Assembly: GCA_026982355.1 (NCBI GenBank)
Contig: JALSHG010000094.1
Coordinates: 1-48,092 of the forward strand
DNA length: 48,092 bases
Reading direction: 5' to 3'
Source of the DNA: Thermodesulfovibrio sp.
GTDB taxonomy: Bacteria > Nitrospirota > Thermodesulfovibrionia > UBA6902
The notes under the pieces are model-generated. The model was not told the origin of the DNA. It saw nothing but the letters and a program-made list of their open reading frames with translations, and did not search any database. The translations under genes and the position numbers were made by a program. Of this stretch, positions 1 through 48,092 are shown piece after piece. Every line of letters begins with the position of its first letter. The first letter of the stretch is position 1.

Positions 1-99
1 TCGATAAGCCGTGCGGAATACTCTCCAAGGTATCGCGGATAAAGCTTTTCCGCCTGACTCCCCTGCCCGCGGGCGGCATTCTTATGCCACTGTAAGGTT
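1..99 (+). repeat. Palindromic repeat A, right half, cut by window edge
   Basis: Right half of the dispersed repeat: the inner block around GGTATCGCGGATAAAGC, the GC-rich arm CTGCCCGCGGGCGG, then the right terminus TTATGCCACTGTAAGGTT. It ends 4 nt before the gph start codon, so TAAGG is the only Shine-Dalgarno-like sequence for that gene. The left half lies outside the window. Confidence 0.85.
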
Positions 100-103
100 T
101 ATA

Positions 104-784
104 ATGCTGAAACTGCTGATTTTCGACCTTGACGGCACGCTTGCCGATACGTCCCGCGATATAACAGATGCCATTAATTATGCGCTGAAGCCGTTCGGGG
201 TGAAAGAATATACCGTTGAAGAGACAAAGGCCATGGTCGGTTCCGGCATCTCCCGGTTGCTGGCATCCCTCGTCCCGCCGGATGCCGCCGCACGGCATAG
301 CGGAGAGAAAGTGGAAAGCGGGAGCAACGCCGAAATCGCCCTCAGCCGTTTTCTCGGGTATTACGCTGAACATCTCCTTGACAACACAACGGTTTATCCC
401 CATGTAGAAACAACCCTTGCGCGCCTCGGAAGATACACCAAGGCCGTTGTCTCCAACAAGAGGGAGGCCTATTCAAGGGAGATACTCCAGGGCCTGGGCC
501 TGCTGGAATACTTTGACGTTGTCCTGGGCAGCGACAGCGTGCAGGAAAAAAAACCGTCTCCCGTCCCCATCCTTGAGCTGCTGAAACGGTTCAACGCTGA
601 TAAGGATGAGGCCCTTGTGACAGGCGACAGCAATTATGACATAGAGGCGGCAAAGGCGGCGGGGGTGAAAGTGGTTGCCGTTACATACGGCTTCCGCAGC
701 AGGGAATCTTTAAAGGACGCGGATTTTATAATCGACAGGTTTGACGGTCTTCTTGACATAGTTTCCGGGATTGACGGCGCCTGA
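104..784 (+). CDS. gph: Phosphoglycolate phosphatase-like HAD hydrolase
   Basis: A 226-residue HAD-superfamily phosphatase, most like Gph, which removes phosphate from 2-phosphoglycolate in the cytoplasm. HAD motif I is FDLDGTLADT near the N-terminus, with the nucleophile Asp and general-acid Asp. The motif III lysine is in KKPSP and motif IV is GDSNYDIEAAKAAG, which binds Mg. A helical cap lies between motifs I and II. The reading frame stays open upstream to position 11, but that part translates a repeat element. The ATG at 104, giving MLKLLIFDLDGT, matches the family start. Substrate is inferred from family; related HAD enzymes such as pyrophosphatase PpaX look similar. Confidence 0.8.
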   Translation: MLKLLIFDLDGTLADTSRDITDAINYALKPFGVKEYTVEETKAMVGSGISRLLASLVPPDAAARHSGEKVESGSNAEIALSRFLGYYAEHLLDNTTVYPHVETTLARLGRYTKAVVSNKREAYSREILQGLGLLEYFDVVLGSDSVQEKKPSPVPILELLKRFNADKDEALVTGDSNYDIEAAKAAGVKVVAVTYGFRSRESLKDADFIIDRFDGLLDIVSGIDGA

Positions 785-828
785 ACCACTGTGGGGGCTT
801 AAAACGTTTCTTCCCTCGTAATGATGGA

Positions 829-858
829 TTGTCCTTTATTTTTCAATTGAAGTATACT
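829..858 (+). promoter_or_regulatory. Candidate sigma-70 promoter before khpA
   Basis: TTGTCC at 829-834 and TATACT at 853-858 with an 18-bp spacer, in a short AT-rich gap between gph and the KH-domain gene. It would start transcription near 865, leaving a leader of about 78 nt before khpA. Assigned by consensus match only. Confidence 0.45.
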
Positions 859-942
859 GAGAACATAAGCGGCATGCGTTGTGAACCGAATTTTGAACAT
901 TCCGGGTTGAAAGAGAGAACCCGCATCTAAATGGAGGTGGAC

Positions 943-1173
943 ATGAAGTCACTGGTCGAACAAATGGCAAAGTCTCTGGTGGACAGGACGGATGAAGTCT
1001 CGGTTTCTGTGGTGGACGGAGAGAGGACGGCGGTTTTTGAGTTGCGTGTTGCCAAGAGCGATATAGGAAAGGTGATCGGAAAGCAGGGGAACACGGCCCG
1101 GGCAATGAGGACGATACTGAGCGCCGCGGGCACCAAACTCGGCAAGCGGTTCGTTCTTGAGATATTGGAATAA
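943..1173 (+). CDS. khpA: KH-domain RNA-binding protein KhpA
   Basis: A 76-residue single-KH-domain protein of the KhpA/YlqC family. Family members bind RNA, often with KhpB, and affect division, ribosome assembly or small-RNA function. The KH GxxG loop is in [16 protein letters not shown]. The start at 943 ([10 protein letters not shown]) was chosen over an in-frame ATG at 931 because GGAGG at 932-936 sits at Shine-Dalgarno distance and the family normally begins at this point. In many bacteria khpA follows rpsP and precedes rimM; here that context is absent. A candidate promoter lies just upstream. Confidence 0.85.
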
Positions 1174-1186
1174 ACGGTGGATCGTT

Positions 1187-1221
1187 AACCTTAATGTTGC
1201 ATAAGCGGGCGGGAAAGTCTG
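1187..1221 (+). repeat. Palindromic repeat A, left-end fragment
   Basis: Only the left terminus is present: AACCTTAATGTTGCATAA followed by GCGGGCGGGAAAGTCT. It ends 4 nt before the methyltransferase start codon and its purine-rich end is the only apparent ribosome-binding sequence for that gene. Confidence 0.8.
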
Positions 1222-1225
1222 AGGG

Positions 1226-1978
1226 ATGGCGATTGCAGATGAGCTGAAAGCGGAGTCCGGCGAAACGCTTGACGGCATAAGGGACATAAAACTTTTCCAG
1301 GCAAAAAACGGCTACCGTTTCAGTGTGGACGCCCTTTTGCTTGAAAGCTTTATATCAGCGCCGAGGCTTGAAAAAGGGCTGGAACTCGGCGCCGGTTCGG
1401 GCATCATCTCGATCCTGCTGGCAAAGAGGCTGAAAGATGCAAGGATAACCGCGGTTGAAATCCAGGAATCCTTTGCCAGGCGTGCGGAGAGGAATGTAAG
1501 GCTCAACAGGCTGTCCGGGAGGGTCAGGGTCCTTGCCATGGACATGAAGGAACTGAAGGGGGTTTTCCCGGCGAATGAATTCAACTTTGTGTTTTCGAAT
1601 CCCCCCTTCAGAAGACCCGGCACAGGGCGCATGAGCAGGGATGAAGAGCGGGCCATAGCAAGGCACGAGATAGAGATCACCCTCCCGGAACTTGTAAGCA
1701 CTGCCTCATACCTGCTCAGGCACAGCGGCAAATTTTACCTGATTTATCATCCGTTCAGGCTTGCGGAACTCGTCAGCCTGCTCAGGAAACACAGGCTTGA
1801 GCCGAAAAAGATGAGGTTCGTGCACTCCACCTCAGCCGAAGAGGCGAAGATGGTGCTGATCGAGGCGGTAAAAGGTTCCGGCACATGGCTCAAGGTTCCG
1901 CCGCCTCTTTATATATACGTCAAAGGCGATGAATATACACCGGAGATGAAAAGGATTTTAGGGGTGGATCAGGCTTGA
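1226..1978 (+). CDS. trmN6: tRNA1(Val) adenine-37 N6-methyltransferase-like protein
   Basis: A 250-residue class I SAM-dependent methyltransferase of the TrmN6/YfiC group, which methylates N6 of an adenine in tRNA. The SAM-binding motif is LELGAGSGIISILLAKR (about residues 51-67). The catalytic NPPF motif, typical of N6-adenine and N5-glutamine methyltransferases, is near residues 125-128. The preceding YRFSVDALLL segment is also characteristic of the family. The start follows a repeat-A left-end fragment; no classical ribosome site is seen apart from GGCGGGA in that fragment. A tRNA gene lies directly downstream. The exact substrate is inferred. Confidence 0.75.
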   Translation: MAIADELKAESGETLDGIRDIKLFQAKNGYRFSVDALLLESFISAPRLEKGLELGAGSGIISILLAKRLKDARITAVEIQESFARRAERNVRLNRLSGRVRVLAMDMKELKGVFPANEFNFVFSNPPFRRPGTGRMSRDEERAIARHEIEITLPELVSTASYLLRHSGKFYLIYHPFRLAELVSLLRKHRLEPKKMRFVHSTSAEEAKMVLIEAVKGSGTWLKVPPPLYIYVKGDEYTPEMKRILGVDQA

Positions 1979-2028
1979 AAAAATGTACTGTTCTTCATTA
2001 AACTTAATAGCCGGGACATATGCATACA

Positions 2029-2101
<73 letters not shown>

Positions 2102-2194
2102 CTTATTAATCCACCGGCATAGATCCGTCACTCTCAGGCAAAGTGGTCCGGGCCCGAAGTCCAGCCACGGCACCTGGGAACCGAATCCATAACA

Positions 2195-4432
2195 ATGAAG
2201 GAATCATACAACAATCTCAAGAAAGAACTGCTCGATATCAACGGGGCGGTGGCCTCCCTCCTGTCCGTCCTGCGCAGCCGGACGGATATCACGGATGCCC
2301 GGTTCGACGACTGGCAAAAGGCGTGCACCGACATCCATCACCAGATTACCGAGGAGGTTGTCCGTGTCGCGGTGATCGGCCCGGTCAAATCCGGCAAAAG
2401 CACGTTCGTCAACTCGCTCTTCAGAGGGGACTACCTCAAAAGGGGCGCAGGTGTGGTGACATCCATAGTCACCCGTATCCGGAGCGGCGAGAACCTGAAG
2501 GCTGTCCTTTATTTCAAGTCCTGGGATGACGTAAACGCCGATATTGAACAGGCCCTGGTCATGCTGCCTTCGTGGGAAGGGCAGGGCGATGAGAAATCCT
2601 TCGACATCCGGCGTGAAAAAGACCGCCGCCTGCTCCGCCGGGCCGTCGAGGGGCTGAGCGATGATCTCCTCATTACGGACGGCACCCGCAATATAAACAG
2701 CGTGTTGCTGTCTCTTTATCTGAAGGGTTACGACAAGGTCAGCGGTATGATCACCGCGGATTCCGTGACCACTGAGTTCAGCGGTGAGCACTTTGCCGAG
2801 CACCAGGCGTTTGTCAGTGATGACTCCCTGGCCGTTTACCTGAAAGATATAGAGCTTGAGATCAACAATGTCGGCATCGACCACTCCATAGAGATCGCCG
2901 ACTGCCAGGGAAGCGATTCCCCCAACCCACTGCACCTTGCCATGATCCAGGACTACCTGATGCGCACGCACTTTATCGTATACGTGATCAGCTCCCGCAC
3001 AGGACTCAGGGAGGCGGACATCAGGTTCCTGTCGATGATAAAAAAGATGGGGATCATAGAAAACATCCTCTTTGTCCTGAATATCGATTTCAGCGAGCAT
3101 GAATCACTGAACGACCTGAAGGGCCTGATCGAAAAAGTCGGGGAAGAGCTGGCGCTGATAAAGCCCGCCCCCGACGTATACTCGTTCTCCGCGCTGTTCA
3201 ACCTGTTCAGCGCCCTCTCCGGAAGCCTGACAAAGAGGGATAAACTCCGCCTCGGCCAGTGGAAGGCGGAGAAGGATTTCGTCTCTTTTGCAAACAAGGA
3301 AACCGAGCGGTTCAACTCGTCCCTGAAGAGCAAACTGTCGGAGGAACGGTTCCGCCTCCTGCTGAAGAATCACCTCGAACGGATGAGCGTAATCGTATTC
3401 GGGGTTGAACGCTGGGTCTCGACGAACAGGGAGCTTCTGGCAAAAGATGTCAACGGCGCGTCCGGGATGATCAAAAACATGAAGTACCACCAGGAGCGGA
3501 TGGAACAGATCAGGACGCTTATCAAAAGCACGCTGAGCGGCGCAACGTGGGATATTATGAAGGGCCTTAAAAAGGATATTGATGCATTCTTCAATTATCA
3601 TCCCGGCGGGGTGCTGGAGCAGACCTCGGCTTTTGTGGAGCAGTATACTATATCAGTGGAAAAATACCGGGAAAAGATGGCCTCCTCCGGTTTCTTCAAC
3701 ACCCTGTACCTGGTGTTCCAGGAATTCAAACAGGCCCTTGACAAGTTCATGACCGAGACCATCAACCCGGAGATTGCACGGTTCTCCGGTGAGGTGGACG
3801 CCCGCATACAGGAATCCCTGGAGTCGGTCGCCCTGCCGTTTTACTCAATGGTATCCGATGACATCGCCGAGTTGAAGGCAACGATCGGCAGGTCTTCCGG
3901 CAAGGACGGCAAGGCCCGCCGCGAAAAGGAAAACCTTCTTAATATAAATGCATTGAAACAGATCACGGGCCTGAGTCTCCCCCTGTCCACAGCGGCCATC
4001 AGGTATTCAGCGAAGATCAAGACGGAGACATTAATGCGCCTCGGCATCTACTCTGCGATAAAGCTGTTCAAAAAGGTGCTGAAAAAGACCCGGGATCAGG
4101 AGAGGGAGGAACAGATGCGCGCCCTGGCCGACGGGTTCAAGCTCATCAAGAGCGAGACCGAAAAACTGATAGTATTTCACTTTGAGAACTACCGTGAAAA
4201 TTTCAAGTTTCAATATGCCTCAAAGCTGGTTGATGCAGCGTCCAAACATCTCCACCAGATTCTGATGGAGCGGTTTCAGTCCTTTAACACGGATTTAAGG
4301 ACCATGGAGGAAGTGATGAAGAAAAAGGGGAGCGACCGCGAGGAGATGATAAATTTTCTTGACAGCGTATCAGTGGATGTGCGGCGCATAAAGAAATCCA
4401 TAGACAAGTGCAGGGCCGCCATAGAACAATAG
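2195..4432 (+). CDS. Dynamin-like GTPase
   Basis: A 745-residue large GTPase of the bacterial dynamin-like type. The P-loop GPVKSGKST is at residues 62-70 and is followed by the switch-I threonines in VVTSIVTRI. The G3 motif is DCQG at 236-239. The G4 position reads NIDF at about 296-299 instead of canonical (N/T)KxD, a common deviation in dynamins. The remaining 450 residues are predicted mostly helical and charged, fitting a stalk. A hydrophobic stretch near the segment ITGLSLPLSTAAIRYSAK could be a membrane paddle. Bacterial relatives remodel or repair membranes and often occur as tandem pairs; no partner is adjacent here. Function in this organism is unknown. Confidence 0.75.
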   Translation: MKESYNNLKKELLDINGAVASLLSVLRSRTDITDARFDDWQKACTDIHHQITEEVVRVAVIGPVKSGKSTFVNSLFRGDYLKRGAGVVTSIVTRIRSGENLKAVLYFKSWDDVNADIEQALVMLPSWEGQGDEKSFDIRREKDRRLLRRAVEGLSDDLLITDGTRNINSVLLSLYLKGYDKVSGMITADSVTTEFSGEHFAEHQAFVSDDSLAVYLKDIELEINNVGIDHSIEIADCQGSDSPNPLHLAMIQDYLMRTHFIVYVISSRTGLREADIRFLSMIKKMGIIENILFVLNIDFSEHESLNDLKGLIEKVGEELALIKPAPDVYSFSALFNLFSALSGSLTKRDKLRLGQWKAEKDFVSFANKETERFNSSLKSKLSEERFRLLLKNHLERMSVIVFGVERWVSTNRELLAKDVNGASGMIKNMKYHQERMEQIRTLIKSTLSGATWDIMKGLKKDIDAFFNYHPGGVLEQTSAFVEQYTISVEKYREKMASSGFFNTLYLVFQEFKQALDKFMTETINPEIARFSGEVDARIQESLESVALPFYSMVSDDIAELKATIGRSSGKDGKARREKENLLNINALKQITGLSLPLSTAAIRYSAKIKTETLMRLGIYSAIKLFKKVLKKTRDQEREEQMRALADGFKLIKSETEKLIVFHFENYRENFKFQYASKLVDAASKHLHQILMERFQSFNTDLRTMEEVMKKKGSDREEMINFLDSVSVDVRRIKKSIDKCRAAIEQ

Positions 4433-4508
4433 GTCTTCGCGCATACCCTGCCGGAATTCAGATCGGTCCGCGGTTTCCGTTGCTTTACAGTGTCTTTTTA
4501 CTTGTGAT

Positions 4509-4560
4509 AACCTTAATGTTGCATGAGCCGGCAGGAGAGTCTGCCGTAACACCTTTGTAT
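4509..4560 (+). repeat. Palindromic repeat A, left-arm fragment
   Basis: Left terminus AACCTTAATGTTGCATGA, the arm GCCGGCAGGAGAGTCTGCCG and the start of the inner block, then divergence. It lies between the dynamin-like gene and the ROK kinase gene. Confidence 0.8.
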
Positions 4561-4589
4561 CTCTTGTTTTTACGGGGAGAGAGCATATC

Positions 4590-5585
4590 ATGAAAGTTGC
4601 AATAGGCATAGATATCGGCGGTACGAATACAAAGTTTGTCCTGGCCTCTGAAGACGGGAAGGTTCTCGGCAGCCGGAAGACTCCGACACCTTCGGTATCG
4701 TCGGCCAACAAGGAAAAGATAGAAGGCATGCTCGTGGAAAACCTGAAGGATTTTTTGGCGGACGATTCCACGGCGGCGCTGATTGCCTCTGAGGGAGGCG
4801 GGAATATCGCGGGGATCGGGATCGGGATTGCGGGACTCATCGACCGTGAAAACGGAAGGGTGATCCAGTCCCCCAACATATCCGCGGTCAGCAACATACC
4901 GGTCAGGGGGATTTTCGAGAAGGAATTCTCGCTGCCGGTGGCGCTCGAGAACGATGCCAACATCTACGCCTATGGAGAGAAATGGGTCGGCGCGGGAAAG
5001 GATTTCGACAATTTCGTCGTCCTCACACTCGGCACGGGTCTCGGCGGCGGACTGATATACAAGGGCAAACTCTACGAAGGCCCTCTTGAAATAGGGCACA
5101 TGACCATAGTGCCCAGCGGGCGCTACTGTCCGTGCGGCAGTTACGGGTGCCTGGAGTCCTATGCATCCGGCAGGGCGATTACCGACAGGGCCGTATCGTC
5201 CCTGGAAAAAGGCGCCGAGAGCCTGCTGTCGCAATGCTGCGAGGGCAATTTTTATAAGATAACCCCCGAGGTGATATATGAGACGGCCCTTGAGGGCGAC
5301 AGCCTCAGCAGGGAGGTCTTCAGGGAGGCGGGCCACTTTTTGGGCATAGGCATCGCAAACCTGATCAACATGCTGGGACCAGAGGCCGTTATCATAGGCG
5401 GCGGGCTTGTCGGCGCATGGGACATGTTCATTGATGAACTGGAGAAAGAGGTATCCAGGAGGGCGTTCAAGGCGCTGTCCGCCAATGTAAAGATACTCAA
5501 GAGCGCCCTCGCCAAGGATGCCGGATCAATCGGAGCCGCCGGTCTGCTTTTCAGCAGAATCTCCCCTGCGGGGAAAAGTGATTGA
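4590..5585 (+). CDS. ROK-family sugar kinase (glucokinase-like)
   Basis: A 331-residue ROK kinase that probably phosphorylates glucose or a related hexose with ATP in the cytoplasm. The N-terminal phosphate-binding motif is IGIDIGGTNTKF (residues 5-16). ENDAN contains the catalytic Asp, LGTGLGGG is the second phosphate-binding loop, and EIGHMTI plus CPCGSYGCLES form the ROK zinc site (His and three Cys). Its length is typical of prokaryotic ROK glucokinases. The start has a clear GGGGAGAG ribosome site. N-acetylglucosamine or allose kinase is possible; ROK substrates cannot be told apart by eye. It stands alone between two repeat-A copies. Confidence 0.85.
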   Translation: MKVAIGIDIGGTNTKFVLASEDGKVLGSRKTPTPSVSSANKEKIEGMLVENLKDFLADDSTAALIASEGGGNIAGIGIGIAGLIDRENGRVIQSPNISAVSNIPVRGIFEKEFSLPVALENDANIYAYGEKWVGAGKDFDNFVVLTLGTGLGGGLIYKGKLYEGPLEIGHMTIVPSGRYCPCGSYGCLESYASGRAITDRAVSSLEKGAESLLSQCCEGNFYKITPEVIYETALEGDSLSREVFREAGHFLGIGIANLINMLGPEAVIIGGGLVGAWDMFIDELEKEVSRRAFKALSANVKILKSALAKDAGSIGAAGLLFSRISPAGKSD

Positions 5586-5616
5586 GCAGGCTGACGGGCC
5601 TGACCCGTTAAAGGTA

Positions 5617-5902
5617 AACCGTAATGTTGCATAAGCCGGCGGGGGATTCCGGCGTAACACCTTTATAAAGCGATGGGATACCGGGAATATGTCTTTATTG
5701 CAGGACTTAACGGAAAAAAGGACGTTCTCCGTGCGGGTTGACCGTGTCTGTTTCAGGTCTTTGTCTTTTACGGTCACGAACTACGGACATGAATCACGGG
5801 ATTTCGACATGCCGTGGGGGATATGTCCTGAAGGAATCGCAGATAAAGCTTTTCCGCCGGACTCCCCTGTCCGCGGGCGGTGTTTTTATGCCGCTGTAGG
5901 GT
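5617..5902 (+). repeat. Palindromic repeat A, longest complete copy
   Basis: A complete copy of 286 bp filling most of the 323-bp gap between the ROK kinase and lepA. It runs from AACCGTAATGTTGCATAA to TTTATGCCGCTGTAGGGT. It is about 70 bp longer than other long copies because the central section is expanded. The inner blocks CTTTATAAAGCGATGGGA and ATCGCAGATAAAGC are roughly inverse to each other, so the element could fold as one long hairpin. It ends 6 nt before the lepA start. Confidence 0.85.
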
Positions 5903-5908
5903 AAAGGC

Positions 5909-7699
5909 ATGTCCGAAAGCAATATCAGGAATTTTTCCATCATAGCCCATATAGACCACGGCAAGTCCACCATCGCCGACAGAATACTGGAGCTGACAGG
6001 CGCCCTGTCGCAAAGGGAGATGACCGGGCAGGTTCTTGATTCCATGGACCTCGAACAGGAGAGGGGGATAACAATCAAGGCCCATGCCGTGACACTCCGG
6101 TACACCGCGTCAGACGGCAGGGAATATATCCTGAACCTCATCGACACCCCCGGACACGTTGATTTTTCCTATGAAGTCTCGCGCAGCCTTGCATCATGCG
6201 AAGGCGCCCTGCTCGTTGTGGATGCCTCGCAGGGTGTTGAGGCCCAGACCCTTGCCAATACATACCTCGCGGTGGAGCACGACCTCGAGATAATCCCGGT
6301 GATAAACAAAATCGACCTCCCGAGCGCGGAGCCGGACAGGGTAAGGACGGATATCGAGGAATCCATAGGCATTGACTGCAGCGATGTCATCCTGACCTCG
6401 GCGAAACGGGGCACCGGAATAAAGGAAGTGCTGGAAGCCGTAATCAAAAGGGTGCCCCCGCCCTCCGGCGACAGAAACCGGCCTCTGAAGGCGCTGGTAT
6501 TCGACTCATGGTTTGATAATTATCAGGGCGTTATCGTGCTGGCGAGGCTCTTTGACGGTGAGGTTAAAAAGGGCACGAGGATACTGCTCATGGCCGCCCG
6601 GAAGACTTACGAGGTCCAGGAGGTGGGCATATTCACGCCGGGAAGGAGACCCGTTGAGACACTGAAGGCCGGCGAGGTCGGCTACATAGTTGCAGGCATC
6701 CGGAACGTGGCTGACACGAAAGTGGGCGACACCGTCACGGATGCTGAAAATCCGGCGTCCGGTCCCTGTCCGGGATACAAGGACATAAAGCCCATGGTGT
6801 TTTCCGGTCTTTATCCGACGGAGACCAACCGGTACGAGGATTTAAAGGATGCCATGGAAAAACTGAGGCTCAATGATTCGTCTTTCAACTTTGAGCCCGA
6901 GTCGTCTTCGGCACTGGGTCTCGGTTTCCGTTGCGGTTTCCTCGGGCTCCTGCATATGGACATAATAAAGGAGCGCCTTGAAAGGGAGTTCAGGCTTGCC
7001 CTTGTCAATACGGCGCCCACGGTTGTTTACAGGGTGACGCGGACGGACGGAACGGTAATATATATCGACAGCCCGGCCAAGCTGCCCGCCAGGTATGACA
7101 GGATCGAAGAACCTTTTGTGAATACCACGATACTGGTTCCGTCTAAGTATATCGGCAATATCCTCGAGCTCTGCCAGGAGAGGCGCGGCGTGCAGAAGAA
7201 ATTCGATTATATCGGCAGGGACAGGATAATAGTGACATATGAATTCCCGCTGAATGAGATTTTGTGGGATTTTTATGATAAACTAAAATCTTCATCAAGC
7301 GGTTATGCGTCCATGGACTATGAATTCCTCGGGTACCGGGAATCCAATCTCATAAAACTGGATATTCTGCTGAACGGCGAATCCGTCGACGCCCTCTCCT
7401 TGATTGTTCATAAAGACAGGGCTTATTATAAAGGCAGGCAGATTGTGGAAAAGCTGCGGGAGGTCATACCGCGGCAACTGTACGAGGTGATAATCCAGGC
7501 CGCCATGGGGAGCAAGGTCATAGCAAGGGAGACCATAAAGGCCATGAGGAAAAACGTCCTTGCAAAGTGCTACGGCGGTGATATAACACGGAAGAGGAAG
7601 CTTCTTGAAAGACAGAGAGAGGGTAAACGCAGGATGAAACAGGTCGGCAGGGTGGAGATCCCGCAGGAGGCGTTCCTGGCCGTGCTCAAAGTAAAATAA
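5909..7699 (+). CDS. lepA: Elongation factor 4 (LepA), translational GTPase
   Basis: A 596-residue full-length EF4. It binds ribosomes and influences elongation and initiation. Visible GTPase motifs are AHIDHGKST (13-21), DTPGH (79-83) and NKID (133-136). The EF-G-like domains II, III and V follow. The lysine- and arginine-rich LepA-specific C-terminal region contains [26 protein letters not shown], here indicated by residues [12 protein letters not shown]. The start at 5909 directly follows a repeat copy, and GGGTAAAGG, partly repeat-derived, serves as the ribosome site. lepB follows after 16 nt, a frequent arrangement. Confidence 0.97.
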
Positions 7700-7715
7700 A
7701 AAAGGAGAAAAAAGA

Positions 7716-8432
7716 TTGTCCAGGAGAGCGGTTCGGAAATCAAAATTCAGGGAATACTCAGAGGCGATTCTCATAGCAGTATTCCTGGCGCTGCTGATAA
7801 GGGCGTTTGTTGTGCAGGCGTACAAGATCCCCTCGGGCTCCATGGAAAACACCCTGCTTGTCGGCGACCACATACTCGTGAATAAATTTGTCTACGGACT
7901 GAAGGTGCCGTTTACGGACAGCAGGTTTCTGATCTTCAACCTGCCCAAGAGGGGCGACATCATAGTCTTCTCCTATCCCGAGAACAAGAATATACCGGAG
8001 TGCACAAGTGTTATAAGGAATATTTCATCGCGGTTTGCAAATGCATTCAGCAGGAGAAACCCGGCATATCTGTTTAAGGACGACTGCAGGGATTTCATCA
8101 AGAGGGTTATCGGGGTCGGCGGTGACAAGATAGAGATAAGGAACAAGAAAGTCTATGTCAACGACATTCCGCTTGATGAGCCCTATGCCGTGCACAAGGG
8201 AAACGGCATCGAGAATCCGGGACGGGACAACTTCGGGCCTTTTATCGTCCCGCGGAGGAGCCTGTTTGTCATGGGAGACAACCGGGACAACAGCTACGAC
8301 AGCCGCTTCTGGGGCGTTGTGGATATGGATGAAATAAAGGGCAAGGCCTTTATAATATACTGGTCATGGAACAATGAGGGTTCGTTTTTCAACAAGGTGC
8401 GCTGGAGCAGGATGGGAAAGCTGCTGCACTGA
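7716..8432 (+). CDS. lepB: Signal peptidase I
   Basis: A 238-residue type I signal peptidase that cleaves signal peptides from exported proteins at the outer face of the inner membrane. One N-terminal membrane segment (about residues 17-33) precedes the catalytic serine in PSGSMENTL (Ser42). The general-base lysine is in DFIKRVIG (Lys129), and the conserved box D/E sequence is MGDNRDNSYDSRFWG. The start codon is TTG at 7716, supported by AGGAG about 8 nt upstream. Its stop codon lies inside the beginning of a repeat-A copy. It is probably co-transcribed with lepA. Confidence 0.95.
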   Translation: MSRRAVRKSKFREYSEAILIAVFLALLIRAFVVQAYKIPSGSMENTLLVGDHILVNKFVYGLKVPFTDSRFLIFNLPKRGDIIVFSYPENKNIPECTSVIRNISSRFANAFSRRNPAYLFKDDCRDFIKRVIGVGGDKIEIRNKKVYVNDIPLDEPYAVHKGNGIENPGRDNFGPFIVPRRSLFVMGDNRDNSYDSRFWGVVDMDEIKGKAFIIYWSWNNEGSFFNKVRWSRMGKLLH

Positions 8433-8499
8433 AGGAATCGCAGATAAAGCTTTCCCGGCCTTTTCTGCCCGCGGCGGTGTTTTATGCCGCTGCAAGGTT
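8428..8499 (+). repeat. Palindromic repeat A, right half
   Basis: Begins with CTGAAGGAATCGCAGATAA, identical to the inner block of the copy before lepA, and ends with TTTATGCCGCTGCAAGGTTT. The TGA in its first bases is the stop codon of lepB. The right end is 11 nt before ribE and provides CAAGG. Confidence 0.8.
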
Positions 8500-8510
8500 T
8501 AAATTATATA

Positions 8511-9167
8511 ATGTTTACCGGACTTGTCGAGACATTGGGAGAGGTCGCCGCTGTCCGGAATACAGGCAGCGGCATCAGGCTGTCCGTGAGGCCGCTGTCG
8601 GTTTTCGAACTGGAGACGGGCGACAGTGTCTCTGTTAACGGCGTCTGCCTGACGGTCACGCGTATAACACCCGGCCTCTCAGGGAAAGGAGAGGAGTGCG
8701 CCTTTGATGTATCGCCTGAGACGATGAGGAGCACAAACCTTGGAGAACTGAAGCCCGGCGACAGGGTCAACCTTGAAAGGGCCCTGAGGCTATCCGGCCG
8801 TCTCGGAGGGCATATTGTGACCGGTCACGTGGACAATGTCGGGATCATCACGGGCAAAAAACCGGCCGGAGAATACACGTTTTACACCTTTGAGGCGCCC
8901 CCCGATGTATTGAAATATATAGTCGGAAAAGGCTCCGTGGCGGTTGACGGCATAAGCCTGACGGTAGTGGATGTCGGCGGCATGTCTTTCAGCACGGCCA
9001 TAATACCGCATACCCTTGCCGCGACAACTCTTGGAGACAAGGGTGTGGGCGACAGGGTGAACCTCGAGGCGGATATAATCGGCAAGTATGTTGAAAAACT
9101 CCTGCACGGGAAAGAGCCGGACCCGGGCCTTATGGAACTGCTGAAAAAACAGGGATTTGCAAAATGA
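8511..9167 (+). CDS. ribE: Riboflavin synthase, alpha chain
   Basis: A 218-residue riboflavin synthase that converts two 6,7-dimethyl-8-ribityllumazine molecules to riboflavin. The start [10 protein letters not shown] is the family N-terminus, so the open frame back to 8484 is not used. Two lumazine-binding repeats are visible: the first contains VNGVCLTVT and the second contains [13 protein letters not shown] and VDGISLTVV. The gene overlaps ribBA by 4 nt (ATGA), which implies translational coupling. No FMN riboswitch is seen upstream; a repeat-A half copy occupies that space. Confidence 0.95.
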
Positions 9168-10417
9168 ACAAGGAACACAGGAAGACAAGGAAATCAAAGA
9201 CGAAACCAGCATGGAAATTCAATACCATCGAGGAGGCCCTTGAGGATATCAGGGAAGGGAAGATGGTCATCCTCCTTGACGATGAAGACAGGGAGAACGA
9301 GGGTGACCTTACAATAGCCGCCGAGAAAGTGACCCCCGAGGCCATAAACTTTATGGCGAAATACGGGCGGGGGCTGATATGCCTGTCCCTGACGCCCGAG
9401 AGGGTCGAAGAACTCAAGCTCCCGATGATGGCGGACATGAACACATCCCGTTTCGGTACCGCCTTTACCGTTTCAATAGAGGCAAGAAAAGGGGTGACCA
9501 CAGGCATCTCGGCTGCCGACAGGGCCACAACCATCAGGACAGCCATAGACCCTGAATCCCGGCCCGAGGACCTGGCGAGGCCGGGCCATGTGTTTCCCTT
9601 AAGGGCGCAGCCCGGCGGTGTCCTGAAGCGCGCGGGGCAGACCGAGGGATCCGTGGACCTGGCAAGACTTGCAGGGCTTTATCCTGCAGGCGTTATCTGC
9701 GAGATAATGAACGATGACGGCACAATGGCGAGGGTCCCCCAGCTGGCGGAGTTCGCACGCAGGCACGGCCTGAAGATGGTCACCATCAAGGACCTGATAC
9801 AGTTCAGGATGCGCAACCAGTGCCTGGTGACAAGGGAGGCGGTCACCACGCTGCCAACCGCTTACGGGGGCGAGTTTACGGCCATCGCCTTCGGAAACCA
9901 GGTCGACGACACAGTAAACATAGCGCTGGTCAAGGGCGAGATATCCCCTGATGACGAGGTGCTTGTCAGGGTTCATTCCGAGTGCCTCACCGGCGATGTC
10001 TTCGGTTCAAAGAGATGTGACTGCGGCGAACAGATTCACAAGGCCATGGCCATGATCGAAAAAGAGGGCAAGGGGGTTCTTCTTTACATGAGGCAGGAAG
10101 GCAGGGGCATAGGGCTTGCCAATAAACTAAAGGCGTATGCGCTCCAGGATGAGGGGCTGGACACTGTCGAGGCGAACGTCCGCTTGGGGTTCAAACCCGA
10201 CCTGAGGGACTACGGCATAGGCGCCCAGATACTCGTTAATCTCGGGGTGCGCAGGATGCGCCTCATAACGAACAACCCGAAAAAGCTCATAGCCCTGGAA
10301 GGCTACGGCCTGCGGGTGGTGGACCGCGTGCCCCTGGAGATAAAGCCGCACGATAAAAATATCAAATACCTTAAGGCCAAGAAGAAGAAACTGGGGCATA
10401 TACTGGAAAACATATAA
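9164..10417 (+). CDS. ribBA: Bifunctional DHBP synthase / GTP cyclohydrolase II
   Basis: A 417-residue fusion that supplies both riboflavin precursors. The N-terminal half is 3,4-dihydroxy-2-butanone-4-phosphate synthase with the acidic metal motif [10 protein letters not shown] (39-48), followed by RPGHVFPL. The C-terminal half is GTP cyclohydrolase II, with zinc cysteines Cys274, Cys285 and Cys287 in [16 protein letters not shown] and the catalytic region RQEGRGIGL. Both halves look intact. It overlaps ribE by 4 nt and is followed after 26 nt by ribH. An Arg/Lys-rich leader ([12 protein letters not shown]) is a little longer than usual. Confidence 0.96.
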
Positions 10418-10443
10418 GTAAAACATGCAGGAGGAGGGGATGG

Positions 10444-10905
10444 ATGAAGAGATATGAGGGAGAGCTTCAGGCAAAAGGGCTTAAATTTGCAATAATCGCG
10501 AGCCGGTTTAATGATTTCATAACAAACAAGCTCCTTGACGGCGCTGTCGATGCGCTTGTAAGGCACGGCGCCTCGGAGCAGAATATAGACATAATAAAAG
10601 TTCCCGGCTCCTTTGAAATACCACTGGCGGCAAAGAAGGTCGCCGGTAAGAAATCCCATGATGCCGTTATCTGTCTGGGAACGGTTATCAGGGGCGCCAC
10701 GCCTCACTTTGACTATGTCGCCGCCGAAGCGGCCAAAGGCATCGCCGCTGCATCGCTGGATACAGGTGTCCCCATCGCATTCGGGGTCCTGACAACGGAC
10801 ACCATTGAGCAGGCGGTCGAGAGGGCGGGGTCAAAGAGCGGCAACAAGGGCTGGGATGCCGCCATGACGGCGATAGAGATGGCGCAGCTTATGAAGAAGT
10901 TATAA
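10444..10905 (+). CDS. ribH: 6,7-dimethyl-8-ribityllumazine synthase
   Basis: A 153-residue lumazine synthase that joins the two RibBA-derived precursors; family members form 60-mers or pentamers. Characteristic segments are [28 protein letters not shown] and [11 protein letters not shown] with active-site His88. The start at 10444 has a strong AGGAGGGG ribosome site. It is the third gene of ribE-ribBA-ribH, with nusB next, a common order in bacteria, although here a 219-bp repeat separates ribH and nusB. Confidence 0.96.
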
Positions 10906-10956
10906 GTGAGAAATGTTACCCGTAAAGAGAGTCTGCTTTTCACCATTCACCGCCTT

Positions 10957-11175
10957 CTCCTTAATGTTGCATAAACAGGCGGCCGAGTCTGCCGGAAAAC
11001 CTTTTTAAAGCGATAGGATATTGGAAATAAGTCTCTGTTGCAGGAATCGACGCGGGTCCGGAATTCAAAAAGACGTCTGTATGCCGTGCGGAATATTTTC
11101 CGAAGGTATCGCAGATAAAGCTTTGCCGCCAGGCTCCGCCGCCACACCGGCGGTATGTGATGCCGCTGTAGGGTT
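10957..11175 (+). repeat. Palindromic repeat A, complete long copy
   Basis: 219 bp filling the gap between ribH and nusB. The left end CCTTAATGTTGCATAA has lost its first AA. The inner blocks CTTTTTAAAGCGATAGGA and GGTATCGCAGATAAAGC and the right end ATGCCGCTGTAGGGTT are present. The base after its last nucleotide is the A of the nusB start codon. Confidence 0.85.
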
Positions 11176-11604
11176 ATGAAACGACGCCGGGCACGGGAAT
11201 ACGCGCTGCAGATCCTGTTTCAGCTTGAGCTGACGGGCAGTGAAGTGAGCGATGAAGTCCTGGAGGAATTCTGGGAGGGCAATGACGAGGATGATGAAGT
11301 CCGGGAATTCACCGGCAGCGTTGTAAAGACCACCAGGAAAAACCTCCGGGAAATAGACGAGACGATAAAAAGGGCGGCGGAGCACTGGTCCCTTGAGAGA
11401 ATGGCGGCTATTGACAGGAATATCCTGAGGGCCGCAACGTGCGAGCTTTTATACAGGAGCGACATACCTCCGTCGGTTGTGATAAACGAGGCCATTGAGA
11501 TAGCAAGGAAATACTCCACAGAGGATTCGGCGCCCTTCATAAACGGGATACTGGATAAGATCGCAAAGGCCGTGCGTCCCGCAACCCCGGGGAGACGCAA
11601 ATAA
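11176..11604 (+). CDS. nusB: Transcription antitermination protein NusB
   Basis: A 142-residue all-helical NusB, which binds boxA RNA with NusE (ribosomal protein S10) in rRNA antitermination. Matching features are the N-terminal RRRAREYALQILFQLE, the central ERMAAIDRNILRAATCELL and the C-terminal PPSVVINEAIEIARKYSTEDSAPFINGILDKIA. The start codon immediately follows a repeat copy, so TAGGG in the repeat terminus is the only nearby ribosome-site candidate. purB follows after 22 nt. Confidence 0.95.
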   Translation: MKRRRAREYALQILFQLELTGSEVSDEVLEEFWEGNDEDDEVREFTGSVVKTTRKNLREIDETIKRAAEHWSLERMAAIDRNILRAATCELLYRSDIPPSVVINEAIEIARKYSTEDSAPFINGILDKIAKAVRPATPGRRK

Positions 11605-11626
11605 TCCTTTTTAAAAAGGGAGAGCA

Positions 11627-12919
11627 ATGATACCAAGATACTCAAGACCTGAAATGGCGAAAATCTGGGAGCCTGAGAATAAATTCCGGAAATGGCTCGA
11701 TGTGGAGATTGCAGCCTGTGAGGCATGGGCAAAACTCGGGGAGATTCCGAAAAAGAGCCTTGCCGCAATCAAAAAGCGCGCAAAGTTCAACATCAGGCGG
11801 ATAGACAGGATCGAGAAAACAGTAAAGCACGATGTTATCGCCTTTCTTACATCCGTTGCCGAAAACGTCGGCGCTGATTCCCGGTACATACACAAGGGGC
11901 TCACCTCATCGGACATTCTCGACACAGCCCTGGCCATACAGATGCGCGAGGCCGCGGACATAATAATCGGGGATATCAGGGAATTGATGGAAGTCCTTAA
12001 GGATAATGCCTATAAATACAAGGATACCCTGCAGATGGGCAGGAGCCACGGCATCCATGCCGAACCCACCACCTTCGGGCTGACATTCGCCCTCTGGTAC
12101 GAAGAAATGAAGCGCAACCTCGGTCGCATGGAAACCGCTGCGGAGACCATCAGCTACGGGCAGCTCTCAGGCCCTGTCGGGACATTTTCAAGCCTCCCGC
12201 CGTTTATTGAAAAGTATGCATGCAGGAAGCTCGGCTTGAAACCCGCGCCTGTCTCCACCCAGATCATCCAGAGGGACAGGCACGCCGAATACATGGCCGC
12301 CCTCGCCCTCATAGCCGGCGCAATAGAGAAAATGGCGGTGGAGATCAGGCACCTGCAGCGCACCGAGGTGCTTGAGGCTGAGGAGCCGTTCGAAAAAGGG
12401 CAGAAAGGCTCGTCCGCCATGCCGCACAAACGCAATCCCATCGGCAGTGAGAACCTCAGCGGCCTTGCAAGGGTGGTGCGGTCGAACGCCATGGCCGCAC
12501 TGGAGAACATCCCGTTATGGCACGAGCGCGACATCAGCCATTCCTCCGTTGAAAGGATAATCATCCCGGACAGCACAATACTCATTGACTACATGCTGGC
12601 CAGGCTCACGGGTATCCTCAGGGGTCTCCAAGTATATCCGGAGAGGATGAAGGAGAACATCGACAGGAGCTACGGCCTGTTCTGCTCCCAGCGTGTGCTT
12701 ATCAAGCTTACGGAAAAGGGGTTGAGCCGGGAGAACGCCTACCGGCTTGTCCAGCAGCGGGCCATGCAGAGCTGGCGGCAGAGAAAGCCCTTCAGAGACC
12801 TGCTCAAAAAAGACCGGCTGATAAAGAAGTATTTATCCGTCGAAGAGATAGACGCCCTGTTCGACCTGTCGTTTTACACGAAGAATGTGGACTACATCTT
12901 CAAGAGGGTGTTCGGATAG
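11627..12919 (+). CDS. purB: Adenylosuccinate lyase
   Basis: A 430-residue fumarase/aspartase-superfamily lyase that acts twice in purine synthesis: SAICAR to AICAR, and adenylosuccinate to AMP, each releasing fumarate. The superfamily signature GSSAMPHKRNPI contains the mobile catalytic serine. Other conserved segments are TSSDILDTALAIQ and MGRSHGIHAEPTTFG with the catalytic His. Its length matches the short bacterial PurB class. The ribosome site is AAGGGAGAG. It is probably co-transcribed with nusB. Confidence 0.96.
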   Translation: MIPRYSRPEMAKIWEPENKFRKWLDVEIAACEAWAKLGEIPKKSLAAIKKRAKFNIRRIDRIEKTVKHDVIAFLTSVAENVGADSRYIHKGLTSSDILDTALAIQMREAADIIIGDIRELMEVLKDNAYKYKDTLQMGRSHGIHAEPTTFGLTFALWYEEMKRNLGRMETAAETISYGQLSGPVGTFSSLPPFIEKYACRKLGLKPAPVSTQIIQRDRHAEYMAALALIAGAIEKMAVEIRHLQRTEVLEAEEPFEKGQKGSSAMPHKRNPIGSENLSGLARVVRSNAMAALENIPLWHERDISHSSVERIIIPDSTILIDYMLARLTGILRGLQVYPERMKENIDRSYGLFCSQRVLIKLTEKGLSRENAYRLVQQRAMQSWRQRKPFRDLLKKDRLIKKYLSVEEIDALFDLSFYTKNVDYIFKRVFG

Positions 12920-13130
12920 CGCCTGAGAACCTGCCATGCCCCCCCTCTTTCACCAGACGTTTATATTTTCATACGACTGCCGGCCCTGGCCGCATTGCAG
13001 ATATGATTTATATCATGGTCAGGTTTTTTTGAATGGTGTATACATATAGTCACTACACTGCAAGCACGGATTTTTGCAAAAAGCCTGCGGCATATAATTT
13101 GATATTTCTTTTGAAGAAGGAGGACTGAGA

Positions 13131-13715
13131 ATGAAGGAGACGATCAGGAACCTGACAAAGGCGTTTATCGGTGAGAGTCAGGCAAGGAACCGTTACACAT
13201 TCTACTCGAAAATCGCCAGTAAGGAAGGCTACGATCAGATTGCGGAGATTTTCCTTCTGACCGCGGACAATGAAAGGGAACATGCCAAGTGGCTGTTCAG
13301 GTTGATCAATGAATTGAAACGGAAGAGCGACGAGGACCTGAGCGAGATTGCCGTTGATGCGGCGGCGCCGACGACACTCGGCACCACTGCCGAAAACCTG
13401 AAGGCCGCTATTGCGGGGGAACGCTATGAATATACGGAGATGTACCCGGAATTCGCGGATATTGCCGAAAAAGAGGGCTTCCCCGAGATCGCCGCGCGGC
13501 TGAGGGCCATCTCCAGGGCGGAAGAGCACCACGAGGAGAGATACGGGAAGCTGTTAAAGGAAGTCGAGGCCGGCACGGTGTTCAGGAAAGACAGGAAGGT
13601 GCAGTGGGTATGCAGGAAGTGCGGGTACACTCACGAGGGCGAAGAGCCGCCGCAGATGTGCCCTTCATGCAATCACGAGTCGAATTACTTCGAGGTCAGG
13701 CACGAAGAGTATTAA
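13131..13715 (+). CDS. rbr: Rubrerythrin
   Basis: A 194-residue rubrerythrin, a non-haem diiron peroxidase of anaerobes that reduces hydrogen peroxide. A ferritin-like four-helix domain carries iron ligands in [24 protein letters not shown] and [10 protein letters not shown]-terminal rubredoxin-like domain has Cys161, Cys164, Cys177 and Cys180 in CRKC and CPSC. The ribosome site is AGGAGG. The 211-bp gap upstream is AT-rich, with a TATAAT hexamer at 13093-13098 but no convincing -35 at normal spacing. A terminator-like hairpin follows, then the superoxide reductase gene, a logical partner because it produces peroxide. Confidence 0.95.
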
Positions 13716-13734
13716 TCCTGAATGCTTCAATAAC

Positions 13735-13789
13735 CACGACAGGTGGGTCTGCCCGGAAACCCTTCCGCAGGCCCGCCTGTCGTGTTTTT
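13735..13789 (+). terminator. Rho-independent terminator after rubrerythrin
   Basis: Inverted arms CACGACAGGTGGG and CCCGCCTGTCGTG (one mismatch) separated by 24 nt and followed directly by TTTTT. Located 20 nt after the rubrerythrin stop codon, it should end or attenuate that transcript before the superoxide reductase gene. Confidence 0.85.
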
Positions 13790-13833
13790 GATAAGATTGT
13801 TTCGGAAGAAAAAATTACTGGAGGGCTTCAGCA

Positions 13834-14217
13834 ATGGAAGAAAAAGGACTTTTTTGCGGAATCAACAGGCCGAAGGACGCATCGAACCTCAGCGACATGG
13901 AGAAAAAGCATATCCCGGTGATACACGCCCCTGAAGAGGTCAGGCCGGGCGAGCCTTTCAAGGTGACAATCAGTGTGGGCGAGATGCCCCATGTCATGGA
14001 CGAGGCGCATCACATCCAGTGGCTTGAGGTCGGCTTCGGAGAGAATTTCCATGCACGGATCGACCTGACCCCGGTCTTTACGCGTCCGGAGGTTACAGTG
14101 ACCCTTGTCAGGCAGGGAAAGGGCTCCCGCGAGACCGGAACGTTGCGCGTTGTCGAGCGGTGTAATATGCACGGCCTGTGGGAGGCGGCAAGGGACATCA
14201 GGATAATCAGGGACTGA
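13834..14217 (+). CDS. Superoxide reductase (neelaredoxin, class II)
   Basis: A 127-residue superoxide reductase, which reduces superoxide to hydrogen peroxide at a square-pyramidal Fe(His)4(Cys) centre. Candidate ligands are His26 in EKKHIPVI, His53, His59 or His60 in PHVMDEAHHIQW, and Cys110 and His113 in CNMHGLW. The Lys in EKKH is the conserved catalytic residue. There is no N-terminal desulforedoxin domain, so it is the one-iron class rather than desulfoferrodoxin. GGAGG lies 9-10 nt before the start. With rubrerythrin upstream it forms an anaerobic oxygen-defence pair. Confidence 0.9.
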   Translation: MEEKGLFCGINRPKDASNLSDMEKKHIPVIHAPEEVRPGEPFKVTISVGEMPHVMDEAHHIQWLEVGFGENFHARIDLTPVFTRPEVTVTLVRQGKGSRETGTLRVVERCNMHGLWEAARDIRIIRD

Positions 14218-14231
14218 CCGGCGACGATTTG

Positions 14232-14260
14232 CCTTAATGTTGCATAAACCGGCGGAGGCG
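14232..14260 (+). repeat. Palindromic repeat A, left-end fragment with ribosome site
   Basis: CCTTAATGTTGCATAAACC then GGCGGAGGCG, after which the match stops at the next start codon. The GGAGG derived from the repeat arm lies at Shine-Dalgarno distance from ATG at 14263. Confidence 0.8.
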
Positions 14261-14262
14261 CT

Positions 14263-14649
14263 ATGAGTTATTACTTCAGCAAGGTATTGAATGCCTCTTT
14301 TGAAGAGGCTGTGTCAAGGGTGACGGATGAGTTGAAAAAAGAAGGGTTCGGCATACTGACCGAGGTTGATGTCAGGGAGACCCTGAAGAAAAAATTAAAC
14401 GTGGATTTCAGAAACTACAGGATTCTCGGGGCCTGCAATCCGCCGTTTGCGTACAGGGCGCTGCAGGCGGAGGATAAGATCGGAACCATGCTCCCCTGCA
14501 ATGTGATTGTGCAGGAGACCGGCGCGGGACAGGTGGAGGTATCGGCTGTTGATCCGGTGGCGTCCATGACGGCTGTTGAAAATCCGGCATTGACGGAAAT
14601 CGCAACCGAGATTCGGAACAGGCTGAAAAAAGTCATTGGCGCTTTATAA
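14263..14649 (+). CDS. DUF302 family protein
   Basis: A 128-residue cytoplasmic protein of the DUF302 family, a small alpha/beta fold of unknown biochemical role found in many bacteria and archaea. Visible family features are YYFSKVLNASFEEAVSRVTDELKKEGFGILTEVDV at the N-terminus (key residues F-EEA and GFG-L-E-DV), the central YRILGACNPPFAYRAL and LPCNVIVQE. The start is set by GGAGG from the adjacent repeat fragment. Its stop codon overlaps the first base of the next repeat copy. It lies downstream of superoxide reductase, suggesting but not showing a redox-stress link. Confidence 0.85.
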   Translation: MSYYFSKVLNASFEEAVSRVTDELKKEGFGILTEVDVRETLKKKLNVDFRNYRILGACNPPFAYRALQAEDKIGTMLPCNVIVQETGAGQVEVSAVDPVASMTAVENPALTEIATEIRNRLKKVIGAL

Positions 14650-14862
14650 ACCTTAATGTTGCATAAACGGGCAGGAGAGTCTCCCGTAAAACCTTTATAA
14701 AGCGATAGGATTTTGTAAATATGTCTTTGTTGCAGGAATTAACGGAGAGTGAAATTCCAAAAGATGTCGATATGCCGTGCGGGATATGTCCTGAAGGTAT
14801 CGCAGATAAAGCTTTCCCGGCGGACTCCCCTGCCAACAGGCGGTGTTTTTATGCAACTGTAA
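14649..14862 (+). repeat. Palindromic repeat A, complete long copy
   Basis: About 214 bp between the DUF302 and HEPN genes. The left end is AACCTTAATGTTGCATAA, the inner blocks are CTTTATAAAGCGATAGGA and GGTATCGCAGATAAAGC, and the right end is TTTATGCAACTGTAA. The right end fuses directly into the left terminus of another fragment. Confidence 0.85.
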
Positions 14863-14887
14863 CCTTAATGTTTCATAAAGGGGGGAG
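14861..14887 (+). repeat. Palindromic repeat A, second left end in tandem
   Basis: AACCTTAATGTTTCATAAA starts at the last two bases of the preceding copy, giving a head-to-tail junction CTGTAACCTTAATG. The purine run GGGGGGAGG that follows is the ribosome site of the HEPN gene at 14896. Confidence 0.75.
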
Positions 14888-14895
14888 GAAAGGCA

Positions 14896-15282
14896 ATGAC
14901 TGAAACGGCAAAAGACAGGCTGCGCAGGGCCAATGAATATATTCATGAGGCTGAATTAATCCGCAGGGAAAAGATAGGCAACCTTCACGTGCTTGCAAAC
15001 CTGTATCACGCGATGATGAACTGTCTCTTCGCACTGCTGGACGTAAGGGATATCGGCAGGCTCACTCATGCAGATGTCATAGCGGAATTTGAAAAGCGGT
15101 ACATGCAGTCAGGGGTCTTCAGCACGGAGTTCTCCGACGCCCTTCGTTTCACGTACAACATCACCCACGAATGCGACTGCGACCACATGAAGCATCCGGA
15201 AGATAAGGATATAGACAGGCTCTTCCCGGTTGCAGGAAGGTTTGCCGGGGCGGTTGAGGAGTATTTGAAGAGGAATCAGTAA
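14896..15282 (+). CDS. HEPN-domain protein (UPF0332-like)
   Basis: A 128-residue helical protein resembling HEPN/UPF0332 proteins. Supporting segments are DRLRRANEYIHEAELI at the N-terminus, the helix NLYHAMMNCLFALL, and RFTYNITH (Arg84 to His91), which fits the Rx4-6H motif of HEPN ribonucleases. HEPN proteins are usually toxins or RNases paired with a minimal nucleotidyltransferase; no such gene is adjacent, so an orphan or non-toxin role is possible. A cluster of His, Cys and Asp (HECDCDHMKH) near residues 91-100 is unusual and could bind metal. The ribosome site comes from a repeat fragment. Confidence 0.6.
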   Translation: MTETAKDRLRRANEYIHEAELIRREKIGNLHVLANLYHAMMNCLFALLDVRDIGRLTHADVIAEFEKRYMQSGVFSTEFSDALRFTYNITHECDCDHMKHPEDKDIDRLFPVAGRFAGAVEEYLKRNQ

Positions 15283-15302
15283 AAAACGGAAGGAGGTTCC
15301 AT

Positions 15303-15722
15303 ATGAAAAGGCTGATGATTATAAGCGCCCTGGCGATCGCATTGTCGGCAGGCGCGGGTTATGCCGGCATGGGCGGCGGCATGATGGGCGGCGGAGGCGA
15401 CAAATCGGGCGGTATGGGCATGCAGCATGAAAAGACGGAGCGGCCGGGCATGATGATGCAGGGAGAGAACATGATGGGCGGCATGATGAATGACATGAAC
15501 AGCATGACGTCAATGATGCAGGACATGTCGAAGATGATGGAGAGGGGGATGAGTTCCGCCGACATGGCCGGGATGTCCGAGATAATGAAGGAAATGTGCG
15601 GGCACATGATGGAGATGTCAAGGATGATGAAAAACGGCGGCGTATCGCAGGAAGATATGCAGAGGCTGCATCGGCAGATGATGGATACGCGGAAAAAGTT
15701 CGATATGATGCGCATGAAGTGA
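15303..15722 (+). CDS. Methionine-rich exported protein
   Basis: A 139-residue small protein with a clear signal peptide (residues 1-21, cleavage after AGYA). The mature part is dominated by methionine, about 37 Met in the whole protein, in patterns such as MGGGMM, MMM, DMxxM and MMxxM, with single Cys, a few His and charged residues. No known enzyme domain is recognised. Such Met-rich exported proteins are often copper(I) or silver chaperones; that role is an inference from composition. The ribosome site GGAGG is well placed. No copper ATPase or oxidase gene lies nearby. Confidence 0.7.
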   Translation: MKRLMIISALAIALSAGAGYAGMGGGMMGGGGDKSGGMGMQHEKTERPGMMMQGENMMGGMMNDMNSMTSMMQDMSKMMERGMSSADMAGMSEIMKEMCGHMMEMSRMMKNGGVSQEDMQRLHRQMMDTRKKFDMMRMK

Positions 15723-15731
15723 CCTGAACTC

Positions 15732-15810
15732 AACCTTAATGTTGCATAAGCCGGCTGTGGAGTCCGCCGGACTCCCCTGCCCGCGGGCGGTGTTGTGCAA
15801 TTGCGTGGTT
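15732..15810 (+). repeat. Palindromic repeat A, short copy
   Basis: 79 bp: AACCTTAATGTTGCATAA, the right arm with CTGCCCGCGGGCGG, and a degenerate right end TTGTGCAATTGCGTGGTT. The internal block is absent. It lies between the Met-rich protein gene and the glucan dikinase gene. Confidence 0.75.
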
Positions 15811-15835
15811 GAGGTGCGGATTTACGGAAAAGCAG

Positions 15836-15841
15836 TATAAT
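15836..15841 (+). promoter_or_regulatory. Candidate -10 element before the glucan dikinase gene
   Basis: A perfect TATAAT ends 7 nt before the ATG at 15849. Initiation at normal distance would give a transcript with essentially no 5' leader. No good -35 is seen (TTGAGG at 15809-15814 is 21 bp away). The absence of a Shine-Dalgarno sequence fits, but the call rests on one hexamer. Confidence 0.3.
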
Positions 15842-15848
15842 ATATACA

Positions 15849-18800
15849 ATGCCTGAAGGAACAGAGACAGGAAATGATGTCGGCCTCCCGGACGTGATTA
15901 ATCTCAGGGATGAGATTAAAGGAGAGGTCCTGTTTGAAAACACGTACGAGCTTCCGGAGGGCAGGCTGGCTGTTGCGGTCGGCAGGGAGGGTGATGTTTA
16001 CCGTATCATCGTGCGTAGCGGCATATCCGGGCCGTTGCTCATGCACTGGGGGGCGGCTGTGCACGCGCCTTTTGAATGGACCCTCCCCCCTGCCTCCATG
16101 CTCCCTGAGGGAACAACCGTGGTTGAAGGCGCCGCCGCGCAGACCCCCTTTGTTTTAAACCGTCTCGACCTCCTCGTCAGTGAAAAAGACGCCCCCCTCG
16201 GCATCTCTTTTGTGCTTAAAAACACTGATACGGGGGCCTGGCTGAAAAATCACGGGCAGAACTTCTACGTCCCTGTGAAGGCTCCCGTGCAGGGTGAGGG
16301 GGGGATTGCCCCCCGGCTTTCTTATATTGCCGGGGAGATCATCCATGCGGAAACGGGCCGCCACTCATGGACACTGATGCACCGTTTCAACCTGTGCCAC
16401 GACCTGCTGGACAGGGTCGGGGGCGACATCGAGGGACTTGCGCTCCTTTTTGTGTGGATGCGTTATTCCGCTGTCAGGCAACTGGACTGGCAGCGCGACT
16501 ACAACACAAAGCCCGCGGAACTGAGCCACGCCCAGGACCGGCTTACTCTCAAACTCGCCGGCATATATACCGGCGAGCCCGGAAGCCGCGAGCTCGTGCG
16601 CCTGATAATGACCACACTCGGGCGGGGCGGTGAAGGTCAGCGAGTGCGTGACGAGATACTCAAGATCATGCACCGGCACAGGATCAAGGAAGTCAGCGGC
16701 CATTTCATGGAGGAATGGCACCAGAAGCTCCATAACAACACCACTCCCGACGATATAGTCATCTGCGAGGCGTACCTGAATTTCCTGAGAAGCGACGGGG
16801 ACCTCGGCCTGTTTTACAGAACCCTTGAGGCCGGAGGCGTTACAAAAGAGCGCCTGGAGAGTTTCGACCGGCCTATCGTGACCCCCCCGGATTTTGTTCC
16901 GCACCTGAAGGACGGATTGATACATGACTTTGAGAATTATCTCAGGATTCTTAAATCGGTTCATTCCGGCACTGACCTTGAAATCGCAGCTCATGCCGCC
17001 GGATACCTGCTGGACGGTGAACTGCGGGAAATGACTGAGTTCATATTGCGGCACAGGGATGACGGCCATGCCGCGATGCCCGATCTTGCCGCAGGGATCA
17101 CCGCAGTGCGCAACCGCCTCGCCGGCGTTTTAAACACTGACACGGATAACGGAAGGGTCCGCGATATGCTCTATCTCGACCTTGCCCTGGAGCAGTTCCT
17201 GCGTGTTGTGCTGGAACGGGGCATTCACATGCTTTCGGACAGGGACCGGCTTGTTGAATTAACGGGCATGGCGGTTGAGAACATGATGCTGTCGCATGAC
17301 AATCCCGAACTCCCGGCATGTCTACGCCACTGGCAGCGCCTTAAGGACATGCCGCGTTTCAGCCGGGACTGGTCCCTTCACGCCAAGTCCGTCACCGACC
17401 GGCTCGGCCGCATCATAGGAGACTTCAGCGAGTATTACTACAGGCTGTTCCAGGACAAGGCCGGGTTTCTGGGCAGGGCATTTCATGCGGACTCCTGGGT
17501 GATAAACCTCTTTACCGAAGAGGTGGTGCGGGGCAGGCCCGCATTCGTGCTTTCCACTCTCATACGCCGTCTCGACCCCGTACTGCGCGGCAGCGCGGGG
17601 ATCGGGGACTGGCAGGTCATCAGCCCCGGCCGGGCGATGGGATATGTGGAGGTGGTTGATGAATTGAGGGCTGTCCAGGGCAGGGCATTCACGCGGCCCA
17701 CGGTCATCATCACGGACAAAGTGAGCGGAGATGAAGAGCCGCCGGAGGGGGTCAATGTGGTTATCACGCCCGATCCGGTCGACCTTGTATCACATGTGGC
17801 GGTCCGCGCCAGGAACGCCAGGCTGCTGTTTGCCACGTGTTACGACAGGGAGCGCTACGAGCGGCTTAAGTCATTGAAAGGACATCTGCTCAATCTCGCG
17901 GTTAATACAGCGGGCGACGTGGTGTTTGAAGAGATTACGGATGAGATGACCGCCGCACCCCCGCAGGCGAAGATAAAACTGAAAAAGATACACCGTCCGG
18001 GGTTCTTCTCCTATGCCGTTCATTCAGCGGATTTCGGGGAGGGAGTGGTCGGCGGCAAATCCAACAACCTGAGGAGAATTATGGACAGGCTGCCGGAGTG
18101 GATTCACCTGCCCCCTTCAGCAGCCCTGCCGTTCGGCGTGTTTGAACATGTGCTTGACCTGGATATCAACAGGGATGTCGCCGCACGCTACAGGGACCTC
18201 CTGTCACGGGTTGATGACAACCCTGAAGAGATTCTTGCCGCCGTACGCAGGGTCATGCTTGAGCTCAGGCCGCCCGATGAGCTTCTCCCTTCGCTTCGCG
18301 CCGTCATGGAGCATGCAGGTCTCGGATGGCCTGAAAATCAGGAGGATGCCTGGACATGCATAAAGCGTGTCTGGGCGTCCAAGTGGAATGAAAGGGCGTA
18401 CCTGAGCCGCAGGGCCCGGGGGATCCCGCATGAAGACGTGTTCATGGCGGTTATCATCCAGCAGGTTGTAGAGGCGGAATATGCATTTGTAATCCATACC
18501 GCCAATCCCTTTACCGGCGACGGGAACGAGCTGTACGCAGAAGTGGTGCCGGGGCTCGGGGAGACGCTGGTGGGCAATTACCCGGGCAGGGCACTGAGCT
18601 TCACCTCCTCTAAGGACACGCCGGAGCCGCACATCCTGTCTTATCCGGGCAAGAGCACCGGGCTTTACGGCGGCGGGCTTATCTTCCGTTCGGACTCAAA
18701 CGCCGAGGACCTTGCGGAATACGCGGGCGCAGGGCTCTATGACAGCGTCATGCTGAATCCGCCGCGCGAAGCAATAATCGACTATACGGATGAACCCATT

Positions 18801-18950
18801 GTATGGGACGAGGATTTCAGGAGGAATATCCTCTCGGCCGTAACAGAGATCGGAATTATCATCGAAAGGGCGGCAGGCCTTCCGCAGGATATAGAAGGCG
18901 CTTATGCAGACGGCCTGTACCATGCGGTGCAGACACGCCCCCAGATGTAA
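15849..18950 (+). CDS. Alpha-glucan water dikinase-like protein
   Basis: A 1033-residue protein resembling plant and algal alpha-glucan water dikinases, which transfer the beta-phosphate of ATP to glucosyl units of starch or glycogen through a phosphohistidine. The N-terminal 90 residues contain a carbohydrate-binding-like pattern (LLMHWGAAVHAPFEWTLPP). The phosphohistidine site is DLVSHVAVRARNARLLFATC with His649, which matches the GWD pattern LSHVxVRARN more closely than PEP synthase or PPDK. The C-terminal ATP-binding region contains FRSDSNAEDLAEYAGAGLYDSV near residue 945. It is shorter than the plant enzyme (about 1400), with one rather than two obvious N-terminal sugar-binding modules. 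It precedes a TIM-barrel gene and a GH13 gene, consistent with glucan turnover. Confidence 0.85.
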   Translation: MPEGTETGNDVGLPDVINLRDEIKGEVLFENTYELPEGRLAVAVGREGDVYRIIVRSGISGPLLMHWGAAVHAPFEWTLPPASMLPEGTTVVEGAAAQTPFVLNRLDLLVSEKDAPLGISFVLKNTDTGAWLKNHGQNFYVPVKAPVQGEGGIAPRLSYIAGEIIHAETGRHSWTLMHRFNLCHDLLDRVGGDIEGLALLFVWMRYSAVRQLDWQRDYNTKPAELSHAQDRLTLKLAGIYTGEPGSRELVRLIMTTLGRGGEGQRVRDEILKIMHRHRIKEVSGHFMEEWHQKLHNNTTPDDIVICEAYLNFLRSDGDLGLFYRTLEAGGVTKERLESFDRPIVTPPDFVPHLKDGLIHDFENYLRILKSVHSGTDLEIAAHAAGYLLDGELREMTEFILRHRDDGHAAMPDLAAGITAVRNRLAGVLNTDTDNGRVRDMLYLDLALEQFLRVVLERGIHMLSDRDRLVELTGMAVENMMLSHDNPELPACLRHWQRLKDMPRFSRDWSLHAKSVTDRLGRIIGDFSEYYYRLFQDKAGFLGRAFHADSWVINLFTEEVVRGRPAFVLSTLIRRLDPVLRGSAGIGDWQVISPGRAMGYVEVVDELRAVQGRAFTRPTVIITDKVSGDEEPPEGVNVVITPDPVDLVSHVAVRARNARLLFATCYDRERYERLKSLKGHLLNLAVNTAGDVVFEEITDEMTAAPPQAKIKLKKIHRPGFFSYAVHSADFGEGVVGGKSNNLRRIMDRLPEWIHLPPSAALPFGVFEHVLDLDINRDVAARYRDLLSRVDDNPEEILAAVRRVMLELRPPDELLPSLRAVMEHAGLGWPENQEDAWTCIKRVWASKWNERAYLSRRARGIPHEDVFMAVIIQQVVEAEYAFVIHTANPFTGDGNELYAEVVPGLGETLVGNYPGRALSFTSSKDTPEPHILSYPGKSTGLYGGGLIFRSDSNAEDLAEYAGAGLYDSVMLNPPREAIIDYTDEPIVWDEDFRRNILSAVTEIGIIIERAAGLPQDIEGAYADGLYHAVQTRPQM

Positions 18951-18962
18951 AACCGCAATGCT

Positions 18963-19030
18963 AACCTTAATGTTGTATAAGCGGGCAGGAGAGTCTCCCC
19001 GCAATGTTTTAATGCAACTGTACTGTAAGG
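18963..19030 (+). repeat. Palindromic repeat A, short copy
   Basis: 68 bp from AACCTTAATGTTGTATAA to ATGCAACTGTACTGTAAGG, with the internal block deleted. It starts 13 nt after the dikinase stop and ends 10 nt before the next start codon, supplying TAAGG. Confidence 0.8.
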
Positions 19031-19040
19031 CTGATTGTAT

Positions 19041-19850
19041 ATGAAAAAAATCAGGATCGGCAATCAGACCTCTTTTTCCGCTCCCACACCCGTCCTGCCT
19101 TTTGAATACGCAATAGAAAGCGGGTTCGATGCCTTTGAATGGTTTCCTGACAGGCACGGCGCGGCGGGATGGGACCCGGGCTGCATGGATGCGGGGACAA
19201 GACGTTACATCAGGGACAGGGCCGCTGCACACGACATCGCCCTGTCCGTGCATGTATCTCTGCAGGGCAATCCCCTTGAGGCGCGGACACACGGGATAAT
19301 ACTTCGGGACATGGACTTTGCGCGGGATATAGGGGCCGGCCTGGTGAATATCCACCTGTATGCGGAAAGGGGGCCTGACGATTACGCGGCGGCGCTTATG
19401 CCTTTTGCAGGGCTTGCGGCGGAGGCCGGCATAAGCCTGGCCATAGAAAACACGCCCCTCACCCCGCCCGGCGATTTCAACAGGGTCTTCAGCCGCCTGA
19501 GAGAACCGGGGGGAACGGCACACGTGGGGATGTGCCTTGACCTCGGCCATGCAAACCTGTGCGGTCACACGCGCAACGACTACCTGAGATTCATCGACCT
19601 GCTCGATCCCCGGATACCGGTTATCCATATTCACATGCATGAGAATTTCGGCGACTGCGACAGCCACCTGCCGCTCTTCACGGGGCCTGCCGGCAAAGAC
19701 CCCCTCGGCCTGGGTGAATTCATAAAGCGCATGAAGGGACGCGGGTTTTCGGGATCGGTTATTCTTGAACAGTGGCCGCAGCCCCCGTTACTGCTGAACG
19801 AGGCGCGCGACAGGCTGTATTACATGTGGAATGAGAAAGGAGCATCATGA
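19041..19850 (+). CDS. Xylose isomerase-like TIM-barrel protein
   Basis: A 269-residue protein of the sugar phosphate isomerase/epimerase (AP endonuclease family 2) fold. Metal-site-like segments are HVSLQGNP, NIHLYAE, AIENTPL, MCLDLGHANL, HIHMHENFGDCDSH and VILEQWP, following the usual strand-end positions of Glu, Asp and His ligands. The reaction is unknown; members include sugar epimerases and endonuclease IV. Its 4-nt overlap with the GH13 gene indicates coupled translation and a role with carbohydrate. ATG at 19041 was chosen over a TTG at 19035 because TAAGG lies upstream at suitable distance. Confidence 0.75.
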   Translation: MKKIRIGNQTSFSAPTPVLPFEYAIESGFDAFEWFPDRHGAAGWDPGCMDAGTRRYIRDRAAAHDIALSVHVSLQGNPLEARTHGIILRDMDFARDIGAGLVNIHLYAERGPDDYAAALMPFAGLAAEAGISLAIENTPLTPPGDFNRVFSRLREPGGTAHVGMCLDLGHANLCGHTRNDYLRFIDLLDPRIPVIHIHMHENFGDCDSHLPLFTGPAGKDPLGLGEFIKRMKGRGFSGSVILEQWPQPPLLLNEARDRLYYMWNEKGAS

Positions 19851-21139
19851 TGAGAGAACCTGAAAAGATGATCATCTACAACATCTTCCCTCTCCTCGCA
19901 GGCAAGGTTTCCAACTGGGAAGGACATTTCAGAAGGGCGGCCGGCATGGGTTTCAACTGGATATTTGTAAACCCCATACAGTACCCCGGCGTTTCCGGCA
20001 GCCTTTACTCCATAAAGGACTATTTCCGGTTCAACCCCGTTATTGTCGACGGCGCGGGCCCGGAGCCACCGGAGGAGCAGGTGAAGAAGGCGGTCGGGCA
20101 GGCGGAGAAACTCGGCCTCAGGATGATGATCGACCTCGTGATCAACCACTGCGCCGTGGATTCGGATCTGATAAGGGAGCACCCGCAGTGGTTTGTGTGG
20201 GAGAAGAAAGGGCGGGTGGCACACCCGTTCTGTTATGAAAACGGCAAAAAGGTCGTATGGGGGGACCTTGCGCGCTTCAACCACAGGCAGAGCAGGGACA
20301 AAGAGGGCCTGTACCGGTTTTTCTTCAGCGTCGTGAAGTTTCTGATCGAACTCGGTTTCAGCGGGTTCAGGTGTGACGCCGCATACCAGGTTCCGGGGAG
20401 ACTGTGGGAGAGGCTCATCAGGGAGACAAAGGCTCTTTACCCGGACACGCTGTTTTTCGCGGAGACGCTCGGGTGCACGCCCGATGAGACCGTAAGGACC
20501 GCCGGGGCCGGGTTCGACTATATATTCAACAGTTCAAAGTGGTGGGACTTTCACAGCCCGTGGCTCATGGAGCAGTACAATCTCACGCGGCGGGCCGCAC
20601 CGTCCATAAGCTTTCCCGAGAGCCACGACACGGTGCGGCTCTGTGAAGAGCTTGGCGGCAATACTGACGGCCTGAAGCAGCGCTATCTGTTCTCCGCGCT
20701 GTTTTCAGCAGGCACAATGGTACCCATGGGATTCGAATTCGGCTTCCGCCGGAAGCTGCATGTCGTAAAGACAAGGCCCGGCGACTGGGAAGAGACCGGC
20801 ATTGACCTGACCTCGTTCATAAGGCGGGTGAATCTGATAAAAGCCGGCAACGGTATCTTCATGGAAGAATCGGCCGGCGAGATATTGCACTCCGAAAACC
20901 CGGACATACTCCTGCTCAGGAAAACCTCATCCCGTTCACCTGAAAAGGCGCTCCTCGTGCTGAACAAGGACATCCATAATCACCGGCATTTTCATGCCGG
21001 CAATATCTGTGACCTCATCGAGGCAGGGGCGCCGTGCACGGATGTGTCCCCGGAATATCCCCTTGACCCGCTGCCCCGGCCCTTCTCGTACGACCTCAGG
21101 CCCGGCCAGGGCATAGTGCTGATCTCGCCGGGCGGATGA
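19847..21139 (+). CDS. GH13-family alpha-glucan-active enzyme
   Basis: A 430-residue alpha-amylase-superfamily protein. The four GH13 regions are intact: DLVINH (96-101), GFRCDAA with nucleophile Asp177, AETLG with acid/base Glu206, and ESHDT with transition-state stabiliser Asp261. No signal peptide is seen, so it is probably cytoplasmic. It is shorter than most GH13 enzymes: the C-terminal beta domain is small and the N-terminal domain missing. Substrate specificity (hydrolase, debranching or transferase) cannot be read from the motifs. Overlap with the preceding gene and proximity to the dikinase suggest use of phosphorylated or storage glucan. It is convergent with xseB, with a 27-bp gap. 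Confidence 0.85.
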   Translation: MMREPEKMIIYNIFPLLAGKVSNWEGHFRRAAGMGFNWIFVNPIQYPGVSGSLYSIKDYFRFNPVIVDGAGPEPPEEQVKKAVGQAEKLGLRMMIDLVINHCAVDSDLIREHPQWFVWEKKGRVAHPFCYENGKKVVWGDLARFNHRQSRDKEGLYRFFFSVVKFLIELGFSGFRCDAAYQVPGRLWERLIRETKALYPDTLFFAETLGCTPDETVRTAGAGFDYIFNSSKWWDFHSPWLMEQYNLTRRAAPSISFPESHDTVRLCEELGGNTDGLKQRYLFSALFSAGTMVPMGFEFGFRRKLHVVKTRPGDWEETGIDLTSFIRRVNLIKAGNGIFMEESAGEILHSENPDILLLRKTSSRSPEKALLVLNKDIHNHRHFHAGNICDLIEAGAPCTDVSPEYPLDPLPRPFSYDLRPGQGIVLISPGG

Positions 21140-21166
21140 GCGCCCGTGGTTTTTAGGAGGGCGGTC

Positions 21167-21382
21167 TCACCCGCCCCCGTCTTCCCTGTCGAATTCCTTC
21201 AGAACCTTCCTGACCTCATCGTCCGTCTTTTTCAGCTTCTCCTTGCAGAACCTGATCAGATACGCCGCCCTTTTCACCTTTTCAGCCAGCACATCCACAT
21301 CCACCGTCTCATTCTCTATCTCATCAACTATCGATTCTATCTCTTCAAGTGCCTCCCTGTACCCGGGAGCGTCATTCATCAT
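21167..21382 (-). CDS. xseB: Exodeoxyribonuclease VII small subunit
   Basis: A 71-residue XseB, which joins XseA to form the single-strand-specific exonuclease VII. The helical hairpin YREALEEIESIVDEIENETVDVDVLAEKVKRAAYLIRFCKEKL shows the family pattern (key residues Y-EAL-E-E-IV and L-E-V-RG/A). The start at 21382 follows GGGGAGG with 5 nt spacing; an upstream open frame to 21439 lies inside xseA and is not needed. It overlaps the end of xseA by 11 nt, so translation is coupled. Confidence 0.92.
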   Translation of the reverse strand: MMNDAPGYREALEEIESIVDEIENETVDVDVLAEKVKRAAYLIRFCKEKLKKTDDEVRKVLKEFDREDGGG

Positions 21383-22625
21383 GATATCCTCCCCGTTTTC
21401 TTCCCGCCTCCCGCACAGTGCTTGCAATCTCGCCGTCATGCAGGACCGTCCTCAGGACGTCTCCTTCGTCCACGTCTGAAACGGATTTCACCGCCCTGCC
21501 GTTGTTGTAGGTAATGCTGTAACCCCTCCTGAGCACATTCACGGGGTCCAGGTGCCTGATATTGCCTTCGCGTGTTTTGAGTCTCTGTTTTTCGTTGCGT
21601 ATGAATTTCAGGGCGTACCTTATCCCCTTTGCAAAGACATTCAGCATGTGCATATTATCAAGGAGTTCCTTTCCTGCCGAGGCTTCAAGTCTCTTTGACA
21701 GTGCGGAGAGGCTTTCGCTCATGCCGGATGTCAGTGTTCGGACCGCGTGGACAAGGTTGTGGGACAGCGAATCCATCCTGTCCTCAAAGTCCCTCACTCT
21801 CGTGATTATCATGTCGGCGGCGGCGGTGGGTGTCTTCGCCCTCATGTTCGACACCTCGTCAACAACCGTCACATCCCTCTGGTGCCCTATGCCGGATATG
21901 ACCGGAAGCGGCAGGAGGGCTATCGCCCTGCCTATCCCAAAGCTGTCGAAACAGTGCAGGTCGGTCTGTGCCCCCCCGCCCCTGACTATTACAACGATGT
22001 CCAGGAACCGGGAGTCTTTCATGCACTGATCAAGCGCCGCGAGGATCGAGCCTTCGGCGCCGTCGCCCTGCATCACCGCCTCGTAAAGCCTGCATGTGAA
22101 CTTGTAGCCGTAGCTGTTGTTCATCAAATGGGTTATCAGGTCTTCATAACCCGCCGCGGTTGCGGAGGAGACAATGCCTATCCTCTGCGGCACCAGGGGG
22201 AATTCCAGTTCCCTGTTCCTGTCTTTCAGCCCTTCCCGCGCAAGCCGCTCCATAATCTCCCTGCGCCTGACGGCCATTTCCCCGATCGTATAGGAAGGGT
22301 CTATATCGAGTATGTTGAGTTTCAGTCCGTATCTTTCGTGGAAGCTTACCTCCGCTTCAAAGAGGATCCTGATGCCCGCAGCGAGCCTGGTGCCCGCGGC
22401 TTCTTCAAACACCGCGGATATCGTCCTGTATCTGGATGCCCAGATGACGGCCCTGATCTCCGCCCTTATAGTGTCTTCATCCTTGTCCACGAGGGTCAGG
22501 TAGCAGTGCCTCTTGACATCGCAGGAGGCTATTTCCGCGGTGACAAGGAATGTCCGGTAAAAGGCGGTATCGATTACCGACCTGATCAACTGATTCAACT
22601 CGTAAAGCGATAATATTTCCGGCAC
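21372..22625 (-). CDS. xseA: Exodeoxyribonuclease VII large subunit
   Basis: A 417-residue XseA. An N-terminal OB-fold domain (SLYELNQLIRSVIDTAFYRTFLVTAEI onward, key ELN motif) precedes the catalytic domain, with signature IGIVSSATAAGYEDL, VRGGGAQTDLHCFD, and the conserved GIGHQRDVTVVDEV and RAKTPTAAA. A coiled-coil region follows, then the C-terminal VLRRGYSIT. The start is uncertain: GTG at 22625, preceded by GAAAGGA, is preferred over TTG at 22679, which would add 18 residues with no family match. It is divergent from urtA across a roughly 540-bp gap holding regulatory signals. Confidence 0.9.
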   Translation of the reverse strand: MPEILSLYELNQLIRSVIDTAFYRTFLVTAEIASCDVKRHCYLTLVDKDEDTIRAEIRAVIWASRYRTISAVFEEAAGTRLAAGIRILFEAEVSFHERYGLKLNILDIDPSYTIGEMAVRRREIMERLAREGLKDRNRELEFPLVPQRIGIVSSATAAGYEDLITHLMNNSYGYKFTCRLYEAVMQGDGAEGSILAALDQCMKDSRFLDIVVIVRGGGAQTDLHCFDSFGIGRAIALLPLPVISGIGHQRDVTVVDEVSNMRAKTPTAAADMIITRVRDFEDRMDSLSHNLVHAVRTLTSGMSESLSALSKRLEASAGKELLDNMHMLNVFAKGIRYALKFIRNEKQRLKTREGNIRHLDPVNVLRRGYSITYNNGRAVKSVSDVDEGDVLRTVLHDGEIASTVREAGRKRGGYHDE

Positions 22626-22807
22626 CTGGTTTTTTCCTTTCTCTTGAACAGTGGGACAATTCCGGCCTGCCACATTCAATTATACCTCACAGCGCCGTTA
22701 AAATCCCGGCAGGCCTCACGTCCGCCGCCGGTATTCCACGCACTGTAAGGACAGCAGCCACCGCAAGATACCCCTTCATAAGCGCATGGAAGAATCGCGC
22801 TTCCCTT

Positions 22808-22858
22808 TAAATGCATTGCCCTACAAAAATGTTGTTCAATTACAATTTTGTAGCATTT
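22808..22858. promoter_or_regulatory. Imperfect palindrome upstream of the sigma-54 promoter
   Basis: Arms CTACAAAA (22821-22828) and TTTTGTAG (22846-22853) are perfect inverses. Outer AAATG and CATTT extend the symmetry after a 7-nt interruption on the left. It lies 40-80 bp upstream of the -24 element, a usual place for an enhancer-binding activator, but does not match the NtrC consensus. A small hairpin without regulatory role is the alternative. Confidence 0.4.
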
Positions 22859-22897
22859 CTTTCGGGCAAAGCCCTTGAAAATCAAGACGTTGCAGGC

Positions 22898-22913
22898 TGG
22901 CACGGTTCTGGCT
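22898..22913 (+). promoter_or_regulatory. Sigma-54 (RpoN) promoter for the urt-ure block
   Basis: TGGCACGGTTCTGGCT matches the -24/-12 consensus TGGCACGNNNNTTGCW with one mismatch. The invariant GG and GC are exactly 10 bp apart. Transcription would begin near 22925, about 240 nt before urtA. The function fits: sigma-54 commonly drives nitrogen-scavenging genes including urea transport. It lies in the divergent xseA-urtA gap, where no protein gene is seen. Confidence 0.75.
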
Positions 22914-23010
22914 ACCCCAGAGACTATATTGCTGCAAACCATAAGAACCAAACTCTGGCATTGCAATTAACTGCGGCAGGTTCAGCGCCATGCCCTGTCA
23001 ATCGATAATC

Positions 23011-23040
23011 TACCTTGATATTGCACAAACAGGCAGGTCT
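23011..23040 (+). repeat. Palindromic repeat A, degenerate left end
   Basis: TACCTTGATATTGCACAAAC followed by AGGCAGGTCT resembles the left terminus with three or four changes. It lies in the leader region of urtA. This is the least certain copy. Confidence 0.5.
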
Positions 23041-23164
23041 TTTATGTTTCGGGCGTTATATATAAAAGGAGGTGGTTCAACGCAAACAGTCTTTAATCAG
23101 AAGCCGTCGGAAATCGATTCCGGAGGCTGAGAATTCCAGATAAAAAACCGGAAAGGAGAAGCAG

Positions 23165-24448
23165 ATGATCAGAACAGAGAGATTTTCAGCAATAAAGGCC
23201 CTGACGGGACTGTTGCCGGCGCTTGTGATGGCCCTGGCACTCGTGTTTGCCGGGCGCGTCCATGCAGCGGAAAAGGTGAAGATAGGCGTGCTCCACTCCC
23301 TCAGCGGAACCATGGCGATATCGGAGACATCTCTGAGGGACGTGGTGCTCATGGCGGTGGAGGAGATTAATGCAAGCGGCGGTGTGCTGGGCAGGCAGAT
23401 CGAACCTGTCGTGGTTGACCCGGCCTCCAACTGGCCGCTTTTTGCCGAAAAGGCAAAGGAACTGATAACAAAGGAAAAGGTGGCGGTGACATTCGGCTGC
23501 TGGACTTCTGTCAGCCGCAAATCAGTGCTGCCGGTGTTTGAACAGTACAATGCGCTTCTTTTCTACCCTGTGCAGTACGAGGGCGAGGAGCAGTCCCTGA
23601 ACGTATTTTACACGGGCGCCACTCCGAACCAGCAGTTGATACCCGCAGCCAGGTACATGATGGATGAGCTCGGAATGAAGAAATTCTACCTGCTGGGAAC
23701 CGATTATGTGTTCCCGCGCACTGCCAACAAGGTGCTTAAGGCATACCTCAAGTCCAGGGGCGTCCCTGATGAGAACATTATAGAGGAGTACACGCCCTTC
23801 CATCACCAGGACTACCAGACCATTGTCGCAAGGATCAAGAAATTCGGAGCAAGCGGCGATGCCTGTGTGCTGTCCACTATAAACGGGGACAGCAATGTGC
23901 CCTTCTACAAAGAGTTTGCCAACCAGGGGCTGACCGCGGACGATATTCCGATCATGGCCTTTTCCGTGGCGGAGGATGAGCTGCGGGCAATGGATGTCCC
24001 GCCCCTCGTCGGCCACCTGGCTGCATGGAACTATTTCCAGAGCATAGATACACCGGAGAACAGAAAGTTCGTGAAAAACTTCAAGGAATACTGCAAGAGG
24101 AACAATCTGCCGGGCGGCTACAACCGCGTCACGGATGATCCCATAGAGGCCGCCTACTTCGGCGTTTACGTGTGGAAGGCTGCCGTTGAGAAGGCGGGGT
24201 CATTCGACGTGGACAAGGTGCGCCAGGCGGTCTACGGGCTGGAATTCGACGCGCCCGGAGGAAGGAAAAAGATGCACGAGAACAACCAGCATACGCTGAA
24301 GCCGGTGTATATCGGCGAGATCATGAAAAACGGCCAGTTCAGGATCATCTACAAGACAAAAGGGCTTGTTTCACCCGAGCCGTACAGCAGATACCTTCAC
24401 CCGGACGGCAACATTCCGGAGCCGACCGGCGGACCGAAAAAGAAATGA
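23165..24448 (+). CDS. urtA: Urea ABC transporter, substrate-binding protein
   Basis: A 427-residue periplasmic binding protein of the HAAT/Leu-Ile-Val type specific for urea. Signal peptide residues 1-34 or 35 end in RVHA-A. The mature start [22 protein letters not shown] and the segments [33 protein letters not shown] and YVFPRTAN are typical of UrtA. The ribosome site is AAAGGAG. It heads the urtABCDE-ureABCFGD block and is preceded by a sigma-54 promoter. A very stable hairpin follows, consistent with higher expression of the binding protein than of the membrane parts. Confidence 0.95.
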
Positions 24449-24469
24449 TGTAAGAGTTCATCACCCCCA

Positions 24470-24510
24470 CCCCGCTTCCCCTCCCGCGCGAGGCGGGAGG
24501 GGAAGCGGGG
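24470..24510 (+). terminator. Perfect 18-bp GC-rich hairpin between urtA and urtB
   Basis: Arms 24470-24487 and 24493-24510 are exact inverses of 18 bp with a 5-nt loop (GCGAG). No T-tract follows, so it is not a typical intrinsic terminator. Its position just after a binding-protein gene in an ABC operon suggests 3'-end protection of urtA mRNA with partial read-through. Confidence 0.6.
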
Positions 24511-24523
24511 GAATGGACTGAAT

Positions 24524-24616
24524 AACCTTAATGTTGCATAAACCGGCGGGAGAGTCCGCCGTAAAACCTCCGCCGGACTCTCCTGTCTGCAGGCGGTGTT
24601 TTTATGCCGCTGTAAT
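24524..24616 (+). repeat. Palindromic repeat A, short copy
   Basis: 93 bp consisting of the two terminal arms only: AACCTTAATGTTGCATAA with CCGGCGGGAGAGTCCGCCG, then CGCCGGACTCTCCTG and TTTTTATGCCGCTGTAA. A good example of the short form, which could fold into one long imperfect stem. Confidence 0.85.
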
Positions 24617-24657
24617 GATAATTCAGGGAAATAATTCAGAGAAAGCGGACCATTGAT

Positions 24658-26439
24658 ATGTTCAAGAGAGTGTTCAAGAGAGGCGTTTTTTACAGGACAG
24701 GTGTGATCCTGCTTCTGCAGGCAATCTGGCTCTTCTGTGCATTATCCGCACGGGCGGATGATGACGTTATCAGGGCCGATATGCTCAGGCTCGCACACGC
24801 AGACCCCGCTGTCCGCAGGGAGGCTGTAACGGCGCTGGCAAGGACAGGGGATCAGCGCCTTGAGGAGTTCCTCGAATCATACCGGATGGGCAGCATATAC
24901 ATCTGGAAGGACAGGCCCGTACTGTGCGAAAAGACCGTTATGGACGAAGAGATGAATGAACTGGCGCCCCTGTCCGACCCCCTGACCCGCCGGCCCCTGA
25001 TGAACAACGGCAGGCAGGTTGTCGTGCCCGTGGAAGAGCTCACCGGGATCAGCCCTACACGCCGCGAACGGCGGCTGGCAGGCAGGGCGAAGTTTCTCCT
25101 GCGTCTTTCATCGCCGGATGCAGGCATGCGCCTCTCCGGCGCCAAGAAAGCAGGTGATCCCCCCGGAATTACGGAAGCAGCGGGCCTCCTTATGAAACTG
25201 TCCGAGAATGATCCCGACAGGAAAGTCCGGTACACGGCCAGGGAGAGCCTCCTGCTGCTCCGCCTGAATGAAAGGGCAACGGAAGACCGTCTGGCCGCGG
25301 TACGCGAGCTCGGGGAGATGAAAAGCATGCGCGCACTTCCAAGGTTGAGGGAACTGCTCCGCGAGGTCACAGGCGGAGACCCTGAAGCGGGCGGCCTTGC
25401 CGCAAGGCCGCTGAGGACTGCAAGGGGCCTCGTACGCTCACATGGCGCGCCCGCACCCGACAGCGCCGAACATGTATACCGTCAGGCTATCAGGAAGATC
25501 GAAATCCACCAGGGGTTTGTGGACTACTTCGGAAGCATGTTCCAGGGATTTTCGCTCGGCTCCATTCTTATCCTGATGGGCCTGGGGCTTGCCATTACAT
25601 TCGGCCTGATGGGTGTGATAAACATGGCGCACGGCGAACTCATGATGATCGGCGCATATACCACTTTCGAGATACAGAGGCTTGTCGGCCATACGCCGGA
25701 CAATCCGTCCGACTGGTACTATGTGCTGGCCCTGCCCGCCGCATTCCTTTCCTCTGCGCTGGCCGGCTACCTGATCGAAGTCCTGGTGGTGCGGCACCTC
25801 TACAGGCGCCCGGTGGAATCGCTCCTGGCAACATGGGGCGTGGGCCTGATCCTGATACAGCTTGTGCGCCTCCGGTACGGGGACAATATAGGAGTCAACG
25901 CCCCATCCTGGGCGCGCGGCGGCATCGAGATCATGCAGGACATTGTCCTGCCCTACGGCCGCTGCTTTATCATAGCACTCTGCGCATTCTGCGTGCTGCT
26001 CATATACTACCTGATGAAACGCACGGGCCTGGGGCTCAGGATGCGGGCCACCATGCAGAACCGGGACATGGCCGCAAGCCTCGGCGTGAATACGGGGCGC
26101 GTGGACAGGTACACATTTGCCTTTGGTTCAGGCATTGCGGGCATTGCAGGCTATGCATGGACGCTTATCGGCGGTGTAACGCCGGATATGGGGCAGACGA
26201 ATTTCATCGTTGACTCGTTCCTTGTCGTGGTGACCGGCGGTGTCGGCGAGCTGCTGGGAGTTGTTTTTTCGGGGCTCGGCATCGGGGTGCTGACCAAGGT
26301 GCTTGAACCGGCGGCAATAGGTTCTTTCACGGTCGGCGCCATATGGGCCAAGGTCCTGCTCTTGCTCGTCATAGTGACATTCATCCAGTTCAAACCGGCC
26401 GGCCTGTTTGCGCCCCGGGGGAGGCTTGCAGATGAGTAA
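24658..26439 (+). CDS. urtB: Urea ABC transporter, permease UrtB
   Basis: A 593-residue inner-membrane permease of the LivH type, long form. A signal peptide or first membrane segment is at about 12-33. A 240-residue extracytoplasmic domain with HEAT-like helices and Arg-rich repeats (RLAHADPAVRREAVTAL, LRLSSPDAGMRLSGA) follows. The permease begins near residue 290 with GSILILMGLGLAITFGLMGVINMAHGELMMIGAY, a hallmark of UrtB. Long UrtB proteins with this N-terminal domain are known in proteobacteria. Its stop overlaps urtC by 8 nt. No obvious ribosome site is seen; the start follows a short repeat copy by 41 nt. Confidence 0.93.
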   Translation: MFKRVFKRGVFYRTGVILLLQAIWLFCALSARADDDVIRADMLRLAHADPAVRREAVTALARTGDQRLEEFLESYRMGSIYIWKDRPVLCEKTVMDEEMNELAPLSDPLTRRPLMNNGRQVVVPVEELTGISPTRRERRLAGRAKFLLRLSSPDAGMRLSGAKKAGDPPGITEAAGLLMKLSENDPDRKVRYTARESLLLLRLNERATEDRLAAVRELGEMKSMRALPRLRELLREVTGGDPEAGGLAARPLRTARGLVRSHGAPAPDSAEHVYRQAIRKIEIHQGFVDYFGSMFQGFSLGSILILMGLGLAITFGLMGVINMAHGELMMIGAYTTFEIQRLVGHTPDNPSDWYYVLALPAAFLSSALAGYLIEVLVVRHLYRRPVESLLATWGVGLILIQLVRLRYGDNIGVNAPSWARGGIEIMQDIVLPYGRCFIIALCAFCVLLIYYLMKRTGLGLRMRATMQNRDMAASLGVNTGRVDRYTFAFGSGIAGIAGYAWTLIGGVTPDMGQTNFIVDSFLVVVTGGVGELLGVVFSGLGIGVLTKVLEPAAIGSFTVGAIWAKVLLLLVIVTFIQFKPAGLFAPRGRLADE

Positions 26440-27586
26440 TGTGGCCCTGGCAAAGACAGATCGGCCGCTCGGCGGAGTGCGGTGGCCGGGTATGCATAAT
26501 GCCCTGCTGTTGCTGTTTTTTGCAGGCCTGGCGGGTGTTCCCCTGCTGTACTATACGGGGCAGATCAGCATCGAGACGGTGAACATGCTGGGCCGGTATA
26601 TGGCCTTTGCCATCGTAGCCGTGGGACTTGACCTGATATGGGGTTACACGGGAATACTCAGCTTATGCCAGGCGTTCTTCTTCTCACTCGGCGGATATGC
26701 AATGGGCATGTACCTTGCGCATCACGGCGGCCCCGGCGGCATGGTCGATGCATCGGGGTGGAATATCCCGGCGTGCCTGTACGTGGTTTACCCGTACAAG
26801 GTCGGAGAGGCGCCGGGCGATGCCATGCTCCCGTGGTTCTGGAAGCCCTTCTACACTCTGCCGGCCACTGTGGCGCTCGGACTGCTCATTCCCGGTCTCG
26901 TCGCATTTGTGATAGGCTATTTCGGGTTTAAAAGCCGGGTCCGCGGCGTTTATTTCGCAATCCTCACGCAGGCTATTACCGTGGCGGCCTGGCTGGTCTT
27001 CAGCATGAACAGCATGAAACTCGGCGGCACCAACGGCCTGACGAGGTTTGATAAGATTGCAGGCTACAGCCTTGCCGACCCTGATGTAAAGATGGCTGTC
27101 TACATAATCACCCTCCTGTGCCTGGCAGGTGTATACCTGCTGTGCCGGCACATAGCCGGCTCAAGGCTGGGACGCGTACTCATAGCCGTGCGCGACAATG
27201 AAAGAACGCTCCGGTTTGCAGGCTACAGGCCGCATGTCTACAAGGTCTTTGCCTTTGTGGCGGCGGCTGCCATAGCAGGCCTGGGAGGCATGCTCTATAC
27301 GCCGCAGATGGGGATTTTCACGCCTGCCAACATGGAGGCGGGGATGTCCATTATGGTCGTTATCTGGGTGGCGGTAGGAGGGCGCGGCACTCTTTCGGGG
27401 GCCATCCTCGGGGCGCTGGCTGTGAACCTCCTTTACAGCTTTTTTACGTCTGAAAAGGATTTCATTTTATTCACGTGGAAATCGGAATACTGGCAGTTTG
27501 TCCTTGGAGGACTGTTTATAGGTGTTGTCCTGCTGTTCCCCAAGGGTCTCTGCAACATCGGGCGGTGTTTTACGGGAAAACATTAA
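26432..27586 (+). CDS. urtC: Urea ABC transporter, permease UrtC
   Basis: A 384-residue LivM-type permease, second transmembrane subunit of the urea transporter. Conserved segments are DLIWGYTGILSLCQAFFFSLGGYAMGMYL, PGLVAFVIGYFGFKSRVRGVYFAILTQAI, GGTNGLTRF and DNERTLRFAGYRPHVYKVFAF. About nine membrane spans are visible. The ATG at 26432 follows GGGGAGG with 7 nt spacing, preferred over an upstream GTG-frame extension at 26408. It overlaps urtB by 8 nt. Confidence 0.94.
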   Translation: MSNVALAKTDRPLGGVRWPGMHNALLLLFFAGLAGVPLLYYTGQISIETVNMLGRYMAFAIVAVGLDLIWGYTGILSLCQAFFFSLGGYAMGMYLAHHGGPGGMVDASGWNIPACLYVVYPYKVGEAPGDAMLPWFWKPFYTLPATVALGLLIPGLVAFVIGYFGFKSRVRGVYFAILTQAITVAAWLVFSMNSMKLGGTNGLTRFDKIAGYSLADPDVKMAVYIITLLCLAGVYLLCRHIAGSRLGRVLIAVRDNERTLRFAGYRPHVYKVFAFVAAAAIAGLGGMLYTPQMGIFTPANMEAGMSIMVVIWVAVGGRGTLSGAILGALAVNLLYSFFTSEKDFILFTWKSEYWQFVLGGLFIGVVLLFPKGLCNIGRCFTGKH

Positions 27587-27742
27587 AAGGGCTGAAAGCC
27601 CGGAGTTCAGAGTTCCAAGTTCAGGGTGCGGAAGGAAATCCTGTTTTCCCTCACCCTTGACGCCTGCCTGCGCATTACACGCAGACAGGGAGGAACCGTT
27701 GCTGAAAAGAAAGTCAAACGGACGGAGGAGATTGAGAACGTA

Positions 27743-28543
27743 ATGGAACTGCACGAGCGGATCGAGGATTACAAGACCGACAGTCCCAGGGTCAGCCGGT
27801 TCTCCGAGGAGAGATTCCTGCTGTTTCTGGAGGATATTACCGCCGTGTTCGACGGTTTCAGGGCACTGGACATCGAGGCCCTCGGAATAGGGCACAATGA
27901 GCTGCGGGTCATCATAGGCCCCAACGGTGCAGGCAAGACAACGCTCTGCGACGTGGTAAGCGGCAAGACACGTCCGGCCACGGGCAGGGTGTATTTCGAA
28001 GGCAGGGACATTACAGGCATGGATGAAACGGAAATTGCGCTTATGGGAATCGGCAGAAAATTCCAGACCCCCTCCGTCTTCGACAGCCTGACCACATATC
28101 AGAATATGGAGCTTGCCCTGCCGGGACGCAGGCGTCTGTGGCCGAACCTGTACTGCAGGGAGACGAAAGAAGAAAGAGACCGGATACTCGGCATACTTGA
28201 ACGGGTCGGACTGCTGGAGGTGCGGGACCTCGAGGCAAGGTATCTCAGCCACGGCCAGCGGCAGTGGCTGGCAATCAGCGCCCTGATCCTGTCGGATCCG
28301 AAACTGCTGCTCGTTGATGAGCCCGCGGCGGGATTGACCGACTCCGAGACCGCCCTGACGGCGGAGCTTCTCCTTGAACTCAGGGGAGACCATACCATCA
28401 TAGTCATAGAACACGATATGGATTTTGTCCGCAGGCTTGATTCCTTTGTAACCATGCTGAACGAGGGCAAAATCATGGCGGAAGGCACGCTCGGCGAGCT
28501 GCAGGAAAACGAGGAAGTCATAGAGGCATATCTTGGGCGATGA
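27743..28543 (+). CDS. urtD: Urea ABC transporter, ATP-binding protein UrtD
   Basis: A 266-residue LivG-type ATPase. Walker A is GPNGAGKTT (59-67), the signature loop is YLSHGQRQWLAI and Walker B is LLLVDEPAAGLT, followed by the switch histidine in VIEHDMDF. The LSHGQ signature, with His in place of Gly, is usual for UrtD. The start is uncertain: ATG at 27743 has GGAGGAG at a rather long 12-nt spacing, while GTG at 27626 would add 39 residues without family support. The 156-nt gap after urtC contains no other gene. It overlaps urtE by 4 nt. Confidence 0.92.
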   Translation: MELHERIEDYKTDSPRVSRFSEERFLLFLEDITAVFDGFRALDIEALGIGHNELRVIIGPNGAGKTTLCDVVSGKTRPATGRVYFEGRDITGMDETEIALMGIGRKFQTPSVFDSLTTYQNMELALPGRRRLWPNLYCRETKEERDRILGILERVGLLEVRDLEARYLSHGQRQWLAISALILSDPKLLLVDEPAAGLTDSETALTAELLLELRGDHTIIVIEHDMDFVRRLDSFVTMLNEGKIMAEGTLGELQENEEVIEAYLGR

Positions 28544-29238
28544 TGTTACAGGTTGAGAAACTGTCATTTTCCTACGGAGAGGTGCAGGTGCTTCACGGCA
28601 TTGCCATGGAGATTCCGCAGGAGCGGATTGTATGCGTCATGGGACGCAACGGCGTGGGCAAGACGACACTGATGAAAAACATCACGGGGCTGCTGAGGCC
28701 GTCATCAGGCGCCATCAGGATGCAGGGCCGTGAAATCACAAAGATGCCCACGCACGACCGGATACGGGCGGGGCTTGCATTTGTGCCGCAGGGGAGAATG
28801 ATATTCCCGAAACTGACCGTGGAGGAGAACCTGAGGATCGGCCTCTCCGCCCGCAGCGACGGCCTTGACCGTGTACCCGGGGAGATTTATGAGCTCTTCC
28901 CGGTTCTGAAAGACATGACCGGCAGGATGGGCGGAGACCTCTCGGGCGGACAGCAGCAGCAGCTTGCAATAGGGCGCGCGCTCGTTACCGGCCCGAAGCT
29001 GCTGATTCTTGACGAGCCGACCGAGGGCATACAGCCTAACATCATTCAGCAGATCGGCAGAGTGCTGAGGCAGCTTGTTGAAGAGAAACACATGACGGTG
29101 CTGATTGTCGAGCAGTACCTGGATTTTGTCCGCGAGTATTGCCATGGATTCTATATCATGAACCGCGGAAGGATTGTGGCCGGCGGCAGGACAGAGGGTC
29201 TGGGACAGGATATCGTCAGGCAGTATCTCACTGTTTGA
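28540..29238 (+). CDS. urtE: Urea ABC transporter, ATP-binding protein UrtE
   Basis: A 232-residue LivF-type ATPase, the partner of UrtD. Walker A is GRNGVGKTT (35-43), the signature is LSGGQQQQLAIGRAL, Walker B is LLILDEPTEGIQPN and the switch region is IVEQYLDF. EGIQPNIIQQI is characteristic of the urea-transporter subgroup. ATG overlaps the urtD stop (ATGA), so the two are translationally coupled and likely made in equal amounts. A short repeat copy follows, then ureA. Confidence 0.94.
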   Translation: MMLQVEKLSFSYGEVQVLHGIAMEIPQERIVCVMGRNGVGKTTLMKNITGLLRPSSGAIRMQGREITKMPTHDRIRAGLAFVPQGRMIFPKLTVEENLRIGLSARSDGLDRVPGEIYELFPVLKDMTGRMGGDLSGGQQQQLAIGRALVTGPKLLILDEPTEGIQPNIIQQIGRVLRQLVEEKHMTVLIVEQYLDFVREYCHGFYIMNRGRIVAGGRTEGLGQDIVRQYLTV

Positions 29239-29257
29239 AGGCGGTAATCAGTGTATA

Positions 29258-29348
29258 AACCTTTAATGTTGCATAAACGAGCAGGAGAGTCCGCCGAAAA
29301 CCGCCGGACTCTCCTGCCGGCGGGCGGTATTTTCATGCCGCTGTAAGA
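29258..29348 (+). repeat. Palindromic repeat A, short copy
   Basis: 91 bp from AACCTTTAATGTTGCATAA to TTTTCATGCCGCTGTAAGA, arms only. It separates the transporter genes from the urease genes. Confidence 0.85.
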
Positions 29349-29386
29349 TGGAGAAAGATTTATGATTTTGTACGGAGGTGTTGCGG

Positions 29387-29689
29387 ATGAGGCTTACGGA
29401 GAAGGAAAAAGACAAGCTGATGATTTACATGGCGGCCTCTCTGGCCGATGAGAGGAAGCAGAGGGGGATCAAGCTTAACTATCCCGAGGCGGTGGCCATT
29501 ATTACGTCGGCAGTGCTTGAGGGCATAAGGGAGGGCAGGACGGTGGCGGAGCTGATGCAGTACGGCGCTTCAATTCTCAGGAGGGAAGACCTTATGGACG
29601 GTGTCCCGGAGATGATAAAGGAGATACAGGTTGAAGGGACATTTCCCGACGGAACAAAGCTTGTAACCATTCATAATCCGGTAAGGTGA
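29387..29689 (+). CDS. ureA: Urease gamma subunit
   Basis: A 100-residue urease gamma subunit, part of the (UreABC)3 nickel enzyme hydrolysing urea to ammonia and carbamate. The sequence from [20 protein letters not shown] and the segments [18 protein letters not shown] and [16 protein letters not shown] match the family throughout. The start at 29387 has GGAGG at 8 nt; a GTG-initiated extension from 29378 would use the ribosome site itself. ureB follows after a long repeat-A copy, which is unusual because urease structural genes are normally tightly packed. Confidence 0.97.
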
Positions 29690-29693
29690 GGCA

Positions 29694-29731
29694 TACGCCC
29701 GCAGGGGGTGTTTTCATGCCGCTGTAAAGTA
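29694..29731 (+). repeat. Palindromic repeat A, right-end fragment in tandem
   Basis: CGCCCGCAGGGGGTG then TTTTCATGCCGCTGTAAAGT, i.e. a right terminus, directly abutting the left terminus of the next copy. Confidence 0.75.
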
Positions 29732-29947
29732 AACCTTAATGTTGCACAAGCCGGCAGGGGAGTCCGGCGTAAAACCTTTATAAAGCGATGGGATATCGGA
29801 AATATGTCTTTATTGCGGGACGTAACGGAGAGCGGAATTCCAAGGGATGTCGATAAGCCGTGCGGAATACTCTCTAAGGTATCGCGGATAAAGCTTTTCC
29901 GCCGGACTCCCTGCCCGCGGGCGGCATTTTTATGCCGCTGTAAGGTA
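29732..29947 (+). repeat. Palindromic repeat A, complete long copy
   Basis: 216 bp between ureA and ureB, with left end AACCTTAATGTTGCACAA, inner blocks CTTTATAAAGCGATGGGA and GGTATCGCGGATAAAGC, and right end TTTATGCCGCTGTAAGGT. Its right half is almost identical to the copy at the window start. It is the best reference copy for the family. Confidence 0.9.
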
Positions 29948-29964
29948 AAGACAAGGAGGACGGT

Positions 29965-30333
29965 ATGATACCAGGTGAATATATTCCAGGCAAAGGGGAC
30001 ATAGAGCTGAACAGGGGCAGGAGGTCGGTCTCCCTCGTGGTGAAAAGCACGGGAGACAGGCCGGTGCAGGTGGGCTCGCATTTCCACTTCTTTGAGGTCA
30101 ACAGGGCCCTGGTCTTCGACAGGGAAAAGGCATTCGGCATGCGCCTGAACATCCCTGCCGGCACTGCCGTAAGGTTTGAGCCCGGCCAGGACCGTGAAGT
30201 CTCGCTCGTGGAATTCGGCGGGGGCGGGAACATTTACGGATTAAACGGCCTGACAGAGGGCTGCGCCGCGGACGAGCGGGTCAGGAGGGCCGCGTTCGGC
30301 AAGGCGAGGGACAAGGGATTCGGAGGTGCATGA
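29965..30333 (+). CDS. ureB: Urease beta subunit
   Basis: A 122-residue urease beta subunit. Family features are [19 protein letters not shown] at the N-terminus, the core [39 protein letters not shown] and the end of the barrel strand EVSLVEFGG. The C-terminal tail is about 15 residues longer than in compact forms. Ribosome site AGGAGG. Its end overlaps the ribosome site of ureC; the stop at 30331-30333 is directly followed by the ureC ATG at 30335. Confidence 0.97.
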
Positions 30334-30334
30334 T

Positions 30335-32053
30335 ATGAGCCTGAACATGGACAGAAGACAGTATGCGGGCATGTTCGGCCCAACAACGGGAGACAGGATA
30401 AGGCTTGCCGATACGGAGCTGTTCATAGAGGTGGAGAAGGATTTCACGAGATACGGCGACGAGGTGAAGTTCGGCGGGGGCAAGGTCATAAGGGACGGGA
30501 TGGGCCAGTCACCACGGGCGACGGCAAAAGGCGGCGCTCCGGACCTCGTTATAACCAATGTGATCATCCTTGACTACCGGGGCGTCGTAAAGGCGGACAT
30601 AGGGGTGCGTGACGGCAGGATATGCGGCATAGGCAAGGCCGGCAATCCCGACCTCATGGATGGAGTGGACCCCGACCTGGTAACAGGAGCCTCGACAGAG
30701 GTGATAGCAGGCGAGGGCCTGATCGCCACCCCCGGCGGGGTGGACAGCCATATACATTTTATATGTCCACAGCAGGTAGGGGAGGCGATATCATCGGGCA
30801 TCACCACCATGATAGGCGGCGGAACAGGCCCTGCAACCGGGACGAACGCCACCACATGCACTCCCGGTGAATGGAACATGCACAGGATGCTCGAGGCCGC
30901 CGACGCCTTTCCGGTCAATTTCGGTTTTCTCGGCAAGGGCAACTCTTCACGGCCCGAAAGCCTGAGGGAGCAGGTGGAGGCGGGCGCCGTGGGACTGAAG
31001 CTGCATGAGGACTGGGGCACCACGCCTGCCGCAATAGATACATGCCTGTCCGTGGCGGATGAATACGACGTGCAGGTCGCCATACACACGGATACCCTTA
31101 ATGAGGCCGGTTTTGTCGAGGATACAATAGCCGCGTTCAGGGGCAGGACAATACATACATACCATACAGAGGGTGCGGGCGGAGGCCACGCCCCCGACAT
31201 AATTAAAGTCTGCGGGCAGGCCAATGTACTGCCGTCTTCGACAAACCCGACCATGCCGTTTACAGTCAACACCATGGAGGAACACCTCGACATGCTCATG
31301 GTATGCCACCACCTCGACCCCCGTATACCCGAGGATGTGGCCTTTGCGGATTCAAGGATAAGGGCAGAGACCATCGCGGCGGAAGACATCCTGCACGACA
31401 TGGGCGCCTTCAGCATAATGGCCTCCGACTCCCAGGCAATGGGCAGGGTTGGAGAGGTCGTCATCAGGACATGGCAGACAGCGGACAAGATGAAGAGGCA
31501 GAGGGGGAGGCTCAAAGAGGAAAAGGGCGGCAACGACAATGTCAGGGCCGCAAGGTATGTGGCGAAGTACACCATAAACCCTTCAATAGCCCACGGGATT
31601 GCAGGTTATGTAGGCTCTGTCGAAAAAGGCAAGCTCGCGGACATCGTGCTGTGGGAGCCTGCATTCTTCGGCGTAAGGCCGAAGATGGTCATAAAGGGCG
31701 GGTTTATCGCCTACGCCCAGATGGGCGACGCCAATGCCTCGATCCCCACTCCGCAGCCTTACCTGATGAGGCCCATGTTCGGCGCATACGGCGGGGCTGT
31801 TTACAGCACATCACTGACGTTCCTGTCAAAGGCCGCTTTCGACAGGGACGTACACGGGCGCCTGGGTCTCCGGAAAAGGGCGGCGTTTGTTGAAAACTGC
31901 CGCAAGATCGGCAAGAAGGACATGATCAACAACAACTATCTCCCGCATATCGAGGTCGACCCTGAAACATATACGGTGAAGGCGGACGGCAAGGTGCTGT
32001 GGTGTGAACCCGCGGAGACACTGTCGATGGCGCAGAGGTATTTCCTGTTTTAG
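30335..32053 (+). CDS. ureC: Urease alpha (catalytic) subunit
   Basis: A 572-residue urease alpha subunit carrying the dinuclear nickel site. The carbamylated bridging lysine is Lys222 in [10 protein letters not shown]. The mobile flap has Cys324 and His325 in MVCHHLDP. Nickel-ligand histidines are in GVDSHIHF and in the segments IHTDTLNE and [14 protein letters not shown]; an Asp is in ASDSQAMGR. All expected residues are present, so the enzyme should be active. The ATG at 30335 follows GGAGG with 8 nt spacing; GTG at 30326 is inside the ribosome site. Confidence 0.98.
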
Positions 32054-32063
32054 CCGGAGAGTA

Positions 32064-32149
32064 AACCTTAATGTTGCACAAGCCGGCGGGAGGGTCCGGC
32101 GCAAAACCTCCCCCTGCCCGCGGGCGGTGTTTTTATGCAAATGTAAGGT
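32064..32149 (+). repeat. Palindromic repeat A, short copy
   Basis: 86 bp between ureC and ureF: AACCTTAATGTTGCACAA to TTTATGCAAATGTAAGGT with both GC-rich arms. It ends 13 nt before the ureF start codon. Confidence 0.85.
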
Positions 32150-32162
32150 AAAGGCGGCCGTC

Positions 32163-32855
32163 ATGGATAAAATAAAATCTCTTATCGGCATTTTACAGAT
32201 TACCGATTCATTCTTCCCCTCAGGGGCGTTTGCATATTCATGGGGGCTTGAGACTTATGTAAGCGAGGGCCGCGTAAAGGATATGAACGGCCTTGTTGAA
32301 TTTCTAAGGGCCTATCTCGCCGGGATGACACGCAGGTGCGATGCACTCGCAGTGAAACTGTGCATAGAGGCGGCAGGCGCGAAGGATGTGCAGACGGTCC
32401 TGCGCATCGACCGGCTGATACACTCCATGAAACTGGCCGGGGAGATGAGGGAAGGGAGTATGCAGACGGGGAGGCAGCTCCTGAAGGTCATGGGTCTGCT
32501 CCATAAATCCGCTATGCCGGAGGGATTTGCGCAGGCTGTTGAAAGAGGGGAGGCGCCGGGCCATCATCCCGTGGTGTTTGCGCTTGTGTGCAACTCACTG
32601 GGAGCCGCAAGGGATGAAGCACTGGCGGCCTACCTTTATTCAGCGGCCGCCGGAATTGTGAGCGCAGGGGTGCGGCTGATACCCATAGGGCATACAGAGG
32701 GACAGAAAGTGATAGAGGATATCAAGCCCCTGCTGGCAGGGATCGCGGAAGAGGTGTTGTCGCTGGATGAAGATGACATATCCGCATTTGCGCCCGGGAT
32801 TGAGATAGGAGCGATGAGGCATGAGCATCTCTACACGAGGTTGTTCAGGTCATAA
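32163..32855 (+). CDS. ureF: Urease accessory protein UreF
   Basis: A 230-residue all-helical UreF, which with UreD and UreG delivers nickel to the apo-urease and gates GTP hydrolysis. Conserved segments are LLQITDSFFPSGAFAYSWGLET, here ILQITDSFFPSGAFAYSWG, and the later GHHPVVFAL, SAAAGIVSAGVRLIPIGHTEGQ. The C-terminal R-P-S tail lies in ARLFRS-like context. The open frame extends upstream to 32004 but that part is repeat and ureC sequence; ATG at 32163 begins the family homology. ureE, often found before ureF, is missing. Confidence 0.94.
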   Translation: MDKIKSLIGILQITDSFFPSGAFAYSWGLETYVSEGRVKDMNGLVEFLRAYLAGMTRRCDALAVKLCIEAAGAKDVQTVLRIDRLIHSMKLAGEMREGSMQTGRQLLKVMGLLHKSAMPEGFAQAVERGEAPGHHPVVFALVCNSLGAARDEALAAYLYSAAAGIVSAGVRLIPIGHTEGQKVIEDIKPLLAGIAEEVLSLDEDDISAFAPGIEIGAMRHEHLYTRLFRS

Positions 32856-32874
32856 GATTGTTCAGGGCAACCAT

Positions 32875-32963
32875 AACCTTAATGTCGCATAAACCGGCAG
32901 GGGGGGGCGCCGTAAAACCTCCACCGGACTCCCCTGCCCGCGGGCAGTATTTTTATACAACTG
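32875..32963 (+). repeat. Palindromic repeat A, short copy truncated by repeat B
   Basis: AACCTTAATGTCGCATAA, both arms, then TTTTTATACAACTG, where the expected terminal TAAGGT is lost and repeat B begins. Confidence 0.8.
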
Positions 32964-33096
32964 AGCCTCTTGCAAAAGTATGAAAATGCCTGTATATGTC
33001 ATTTCGACCGGAGGGAGAAATCTTTCGGCAGCGGCGAGTTACAAAGACCTCTCTCTCCGTTCGAGGTGACAGGGAGAGGACTCTTGCAGGAGCCTC
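32963..33096. repeat. Palindromic repeat B (134 bp)
   Basis: Terminal inverted arms GAGCCTCTTGCAAAAGT (32963-32979) and ACTCTTGCAGGAGCCTC (33080-33096). Nested inside are TGTCATTTCGACCGGAGGGA and its imperfect inverse ending CGAGGTGACA. The TGTCATTTCGACC motif is familiar from dispersed intergenic palindromes in many bacterial genomes. Unrelated to repeat A. It fills most of the ureF-ureG gap. Confidence 0.75.
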
Positions 33097-33126
33097 ACAA
33101 TTATAAAAGGCAAGGAGGTTACGGTT

Positions 33127-33741
33127 ATGACGGAGATGACAGGGCCGGTGAAAATCGGCATCGGCGGGCCCGTGGGGTCCGGGAAGACAGCGCTGATAGA
33201 AAAGCTCTGCAGGAGGATGTCAGGTGAGTTTTCCATTGCAGTGGTGACGAACGACATTTACACACAGGAGGATGCCGAGTTTCTCGTGAGGGCCGGGGTG
33301 TTGCCTGAAGAGAGGATAACAGGTGTTGAGACAGGGGGGTGCCCCCACACGGCCATAAGGGAGGATGCATCACTGAACCAGGAGGCGGTGCGGCGGCTGA
33401 TCAGCAGATTCACGGAACTTGACATAATATTCGTGGAGAGCGGCGGTGACAACCTCGCTGCAAGCTTCAGCCCTGAACTGGTCGACTGCTCCATCTATGT
33501 GATAGATGTGGCAGGCGGCGACAAGATTCCGAGAAAGGGGGGCCCGGGTGTCACGCGGTCGGACCTTCTCGTGATCAACAAGACGGACCTGGCGCCGTAT
33601 GTGGGCGCAAGCCTGGAAGTGATGAGGAGGGATGCACGGAGGATGAGGGGTGAAAGCCCGTTTATATTCACGAGCCTGATGAAGGAAGAGGGAATCGATG
33701 CGGTTATCGGCTGGATCAGGAGAGATGTGCTCTTTGTCTGA
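33127..33741 (+). CDS. ureG: Urease accessory GTPase UreG
   Basis: A 204-residue SIMIBI-class GTPase that couples GTP hydrolysis to nickel insertion into urease. P-loop GPVGSGKT (14-21); nickel/zinc-binding Cys-Pro-His at 72-74; [20 protein letters not shown] for guanine recognition. There is no His-rich N-terminal extension, so it would not itself store nickel. The ribosome site is AAGGAGG. The gene overlaps the likely ureD start by 44 nt. Confidence 0.97.
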
Positions 33742-34585
33742 ACCCGGGTTGCACAGGACGGGAAGGGACGGCAGGCTGAGGCTGGTGTTCAGGAAACAGG
33801 GGGACAAGACCATACTCCACGACTCATTTTCCACCATGCCGCTGCAGGCGTTTCAGCCCTTCCGCACTGACGGCGCCGCGTGCGCCTGTACATATATCGT
33901 CAATCCCACGGGCGGGCTTGCGGGGGGGGACAGTATACATATGGATATAACCCTTGATGATCAGGCCCATGCCCTCATAACCGCACCTTCGGCCAACAGG
34001 CTCTACAGGAGCACAGGGGACTTCTCCTCGCAGGACGTGCGCATAGCCGCCGGTAAAGGCGCGGCCATCGAATACATGCCGGGTTATGTAATCCCCTTTG
34101 CAGGCTCGCTGTACCGGCAGAAGACCAGGATATGCATGGAAAAGGGCGCTGCCGCCTTCATACTTGATTTTTTCACCCCGGGCAGGGTCGCCAGGGGTGA
34201 GTACATGCTGTTCAGGGAATACAGGAGCATCACCGAAATTGAATACTGCGGAGAACTTATCCTGTCGGAAAGGGTTGTCCTGAGGCCGGAGACTGCGGGT
34301 TACGGCGGCACGGGATTCCTTGAGTCATCCACGGCAATGGCCGCCATATACCTCGTGTTCGACAACCCGTCCATTGAAAGGCCGCTTGCCGGTGCGCTGC
34401 ATGCAATGCTGGACGGGATGGAGGGCGTATACGGAGGCGCCTCCGCACTCCCGTCAAGGGGCGTGAGCGTAAGGCTGCTCGGCGAGGGTGTGCGCTTTGC
34501 CGAGAAGGCGATACTTGAAATCTGGTCGGCGGCAAGGAAGAGCGTTATGGGCACGGAAGCCCTGTCGCGTCTTCACTGGACCTGA
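33698..34585 (+). CDS. ureD: Urease accessory protein UreD (UreH)
   Basis: A 295-residue UreD, the scaffold that holds UreF and UreG on apo-urease and provides a tunnel for nickel. Recognisable segments are [52 protein letters not shown] and [14 protein letters not shown]. Start choice: ATG at 33698 has AGAGGGA at 6 nt and overlaps ureG; ATG at 33725 is possible and gives 286 residues. It is the last gene of the urease block; beyond it a minus-oriented repeat copy marks the switch to - strand genes. ureD is often first in urease operons, so its terminal position is a variant order. Confidence 0.92.
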
Positions 34586-34624
34586 GCTCCGGGGCTGCCC
34601 ACGCCCCTTGCCAGAAGCAACTGT

Positions 34625-34713
34625 TAACACTGCAGTGGCATAAAAAACACCGCCCGCGGGCAGGGGGAGGTTTTGCGCCGGACCCTCCCGCCGGCTTATG
34701 CAACATTAAGGTT
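34625..34713 (-). repeat. Palindromic repeat A, short copy, - orientation
   Basis: 89 bp; read on the - strand it runs from AACCTTAATGTTGCATAA to TGGCATAA-type right terminus ending CAGTGTTA. It lies between the convergent ureD and glycosyltransferase genes; its left terminus overlaps the TAA stop of the - strand gene. Confidence 0.8.
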
Positions 34714-36343
34714 AAGGCAAGGCCTGCCCGGCCGATGTCTTCTTTTTTCGCAGATCATAAATCAGATAATCATCTGTTCTGACCAGTACAGGGAAGGTGC
34801 CGTCAAGGAAATCCTTCAGTTCGGAGTGTTTTTCGAACTCGGCGAACTCGGATATAACGAAATATTCGGGGTAATTCCAGCGCTTGTAGAACTTTTTGAA
34901 GAGTTTGACAGGAGAGACATTCCGCCCCTGCAGTTTATAGAGTTTAAAGACCTCGTCCGTCTGCCAGCTGTAAGCCTTCAGGTCTCCGAGAAATGAAATG
35001 GGTATACCGAATTTGGAATCCAGGATGATAATCTCCGCATGTCCCACGATATCCGAGATTTCCTTCGCGATCCGCTGTTTTCTCTCGGAATCCGGGCTTA
35101 TGAAGTTGATAAACTGGGGATTAACACCGATTATCGAACCGATCAGTTTCATTTTGCCTTTATGCCGCATGGCGATGTCGCGCCAGTCAATACCGCGTAT
35201 TCCGACGACCGAAATCAGAACAGCCGCTACGGCAACGATTCCCGCGGCAGGGATATACCGTGTTCCGTACTGTTTCACGTGGTTGAACACCCGGCCCGAT
35301 ACCGGCCCCAGGGAGAGCGCGACAATGGGTATCAACTGCAGGTGATAGTAGTCATGTATATTTATACGGGTGTTGAATGCCAGGCAAAACGCCAGATAAC
35401 CGACCCATAAAGAGGCTATAAGGCTCTTCGGCAGGCCCCGTTGGAACATGAATATCCCTGCAAGCGCTCCTGCGAACGCAATGTAGCCGACTACCCGGCC
35501 GATCATTACGAACCAGTCCGCCCAGAACTCGGGGTATAAGAAGATCGCTGGATTGAAACTTGTTTCGTATGCTTCCCCGATATGCCGGGAAAATCCCGAT
35601 GCGAATGTGTATACTGAAAACGGCAGTATGCTTATGATTCCGAAAACGGCAAGGCTTCCGCTGATCAGAGCCTTTCGTACACCCTTGCGGTGCAAAGCGA
35701 TCCCGGCAAAAACGGCGAACAGGAGAAACACCCCCATGGGTTTGACCAGTATCGCCAGACCCGAGACAACGGATACGGCCAGCAGGCCGTGGACCGACGG
35801 CTTTTCATGGTATCTCAGTATCCCGTAAATACCGCCCAGTATCATCATGAGCATAAGGGGATCGGGCATGAAACTCCTGCTCGCGGATATGCTGTAGGGA
35901 AGGAAGAGGTAAAAGGCCGTTGAGAACAGAGCCTCGCCGGGAGGCAGGATTTTTCTTGCGATCAGATACAGAAAGACACCCCCGGCCATCCAGAACAGGG
36001 AAGAAAACAGTTTTGAGAACCACAGGTGTTCCCCGCCCGTTATGCGGGAGGCGAGAGACACAAGCCTTTCCATTATCCAGAACTCCACTATCACGTCCTT
36101 CTGCTTCAGATGAAAGTTCACGACATCCCTCTTCCACTCAGGGACTGAATCCGCATTTTTGTAGTAAAAAGACCGTGCAAAAAAGGCGGATGCATATTCA
36201 CGCGTGGGATTGAATTCGAAAGTCGGCTCCGTGATATGATGAAGCCTCACGCCGAAGGCAGTCAAAAACAGAAGAGATACAATAAGTATCCGCATCCCGG
36301 AATCTTCGAGAAAAGAAGGTTTCTTATAAGCTGAGTGATTCAT
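34712..36343 (-). CDS. Membrane glycosyltransferase, GT39/ArnT-like
   Basis: A 543-residue inner-membrane protein with about 10-12 predicted membrane spans and a C-terminal soluble region of about 140 residues. The GT-C-type first loop contains EFNPTREYASAFFARSFYY, and later segments SASRSFMPDPLMLMM and GLAILVKPMGVFLLFAVF resemble the PMT/ArnT family that uses lipid-linked sugars. Transferred sugar and acceptor are unknown. It is third in a - strand operon behind a GT-C-like gene and an aminotransferase. Its ribosome site AAGGA lies at the end of a repeat-A left-end fragment. Confidence 0.75.
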   Translation of the reverse strand: MNHSAYKKPSFLEDSGMRILIVSLLFLTAFGVRLHHITEPTFEFNPTREYASAFFARSFYYKNADSVPEWKRDVVNFHLKQKDVIVEFWIMERLVSLASRITGGEHLWFSKLFSSLFWMAGGVFLYLIARKILPPGEALFSTAFYLFLPYSISASRSFMPDPLMLMMILGGIYGILRYHEKPSVHGLLAVSVVSGLAILVKPMGVFLLFAVFAGIALHRKGVRKALISGSLAVFGIISILPFSVYTFASGFSRHIGEAYETSFNPAIFLYPEFWADWFVMIGRVVGYIAFAGALAGIFMFQRGLPKSLIASLWVGYLAFCLAFNTRINIHDYYHLQLIPIVALSLGPVSGRVFNHVKQYGTRYIPAAGIVAVAAVLISVVGIRGIDWRDIAMRHKGKMKLIGSIIGVNPQFINFISPDSERKQRIAKEISDIVGHAEIIILDSKFGIPISFLGDLKAYSWQTDEVFKLYKLQGRNVSPVKLFKKFYKRWNYPEYFVISEFAEFEKHSELKDFLDGTFPVLVRTDDYLIYDLRKKKTSAGQALP

Positions 36344-36346
36344 ATC

Positions 36347-36379
36347 TCGTCCTTGCAGGTTTATGCGACATTAAAGGTT
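36347..36379 (-). repeat. Palindromic repeat A, left-end fragment, - orientation
   Basis: On the - strand AACCTTTAATGTCGCATAA is followed by ACCTGCAAGGACGAG and then the glycosyltransferase start codon. Another case where the arm of a left-end fragment supplies the ribosome site. Confidence 0.75.
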
Positions 36380-36388
36380 AAGGTTTCT

Positions 36389-37588
36389 TCAGACTGCGTC
36401 AAACTCCCTGATTTTTCCAACGATTTTTGAAATGGTTTTCTCATCGAGACCCATGTTGACGGGAAGAAGAAGAATCTGTTTTGAGATATTCTCCGCATTG
36501 GGGAAACGGCCGTCAATGTTGTAATGTTTGCGAAGCTCTCTGTATTGTTCCAGTTCAGGGATTACATAATCGAAGTATCTTTCCGTATCTATTTTATGCT
36601 CCAGCAGATGCCTCTCCAGGTCGTCCCTTCTGGGATGCAGAAAGGGAATATTCGAGTACGGCACACCCGTTTTCCAGTAATCCTTCACCCATGCATAATG
36701 GGGACTTAACAACCTGTAGTAAGCGTCGCCTATCTCGCGCCGGCGTTGCAGCATGATGTCGATCTTTTTTAGTTGATTCAGGCCGACACGTTTCTGGAAA
36801 TCACACATATCCACAAAATACTCGGGATTCTGCCTGTGGATATCATTATACTTTTCACTGAAAAACGAATCCAGCAGCGCGGTCTTTCTCTGCAGGAAAG
36901 ATGTGAGGGAATATATGCCCCTTCTGAACACAAGGAAAAAAAGGAAAGTCTCTATAAACCTTTTGCATTTTTCCGCCGGGGAAAGGGCTTTCCTGTTTTC
37001 AAGCGTATAATCCCTGAGCGCCTTGAATCTCTCATCGTCATCCGTAAAGACAACGCCTCCTCCAAGGCATGTAAAGGGCTTCCTGACCGCACAGCTTATG
37101 TAGGTGTAATCATAAAGCCCGGCCGGTCTCCGGGGAACATGGCCGGGTGCCAGGGCATCATCGAGGATCATCAGGAAATCCCTGTCTTTACCGATGAAAT
37201 CCGGGTCGGAAAAATCGGTGAATCCGTACAGGTTGGTGACGACAACCGCCCCGAGATCCGGAATATATTTCCTTATCAGGTCTTCGGTGATTTTCGAGTT
37301 GAAAGAGTTTTTATAAAGGTCCACAAACACCGGGATATTCCCTGACTGCACGATCGCCTCGGCCACGACGCAGCATGTATATGCCGCAACAAGAACGTAT
37401 TTATTCTGAATCCTGTTGGCCTTCAGGATGTGGTACAGACCTGCCCTGCCGGATGAGAAGGTCAGCGAATACCTTGAGTTGAATTTCTCGTTCAGCTTCT
37501 CTTCAAATGTCCCGGCGCAATCCCTCCCTATATCAAGAAACGCTGCCAGGTCAGACCAGGTAAGATATGGATAACGAACCGGTATCAT
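36389..37588 (-). CDS. DegT/DnrJ/EryC1/StrS-type aminotransferase
   Basis: A 399-residue PLP-dependent aminotransferase-fold protein of the sugar aminotransferase family. Useful markers are FSSGRAGLYHIL (cofactor phosphate region), the cofactor-nitrogen Asp in ILDDALAPGH (143-144) and a lysine at Lys170 in AVRKPFTCLGGG, the expected Schiff-base position before the Gly-rich turn. The usual SFxxxK context is altered to SCAVRK, so the subfamily is unusual and the product sugar cannot be assigned. It starts 8 nt after the stop of the upstream membrane protein gene, with AAGGAAGG as ribosome site, and is probably involved in making an amino sugar for surface glycan. Confidence 0.78.
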   Translation of the reverse strand: MIPVRYPYLTWSDLAAFLDIGRDCAGTFEEKLNEKFNSRYSLTFSSGRAGLYHILKANRIQNKYVLVAAYTCCVVAEAIVQSGNIPVFVDLYKNSFNSKITEDLIRKYIPDLGAVVVTNLYGFTDFSDPDFIGKDRDFLMILDDALAPGHVPRRPAGLYDYTYISCAVRKPFTCLGGGVVFTDDDERFKALRDYTLENRKALSPAEKCKRFIETFLFFLVFRRGIYSLTSFLQRKTALLDSFFSEKYNDIHRQNPEYFVDMCDFQKRVGLNQLKKIDIMLQRRREIGDAYYRLLSPHYAWVKDYWKTGVPYSNIPFLHPRRDDLERHLLEHKIDTERYFDYVIPELEQYRELRKHYNIDGRFPNAENISKQILLLPVNMGLDEKTISKIVGKIREFDAV

Positions 37589-37596
37589 TAAAACGG

Positions 37597-39573
37597 TTAC
37601 CTTCCTTCCCTCTTGCTCAGCAGGTCAAGCACAAAAATCCTGCCGTCATCATAAATTCTCCCTCTCGTATCTCCAAGCCGCTTCAGGTTTTCCTGAAAAT
37701 CAAGCGTGTGCCGGAACGTGGCCCTGAAGAATGGATGCAGTTTGCCTTTCAGTTTTCCCAGCAGGTATCTCCTGGTGTAGCCTGTTTCGCTTGCATAGGA
37801 ATATGCCACATATCTTATGGACTTTGAAAGGAGGTAATCAGCCAGGGCCTCGCTTCCCCTGAAGAAAGGCATGCCTGGCGGAAGGCTTGCACCGCCGGGC
37901 TCATCCGCTATCAGTATTTTATTCCGCCGGAAATCGAGCAGGAAGGATTTTTCCAGTCTCGCCAGGAGCGTCTCTCCTTCCGGAACAGCCCGCTGCATCT
38001 CCGCATACTCACGGACTTCTTCAGCCGGCACGAGTGAAGCATTGTTCAGTCCGGATTTTATATTATGGAGATAGTCCCAGTACTGCCCCCTCACATCAAA
38101 CCACCCGTTGCCCAGGAGCATCCCTGTTACAAATATGAGAATAAGAAGCGCCGGGGAACCCCCGAGCCTGCCTGCATCATTCCACGGCATTGCGGCCACG
38201 GCGTTTATCATGGATATGACAACAGCGGCAAAAAGAAAAGAGAACAGATAACGCTCCCCGAAGCTGCCGGCTGTAACCATCAGTACCACCAGTGAGCCCA
38301 GTGCAGCGCTTATCACAAGGGCTCTGAACGCCCCGCGCCCGCCGCCGGGCTGCGGTGAAGGAGACGACCTGAAGTTGACGAACCCCGTCAGTGCAAGCGC
38401 CACTATGAAGGGATAGCTGATGTATTTGAAGAGTATCTCCAGCACTCCGGAAATATCAAGGTCCGCCCATGAACTGGGGAAGGTTCCGTATGCGGTCCCG
38501 TGGTAGCCCCTCCCGAGCAGCGGATATAACAGTGTCCCTGATGACTGATACATCGACAGCATCCACGGCAGGAGGAAAACCACGGTCAGCGCTGCAGCAG
38601 TAAAAAACTCACAGATGGCCTTTGTCCTTTTCTTCGCCCCGGAGATATAGAAAATATACGTTGAAGCAAACAGGATTGCAGCGGGAGGTATAAGGGTCGA
38701 TTTCAGCGAGCAGACCGCGGCAGTGAGCAGGGCTATGATAAAAGCGTTGACGGCAAAATGCCTGTTTTCCAGCCCTTGCCAGTCGAGGGTTCTGAAAAGG
38801 CTTATAAAAAGGGCCAGCGGGAGTACGAGCGCCGTGGTGTTTGTCCTTGGCGGCGGGACGAGCAGGAAGAAGAGGAGCACCAGCAATGCGGCCCCTTCGG
38901 GCATTCCCCTGTTTTCTGATTTTAATCTTTTCATATATCCCCAGAGGAGACCCAGGGATATAACGACACTGAGTCCGGGATCGATAATGAACAGGTTTTT
39001 TCTGGAGAGCACCCCCAGCAGAAATGCATGCATGAATGCCTGCCCTCCCAGTGAAGTCTCCACCCTCCTGAGGCTGAAGGGGTCGGAGCCCAGGGAGCCG
39101 GTCTGTATCATCTTCTCCGAGAAAATCAGATACGCGACCTGGTCATCATGGAAAAATCCGGAAAAGACCAGACCGCCGTACTGCAAAACGGCAAGGAAAC
39201 AGATCAGAAAGATTACAAAGGCTGCAAACCTGTCCTTGCGGCACGTTCCGATATACGCGGATACCGGACCGGTAACGGACGTTCTCATCCTGTAGAAGTC
39301 GAGCGCCTGGTATATAAGACCAGCTCCGGTCAAGATCAGGATGGAACCCGTTGAGACACTTGAGGCAAGGTTTAATATTCCCCCGATAAAGATGACGGCG
39401 GCAATGCCCCACGCGGCTCTCTGCCCCCAGTCAAGCCGTGCGCCGGGAAAGAGGACGTTATTCAGGGCCGTTCCCCACCCTGTAAAGGAAAACAGGAGAC
39501 AGGCCCCCCATAGAAAAGATAAGAAATATATTTCCACTATAAACAGACCACCGGTGCTTTCACCTTGTTGCAA
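37597..39573 (-). CDS. Multi-spanning membrane protein, GT-C glycosyltransferase-like
   Basis: A 658-residue membrane protein with about 12 predicted spans followed by a soluble C-terminal part. The loop FSGFFHDDQVAYLIFSEKMI contains the double Asp typical of GT-C enzymes, supporting a lipid-linked sugar transferase, although sequence similarity visible by eye is weak. The start is uncertain: TTG at 39573 lies within a degenerate repeat copy; GTG at 39537, just before the first membrane span (VEIYFLSFLWG), is equally plausible. It lies between the radical SAM gene and the aminotransferase on the same strand. Confidence 0.65.
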   Translation of the reverse strand: MQQGESTGGLFIVEIYFLSFLWGACLLFSFTGWGTALNNVLFPGARLDWGQRAAWGIAAVIFIGGILNLASSVSTGSILILTGAGLIYQALDFYRMRTSVTGPVSAYIGTCRKDRFAAFVIFLICFLAVLQYGGLVFSGFFHDDQVAYLIFSEKMIQTGSLGSDPFSLRRVETSLGGQAFMHAFLLGVLSRKNLFIIDPGLSVVISLGLLWGYMKRLKSENRGMPEGAALLVLLFFLLVPPPRTNTTALVLPLALFISLFRTLDWQGLENRHFAVNAFIIALLTAAVCSLKSTLIPPAAILFASTYIFYISGAKKRTKAICEFFTAAALTVVFLLPWMLSMYQSSGTLLYPLLGRGYHGTAYGTFPSSWADLDISGVLEILFKYISYPFIVALALTGFVNFRSSPSPQPGGGRGAFRALVISAALGSLVVLMVTAGSFGERYLFSFLFAAVVISMINAVAAMPWNDAGRLGGSPALLILIFVTGMLLGNGWFDVRGQYWDYLHNIKSGLNNASLVPAEEVREYAEMQRAVPEGETLLARLEKSFLLDFRRNKILIADEPGGASLPPGMPFFRGSEALADYLLSKSIRYVAYSYASETGYTRRYLLGKLKGKLHPFFRATFRHTLDFQENLKRLGDTRGRIYDDGRIFVLDLLSKREGR

Positions 39574-39638
39574 TAAAACATCTCTGCCGGCGGATTCCCA
39601 TGCCGGCTGCGGGTATTTCTTATGCCACTGTTAAGGTT
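39561..39638 (+). repeat. Palindromic repeat A, degenerate short copy
   Basis: CACCTTGTTGCAATAAAA at the left, GC-rich arms, and TTATGCCACTGTTAAGGTT at the right. It lies between two - strand genes and is oriented opposite to them, although near-palindromy makes the orientation soft. It overlaps the 5' end of the longer version of the downstream membrane protein gene. Confidence 0.6.
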
Positions 39639-39663
39639 AACCGACAAAAAAAACAGGGAGGTT

Positions 39664-41070
39664 TTAAATGTTCAGGGAGAATACCTTTCCGACCCTTCTC
39701 AGGATGAATTTGAGATGTTCCCATGACTGTATCTCCGACAGCATGCCCAGAATGATTCTCGGCCTTAAATAAAACTCAAGATACGCCCTCATCCTGAGCA
39801 TCTTCAACTGGCGCAGTGTCAGGTTCTCGGGCACATAGACTATATTGTGAAAGGTGATATCCCTGAAATCAACATGGTCCAGCTTTCCTTCCTTCTTCAG
39901 TTTCCGGTACATCTCGCTTCCGGGGACGGGGAGAAAAATGGTGACCTGCGACCTGTGGATCGGCAGCTCTTTTGACAGCCTTATGCTCTTTAAAATATCC
40001 TCCCTGTCTTCTCCCGGGTAACCGATGATAAAGAAGCCGGTCATCCTGATCCTCGTGCAGCGATGGATCAGGTTCACCTTTTCCCTCACCTCCTGCAGGG
40101 TCTGCGCCTTTTTCATGGTTTTCAGCGTCTTCTCGGAACCGGACTCTATACCGAGCCCGAGCGAGTAGGTGCCGGCCTTCTCCAGGAGCTTCAGGAGTTC
40201 TTCATCAAGGGTCTTCAGCCTTACGCCGTTGGGAAAGGATATACTTACCTTCAGTCCCCTTTCAATGATTCCCTTGCAGACCGCTATGGCAAGGTCCCTT
40301 TTGGACGTGAAGGTGTCGTCTATAATCTGAAACTCCCTCACTCCGTAATTGTTGTACAAAAACTCCATTTCCTCCAGCACGGACGCCGCGCTCCTGCCCC
40401 TGACCTTTTTCCCCATCGTGAGGTTGTTTGCGCAGAAGGTGCACGAATACGGGCAGCCCCGCGTAGTGGATATGGTCGATAAGGGAAAGTTTTTCGCCAC
40501 CGCGCCTATCGGCGCATTGGGGTAATCATTGGGATTGATCAGGTCCCAGCTCGGCATTCCCAGGGCGTCCAGGTCTTCAATGGGCTGCAGCGGATTGCAG
40601 CGGATCCCGCCGTTTTCCCTCCATATGAGATTGGGAATGTCCTCGAAGCGGCAGTCGCTCTCCTCGCCGTTCAGTTTTTTCAGCAGTTTCGGAAGCCCGA
40701 TTTCACCCTCTCCCCTGAATCCATAATCGGCTTCTTTCAGGTCATTCAGCGCGGCTTCCGGGTCGCCCGAGGGATGGGCGCCTCCGATTACAGTGATTAT
40801 TCCGGGATTGAGCGATTTAACCAGCCTCAGAGCTTCAAGGGCGTACGGTATGCTGTATGTATACACCTGAAAGCCGGCAACATCATAGTCGAGTCTTCTC
40901 AACCTCTCGTGAAGGCCTTTTTTCGACATGCCCTTTTTCACCCCGTCCCAGATGTCGACCCCGAAACCGTTTTTCCTGAGAGACGTGGCTATGTACCCCA
41001 GCCCGAGATTGGTGGTGATATTGAGCATGCCTTTCTCGTTGGTGAGGGGATTTACAAGAAGGACTTTCAT
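39664..41070 (-). CDS. B12-binding-domain radical SAM protein
   Basis: A 468-residue protein with an N-terminal cobalamin-binding-like Rossmann domain (MKVLLVNPLTNE, GAHPSGDPEAAL) and a radical SAM core with cysteines Cys206, Cys210 and Cys213 in RGCPYSCTFC, followed by IDDTFTSKRDLA and the C-terminal ESGSEKTLKTMKKA. This architecture covers methyltransferases, ring-closing and hopanoid- or lipid-modifying enzymes; the reaction cannot be read from sequence. As first gene of a - strand group encoding glycan functions, it may modify a lipid carrier or sugar. A good promoter lies directly upstream. Confidence 0.85.
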   Translation of the reverse strand: MKVLLVNPLTNEKGMLNITTNLGLGYIATSLRKNGFGVDIWDGVKKGMSKKGLHERLRRLDYDVAGFQVYTYSIPYALEALRLVKSLNPGIITVIGGAHPSGDPEAALNDLKEADYGFRGEGEIGLPKLLKKLNGEESDCRFEDIPNLIWRENGGIRCNPLQPIEDLDALGMPSWDLINPNDYPNAPIGAVAKNFPLSTISTTRGCPYSCTFCANNLTMGKKVRGRSAASVLEEMEFLYNNYGVREFQIIDDTFTSKRDLAIAVCKGIIERGLKVSISFPNGVRLKTLDEELLKLLEKAGTYSLGLGIESGSEKTLKTMKKAQTLQEVREKVNLIHRCTRIRMTGFFIIGYPGEDREDILKSIRLSKELPIHRSQVTIFLPVPGSEMYRKLKKEGKLDHVDFRDITFHNIVYVPENLTLRQLKMLRMRAYLEFYLRPRIILGMLSEIQSWEHLKFILRRVGKVFSLNI

Positions 41071-41133
41071 TATTTATATCCTCTGAAGCGAACTGTTAGA
41101 AAGTTTAACGGTGATTTTCTCTTACTATAAAAG

Positions 41134-41161
41134 TTTATAATAAATTTATTTGTAGTGTCAA
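41134..41161 (-). promoter_or_regulatory. Sigma-70-type promoter for the radical SAM gene group
   Basis: On the - strand, a perfect TTGACA (41161-41156) and TATAAA (41139-41134) with a 16-bp spacer, in an AT-rich divergent gap. Transcription would begin near 41127, giving a leader of about 57 nt. Confidence 0.65.
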
Positions 41162-41216
41162 ATCAGTTGAAATTGCAAATCTTGAAAAAACTTTTATCGT
41201 GAAGTAGTCTAAGTAA

Positions 41217-42785
41217 ATGGGTATAAACTTTGCAAAATCTTCAATTCCTGAAAAGGTTTTGGATAAAAAAGTGCTGTTCATCGGGTTCGACGGCGCTTCA
41301 AAAAGAATCATAGACAGGATGGTCAGCCGGAAAGAACTTCCCGCCATCGAAAGACTGATCAACACCGGCGGCTATTTTCATTCCACACACTCATTCAGGC
41401 CCTGCGCCTCACCCGTAATCTGGACAAGCATCGCAACCGGCAAACGGCCGGAAAAACACGGAATCACGGGCTTTCACGACAACACTTACTCCCTGACCGC
41501 CAAGAGAATCTGGGAGATATTCGGCATGTACGGATTTCCGGTCGGCGTCATGGGCCACATGCTCACGTGGCCGCCGGAGAAGGTCAACGGATTTATAATC
41601 CCCTCCATATTGTCCCTCGGCAGAGAGTGCTATCCGGAGGAGTACGGATTCCTGTGGGAACTGACGCACGATGCGGGGAATGAAAAAAGGATCAGTCCCC
41701 AAAGGATGCTGAACTATTTCAGCCGGTGCCTCGGCAGCGGAATCAGGTTGTCCACTTTCCTGGAGATCGGGCTCGGTTTCGCGAAAAAGAAAGTCCCCTT
41801 TCTTGAAGACCTCGATAAATACTCCTTTATTTCGGGCATCAGTATGCGCACCAAGCTGTACAGGGACCTTTTCATACATCTTTACGGGAAGTTCAGGCCG
41901 AAGTACGCCTATTTCCATATTCATTTCGTGGACACGTATTCTCACTATTACTGGCAGTACATGGAACCCGGCCCGTACAGGAAAGTCACTGCGGATGACG
42001 TCCGCCGTTACGGCCGCAAGGTATACAACGCGTACCGGAATGCAGACAGGATGATCCAGGACATCATAAGCCATGCGGACGCTGACACCCTGATTGTAAT
42101 CGCCTCGGACCACGGCTTCAGGAGTCTCGACAGGACGCAAACGTGGGCCGATACCACGACGATACGCGCGCAGAGATTTATAGACCTGGACGAAAAGGGC
42201 GACCTCTATATCAGCGTCATAGTTCCGACGATTCATGCCACGATACGCGATTTCACCCCGGAGAAGGCCGGGTACTACAAAACATTCCTGCGCTCCATCG
42301 AGGTCGTGGAAGACAAAAAACCGCTGTTCGAAATTCGGGAAACGGCCCCCGGCAGCTTCCTCCTCGAATTCAACAGGGAGATCCCCGGGATGGCGGGCAA
42401 GCATATCATGGCCGGCGGGAAATCATATGACGCCGGAGAGCTTCTGATGGACGTGGAGGATTATACGCCCGGCATTCATGACGGCGAAGACGGAATCCTG
42501 ATTCTGAGCGGCCCCGGTGCAAAAAAAAACACGCGCCGGAAAGACCCGGTCGGCATCCTTGATATAACACCCACGATCCTGGCGATGTGCAACATGCCGG
42601 TTGCGGAAGACATGGACGGCAGCGTGATAACGGATGCAATTGAAGAAGACTTTCTCGGTAAATATCCCGTCCGGTATATTGATACCTACGAAGATTCCAA
42701 CGAGCAGGACAGGCACAGGAAAGAACTGAGCGATGAGGAAGCAAGAAACCTTAAAGAACAACTGAAGAGTCTGGGTTATTTTTGA
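41217..42785 (+). CDS. Alkaline phosphatase-superfamily phosphodiesterase
   Basis: A 522-residue protein of the type I phosphodiesterase/nucleotide pyrophosphatase group. The metal-binding Asp25 is in FIGFDGAS, the likely nucleophile is Thr70 in SPVIWTSIATGKRPEKHGI, and further metal ligands are in HFVDTYSHYYW and ASDHGFRSL. The C-terminal part has another His in PGIHDGEDGILILSGPG and ends with DILPTI-like IDTPTILA motifs (here ILDITPTILAMCNMP). There is no signal peptide or membrane span, so it is cytoplasmic. Such enzymes are frequent in bacterial glycan loci. It precedes a GT2 gene by 42 nt. Confidence 0.82.
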   Translation: MGINFAKSSIPEKVLDKKVLFIGFDGASKRIIDRMVSRKELPAIERLINTGGYFHSTHSFRPCASPVIWTSIATGKRPEKHGITGFHDNTYSLTAKRIWEIFGMYGFPVGVMGHMLTWPPEKVNGFIIPSILSLGRECYPEEYGFLWELTHDAGNEKRISPQRMLNYFSRCLGSGIRLSTFLEIGLGFAKKKVPFLEDLDKYSFISGISMRTKLYRDLFIHLYGKFRPKYAYFHIHFVDTYSHYYWQYMEPGPYRKVTADDVRRYGRKVYNAYRNADRMIQDIISHADADTLIVIASDHGFRSLDRTQTWADTTTIRAQRFIDLDEKGDLYISVIVPTIHATIRDFTPEKAGYYKTFLRSIEVVEDKKPLFEIRETAPGSFLLEFNREIPGMAGKHIMAGGKSYDAGELLMDVEDYTPGIHDGEDGILILSGPGAKKNTRRKDPVGILDITPTILAMCNMPVAEDMDGSVITDAIEEDFLGKYPVRYIDTYEDSNEQDRHRKELSDEEARNLKEQLKSLGYF

Positions 42786-42827
42786 TTCACCATGCCTGAA
42801 CATGATCTTGTTTCCTGCGGTTAAAAA

Positions 42828-43766
42828 ATGACAAAGGTCTTGAACAAACACAATGAGAAAAAACACTCCGGTCAAGGCGGTGACATTGATTTCTCCATCC
42901 TCCTGAGAACAAAGAACGAACAGGACCATATCGGGAGGATACTCGATGCATTCCAGTCACAGACATATAAAAATTATGAAGTGATTATCGTGGATTCGGG
43001 ATCAACCGACCGGACACTGGAGATCGCTGAGAAATATCCGGTCAGGATTTACAGGATCAACCCCGAGGATTTTACATACGGATTCTCACTCAACTACGGC
43101 TTTGAACGGGCGAGGGGGAAATATGTCGTGTGCCTGAGCGGGCATGCATTGCCCCAGTCGAGGGACTGGCTGAGTTCCATAATCTCCAACTTCAAGGATG
43201 AAAAGGTCGCCGCCGTCATGTGCAAAACCATACCATGGCCTGACTGCAATCCCTTTGACAGAAGGGGATTACTGAAAAAATACAACAACCACAGGAGGGA
43301 AATCACCGAGGGTCCCCCGTTTATCTTCAGCAATTCCAGCTCCGTGATAAGAAGGGACATATGGAAGCGGATACACTTTGACGAGACGCTGAGCTACTCC
43401 GAGGACGTGGACTGGGCGCGGAAGGTCGGCGCATTGAACTACAAGATAATTTATGAGCCCGGGGCCAAGGTCTATCATTCGCACAACGAGAGTCTGAAAC
43501 AGATATACAGGAGATTCTACAGGGAATCGCATGCCCTGAAAACTCTCAACTGCAAAAGGTATTCAATCCTTGAGATATTATACGACCTGGTGGCAGGCTC
43601 GGTTTATGACATGATCTATGTGCTTGTTAAAAGAGATAACATAAAATGGTTTTTCTTCGCCCCGTTAAGAAGGTTTGCGATGAACTACGCCAGGTTCAGG
43701 AGCAATATGGTCAGGGACGATTCCGCCATCCACCGCTTCATCTCCAAACTTTTCAACCTTATATAA
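42828..43766 (+). CDS. Family 2 glycosyltransferase
   Basis: A 312-residue GT-A fold glycosyltransferase. ILLRTKNEQDHIGRILDAFQSQ and the nucleotide-sugar motif IIVDSGSTDRT open the domain. The usual DxD position reads LSGHALP, as in rhamnosyltransferase-like GT2 members. NSSSVIRRDIW and SEDVDWARKV carry acceptor and base residues (ED). No signal peptide is present; the C-terminal Arg/aromatic-rich tail may touch the membrane. It lies downstream of the phosphodiesterase, likely the same transcript. The last 102 nt overlap the 3' end of the opposite-strand membrane gene. Confidence 0.88.
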   Translation: MTKVLNKHNEKKHSGQGGDIDFSILLRTKNEQDHIGRILDAFQSQTYKNYEVIIVDSGSTDRTLEIAEKYPVRIYRINPEDFTYGFSLNYGFERARGKYVVCLSGHALPQSRDWLSSIISNFKDEKVAAVMCKTIPWPDCNPFDRRGLLKKYNNHRREITEGPPFIFSNSSSVIRRDIWKRIHFDETLSYSEDVDWARKVGALNYKIIYEPGAKVYHSHNESLKQIYRRFYRESHALKTLNCKRYSILEILYDLVAGSVYDMIYVLVKRDNIKWFFFAPLRRFAMNYARFRSNMVRDDSAIHRFISKLFNLI

Positions 43767-45380
43767 CTTTATCAGTTTGCCGGAATCATCCTCATATACG
43801 AGCTTCACATCATCCGGGTATTTTTCCATGTGCAGGAGCTCGTCGTAAAAATCCCATCTTCCAAGAAACCTTTCGTCCACCACAATATAATCGACATCAT
43901 ACAACTTTGCAAAGGCAATGACATCCGCGCCGCCTGCATAAGGCAGCATGGTGAATCTTGAACCGCTGTAAAAACTCACATAGGGTTTCCTGGCCATTAT
44001 ATTAAGCTCTTCGTATCCCGGGCTGAGGGTATCCTTGAGGTAAGAGGCCGTCCTGAGATGTTCAACCGGAATCGGGTTGTGGCCGATATTTGAAAACTTA
44101 AGATATGACGCGGCGCTTACAAGGAGTACGGCGACTATTATATATTTAATATTTCTCGTGAGGAATGAAGTAATGACCCCGTCTCTGCTGATACCGTAAA
44201 AATCCAGCAGACCGGCGAACGCCCTGTCGGAAATGACAAAACCGATCGAAGAAAACAGGATAAGAAACGAAAATATCAGCGTCATGTGCCGTTCGACTAT
44301 GTAGAAGATACAAAAGACCGAGAAATACAGAAGGGGCATTATGAGAAAAATCAACCTCAGCCTGTTCCTGAACAGGTCCTTGTAGAAAAAAGTGAAAAAC
44401 AGCGGAATCAGAATGGGGACAATAAGTTTGAATATTATCGCGATGCCGCGAAGGATGTTCCTCTGGTACCTTGATATGAGACTGAAGGGGTCTTTTAATA
44501 CATAATCAATTGCGGAAAATTCAACATTCGTATCGAATCCTTTCACCTGGGTTTTGGACTCGTTCAGTGAGAAAGCTATCCTGTCGTAAGGATTGCCCGG
44601 CGCTGAAACCAGCTGGTCGAAGTCCCTGTCGCCGCCTTTCTGTGCAAGGATGAGGTTGATCTTGCTCTTTCCGGTCAGAGTGAACTTGCCGGTGGAGTTT
44701 TTCAGGAACAGCACGTACGGGGAAATAACCAGACCGAAGACCAGAACCATAAAGCAGGTATTCATCACGTATGCTTTGTTTATCCGTGGTCTCCCGCCGA
44801 ACAGTCCGGCCAGATGCAGAAGGGGCAGTATCAGCAACACCAGTCCCTCCGGCCTTACGAGATAAGACATGCCGCCCAGTATCCCGAACAGGGCGTAAAG
44901 CAGGAAGCCGCCCCTCCTGACCAGCGCGATGAATATATAGATGGAGAGAAAGAGAAGACACAAGAACGACGCCTCCGAGTTTCCGAAAACGGAAAGCCTG
45001 AGTATCAGGGGATGGGTACCGTAGGCGAATGCGGCGAACAGTCCGGCCTCGACGTTGTATATCTCCTTTCCGATCAGATAGAACAGGAAGACGGTTATCA
45101 TGCTGGCTATCAGTGAAACAAGCTTGGAAGAGGAAAAAAGATCATCAACGAAGAGGTTTGTCAGGCCGATGAGCACGGGATACCCCGGAGGAAGAAAAAT
45201 ACCGAGGTTGAAATTTTCGCCGTAAGCATATCTGCCGGTTTCTATTAAATTTTTTCCGAGATGCGAATAATAGACGGCATCAGTTACAATGAAGACCTCA
45301 TTTATAAATAAAAAAATCCTGATTGCCAGGCTGATTACCAGGATAAAAACCAATATCAGAGATTCTTTTTTGATCTTCAC
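43665..45380 (-). CDS. Membrane glycosyltransferase, GT39-like
   Basis: A 571-residue membrane protein with about 11-12 predicted spans and a C-terminal soluble segment. The first external loop contains TDAVYYSHLGKNLIETGRYAYG, a pattern of ArnT/PMT-type transferases with the catalytic Asp, followed by FLPPGYPVLIGL and YLVRPEGLVLLILPL. Donor is probably a polyprenyl-phosphate sugar. The last 30 codons or so (after KVEKFGDE) run through the complement of the 3' end of the GT2 gene, so the true stop deserves checking. No ribosome site is evident; the 354-bp upstream gap holds a mini repeat and a promoter for the opposite gene. Confidence 0.8.
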   Translation of the reverse strand: MKIKKESLILVFILVISLAIRIFLFINEVFIVTDAVYYSHLGKNLIETGRYAYGENFNLGIFLPPGYPVLIGLTNLFVDDLFSSSKLVSLIASMITVFLFYLIGKEIYNVEAGLFAAFAYGTHPLILRLSVFGNSEASFLCLLFLSIYIFIALVRRGGFLLYALFGILGGMSYLVRPEGLVLLILPLLHLAGLFGGRPRINKAYVMNTCFMVLVFGLVISPYVLFLKNSTGKFTLTGKSKINLILAQKGGDRDFDQLVSAPGNPYDRIAFSLNESKTQVKGFDTNVEFSAIDYVLKDPFSLISRYQRNILRGIAIIFKLIVPILIPLFFTFFYKDLFRNRLRLIFLIMPLLYFSVFCIFYIVERHMTLIFSFLILFSSIGFVISDRAFAGLLDFYGISRDGVITSFLTRNIKYIIVAVLLVSAASYLKFSNIGHNPIPVEHLRTASYLKDTLSPGYEELNIMARKPYVSFYSGSRFTMLPYAGGADVIAFAKLYDVDYIVVDERFLGRWDFYDELLHMEKYPDDVKLVYEDDSGKLIKLYKVEKFGDEAVDGGIVPDHIAPEPGVVHRKPS

Positions 45381-45552
45381 GATGGTCCGTCAATACATAC
45401 TCAAATTTAGCCGGCGGGCAGGCTGGTCACCTGTTTGTGCAAGCGCCCGGACACTCTCAGTTATTATATCAAAATCACCGGCTTTATGAAATTATGAAAC
45501 CACGTTTTCGGCGGGCATCAACATGCCCGTGTTTCCGTCCCTCCATTATCAT

Positions 45553-45606
45553 AACCTTAACACTGGCATAAAATACCGCCTGCTGCCGATTTATGCAACA
45601 TTAAGA
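45553..45606 (-). repeat. Palindromic repeat A, smallest two-ended copy
   Basis: 54 bp with both termini: + strand AACCTTAACACTGGCATAA, a short arm ACCGCCTGCTGCCG, and TTATGCAACATTAAG. It shows the minimum unit: two termini and one small GC stem. It lies in the 354-bp gap upstream of both flanking genes; otherwise that gap holds only the promoter at 45675. Confidence 0.75.
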
Positions 45607-45674
45607 TAATCATATGCTGATTCCCATTCCCCGGAGTTTTTTTGTTTCAACAGCCGCGCTATTACTTCTGTTTA

Positions 45675-45704
45675 TTGACATATTAAAGATCATTACAATA
45701 TTAT
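45675..45704 (+). promoter_or_regulatory. Sigma-70-type promoter before the small membrane protein gene
   Basis: Perfect TTGACA (45675-45680) and TATTAT (45699-45704), 18-bp spacer, followed by an AT-rich stretch; the start codon is at 45735. The predicted leader is about 24 nt and contains AGGAGG. Confidence 0.6.
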
Positions 45705-45734
45705 ATATATAAAGCCACAGGAGGATAATAAACC

Positions 45735-45962
45735 ATGTTAAAGACTTGCATGTTTGCGGCAGCCGTCCTGCTGACCTTCATATTCACCTCATCCGCTGAT
45801 GCCTACATAGACCCGAACACAGGAGGCTTCTTTTTTCAGACCGTTGCCCCGTTTGTCTATGCCATCCTGGGTGCGGTGGTTGTGTTCTGGAAGCGGATTA
45901 CAGCTTTTGTGAAAGGTATTTTCAGCCGCAATAAAAACCATGACGGTTCCCCCGGGGAATGA
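45735..45962 (+). CDS. Small exported or membrane protein with YIDPNTGG motif
   Basis: A 75-residue protein with an N-terminal signal sequence ending near ADA (residues 1-23), immediately followed by YIDPNTGGFFFQ, then one membrane span (about 38-55) and a basic tail KRITAFVKGIFSRNKN. I recall the AYxDPxTGxxxxQ pattern from small proteins encoded near polysaccharide and sulfatase-like genes; no function is known to me. The ribosome site AGGAGG and a good promoter support it as a real gene. It precedes an LtaS/EptA-like enzyme gene by 126 nt. Confidence 0.72.
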   Translation: MLKTCMFAAAVLLTFIFTSSADAYIDPNTGGFFFQTVAPFVYAILGAVVVFWKRITAFVKGIFSRNKNHDGSPGE

Positions 45963-46087
45963 ACAAATTCAACCCTCTTTCTGTTCCCTGTTAACAGCAC
46001 GTATCCAGACTTTTAACACTCTTCTTCACGAACCTGGTGAAATGTCCGTTCCCTGTAACGCACCATGAGATTTTTTCATAATATAAG

Positions 46088-48088
46088 ATGAAAAAAGGCA
46101 GTGTATCCTACCGGCAGATATTCCGTCTGGTCTTTGTGCTGTTCTCCCTTTATCTCATGAGGGATGCCTTCTTCCGCTGGGACGGGTTCAGTTTTTACGC
46201 ATCGTTTTCCGAGTTTCTGCCGAGCGTGGCCCTCGTGTCCATACTGTGGACGTTTGCGGCGGCGTTTGCGGCATTTTCAGTATGGCTGCCGGCCAGGCTG
46301 TTTCAATGGCCATGCCGGCGCAGGGGATGGAAGATCGGGACGGGGCATGTCATCCTGTTTATACTCGTTTTTCTGTTACTTCAGGTTGCCGCGCTTAAAC
46401 TGAAACAGGGCCTGTTTCTCGATTACAGAACATCCGTAGGGATAAAGCTGTTAATATTGTCGGGTGTTGTCTCCGTCGCGGTATTTCTGACATGGCTGTC
46501 GCGCGGAAAGGCGGAAAAGTGGATGAGAGTCGTCAACACGGCTGTCACACCCCTTGTATGGCTGTTTGGTGTTTTCGTCGTGCTCTCCGTGCCCCTGGTG
46601 GCCTATTATACGTGGGGAAAGCAGGCCGACGGAACGGTACGGCGGGAATTTCCCGCAACACCTGCAGTGGACAGGAAACGTCCCAACATTGTCCTGGTCA
46701 CGTTCGACACCCTCTCGGCCCGTGACATGTCCGCATATGGTTATGATAAACAGACGACACCGTTTATCGACGCATGGGCGCGCTCGGCCTCCTTATTTAC
46801 AAGGGCCGAGGCTGAAAGCAACTTTACCACACCGGCCACAGCAAGCCTCGTGACAGGCAAAAGGGTCTGGACGCACCGGACGTACCATCTGGCCGGTTCA
46901 AGACCCGGGGGGATCGATACCGAGAGCATGCCCCTCCTGCTGAAAAAAAACGGTTATTACAATATGGCGTTTATAGTAAATCCCTTCACGTCGGTTAATG
47001 TGCTGGGCATTTCAGAGAGTTTTGATGCGGCCCCGAATGCAGCCGAGTTTGCCCTGTCCGTTGAATATCCCGTAACCGGTTCGGATGTATACTTCGGAAT
47101 CATCGACGGACCGATCTACCGGCTGTTCGGCGATAAAATCAGGATGACCGACTGGCTCGTCAAATCGACTTTTATTTTCGGCAAACTGGCCGGGGGGATA
47201 TCCAGGGATTTATCGGAAATCACCGCTACAAACGTACCGCCGGAAAGGGCGTTTGACAGGTTTTTAAGTGTACTTGACGGTAATCCGCCTCAGCCTTTCT
47301 TTGCATGGATTCACCTGCTGCCGCCCCACTTTCCATACCTTGCGCCCGCGCCGTACAAGGGAATGTTCGATTCTTCGACGGAGTTCAGGACATTTAAAAG
47401 CCAGGTACAGTTCAAGACCTCGAACAATCTTTTCTATCCGCAGGAGATACAACCTGTCATTGATATAATGAGGTCCAGATATGATGAACTCATAAGGTAT
47501 TGCGACAGGCAGTTTGAAGAATTTATTGCGCAACTGAGCAAGAGAAACCTGTTGGACAACACTGTGATTATACTGTCTTCAGACCACGGCGAGAGCTTTG
47601 AAAATAATTTCTTTACCCACGGCGGGCCGCATCTTTATGAGCAGCTGACGCATATTCCGCTGATCATCAGGGAGCCGGGGCAGACGGAAGGACGGGTCAT
47701 CGACGGGCTCGTCGAGCAGATAGACATCCCGGCCACGATACTGGACCTGGCCGGCATTCCGGTTCCCAGGTGGATGGAGGGGCGCTCGCTGGTGCCGCTC
47801 ATGCGGGGGGAAAGGCTTCCGCCGAGACCGGCGTTCTCGATGAACCTTGAGACCAACCGCAGCCGCGGAGGGCATCCCATAACCAAAGGCACGATAGCGG
47901 TATGGGAGGGGGATTACAAACTGATATATTATATGAAGAAGAAAAAGGCCCTGCTCTTCAACCTGAAGGAAGACCCGGATGAACTGGACAACCTGTTTGA
48001 GAGGGAGCCGGAGACGGGGAGGCGCCTCCTCGCCCTCATCACTGAGAACCTTGCAAGGGCGAACGGGAAAATCACAGGGGGGGAATAA
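46088..48088 (+). CDS. Membrane-bound sulfatase-fold enzyme, LtaS/EptA-like layout
   Basis: A 666-residue protein with five predicted N-terminal membrane spans (about 10-27, 44-66, 86-107, 119-137 and 152-172) and an extracytoplasmic sulfatase-fold domain from about residue 198. Metal Asp207 is in VLVTFDTLSARD, and further ligands are in SSDHGESFENNFFTHGG. At the position of the sulfatase CxPxR motif the sequence is TTPAT (Thr247), so formylglycine sulfatase activity is unlikely and a threonine nucleophile, as in lipoteichoic acid synthase and phosphoethanolamine transferases, is likelier. It would modify a surface glycan or lipid. It has no strong ribosome site and ends 4 nt before the window edge. 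Confidence 0.82.
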   Translation: MKKGSVSYRQIFRLVFVLFSLYLMRDAFFRWDGFSFYASFSEFLPSVALVSILWTFAAAFAAFSVWLPARLFQWPCRRRGWKIGTGHVILFILVFLLLQVAALKLKQGLFLDYRTSVGIKLLILSGVVSVAVFLTWLSRGKAEKWMRVVNTAVTPLVWLFGVFVVLSVPLVAYYTWGKQADGTVRREFPATPAVDRKRPNIVLVTFDTLSARDMSAYGYDKQTTPFIDAWARSASLFTRAEAESNFTTPATASLVTGKRVWTHRTYHLAGSRPGGIDTESMPLLLKKNGYYNMAFIVNPFTSVNVLGISESFDAAPNAAEFALSVEYPVTGSDVYFGIIDGPIYRLFGDKIRMTDWLVKSTFIFGKLAGGISRDLSEITATNVPPERAFDRFLSVLDGNPPQPFFAWIHLLPPHFPYLAPAPYKGMFDSSTEFRTFKSQVQFKTSNNLFYPQEIQPVIDIMRSRYDELIRYCDRQFEEFIAQLSKRNLLDNTVIILSSDHGESFENNFFTHGGPHLYEQLTHIPLIIREPGQTEGRVIDGLVEQIDIPATILDLAGIPVPRWMEGRSLVPLMRGERLPPRPAFSMNLETNRSRGGHPITKGTIAVWEGDYKLIYYMKKKKALLFNLKEDPDELDNLFEREPETGRRLLALITENLARANGKITGGE

Positions 48089-48092
48089 ACCG

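Follow-up and report, generated by a model that had tools for sequence, protein, structure and literature searches.

Organization of the locus

The locus lies in an uncultured Nitrospirota bacterium, Thermodesulfovibrio sp. (assembly GCA_026982355.1, contig JALSHG010000094.1); the window is the whole stretch of 48,092 nucleotides that was analysed. Three genes on the forward strand encode a dikinase, a TIM-barrel protein and a GH13-family enzyme (Table 1), and the coordinates of the three reading frames and the 4-nt overlap reported in the earlier note proved exact. The overlap is the sequence ATGA at 19847-19850, shared by the TIM-barrel and GH13 genes, with AAAGGAG just 5' of it. The TIM-barrel frame was called mechanically from a TTG start (19035-19850, + strand, 271 residues); its relatives begin at the equivalent of ATG 19041, which gives 269 residues. 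The same note had the TIM-barrel gene following the dikinase. This is correct as adjacency, but tight translational coupling does not apply here because the intervening gap of 84 nt contains a single copy of a post-stop repeat that recurs throughout the genome. Most relatives have the two genes overlapping or separated by no more than a few tens of bases. Terminator-like hairpins in the window region showed no enrichment compared with shuffled sequences.

Table 1. Features of the dikinase locus (positions in the window)
Feature	Positions	Strand	Basis or details
GWD1-type glucan, water dikinase	15849..18950	+	1033 aa; Pfam GWD1_pHisD, Ig_N_CWD1, PPDK_N; 9ha9 E 9e-98; tree
N-terminal CBM45-like Ig domain, residues 39-143, single copy	15963..16277	+	PF23166 Ig_N_CWD1 E 4e-19
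GWD core domain with WHQKLHNN, residues 171-583	16359..17597	+	Alignment to 9ha9, 9qvi
Phosphohistidine domain, H649 in SHVAVRARN; LFATC for plant CFATC	17610..17945	+	GWD1_pHisD
Circularly permuted ATP-grasp domain	18336..18950	+	HTANP before RSDSNAED, then QTRPQ
Post-stop repeat copy, genome-wide, not operon-specific	18965..18986	+	In the GWD-TIM gap
AP_endonuc_2 TIM-barrel protein, probable trimetal phosphoesterase	19041..19850	+	269 aa from ATG 19041; PF01261 E 1e-23
GH13-family enzyme	19847..21139	+	430 aa; PF14701 E 8e-22, PF00128 E 3e-8; intact D177, E206, D261
Terminator-like hairpin then T run, end of GH13 gene	21129..21146	+	Consensus scan only

Domain structure of the dikinase

Judged by its domain order, its residues and its position in a tree, the enzyme belongs to the plant GWD1 type of glucan, water dikinases, which bears out the earlier assignment to GWD. 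The 'N-terminal sugar-binding pattern' described before corresponds to the Ig_N_CWD1 match, where W67, W77, F121, W131 and F139 reproduce the W-W-F-W-F aromatics listed for CBM45 in PMC7569903 and putatively bind glucan. This CBM45-like domain is present once in the window GWD and twice in many relatives (L052, L037, L031, L050). The following region aligns with the solved plant GWD core (9ha9, E 9e-98; 9qvi, E 3e-97), with 42% identity over about 410 residues. The phosphohistidine domain matches PF22973 (GWD1_pHisD) with an E value of 5e-37 and 126 bits against a cut-off of 27. The GWD-type site SHVAVRARN, already recognized in the 1033-residue protein, is indeed present at residues 648-656, and its catalytic histidine, H649, is kept in all 23 aligned dikinases. 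The ATP-grasp motif order is permuted in 65 GWD1s and unpermuted in none, whereas the corresponding numbers for the second dikinase described below, GWD2, are 0 and 9.

The redox motif of plant GWDs differs in the window GWD, which reads LFATC; residue 660 is leucine in 20 of the 23 aligned dikinases and cysteine in none. CFATC, the plant thioredoxin disulfide motif, was absent from all 77 bacterial GWD1s in which it was sought. This motif is common in plant GWDs and missing from some algae and lycophytes (PMC7569903); it is regulatory and is not a requirement for membership of the family.

The core tree took in plant GWD, bacterial GWD1s and GWD2s, and it places plant GWD with the bacterial GWD1s, apart from the GWD2s, with a support of 100. 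A search with the plant GWD core gave up to 337 bits for GWD1s and at most 39 for GWD2s.

Relatives and gene order

One genome scan yielded 138 relatives of the dikinase, distributed over Nitrospirota, deltaproteobacterial groups, Planctomycetota (including anammox bacteria), Verrucomicrobiota, Acidobacteriota and Gammaproteobacteria. Their contigs are long, and some are single-contig genomes exceeding 3 Mb; no viral relatives were found in IMG/VR. The TIM-barrel gene comes directly after the dikinase in 45 of the 79 testable non-redundant loci, and in 24 of these 45 it is fused to GWD2, a second, unpermuted PWD-like dikinase. GH13 belongs to the same gene run in 20 of the 79. The three-gene order, whose conservation the earlier note had proposed to check, is kept across phyla. 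The partners of the dikinase are not obligatory, since in 26 of the 79 loci the TIM barrel, GWD2, U353 and GH13 are all missing within six genes downstream.

GWD2 matches a PWD sequence at 38% over 830 residues (GWD1, 25%), values that serve as a lead and not as a test. Its N-terminus is the TIM barrel, and no CBM20 match was obtained in GWD2 at E 0.01. U353, which follows GWD2 in relatives, is predicted by model and profile comparison to be a second, divergent TIM barrel. It has no Pfam or NCBIfam match; a weak match to OHCU decarboxylase (E 0.02) disappeared with a profile and was rejected. Neither U353 nor GWD2 was found in the 119-contig assembly of the window's own genome.

Glucan genes near the dikinase

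Part of the wider dikinase neighbourhood is devoted to α-glucan metabolism. GlgA and/or GH57 branching-enzyme-like genes occur in a 12-locus cluster of dikinase loci, other GH57 groups are near the dikinase in eight and six loci, and a GH77 group in six. The window's own genome contains GlgA, three α-glucan phosphorylases and four GH57 matches. GlgA is present in 39 of 39 dikinase-bearing genomes against 9 of 20 without the dikinase (Fisher p 6e-7), and a starch-synthase-IV-like (SSIV-like) GlgA (NF001905) in 30 of 39 against 0 of 20 (p 4e-9), the genomes in both comparisons not being phylogenetically independent. The solved structure closest to the SSIV-like GlgA is Arabidopsis SS4 (445 versus 237 bits). 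The 'degradation route' suggested before is a tentative reading, as the neighbours of GWD include biosynthetic GlgA and GH57 branching-enzyme-like genes. Considering these neighbours together with the three phosphorylases, the modification may have as much to do with synthesis or solubility as with breakdown.

TIM-barrel and GH13 proteins

Nine positions of the TIM-barrel protein correspond to the zinc ligands of endonuclease IV (H73, H107, E138, D169, H172, H198, D209, H211 and E245, numbered from the TTG start), and none of the nine varies among 29 proteins. In one profile alignment to endonuclease IV 5zhz (E 3e-5), eight are in register, and the ninth, E245, is in register in the alignment to MJ1311. 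The nearest solved relative by sequence is MJ1311, which shares the extra ligands, and the next match is an endonuclease IV; a profile search with the protein matches only MJ1311, endonuclease IV and TTHB071. The structure model (pLDDT 91.6) matches MJ1311 (Z 24.4), the epimerase 4pfh (Z 22.5) and endonuclease IV 1qtw (Z 20.6). Because 3-epimerases and endonuclease IV both score at Z 20-24, the fold does not decide the chemistry, and we set it aside as a means of choosing between isomerase and phosphoesterase. The invariance of the nine ligand positions leads us to favour an endonuclease IV-like trimetal phosphoesterase over the 'isomerase-like' protein of the earlier note. That this enzyme removes glucan phosphate is a plausible but tentative proposal from its sequence. 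An assignment as the cobamide phosphodiesterase CbiR was rejected (model 34.1 bits against a cut-off of 105). Multi-metal barrels related to the TIM-barrel protein also carry out other chemistry.

The catalytic triad of the GH13 enzyme, D177, E206 and D261, is invariant in 18 proteins. Its earlier description as a hydrolase agrees with the intact triad but is only one option, since PF14701, the Pfam model that fits best, represents the glucanotransferase domain of glycogen debranching enzyme.

Alternative explanations

We considered two other origins for the dikinase. That it acts on small molecules, as a PEP synthase-like enzyme or otherwise, and is unrelated to glucan is highly improbable. 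The ATP-grasp fold is common to these enzymes, and NCBIfam PEP synthase models match a short stretch; however, the best score is 60.5 bits against a cut-off of 883 and covers only about 75 residues (76), and no PEP-binding C-terminal domain is detected by Pfam. The GWD core and CBM45-like domain and the glucan gene neighbours also argue against this reading, and the window's own genome encodes separate PPDK/PEP-synthase-type proteins, none of which was matched by the plant GWD core. PEP synthases were judged by domain content and scores, and on these, together with the own-genome comparison, the grouping with PEP synthases that the note had named as contrary evidence fails. Recent transfer from algae or plants, or contamination, with no settled bacterial role, is very unlikely, if a little less so. 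Transfer was proposed for the bacterial GWDs in the tree of the Goniomonas genome paper (PMC6260743). In our core tree, the plant core sits on its own long, only roughly placed branch and is not nested close to the tips of a bacterial group, from which we judged recent transfer unlikely; the spread of the relatives over several phyla, their long contigs, bacterial operons and gene fusions, and the ordinary nucleotide composition at the locus also speak against it.

Regarding the TIM barrel, the dikinase could act on α-glucan while the barrel is an isomerase or epimerase for the released sugar or sugar phosphate. The Pfam family is named Xylose isomerase-like, and D-tagatose and D-psicose 3-epimerases rank among the top structural matches, with Z values of 21-22. 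Mononuclear isomerases are not known to need ligands of the H73, H107, D209 and H211 type. These extra ligands, characteristic of the trimetal site in endonuclease IV, are invariant here, MJ1311 and endonuclease IV are the closest solved matches, and fusion to a dikinase is easier to reconcile with phosphoglucan as the substrate than with a free sugar; we therefore regard an isomerase as unlikely, yet as the chief rival. Less probable still is another multi-metal enzyme acting on glucan, either an iron enzyme like TglH/MbnB or one that cleaves C-glycosides like DgpB/C. TglHI (8hci) and DgpB-C (7drd and 7xrf) are among the Foldseek matches, but they rank under MJ1311 and are absent from the profile matches.

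Proposed glucan phosphorylation pathway

Dikinase family membership, gene order, fusions, conserved active sites and co-occurrence with glycogen synthase were computed here. Read together with the gene functions predicted from sequence, the locus is probably a bacterial glucan-phosphorylation operon with a writer, a candidate TIM-barrel eraser and a GH13 enzyme. The GWD would bind storage α-glucan through its CBM45-like domain, autophosphorylate H649 with the β-phosphate of ATP and pass the phosphate to a glucosyl unit, probably at C6, the position that plant GWD uses. These monoesters would loosen or solubilize the glucan chains, and the opened polymer would be acted on by the GH13 enzyme together with the α-glucan phosphorylases of the cell and the GH57 enzymes. 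The TIM barrel, as a trimetal phosphoesterase, would then take the phosphate off. In relatives with the GWD2-TIM fusion and U353, there may be two writers and two erasers. The glucan-phosphorylating activity, the phosphorylation site, the phosphatase role of the TIM barrel and the direction of flux are what we infer.

The glucan phosphorylation system has long been regarded as typical of starch-making plants and algae. In its accessible passages, the Goniomonas paper (PMC6260743, 2018) describes GWD as restricted to starch-accumulating organisms and arising with the primary plastid, includes some bacterial GWDs in its tree, tentatively explained by lateral transfer, and gives no gene context, TIM barrel or second dikinase for them. 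Phosphorylation of bacterial glycogen is discussed as speculation (PMC13011383), and our literature search found no function for a bacterial GWD. Some bacterial GWDs are thus already known; the operon, the fusions, the paired dikinases and the probable eraser were in no paper found. Because the GWD operon set occurs in several bacterial phyla, the storage glucan of bacteria is probably a target of the phosphorylation system as well. A broader reading, doubtful though worth stating, is that several phyla, including anammox bacteria, have the whole plant-style set in one or two gene cassettes (GWD and PWD-type dikinases, metal-dependent TIM phosphatases, a dedicated GH13 and SSIV-like GlgA), make and cycle a phosphorylated, perhaps starch-like storage glucan, and represent the source from which the plant GWD/PWD pair descends, so that plastid-bearing eukaryotes would not have invented it.

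The conserved operon makes the question of glycogen phosphorylation directly testable in E. coli. If the proposed pathway is true, it would provide a model of glucan phosphorylation contained in one operon, bring forward a candidate for a new glucan phosphatase class and inform on the origin of the plant enzymes; it would also name large proteins that are covered in NCBIfam only by fragments of PEP synthase models.

Comparison with known systems

The window GWD corresponds to plant and algal GWD1 (EC 2.7.9.4, the potato R1 protein) in the CBM45-like domain with five aromatics and in the core. The phosphohistidine site SHV[AS]VRARN and the permuted ATP-grasp order of plant GWD1 are likewise similar. 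In contrast to plant GWD1, the window GWD has one CBM45-like domain instead of two and LFATC instead of CFATC, and is encoded in an operon with a TIM barrel and GH13. Bacterial GWD2 resembles plant PWD (EC 2.7.9.5) in its unpermuted order; however, the N-terminus of PWD is a CBM20, whereas that of GWD2 is a TIM barrel. The window TIM barrel shares the barrel and the nine trinuclear-site ligand positions with endonuclease IV and CbiR of the AP endonuclease 2 superfamily (PF01261), but it has no DNA or cobamide context and is encoded beside a glucan dikinase, with fusions to such dikinases in relatives. Finally, as the functional counterpart of plant SEX4 and LSF2 and animal laforin, it would resemble them in its proposed role only, the removal of phosphate that lets hydrolases pass; these are dual-specificity cysteine phosphatases, whereas the TIM barrel would be an unrelated metal-dependent enzyme.

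The GWD1 locus and its dikinase

An earlier note described a bacterial glucan phosphorylation locus at 15849–21139. Its three open reading frames are indeed present, as are the dikinase motif SHVAVRARN (residues 648–656) and the 4-nt overlap (ATGA) between the TIM-barrel gene (TIM; AP_endonuc_2 family) and the GH13 gene. Mechanical calling of the frames makes the starts, and some of the overlaps, approximate; TIM most likely begins at ATG 19041 (MKKIRIGNQ), as its relatives do, and not at TTG 19035. The 1033-residue dikinase, GWD1, carries three Pfam domains, and residues 171–583, between Ig_N_CWD1 and GWD1_pHisD, align with E 9e-98 to the solved structure 9ha9, the core of a chloroplastic alpha-glucan water dikinase. 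Assignment as a PEP synthase was rejected: the NCBIfam models match only about 75 residues, the best at 60.5 bits against a cut-off of 883.

Coordinates of the features discussed
Feature	Position	Strand	Remark
GWD1 gene	15849–18950	+	1033 aa
GH13 gene	19847–21139	+	
Ig_N_CWD1	residues 39–143 of GWD1		Pfam, E 4e-19
GWD1_pHisD	residues 588–699 of GWD1		Pfam, E 5e-37
PPDK_N	residues 830–909 of GWD1		Pfam, E 1e-23
CCTTAATGTTGYATAAGCSGGC	1189, 4511, 5619, 10959, 14232, 14651, 15734, 18965, 24526, 29261, 29734, 32066, 32877	+	
CCTTAATGTTGYATAAGCSGGC	34690, 45585	-	
Rfam 5_ureB_sRNA match	30495–30777	-	56.9 bits, cut-off 40
Long ORF	30326–32053	+	
Protein upstream of GWD1, 190–230 aa	L037, L039, L043, L045, L130, L135, L138, L140	same as GWD1	loci in other genomes
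Split GWD1	L143:9045–12489		860 + 308 aa

Distribution and gene neighbourhood

Of 396 genomes sampled from the window's phylum, 39 had a GWD1_pHisD match above cut-off; none of 14 control genomes did. One scan of GTDB genomes gave 138 relatives. Nitrospirota and deltaproteobacterial groups form most of the 80 from which taxonomic spread was read, which also include anammox bacteria (Scalindua, L076 and L080; Anammoxibacter, L083), other Planctomycetota, Verrucomicrobiota, one Acidobacteria MAG and Gammaproteobacteria. Among the matches listed, the closest to the window enzyme are from two MAGs (L071 and L072; 87–90% identity over the whole protein), one labelled Nitrospirae. The majority of loci are from metagenome-assembled genomes; no relatives were found in viral contigs. 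The GWD1 of L143, in two overlapping frames, is a frameshift or assembly error.

We compared 92 non-redundant loci, 79 of them testable with at least 1 kb downstream. TIM directly follows GWD1 in 45 of the 79, stand-alone in 21 and fused to a second dikinase in 24, and GH13 lies within the same-strand run in 20. Another 26 have no TIM, GWD2, U353 or GH13 within six genes downstream. The GWD–TIM–GH13 order is kept in the window, L052/L081, L071, L083, L084 and L136. GWD2, the second, PWD-like dikinase, has an unpermuted ATP-grasp and usually an N-terminal TIM barrel; CBM20 gave no match in it. As a lead only, it matches a plant PWD sequence at 38% over 830 residues (GWD1, 25%). After GWD2 comes U353, a gene of 340–380 aa that is sometimes fused to GH13. 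Its predicted model is a TIM barrel (pLDDT 89.8), a profile alignment to the TIM family has E 2.5e-6, and His, Asp and Glu residues resembling metal ligands are conserved. Because both modules can stand apart within one genome (L052 and L053, both in G312; L083, with TIM::GWD2-U353), GWD2-U353 and GWD1-TIM-GH13 look like two separable cassettes.

In eight loci (Magnetominusculus and kin), a conserved protein with a hydrophobic, membrane-like segment is encoded directly upstream of GWD1; one example had no Pfam match.

Chemistry of the TIM barrel

Nine residues are invariant in 29 TIM proteins (H73, H107, E138, D169, H172, H198, D209, H211 and E245 in TTG numbering). Profile searches found MJ1311 (E 8e-15), Mycobacterium tuberculosis endonuclease IV (E 3e-5) and TTHB071 (E 0.01). 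In the endonuclease IV alignment eight of the nine fall on zinc ligands, which in the Escherichia coli enzyme are H69, H109, E145, D179, H182, H216, D229, H231 and E261; the MJ1311 alignment places the remaining one, E245, in register.

That TIM lies beside one dikinase and is fused to a second points to the phosphoglucan as its substrate, and on this basis we tentatively propose a glucan phosphatase, a reading somewhat short of even odds. Fold comparison did not separate phosphoesterases from epimerases, and an isomerase, which the same fold would accommodate, is a less likely reading. Superfamily members bind one to three metals, and one, CbiR, is a phosphodiesterase (PMC7733943); some other multi-metal chemistry is less likely still.

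Links to glucan metabolism

GlgA and/or GH57 branching-enzyme-like genes, the latter read from the sequence start and not from a Pfam scan, form a neighbour cluster in 12 GWD1 loci; other clusters are DUF3536/GH57 (eight loci), another GH57 group (six) and a GH77 group (six). The window's genome encodes GlgA, three alpha-glucan phosphorylases and four GH57 matches. GlgA occurs in 39/39 dikinase-bearing genomes versus 9/20 relatives without the dikinase (Fisher p 6e-7), and its subfamily NF001905 exceeds cut-off in 30/39 versus 0/20 (p 4e-9), or 5/5 versus 0/16 inside the window's own family (p 5e-5); these counts ignore shared ancestry, and the 20 dikinase-free genomes were taken as they happened to be listed. 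The solved structure nearest to the genome's NF001905 copy is Arabidopsis starch synthase 4 (445 bits; next, 237).

Glycogen phosphorylation in laforin-free organisms, bacteria included, has been called an interesting speculation (PMC13011383). None of the open-licence papers searched describes a bacterial GWD operon, which does not prove absence, and we infer every functional step of the proposed glucan phosphorylation operon.

Other elements in the window

Fifteen copies of the 22-bp element CCTTAATGTTGYATAAGCSGGC lie in the window, where 0 are expected. Twelve of them fall 1–80 nt past a same-strand stop codon, and the sequence that follows is often GC-rich and hairpin-like. Across the 2.6 Mb genome, the 21-base core of the element has 380 matches with at most two mismatches, against 0 for the backwards control; all loci in which a 17-base core turned up belong to this genome. 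The 5_ureB_sRNA match is antisense to a long ORF, possibly a urease gene, and may thus reflect coding conservation alone.

Comparison with plant glucan, water dikinase

In a core-domain tree made by a quick method and carrying a long-branch warning, bacterial GWD1s and plant GWD fall together, apart from GWD2, with full support; plant GWD is a long branch near the base and close to no single bacterial member. The plant core is 42–44% identical to many bacterial GWD1s; its BLAST scores reach 337 bits against GWD1 and no more than 39 against GWD2, and it has no match among the window genome's own PEP-synthase-type proteins. In the N-terminal domain of the window enzyme, the W-W-F-W-F aromatics with which CBM45 is described (PMC7569903) are retained. 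The ATP-grasp motifs are in permuted order in all 65 scorable bacterial GWD1s. CFATC, the thioredoxin motif of plants, reads LFATC in the window enzyme and occurs in 0 of 77 bacterial GWD1s. Thus the catalytic parts of the window enzyme are GWD1-like, but the thioredoxin-motif regulation of plant GWD is not shared.
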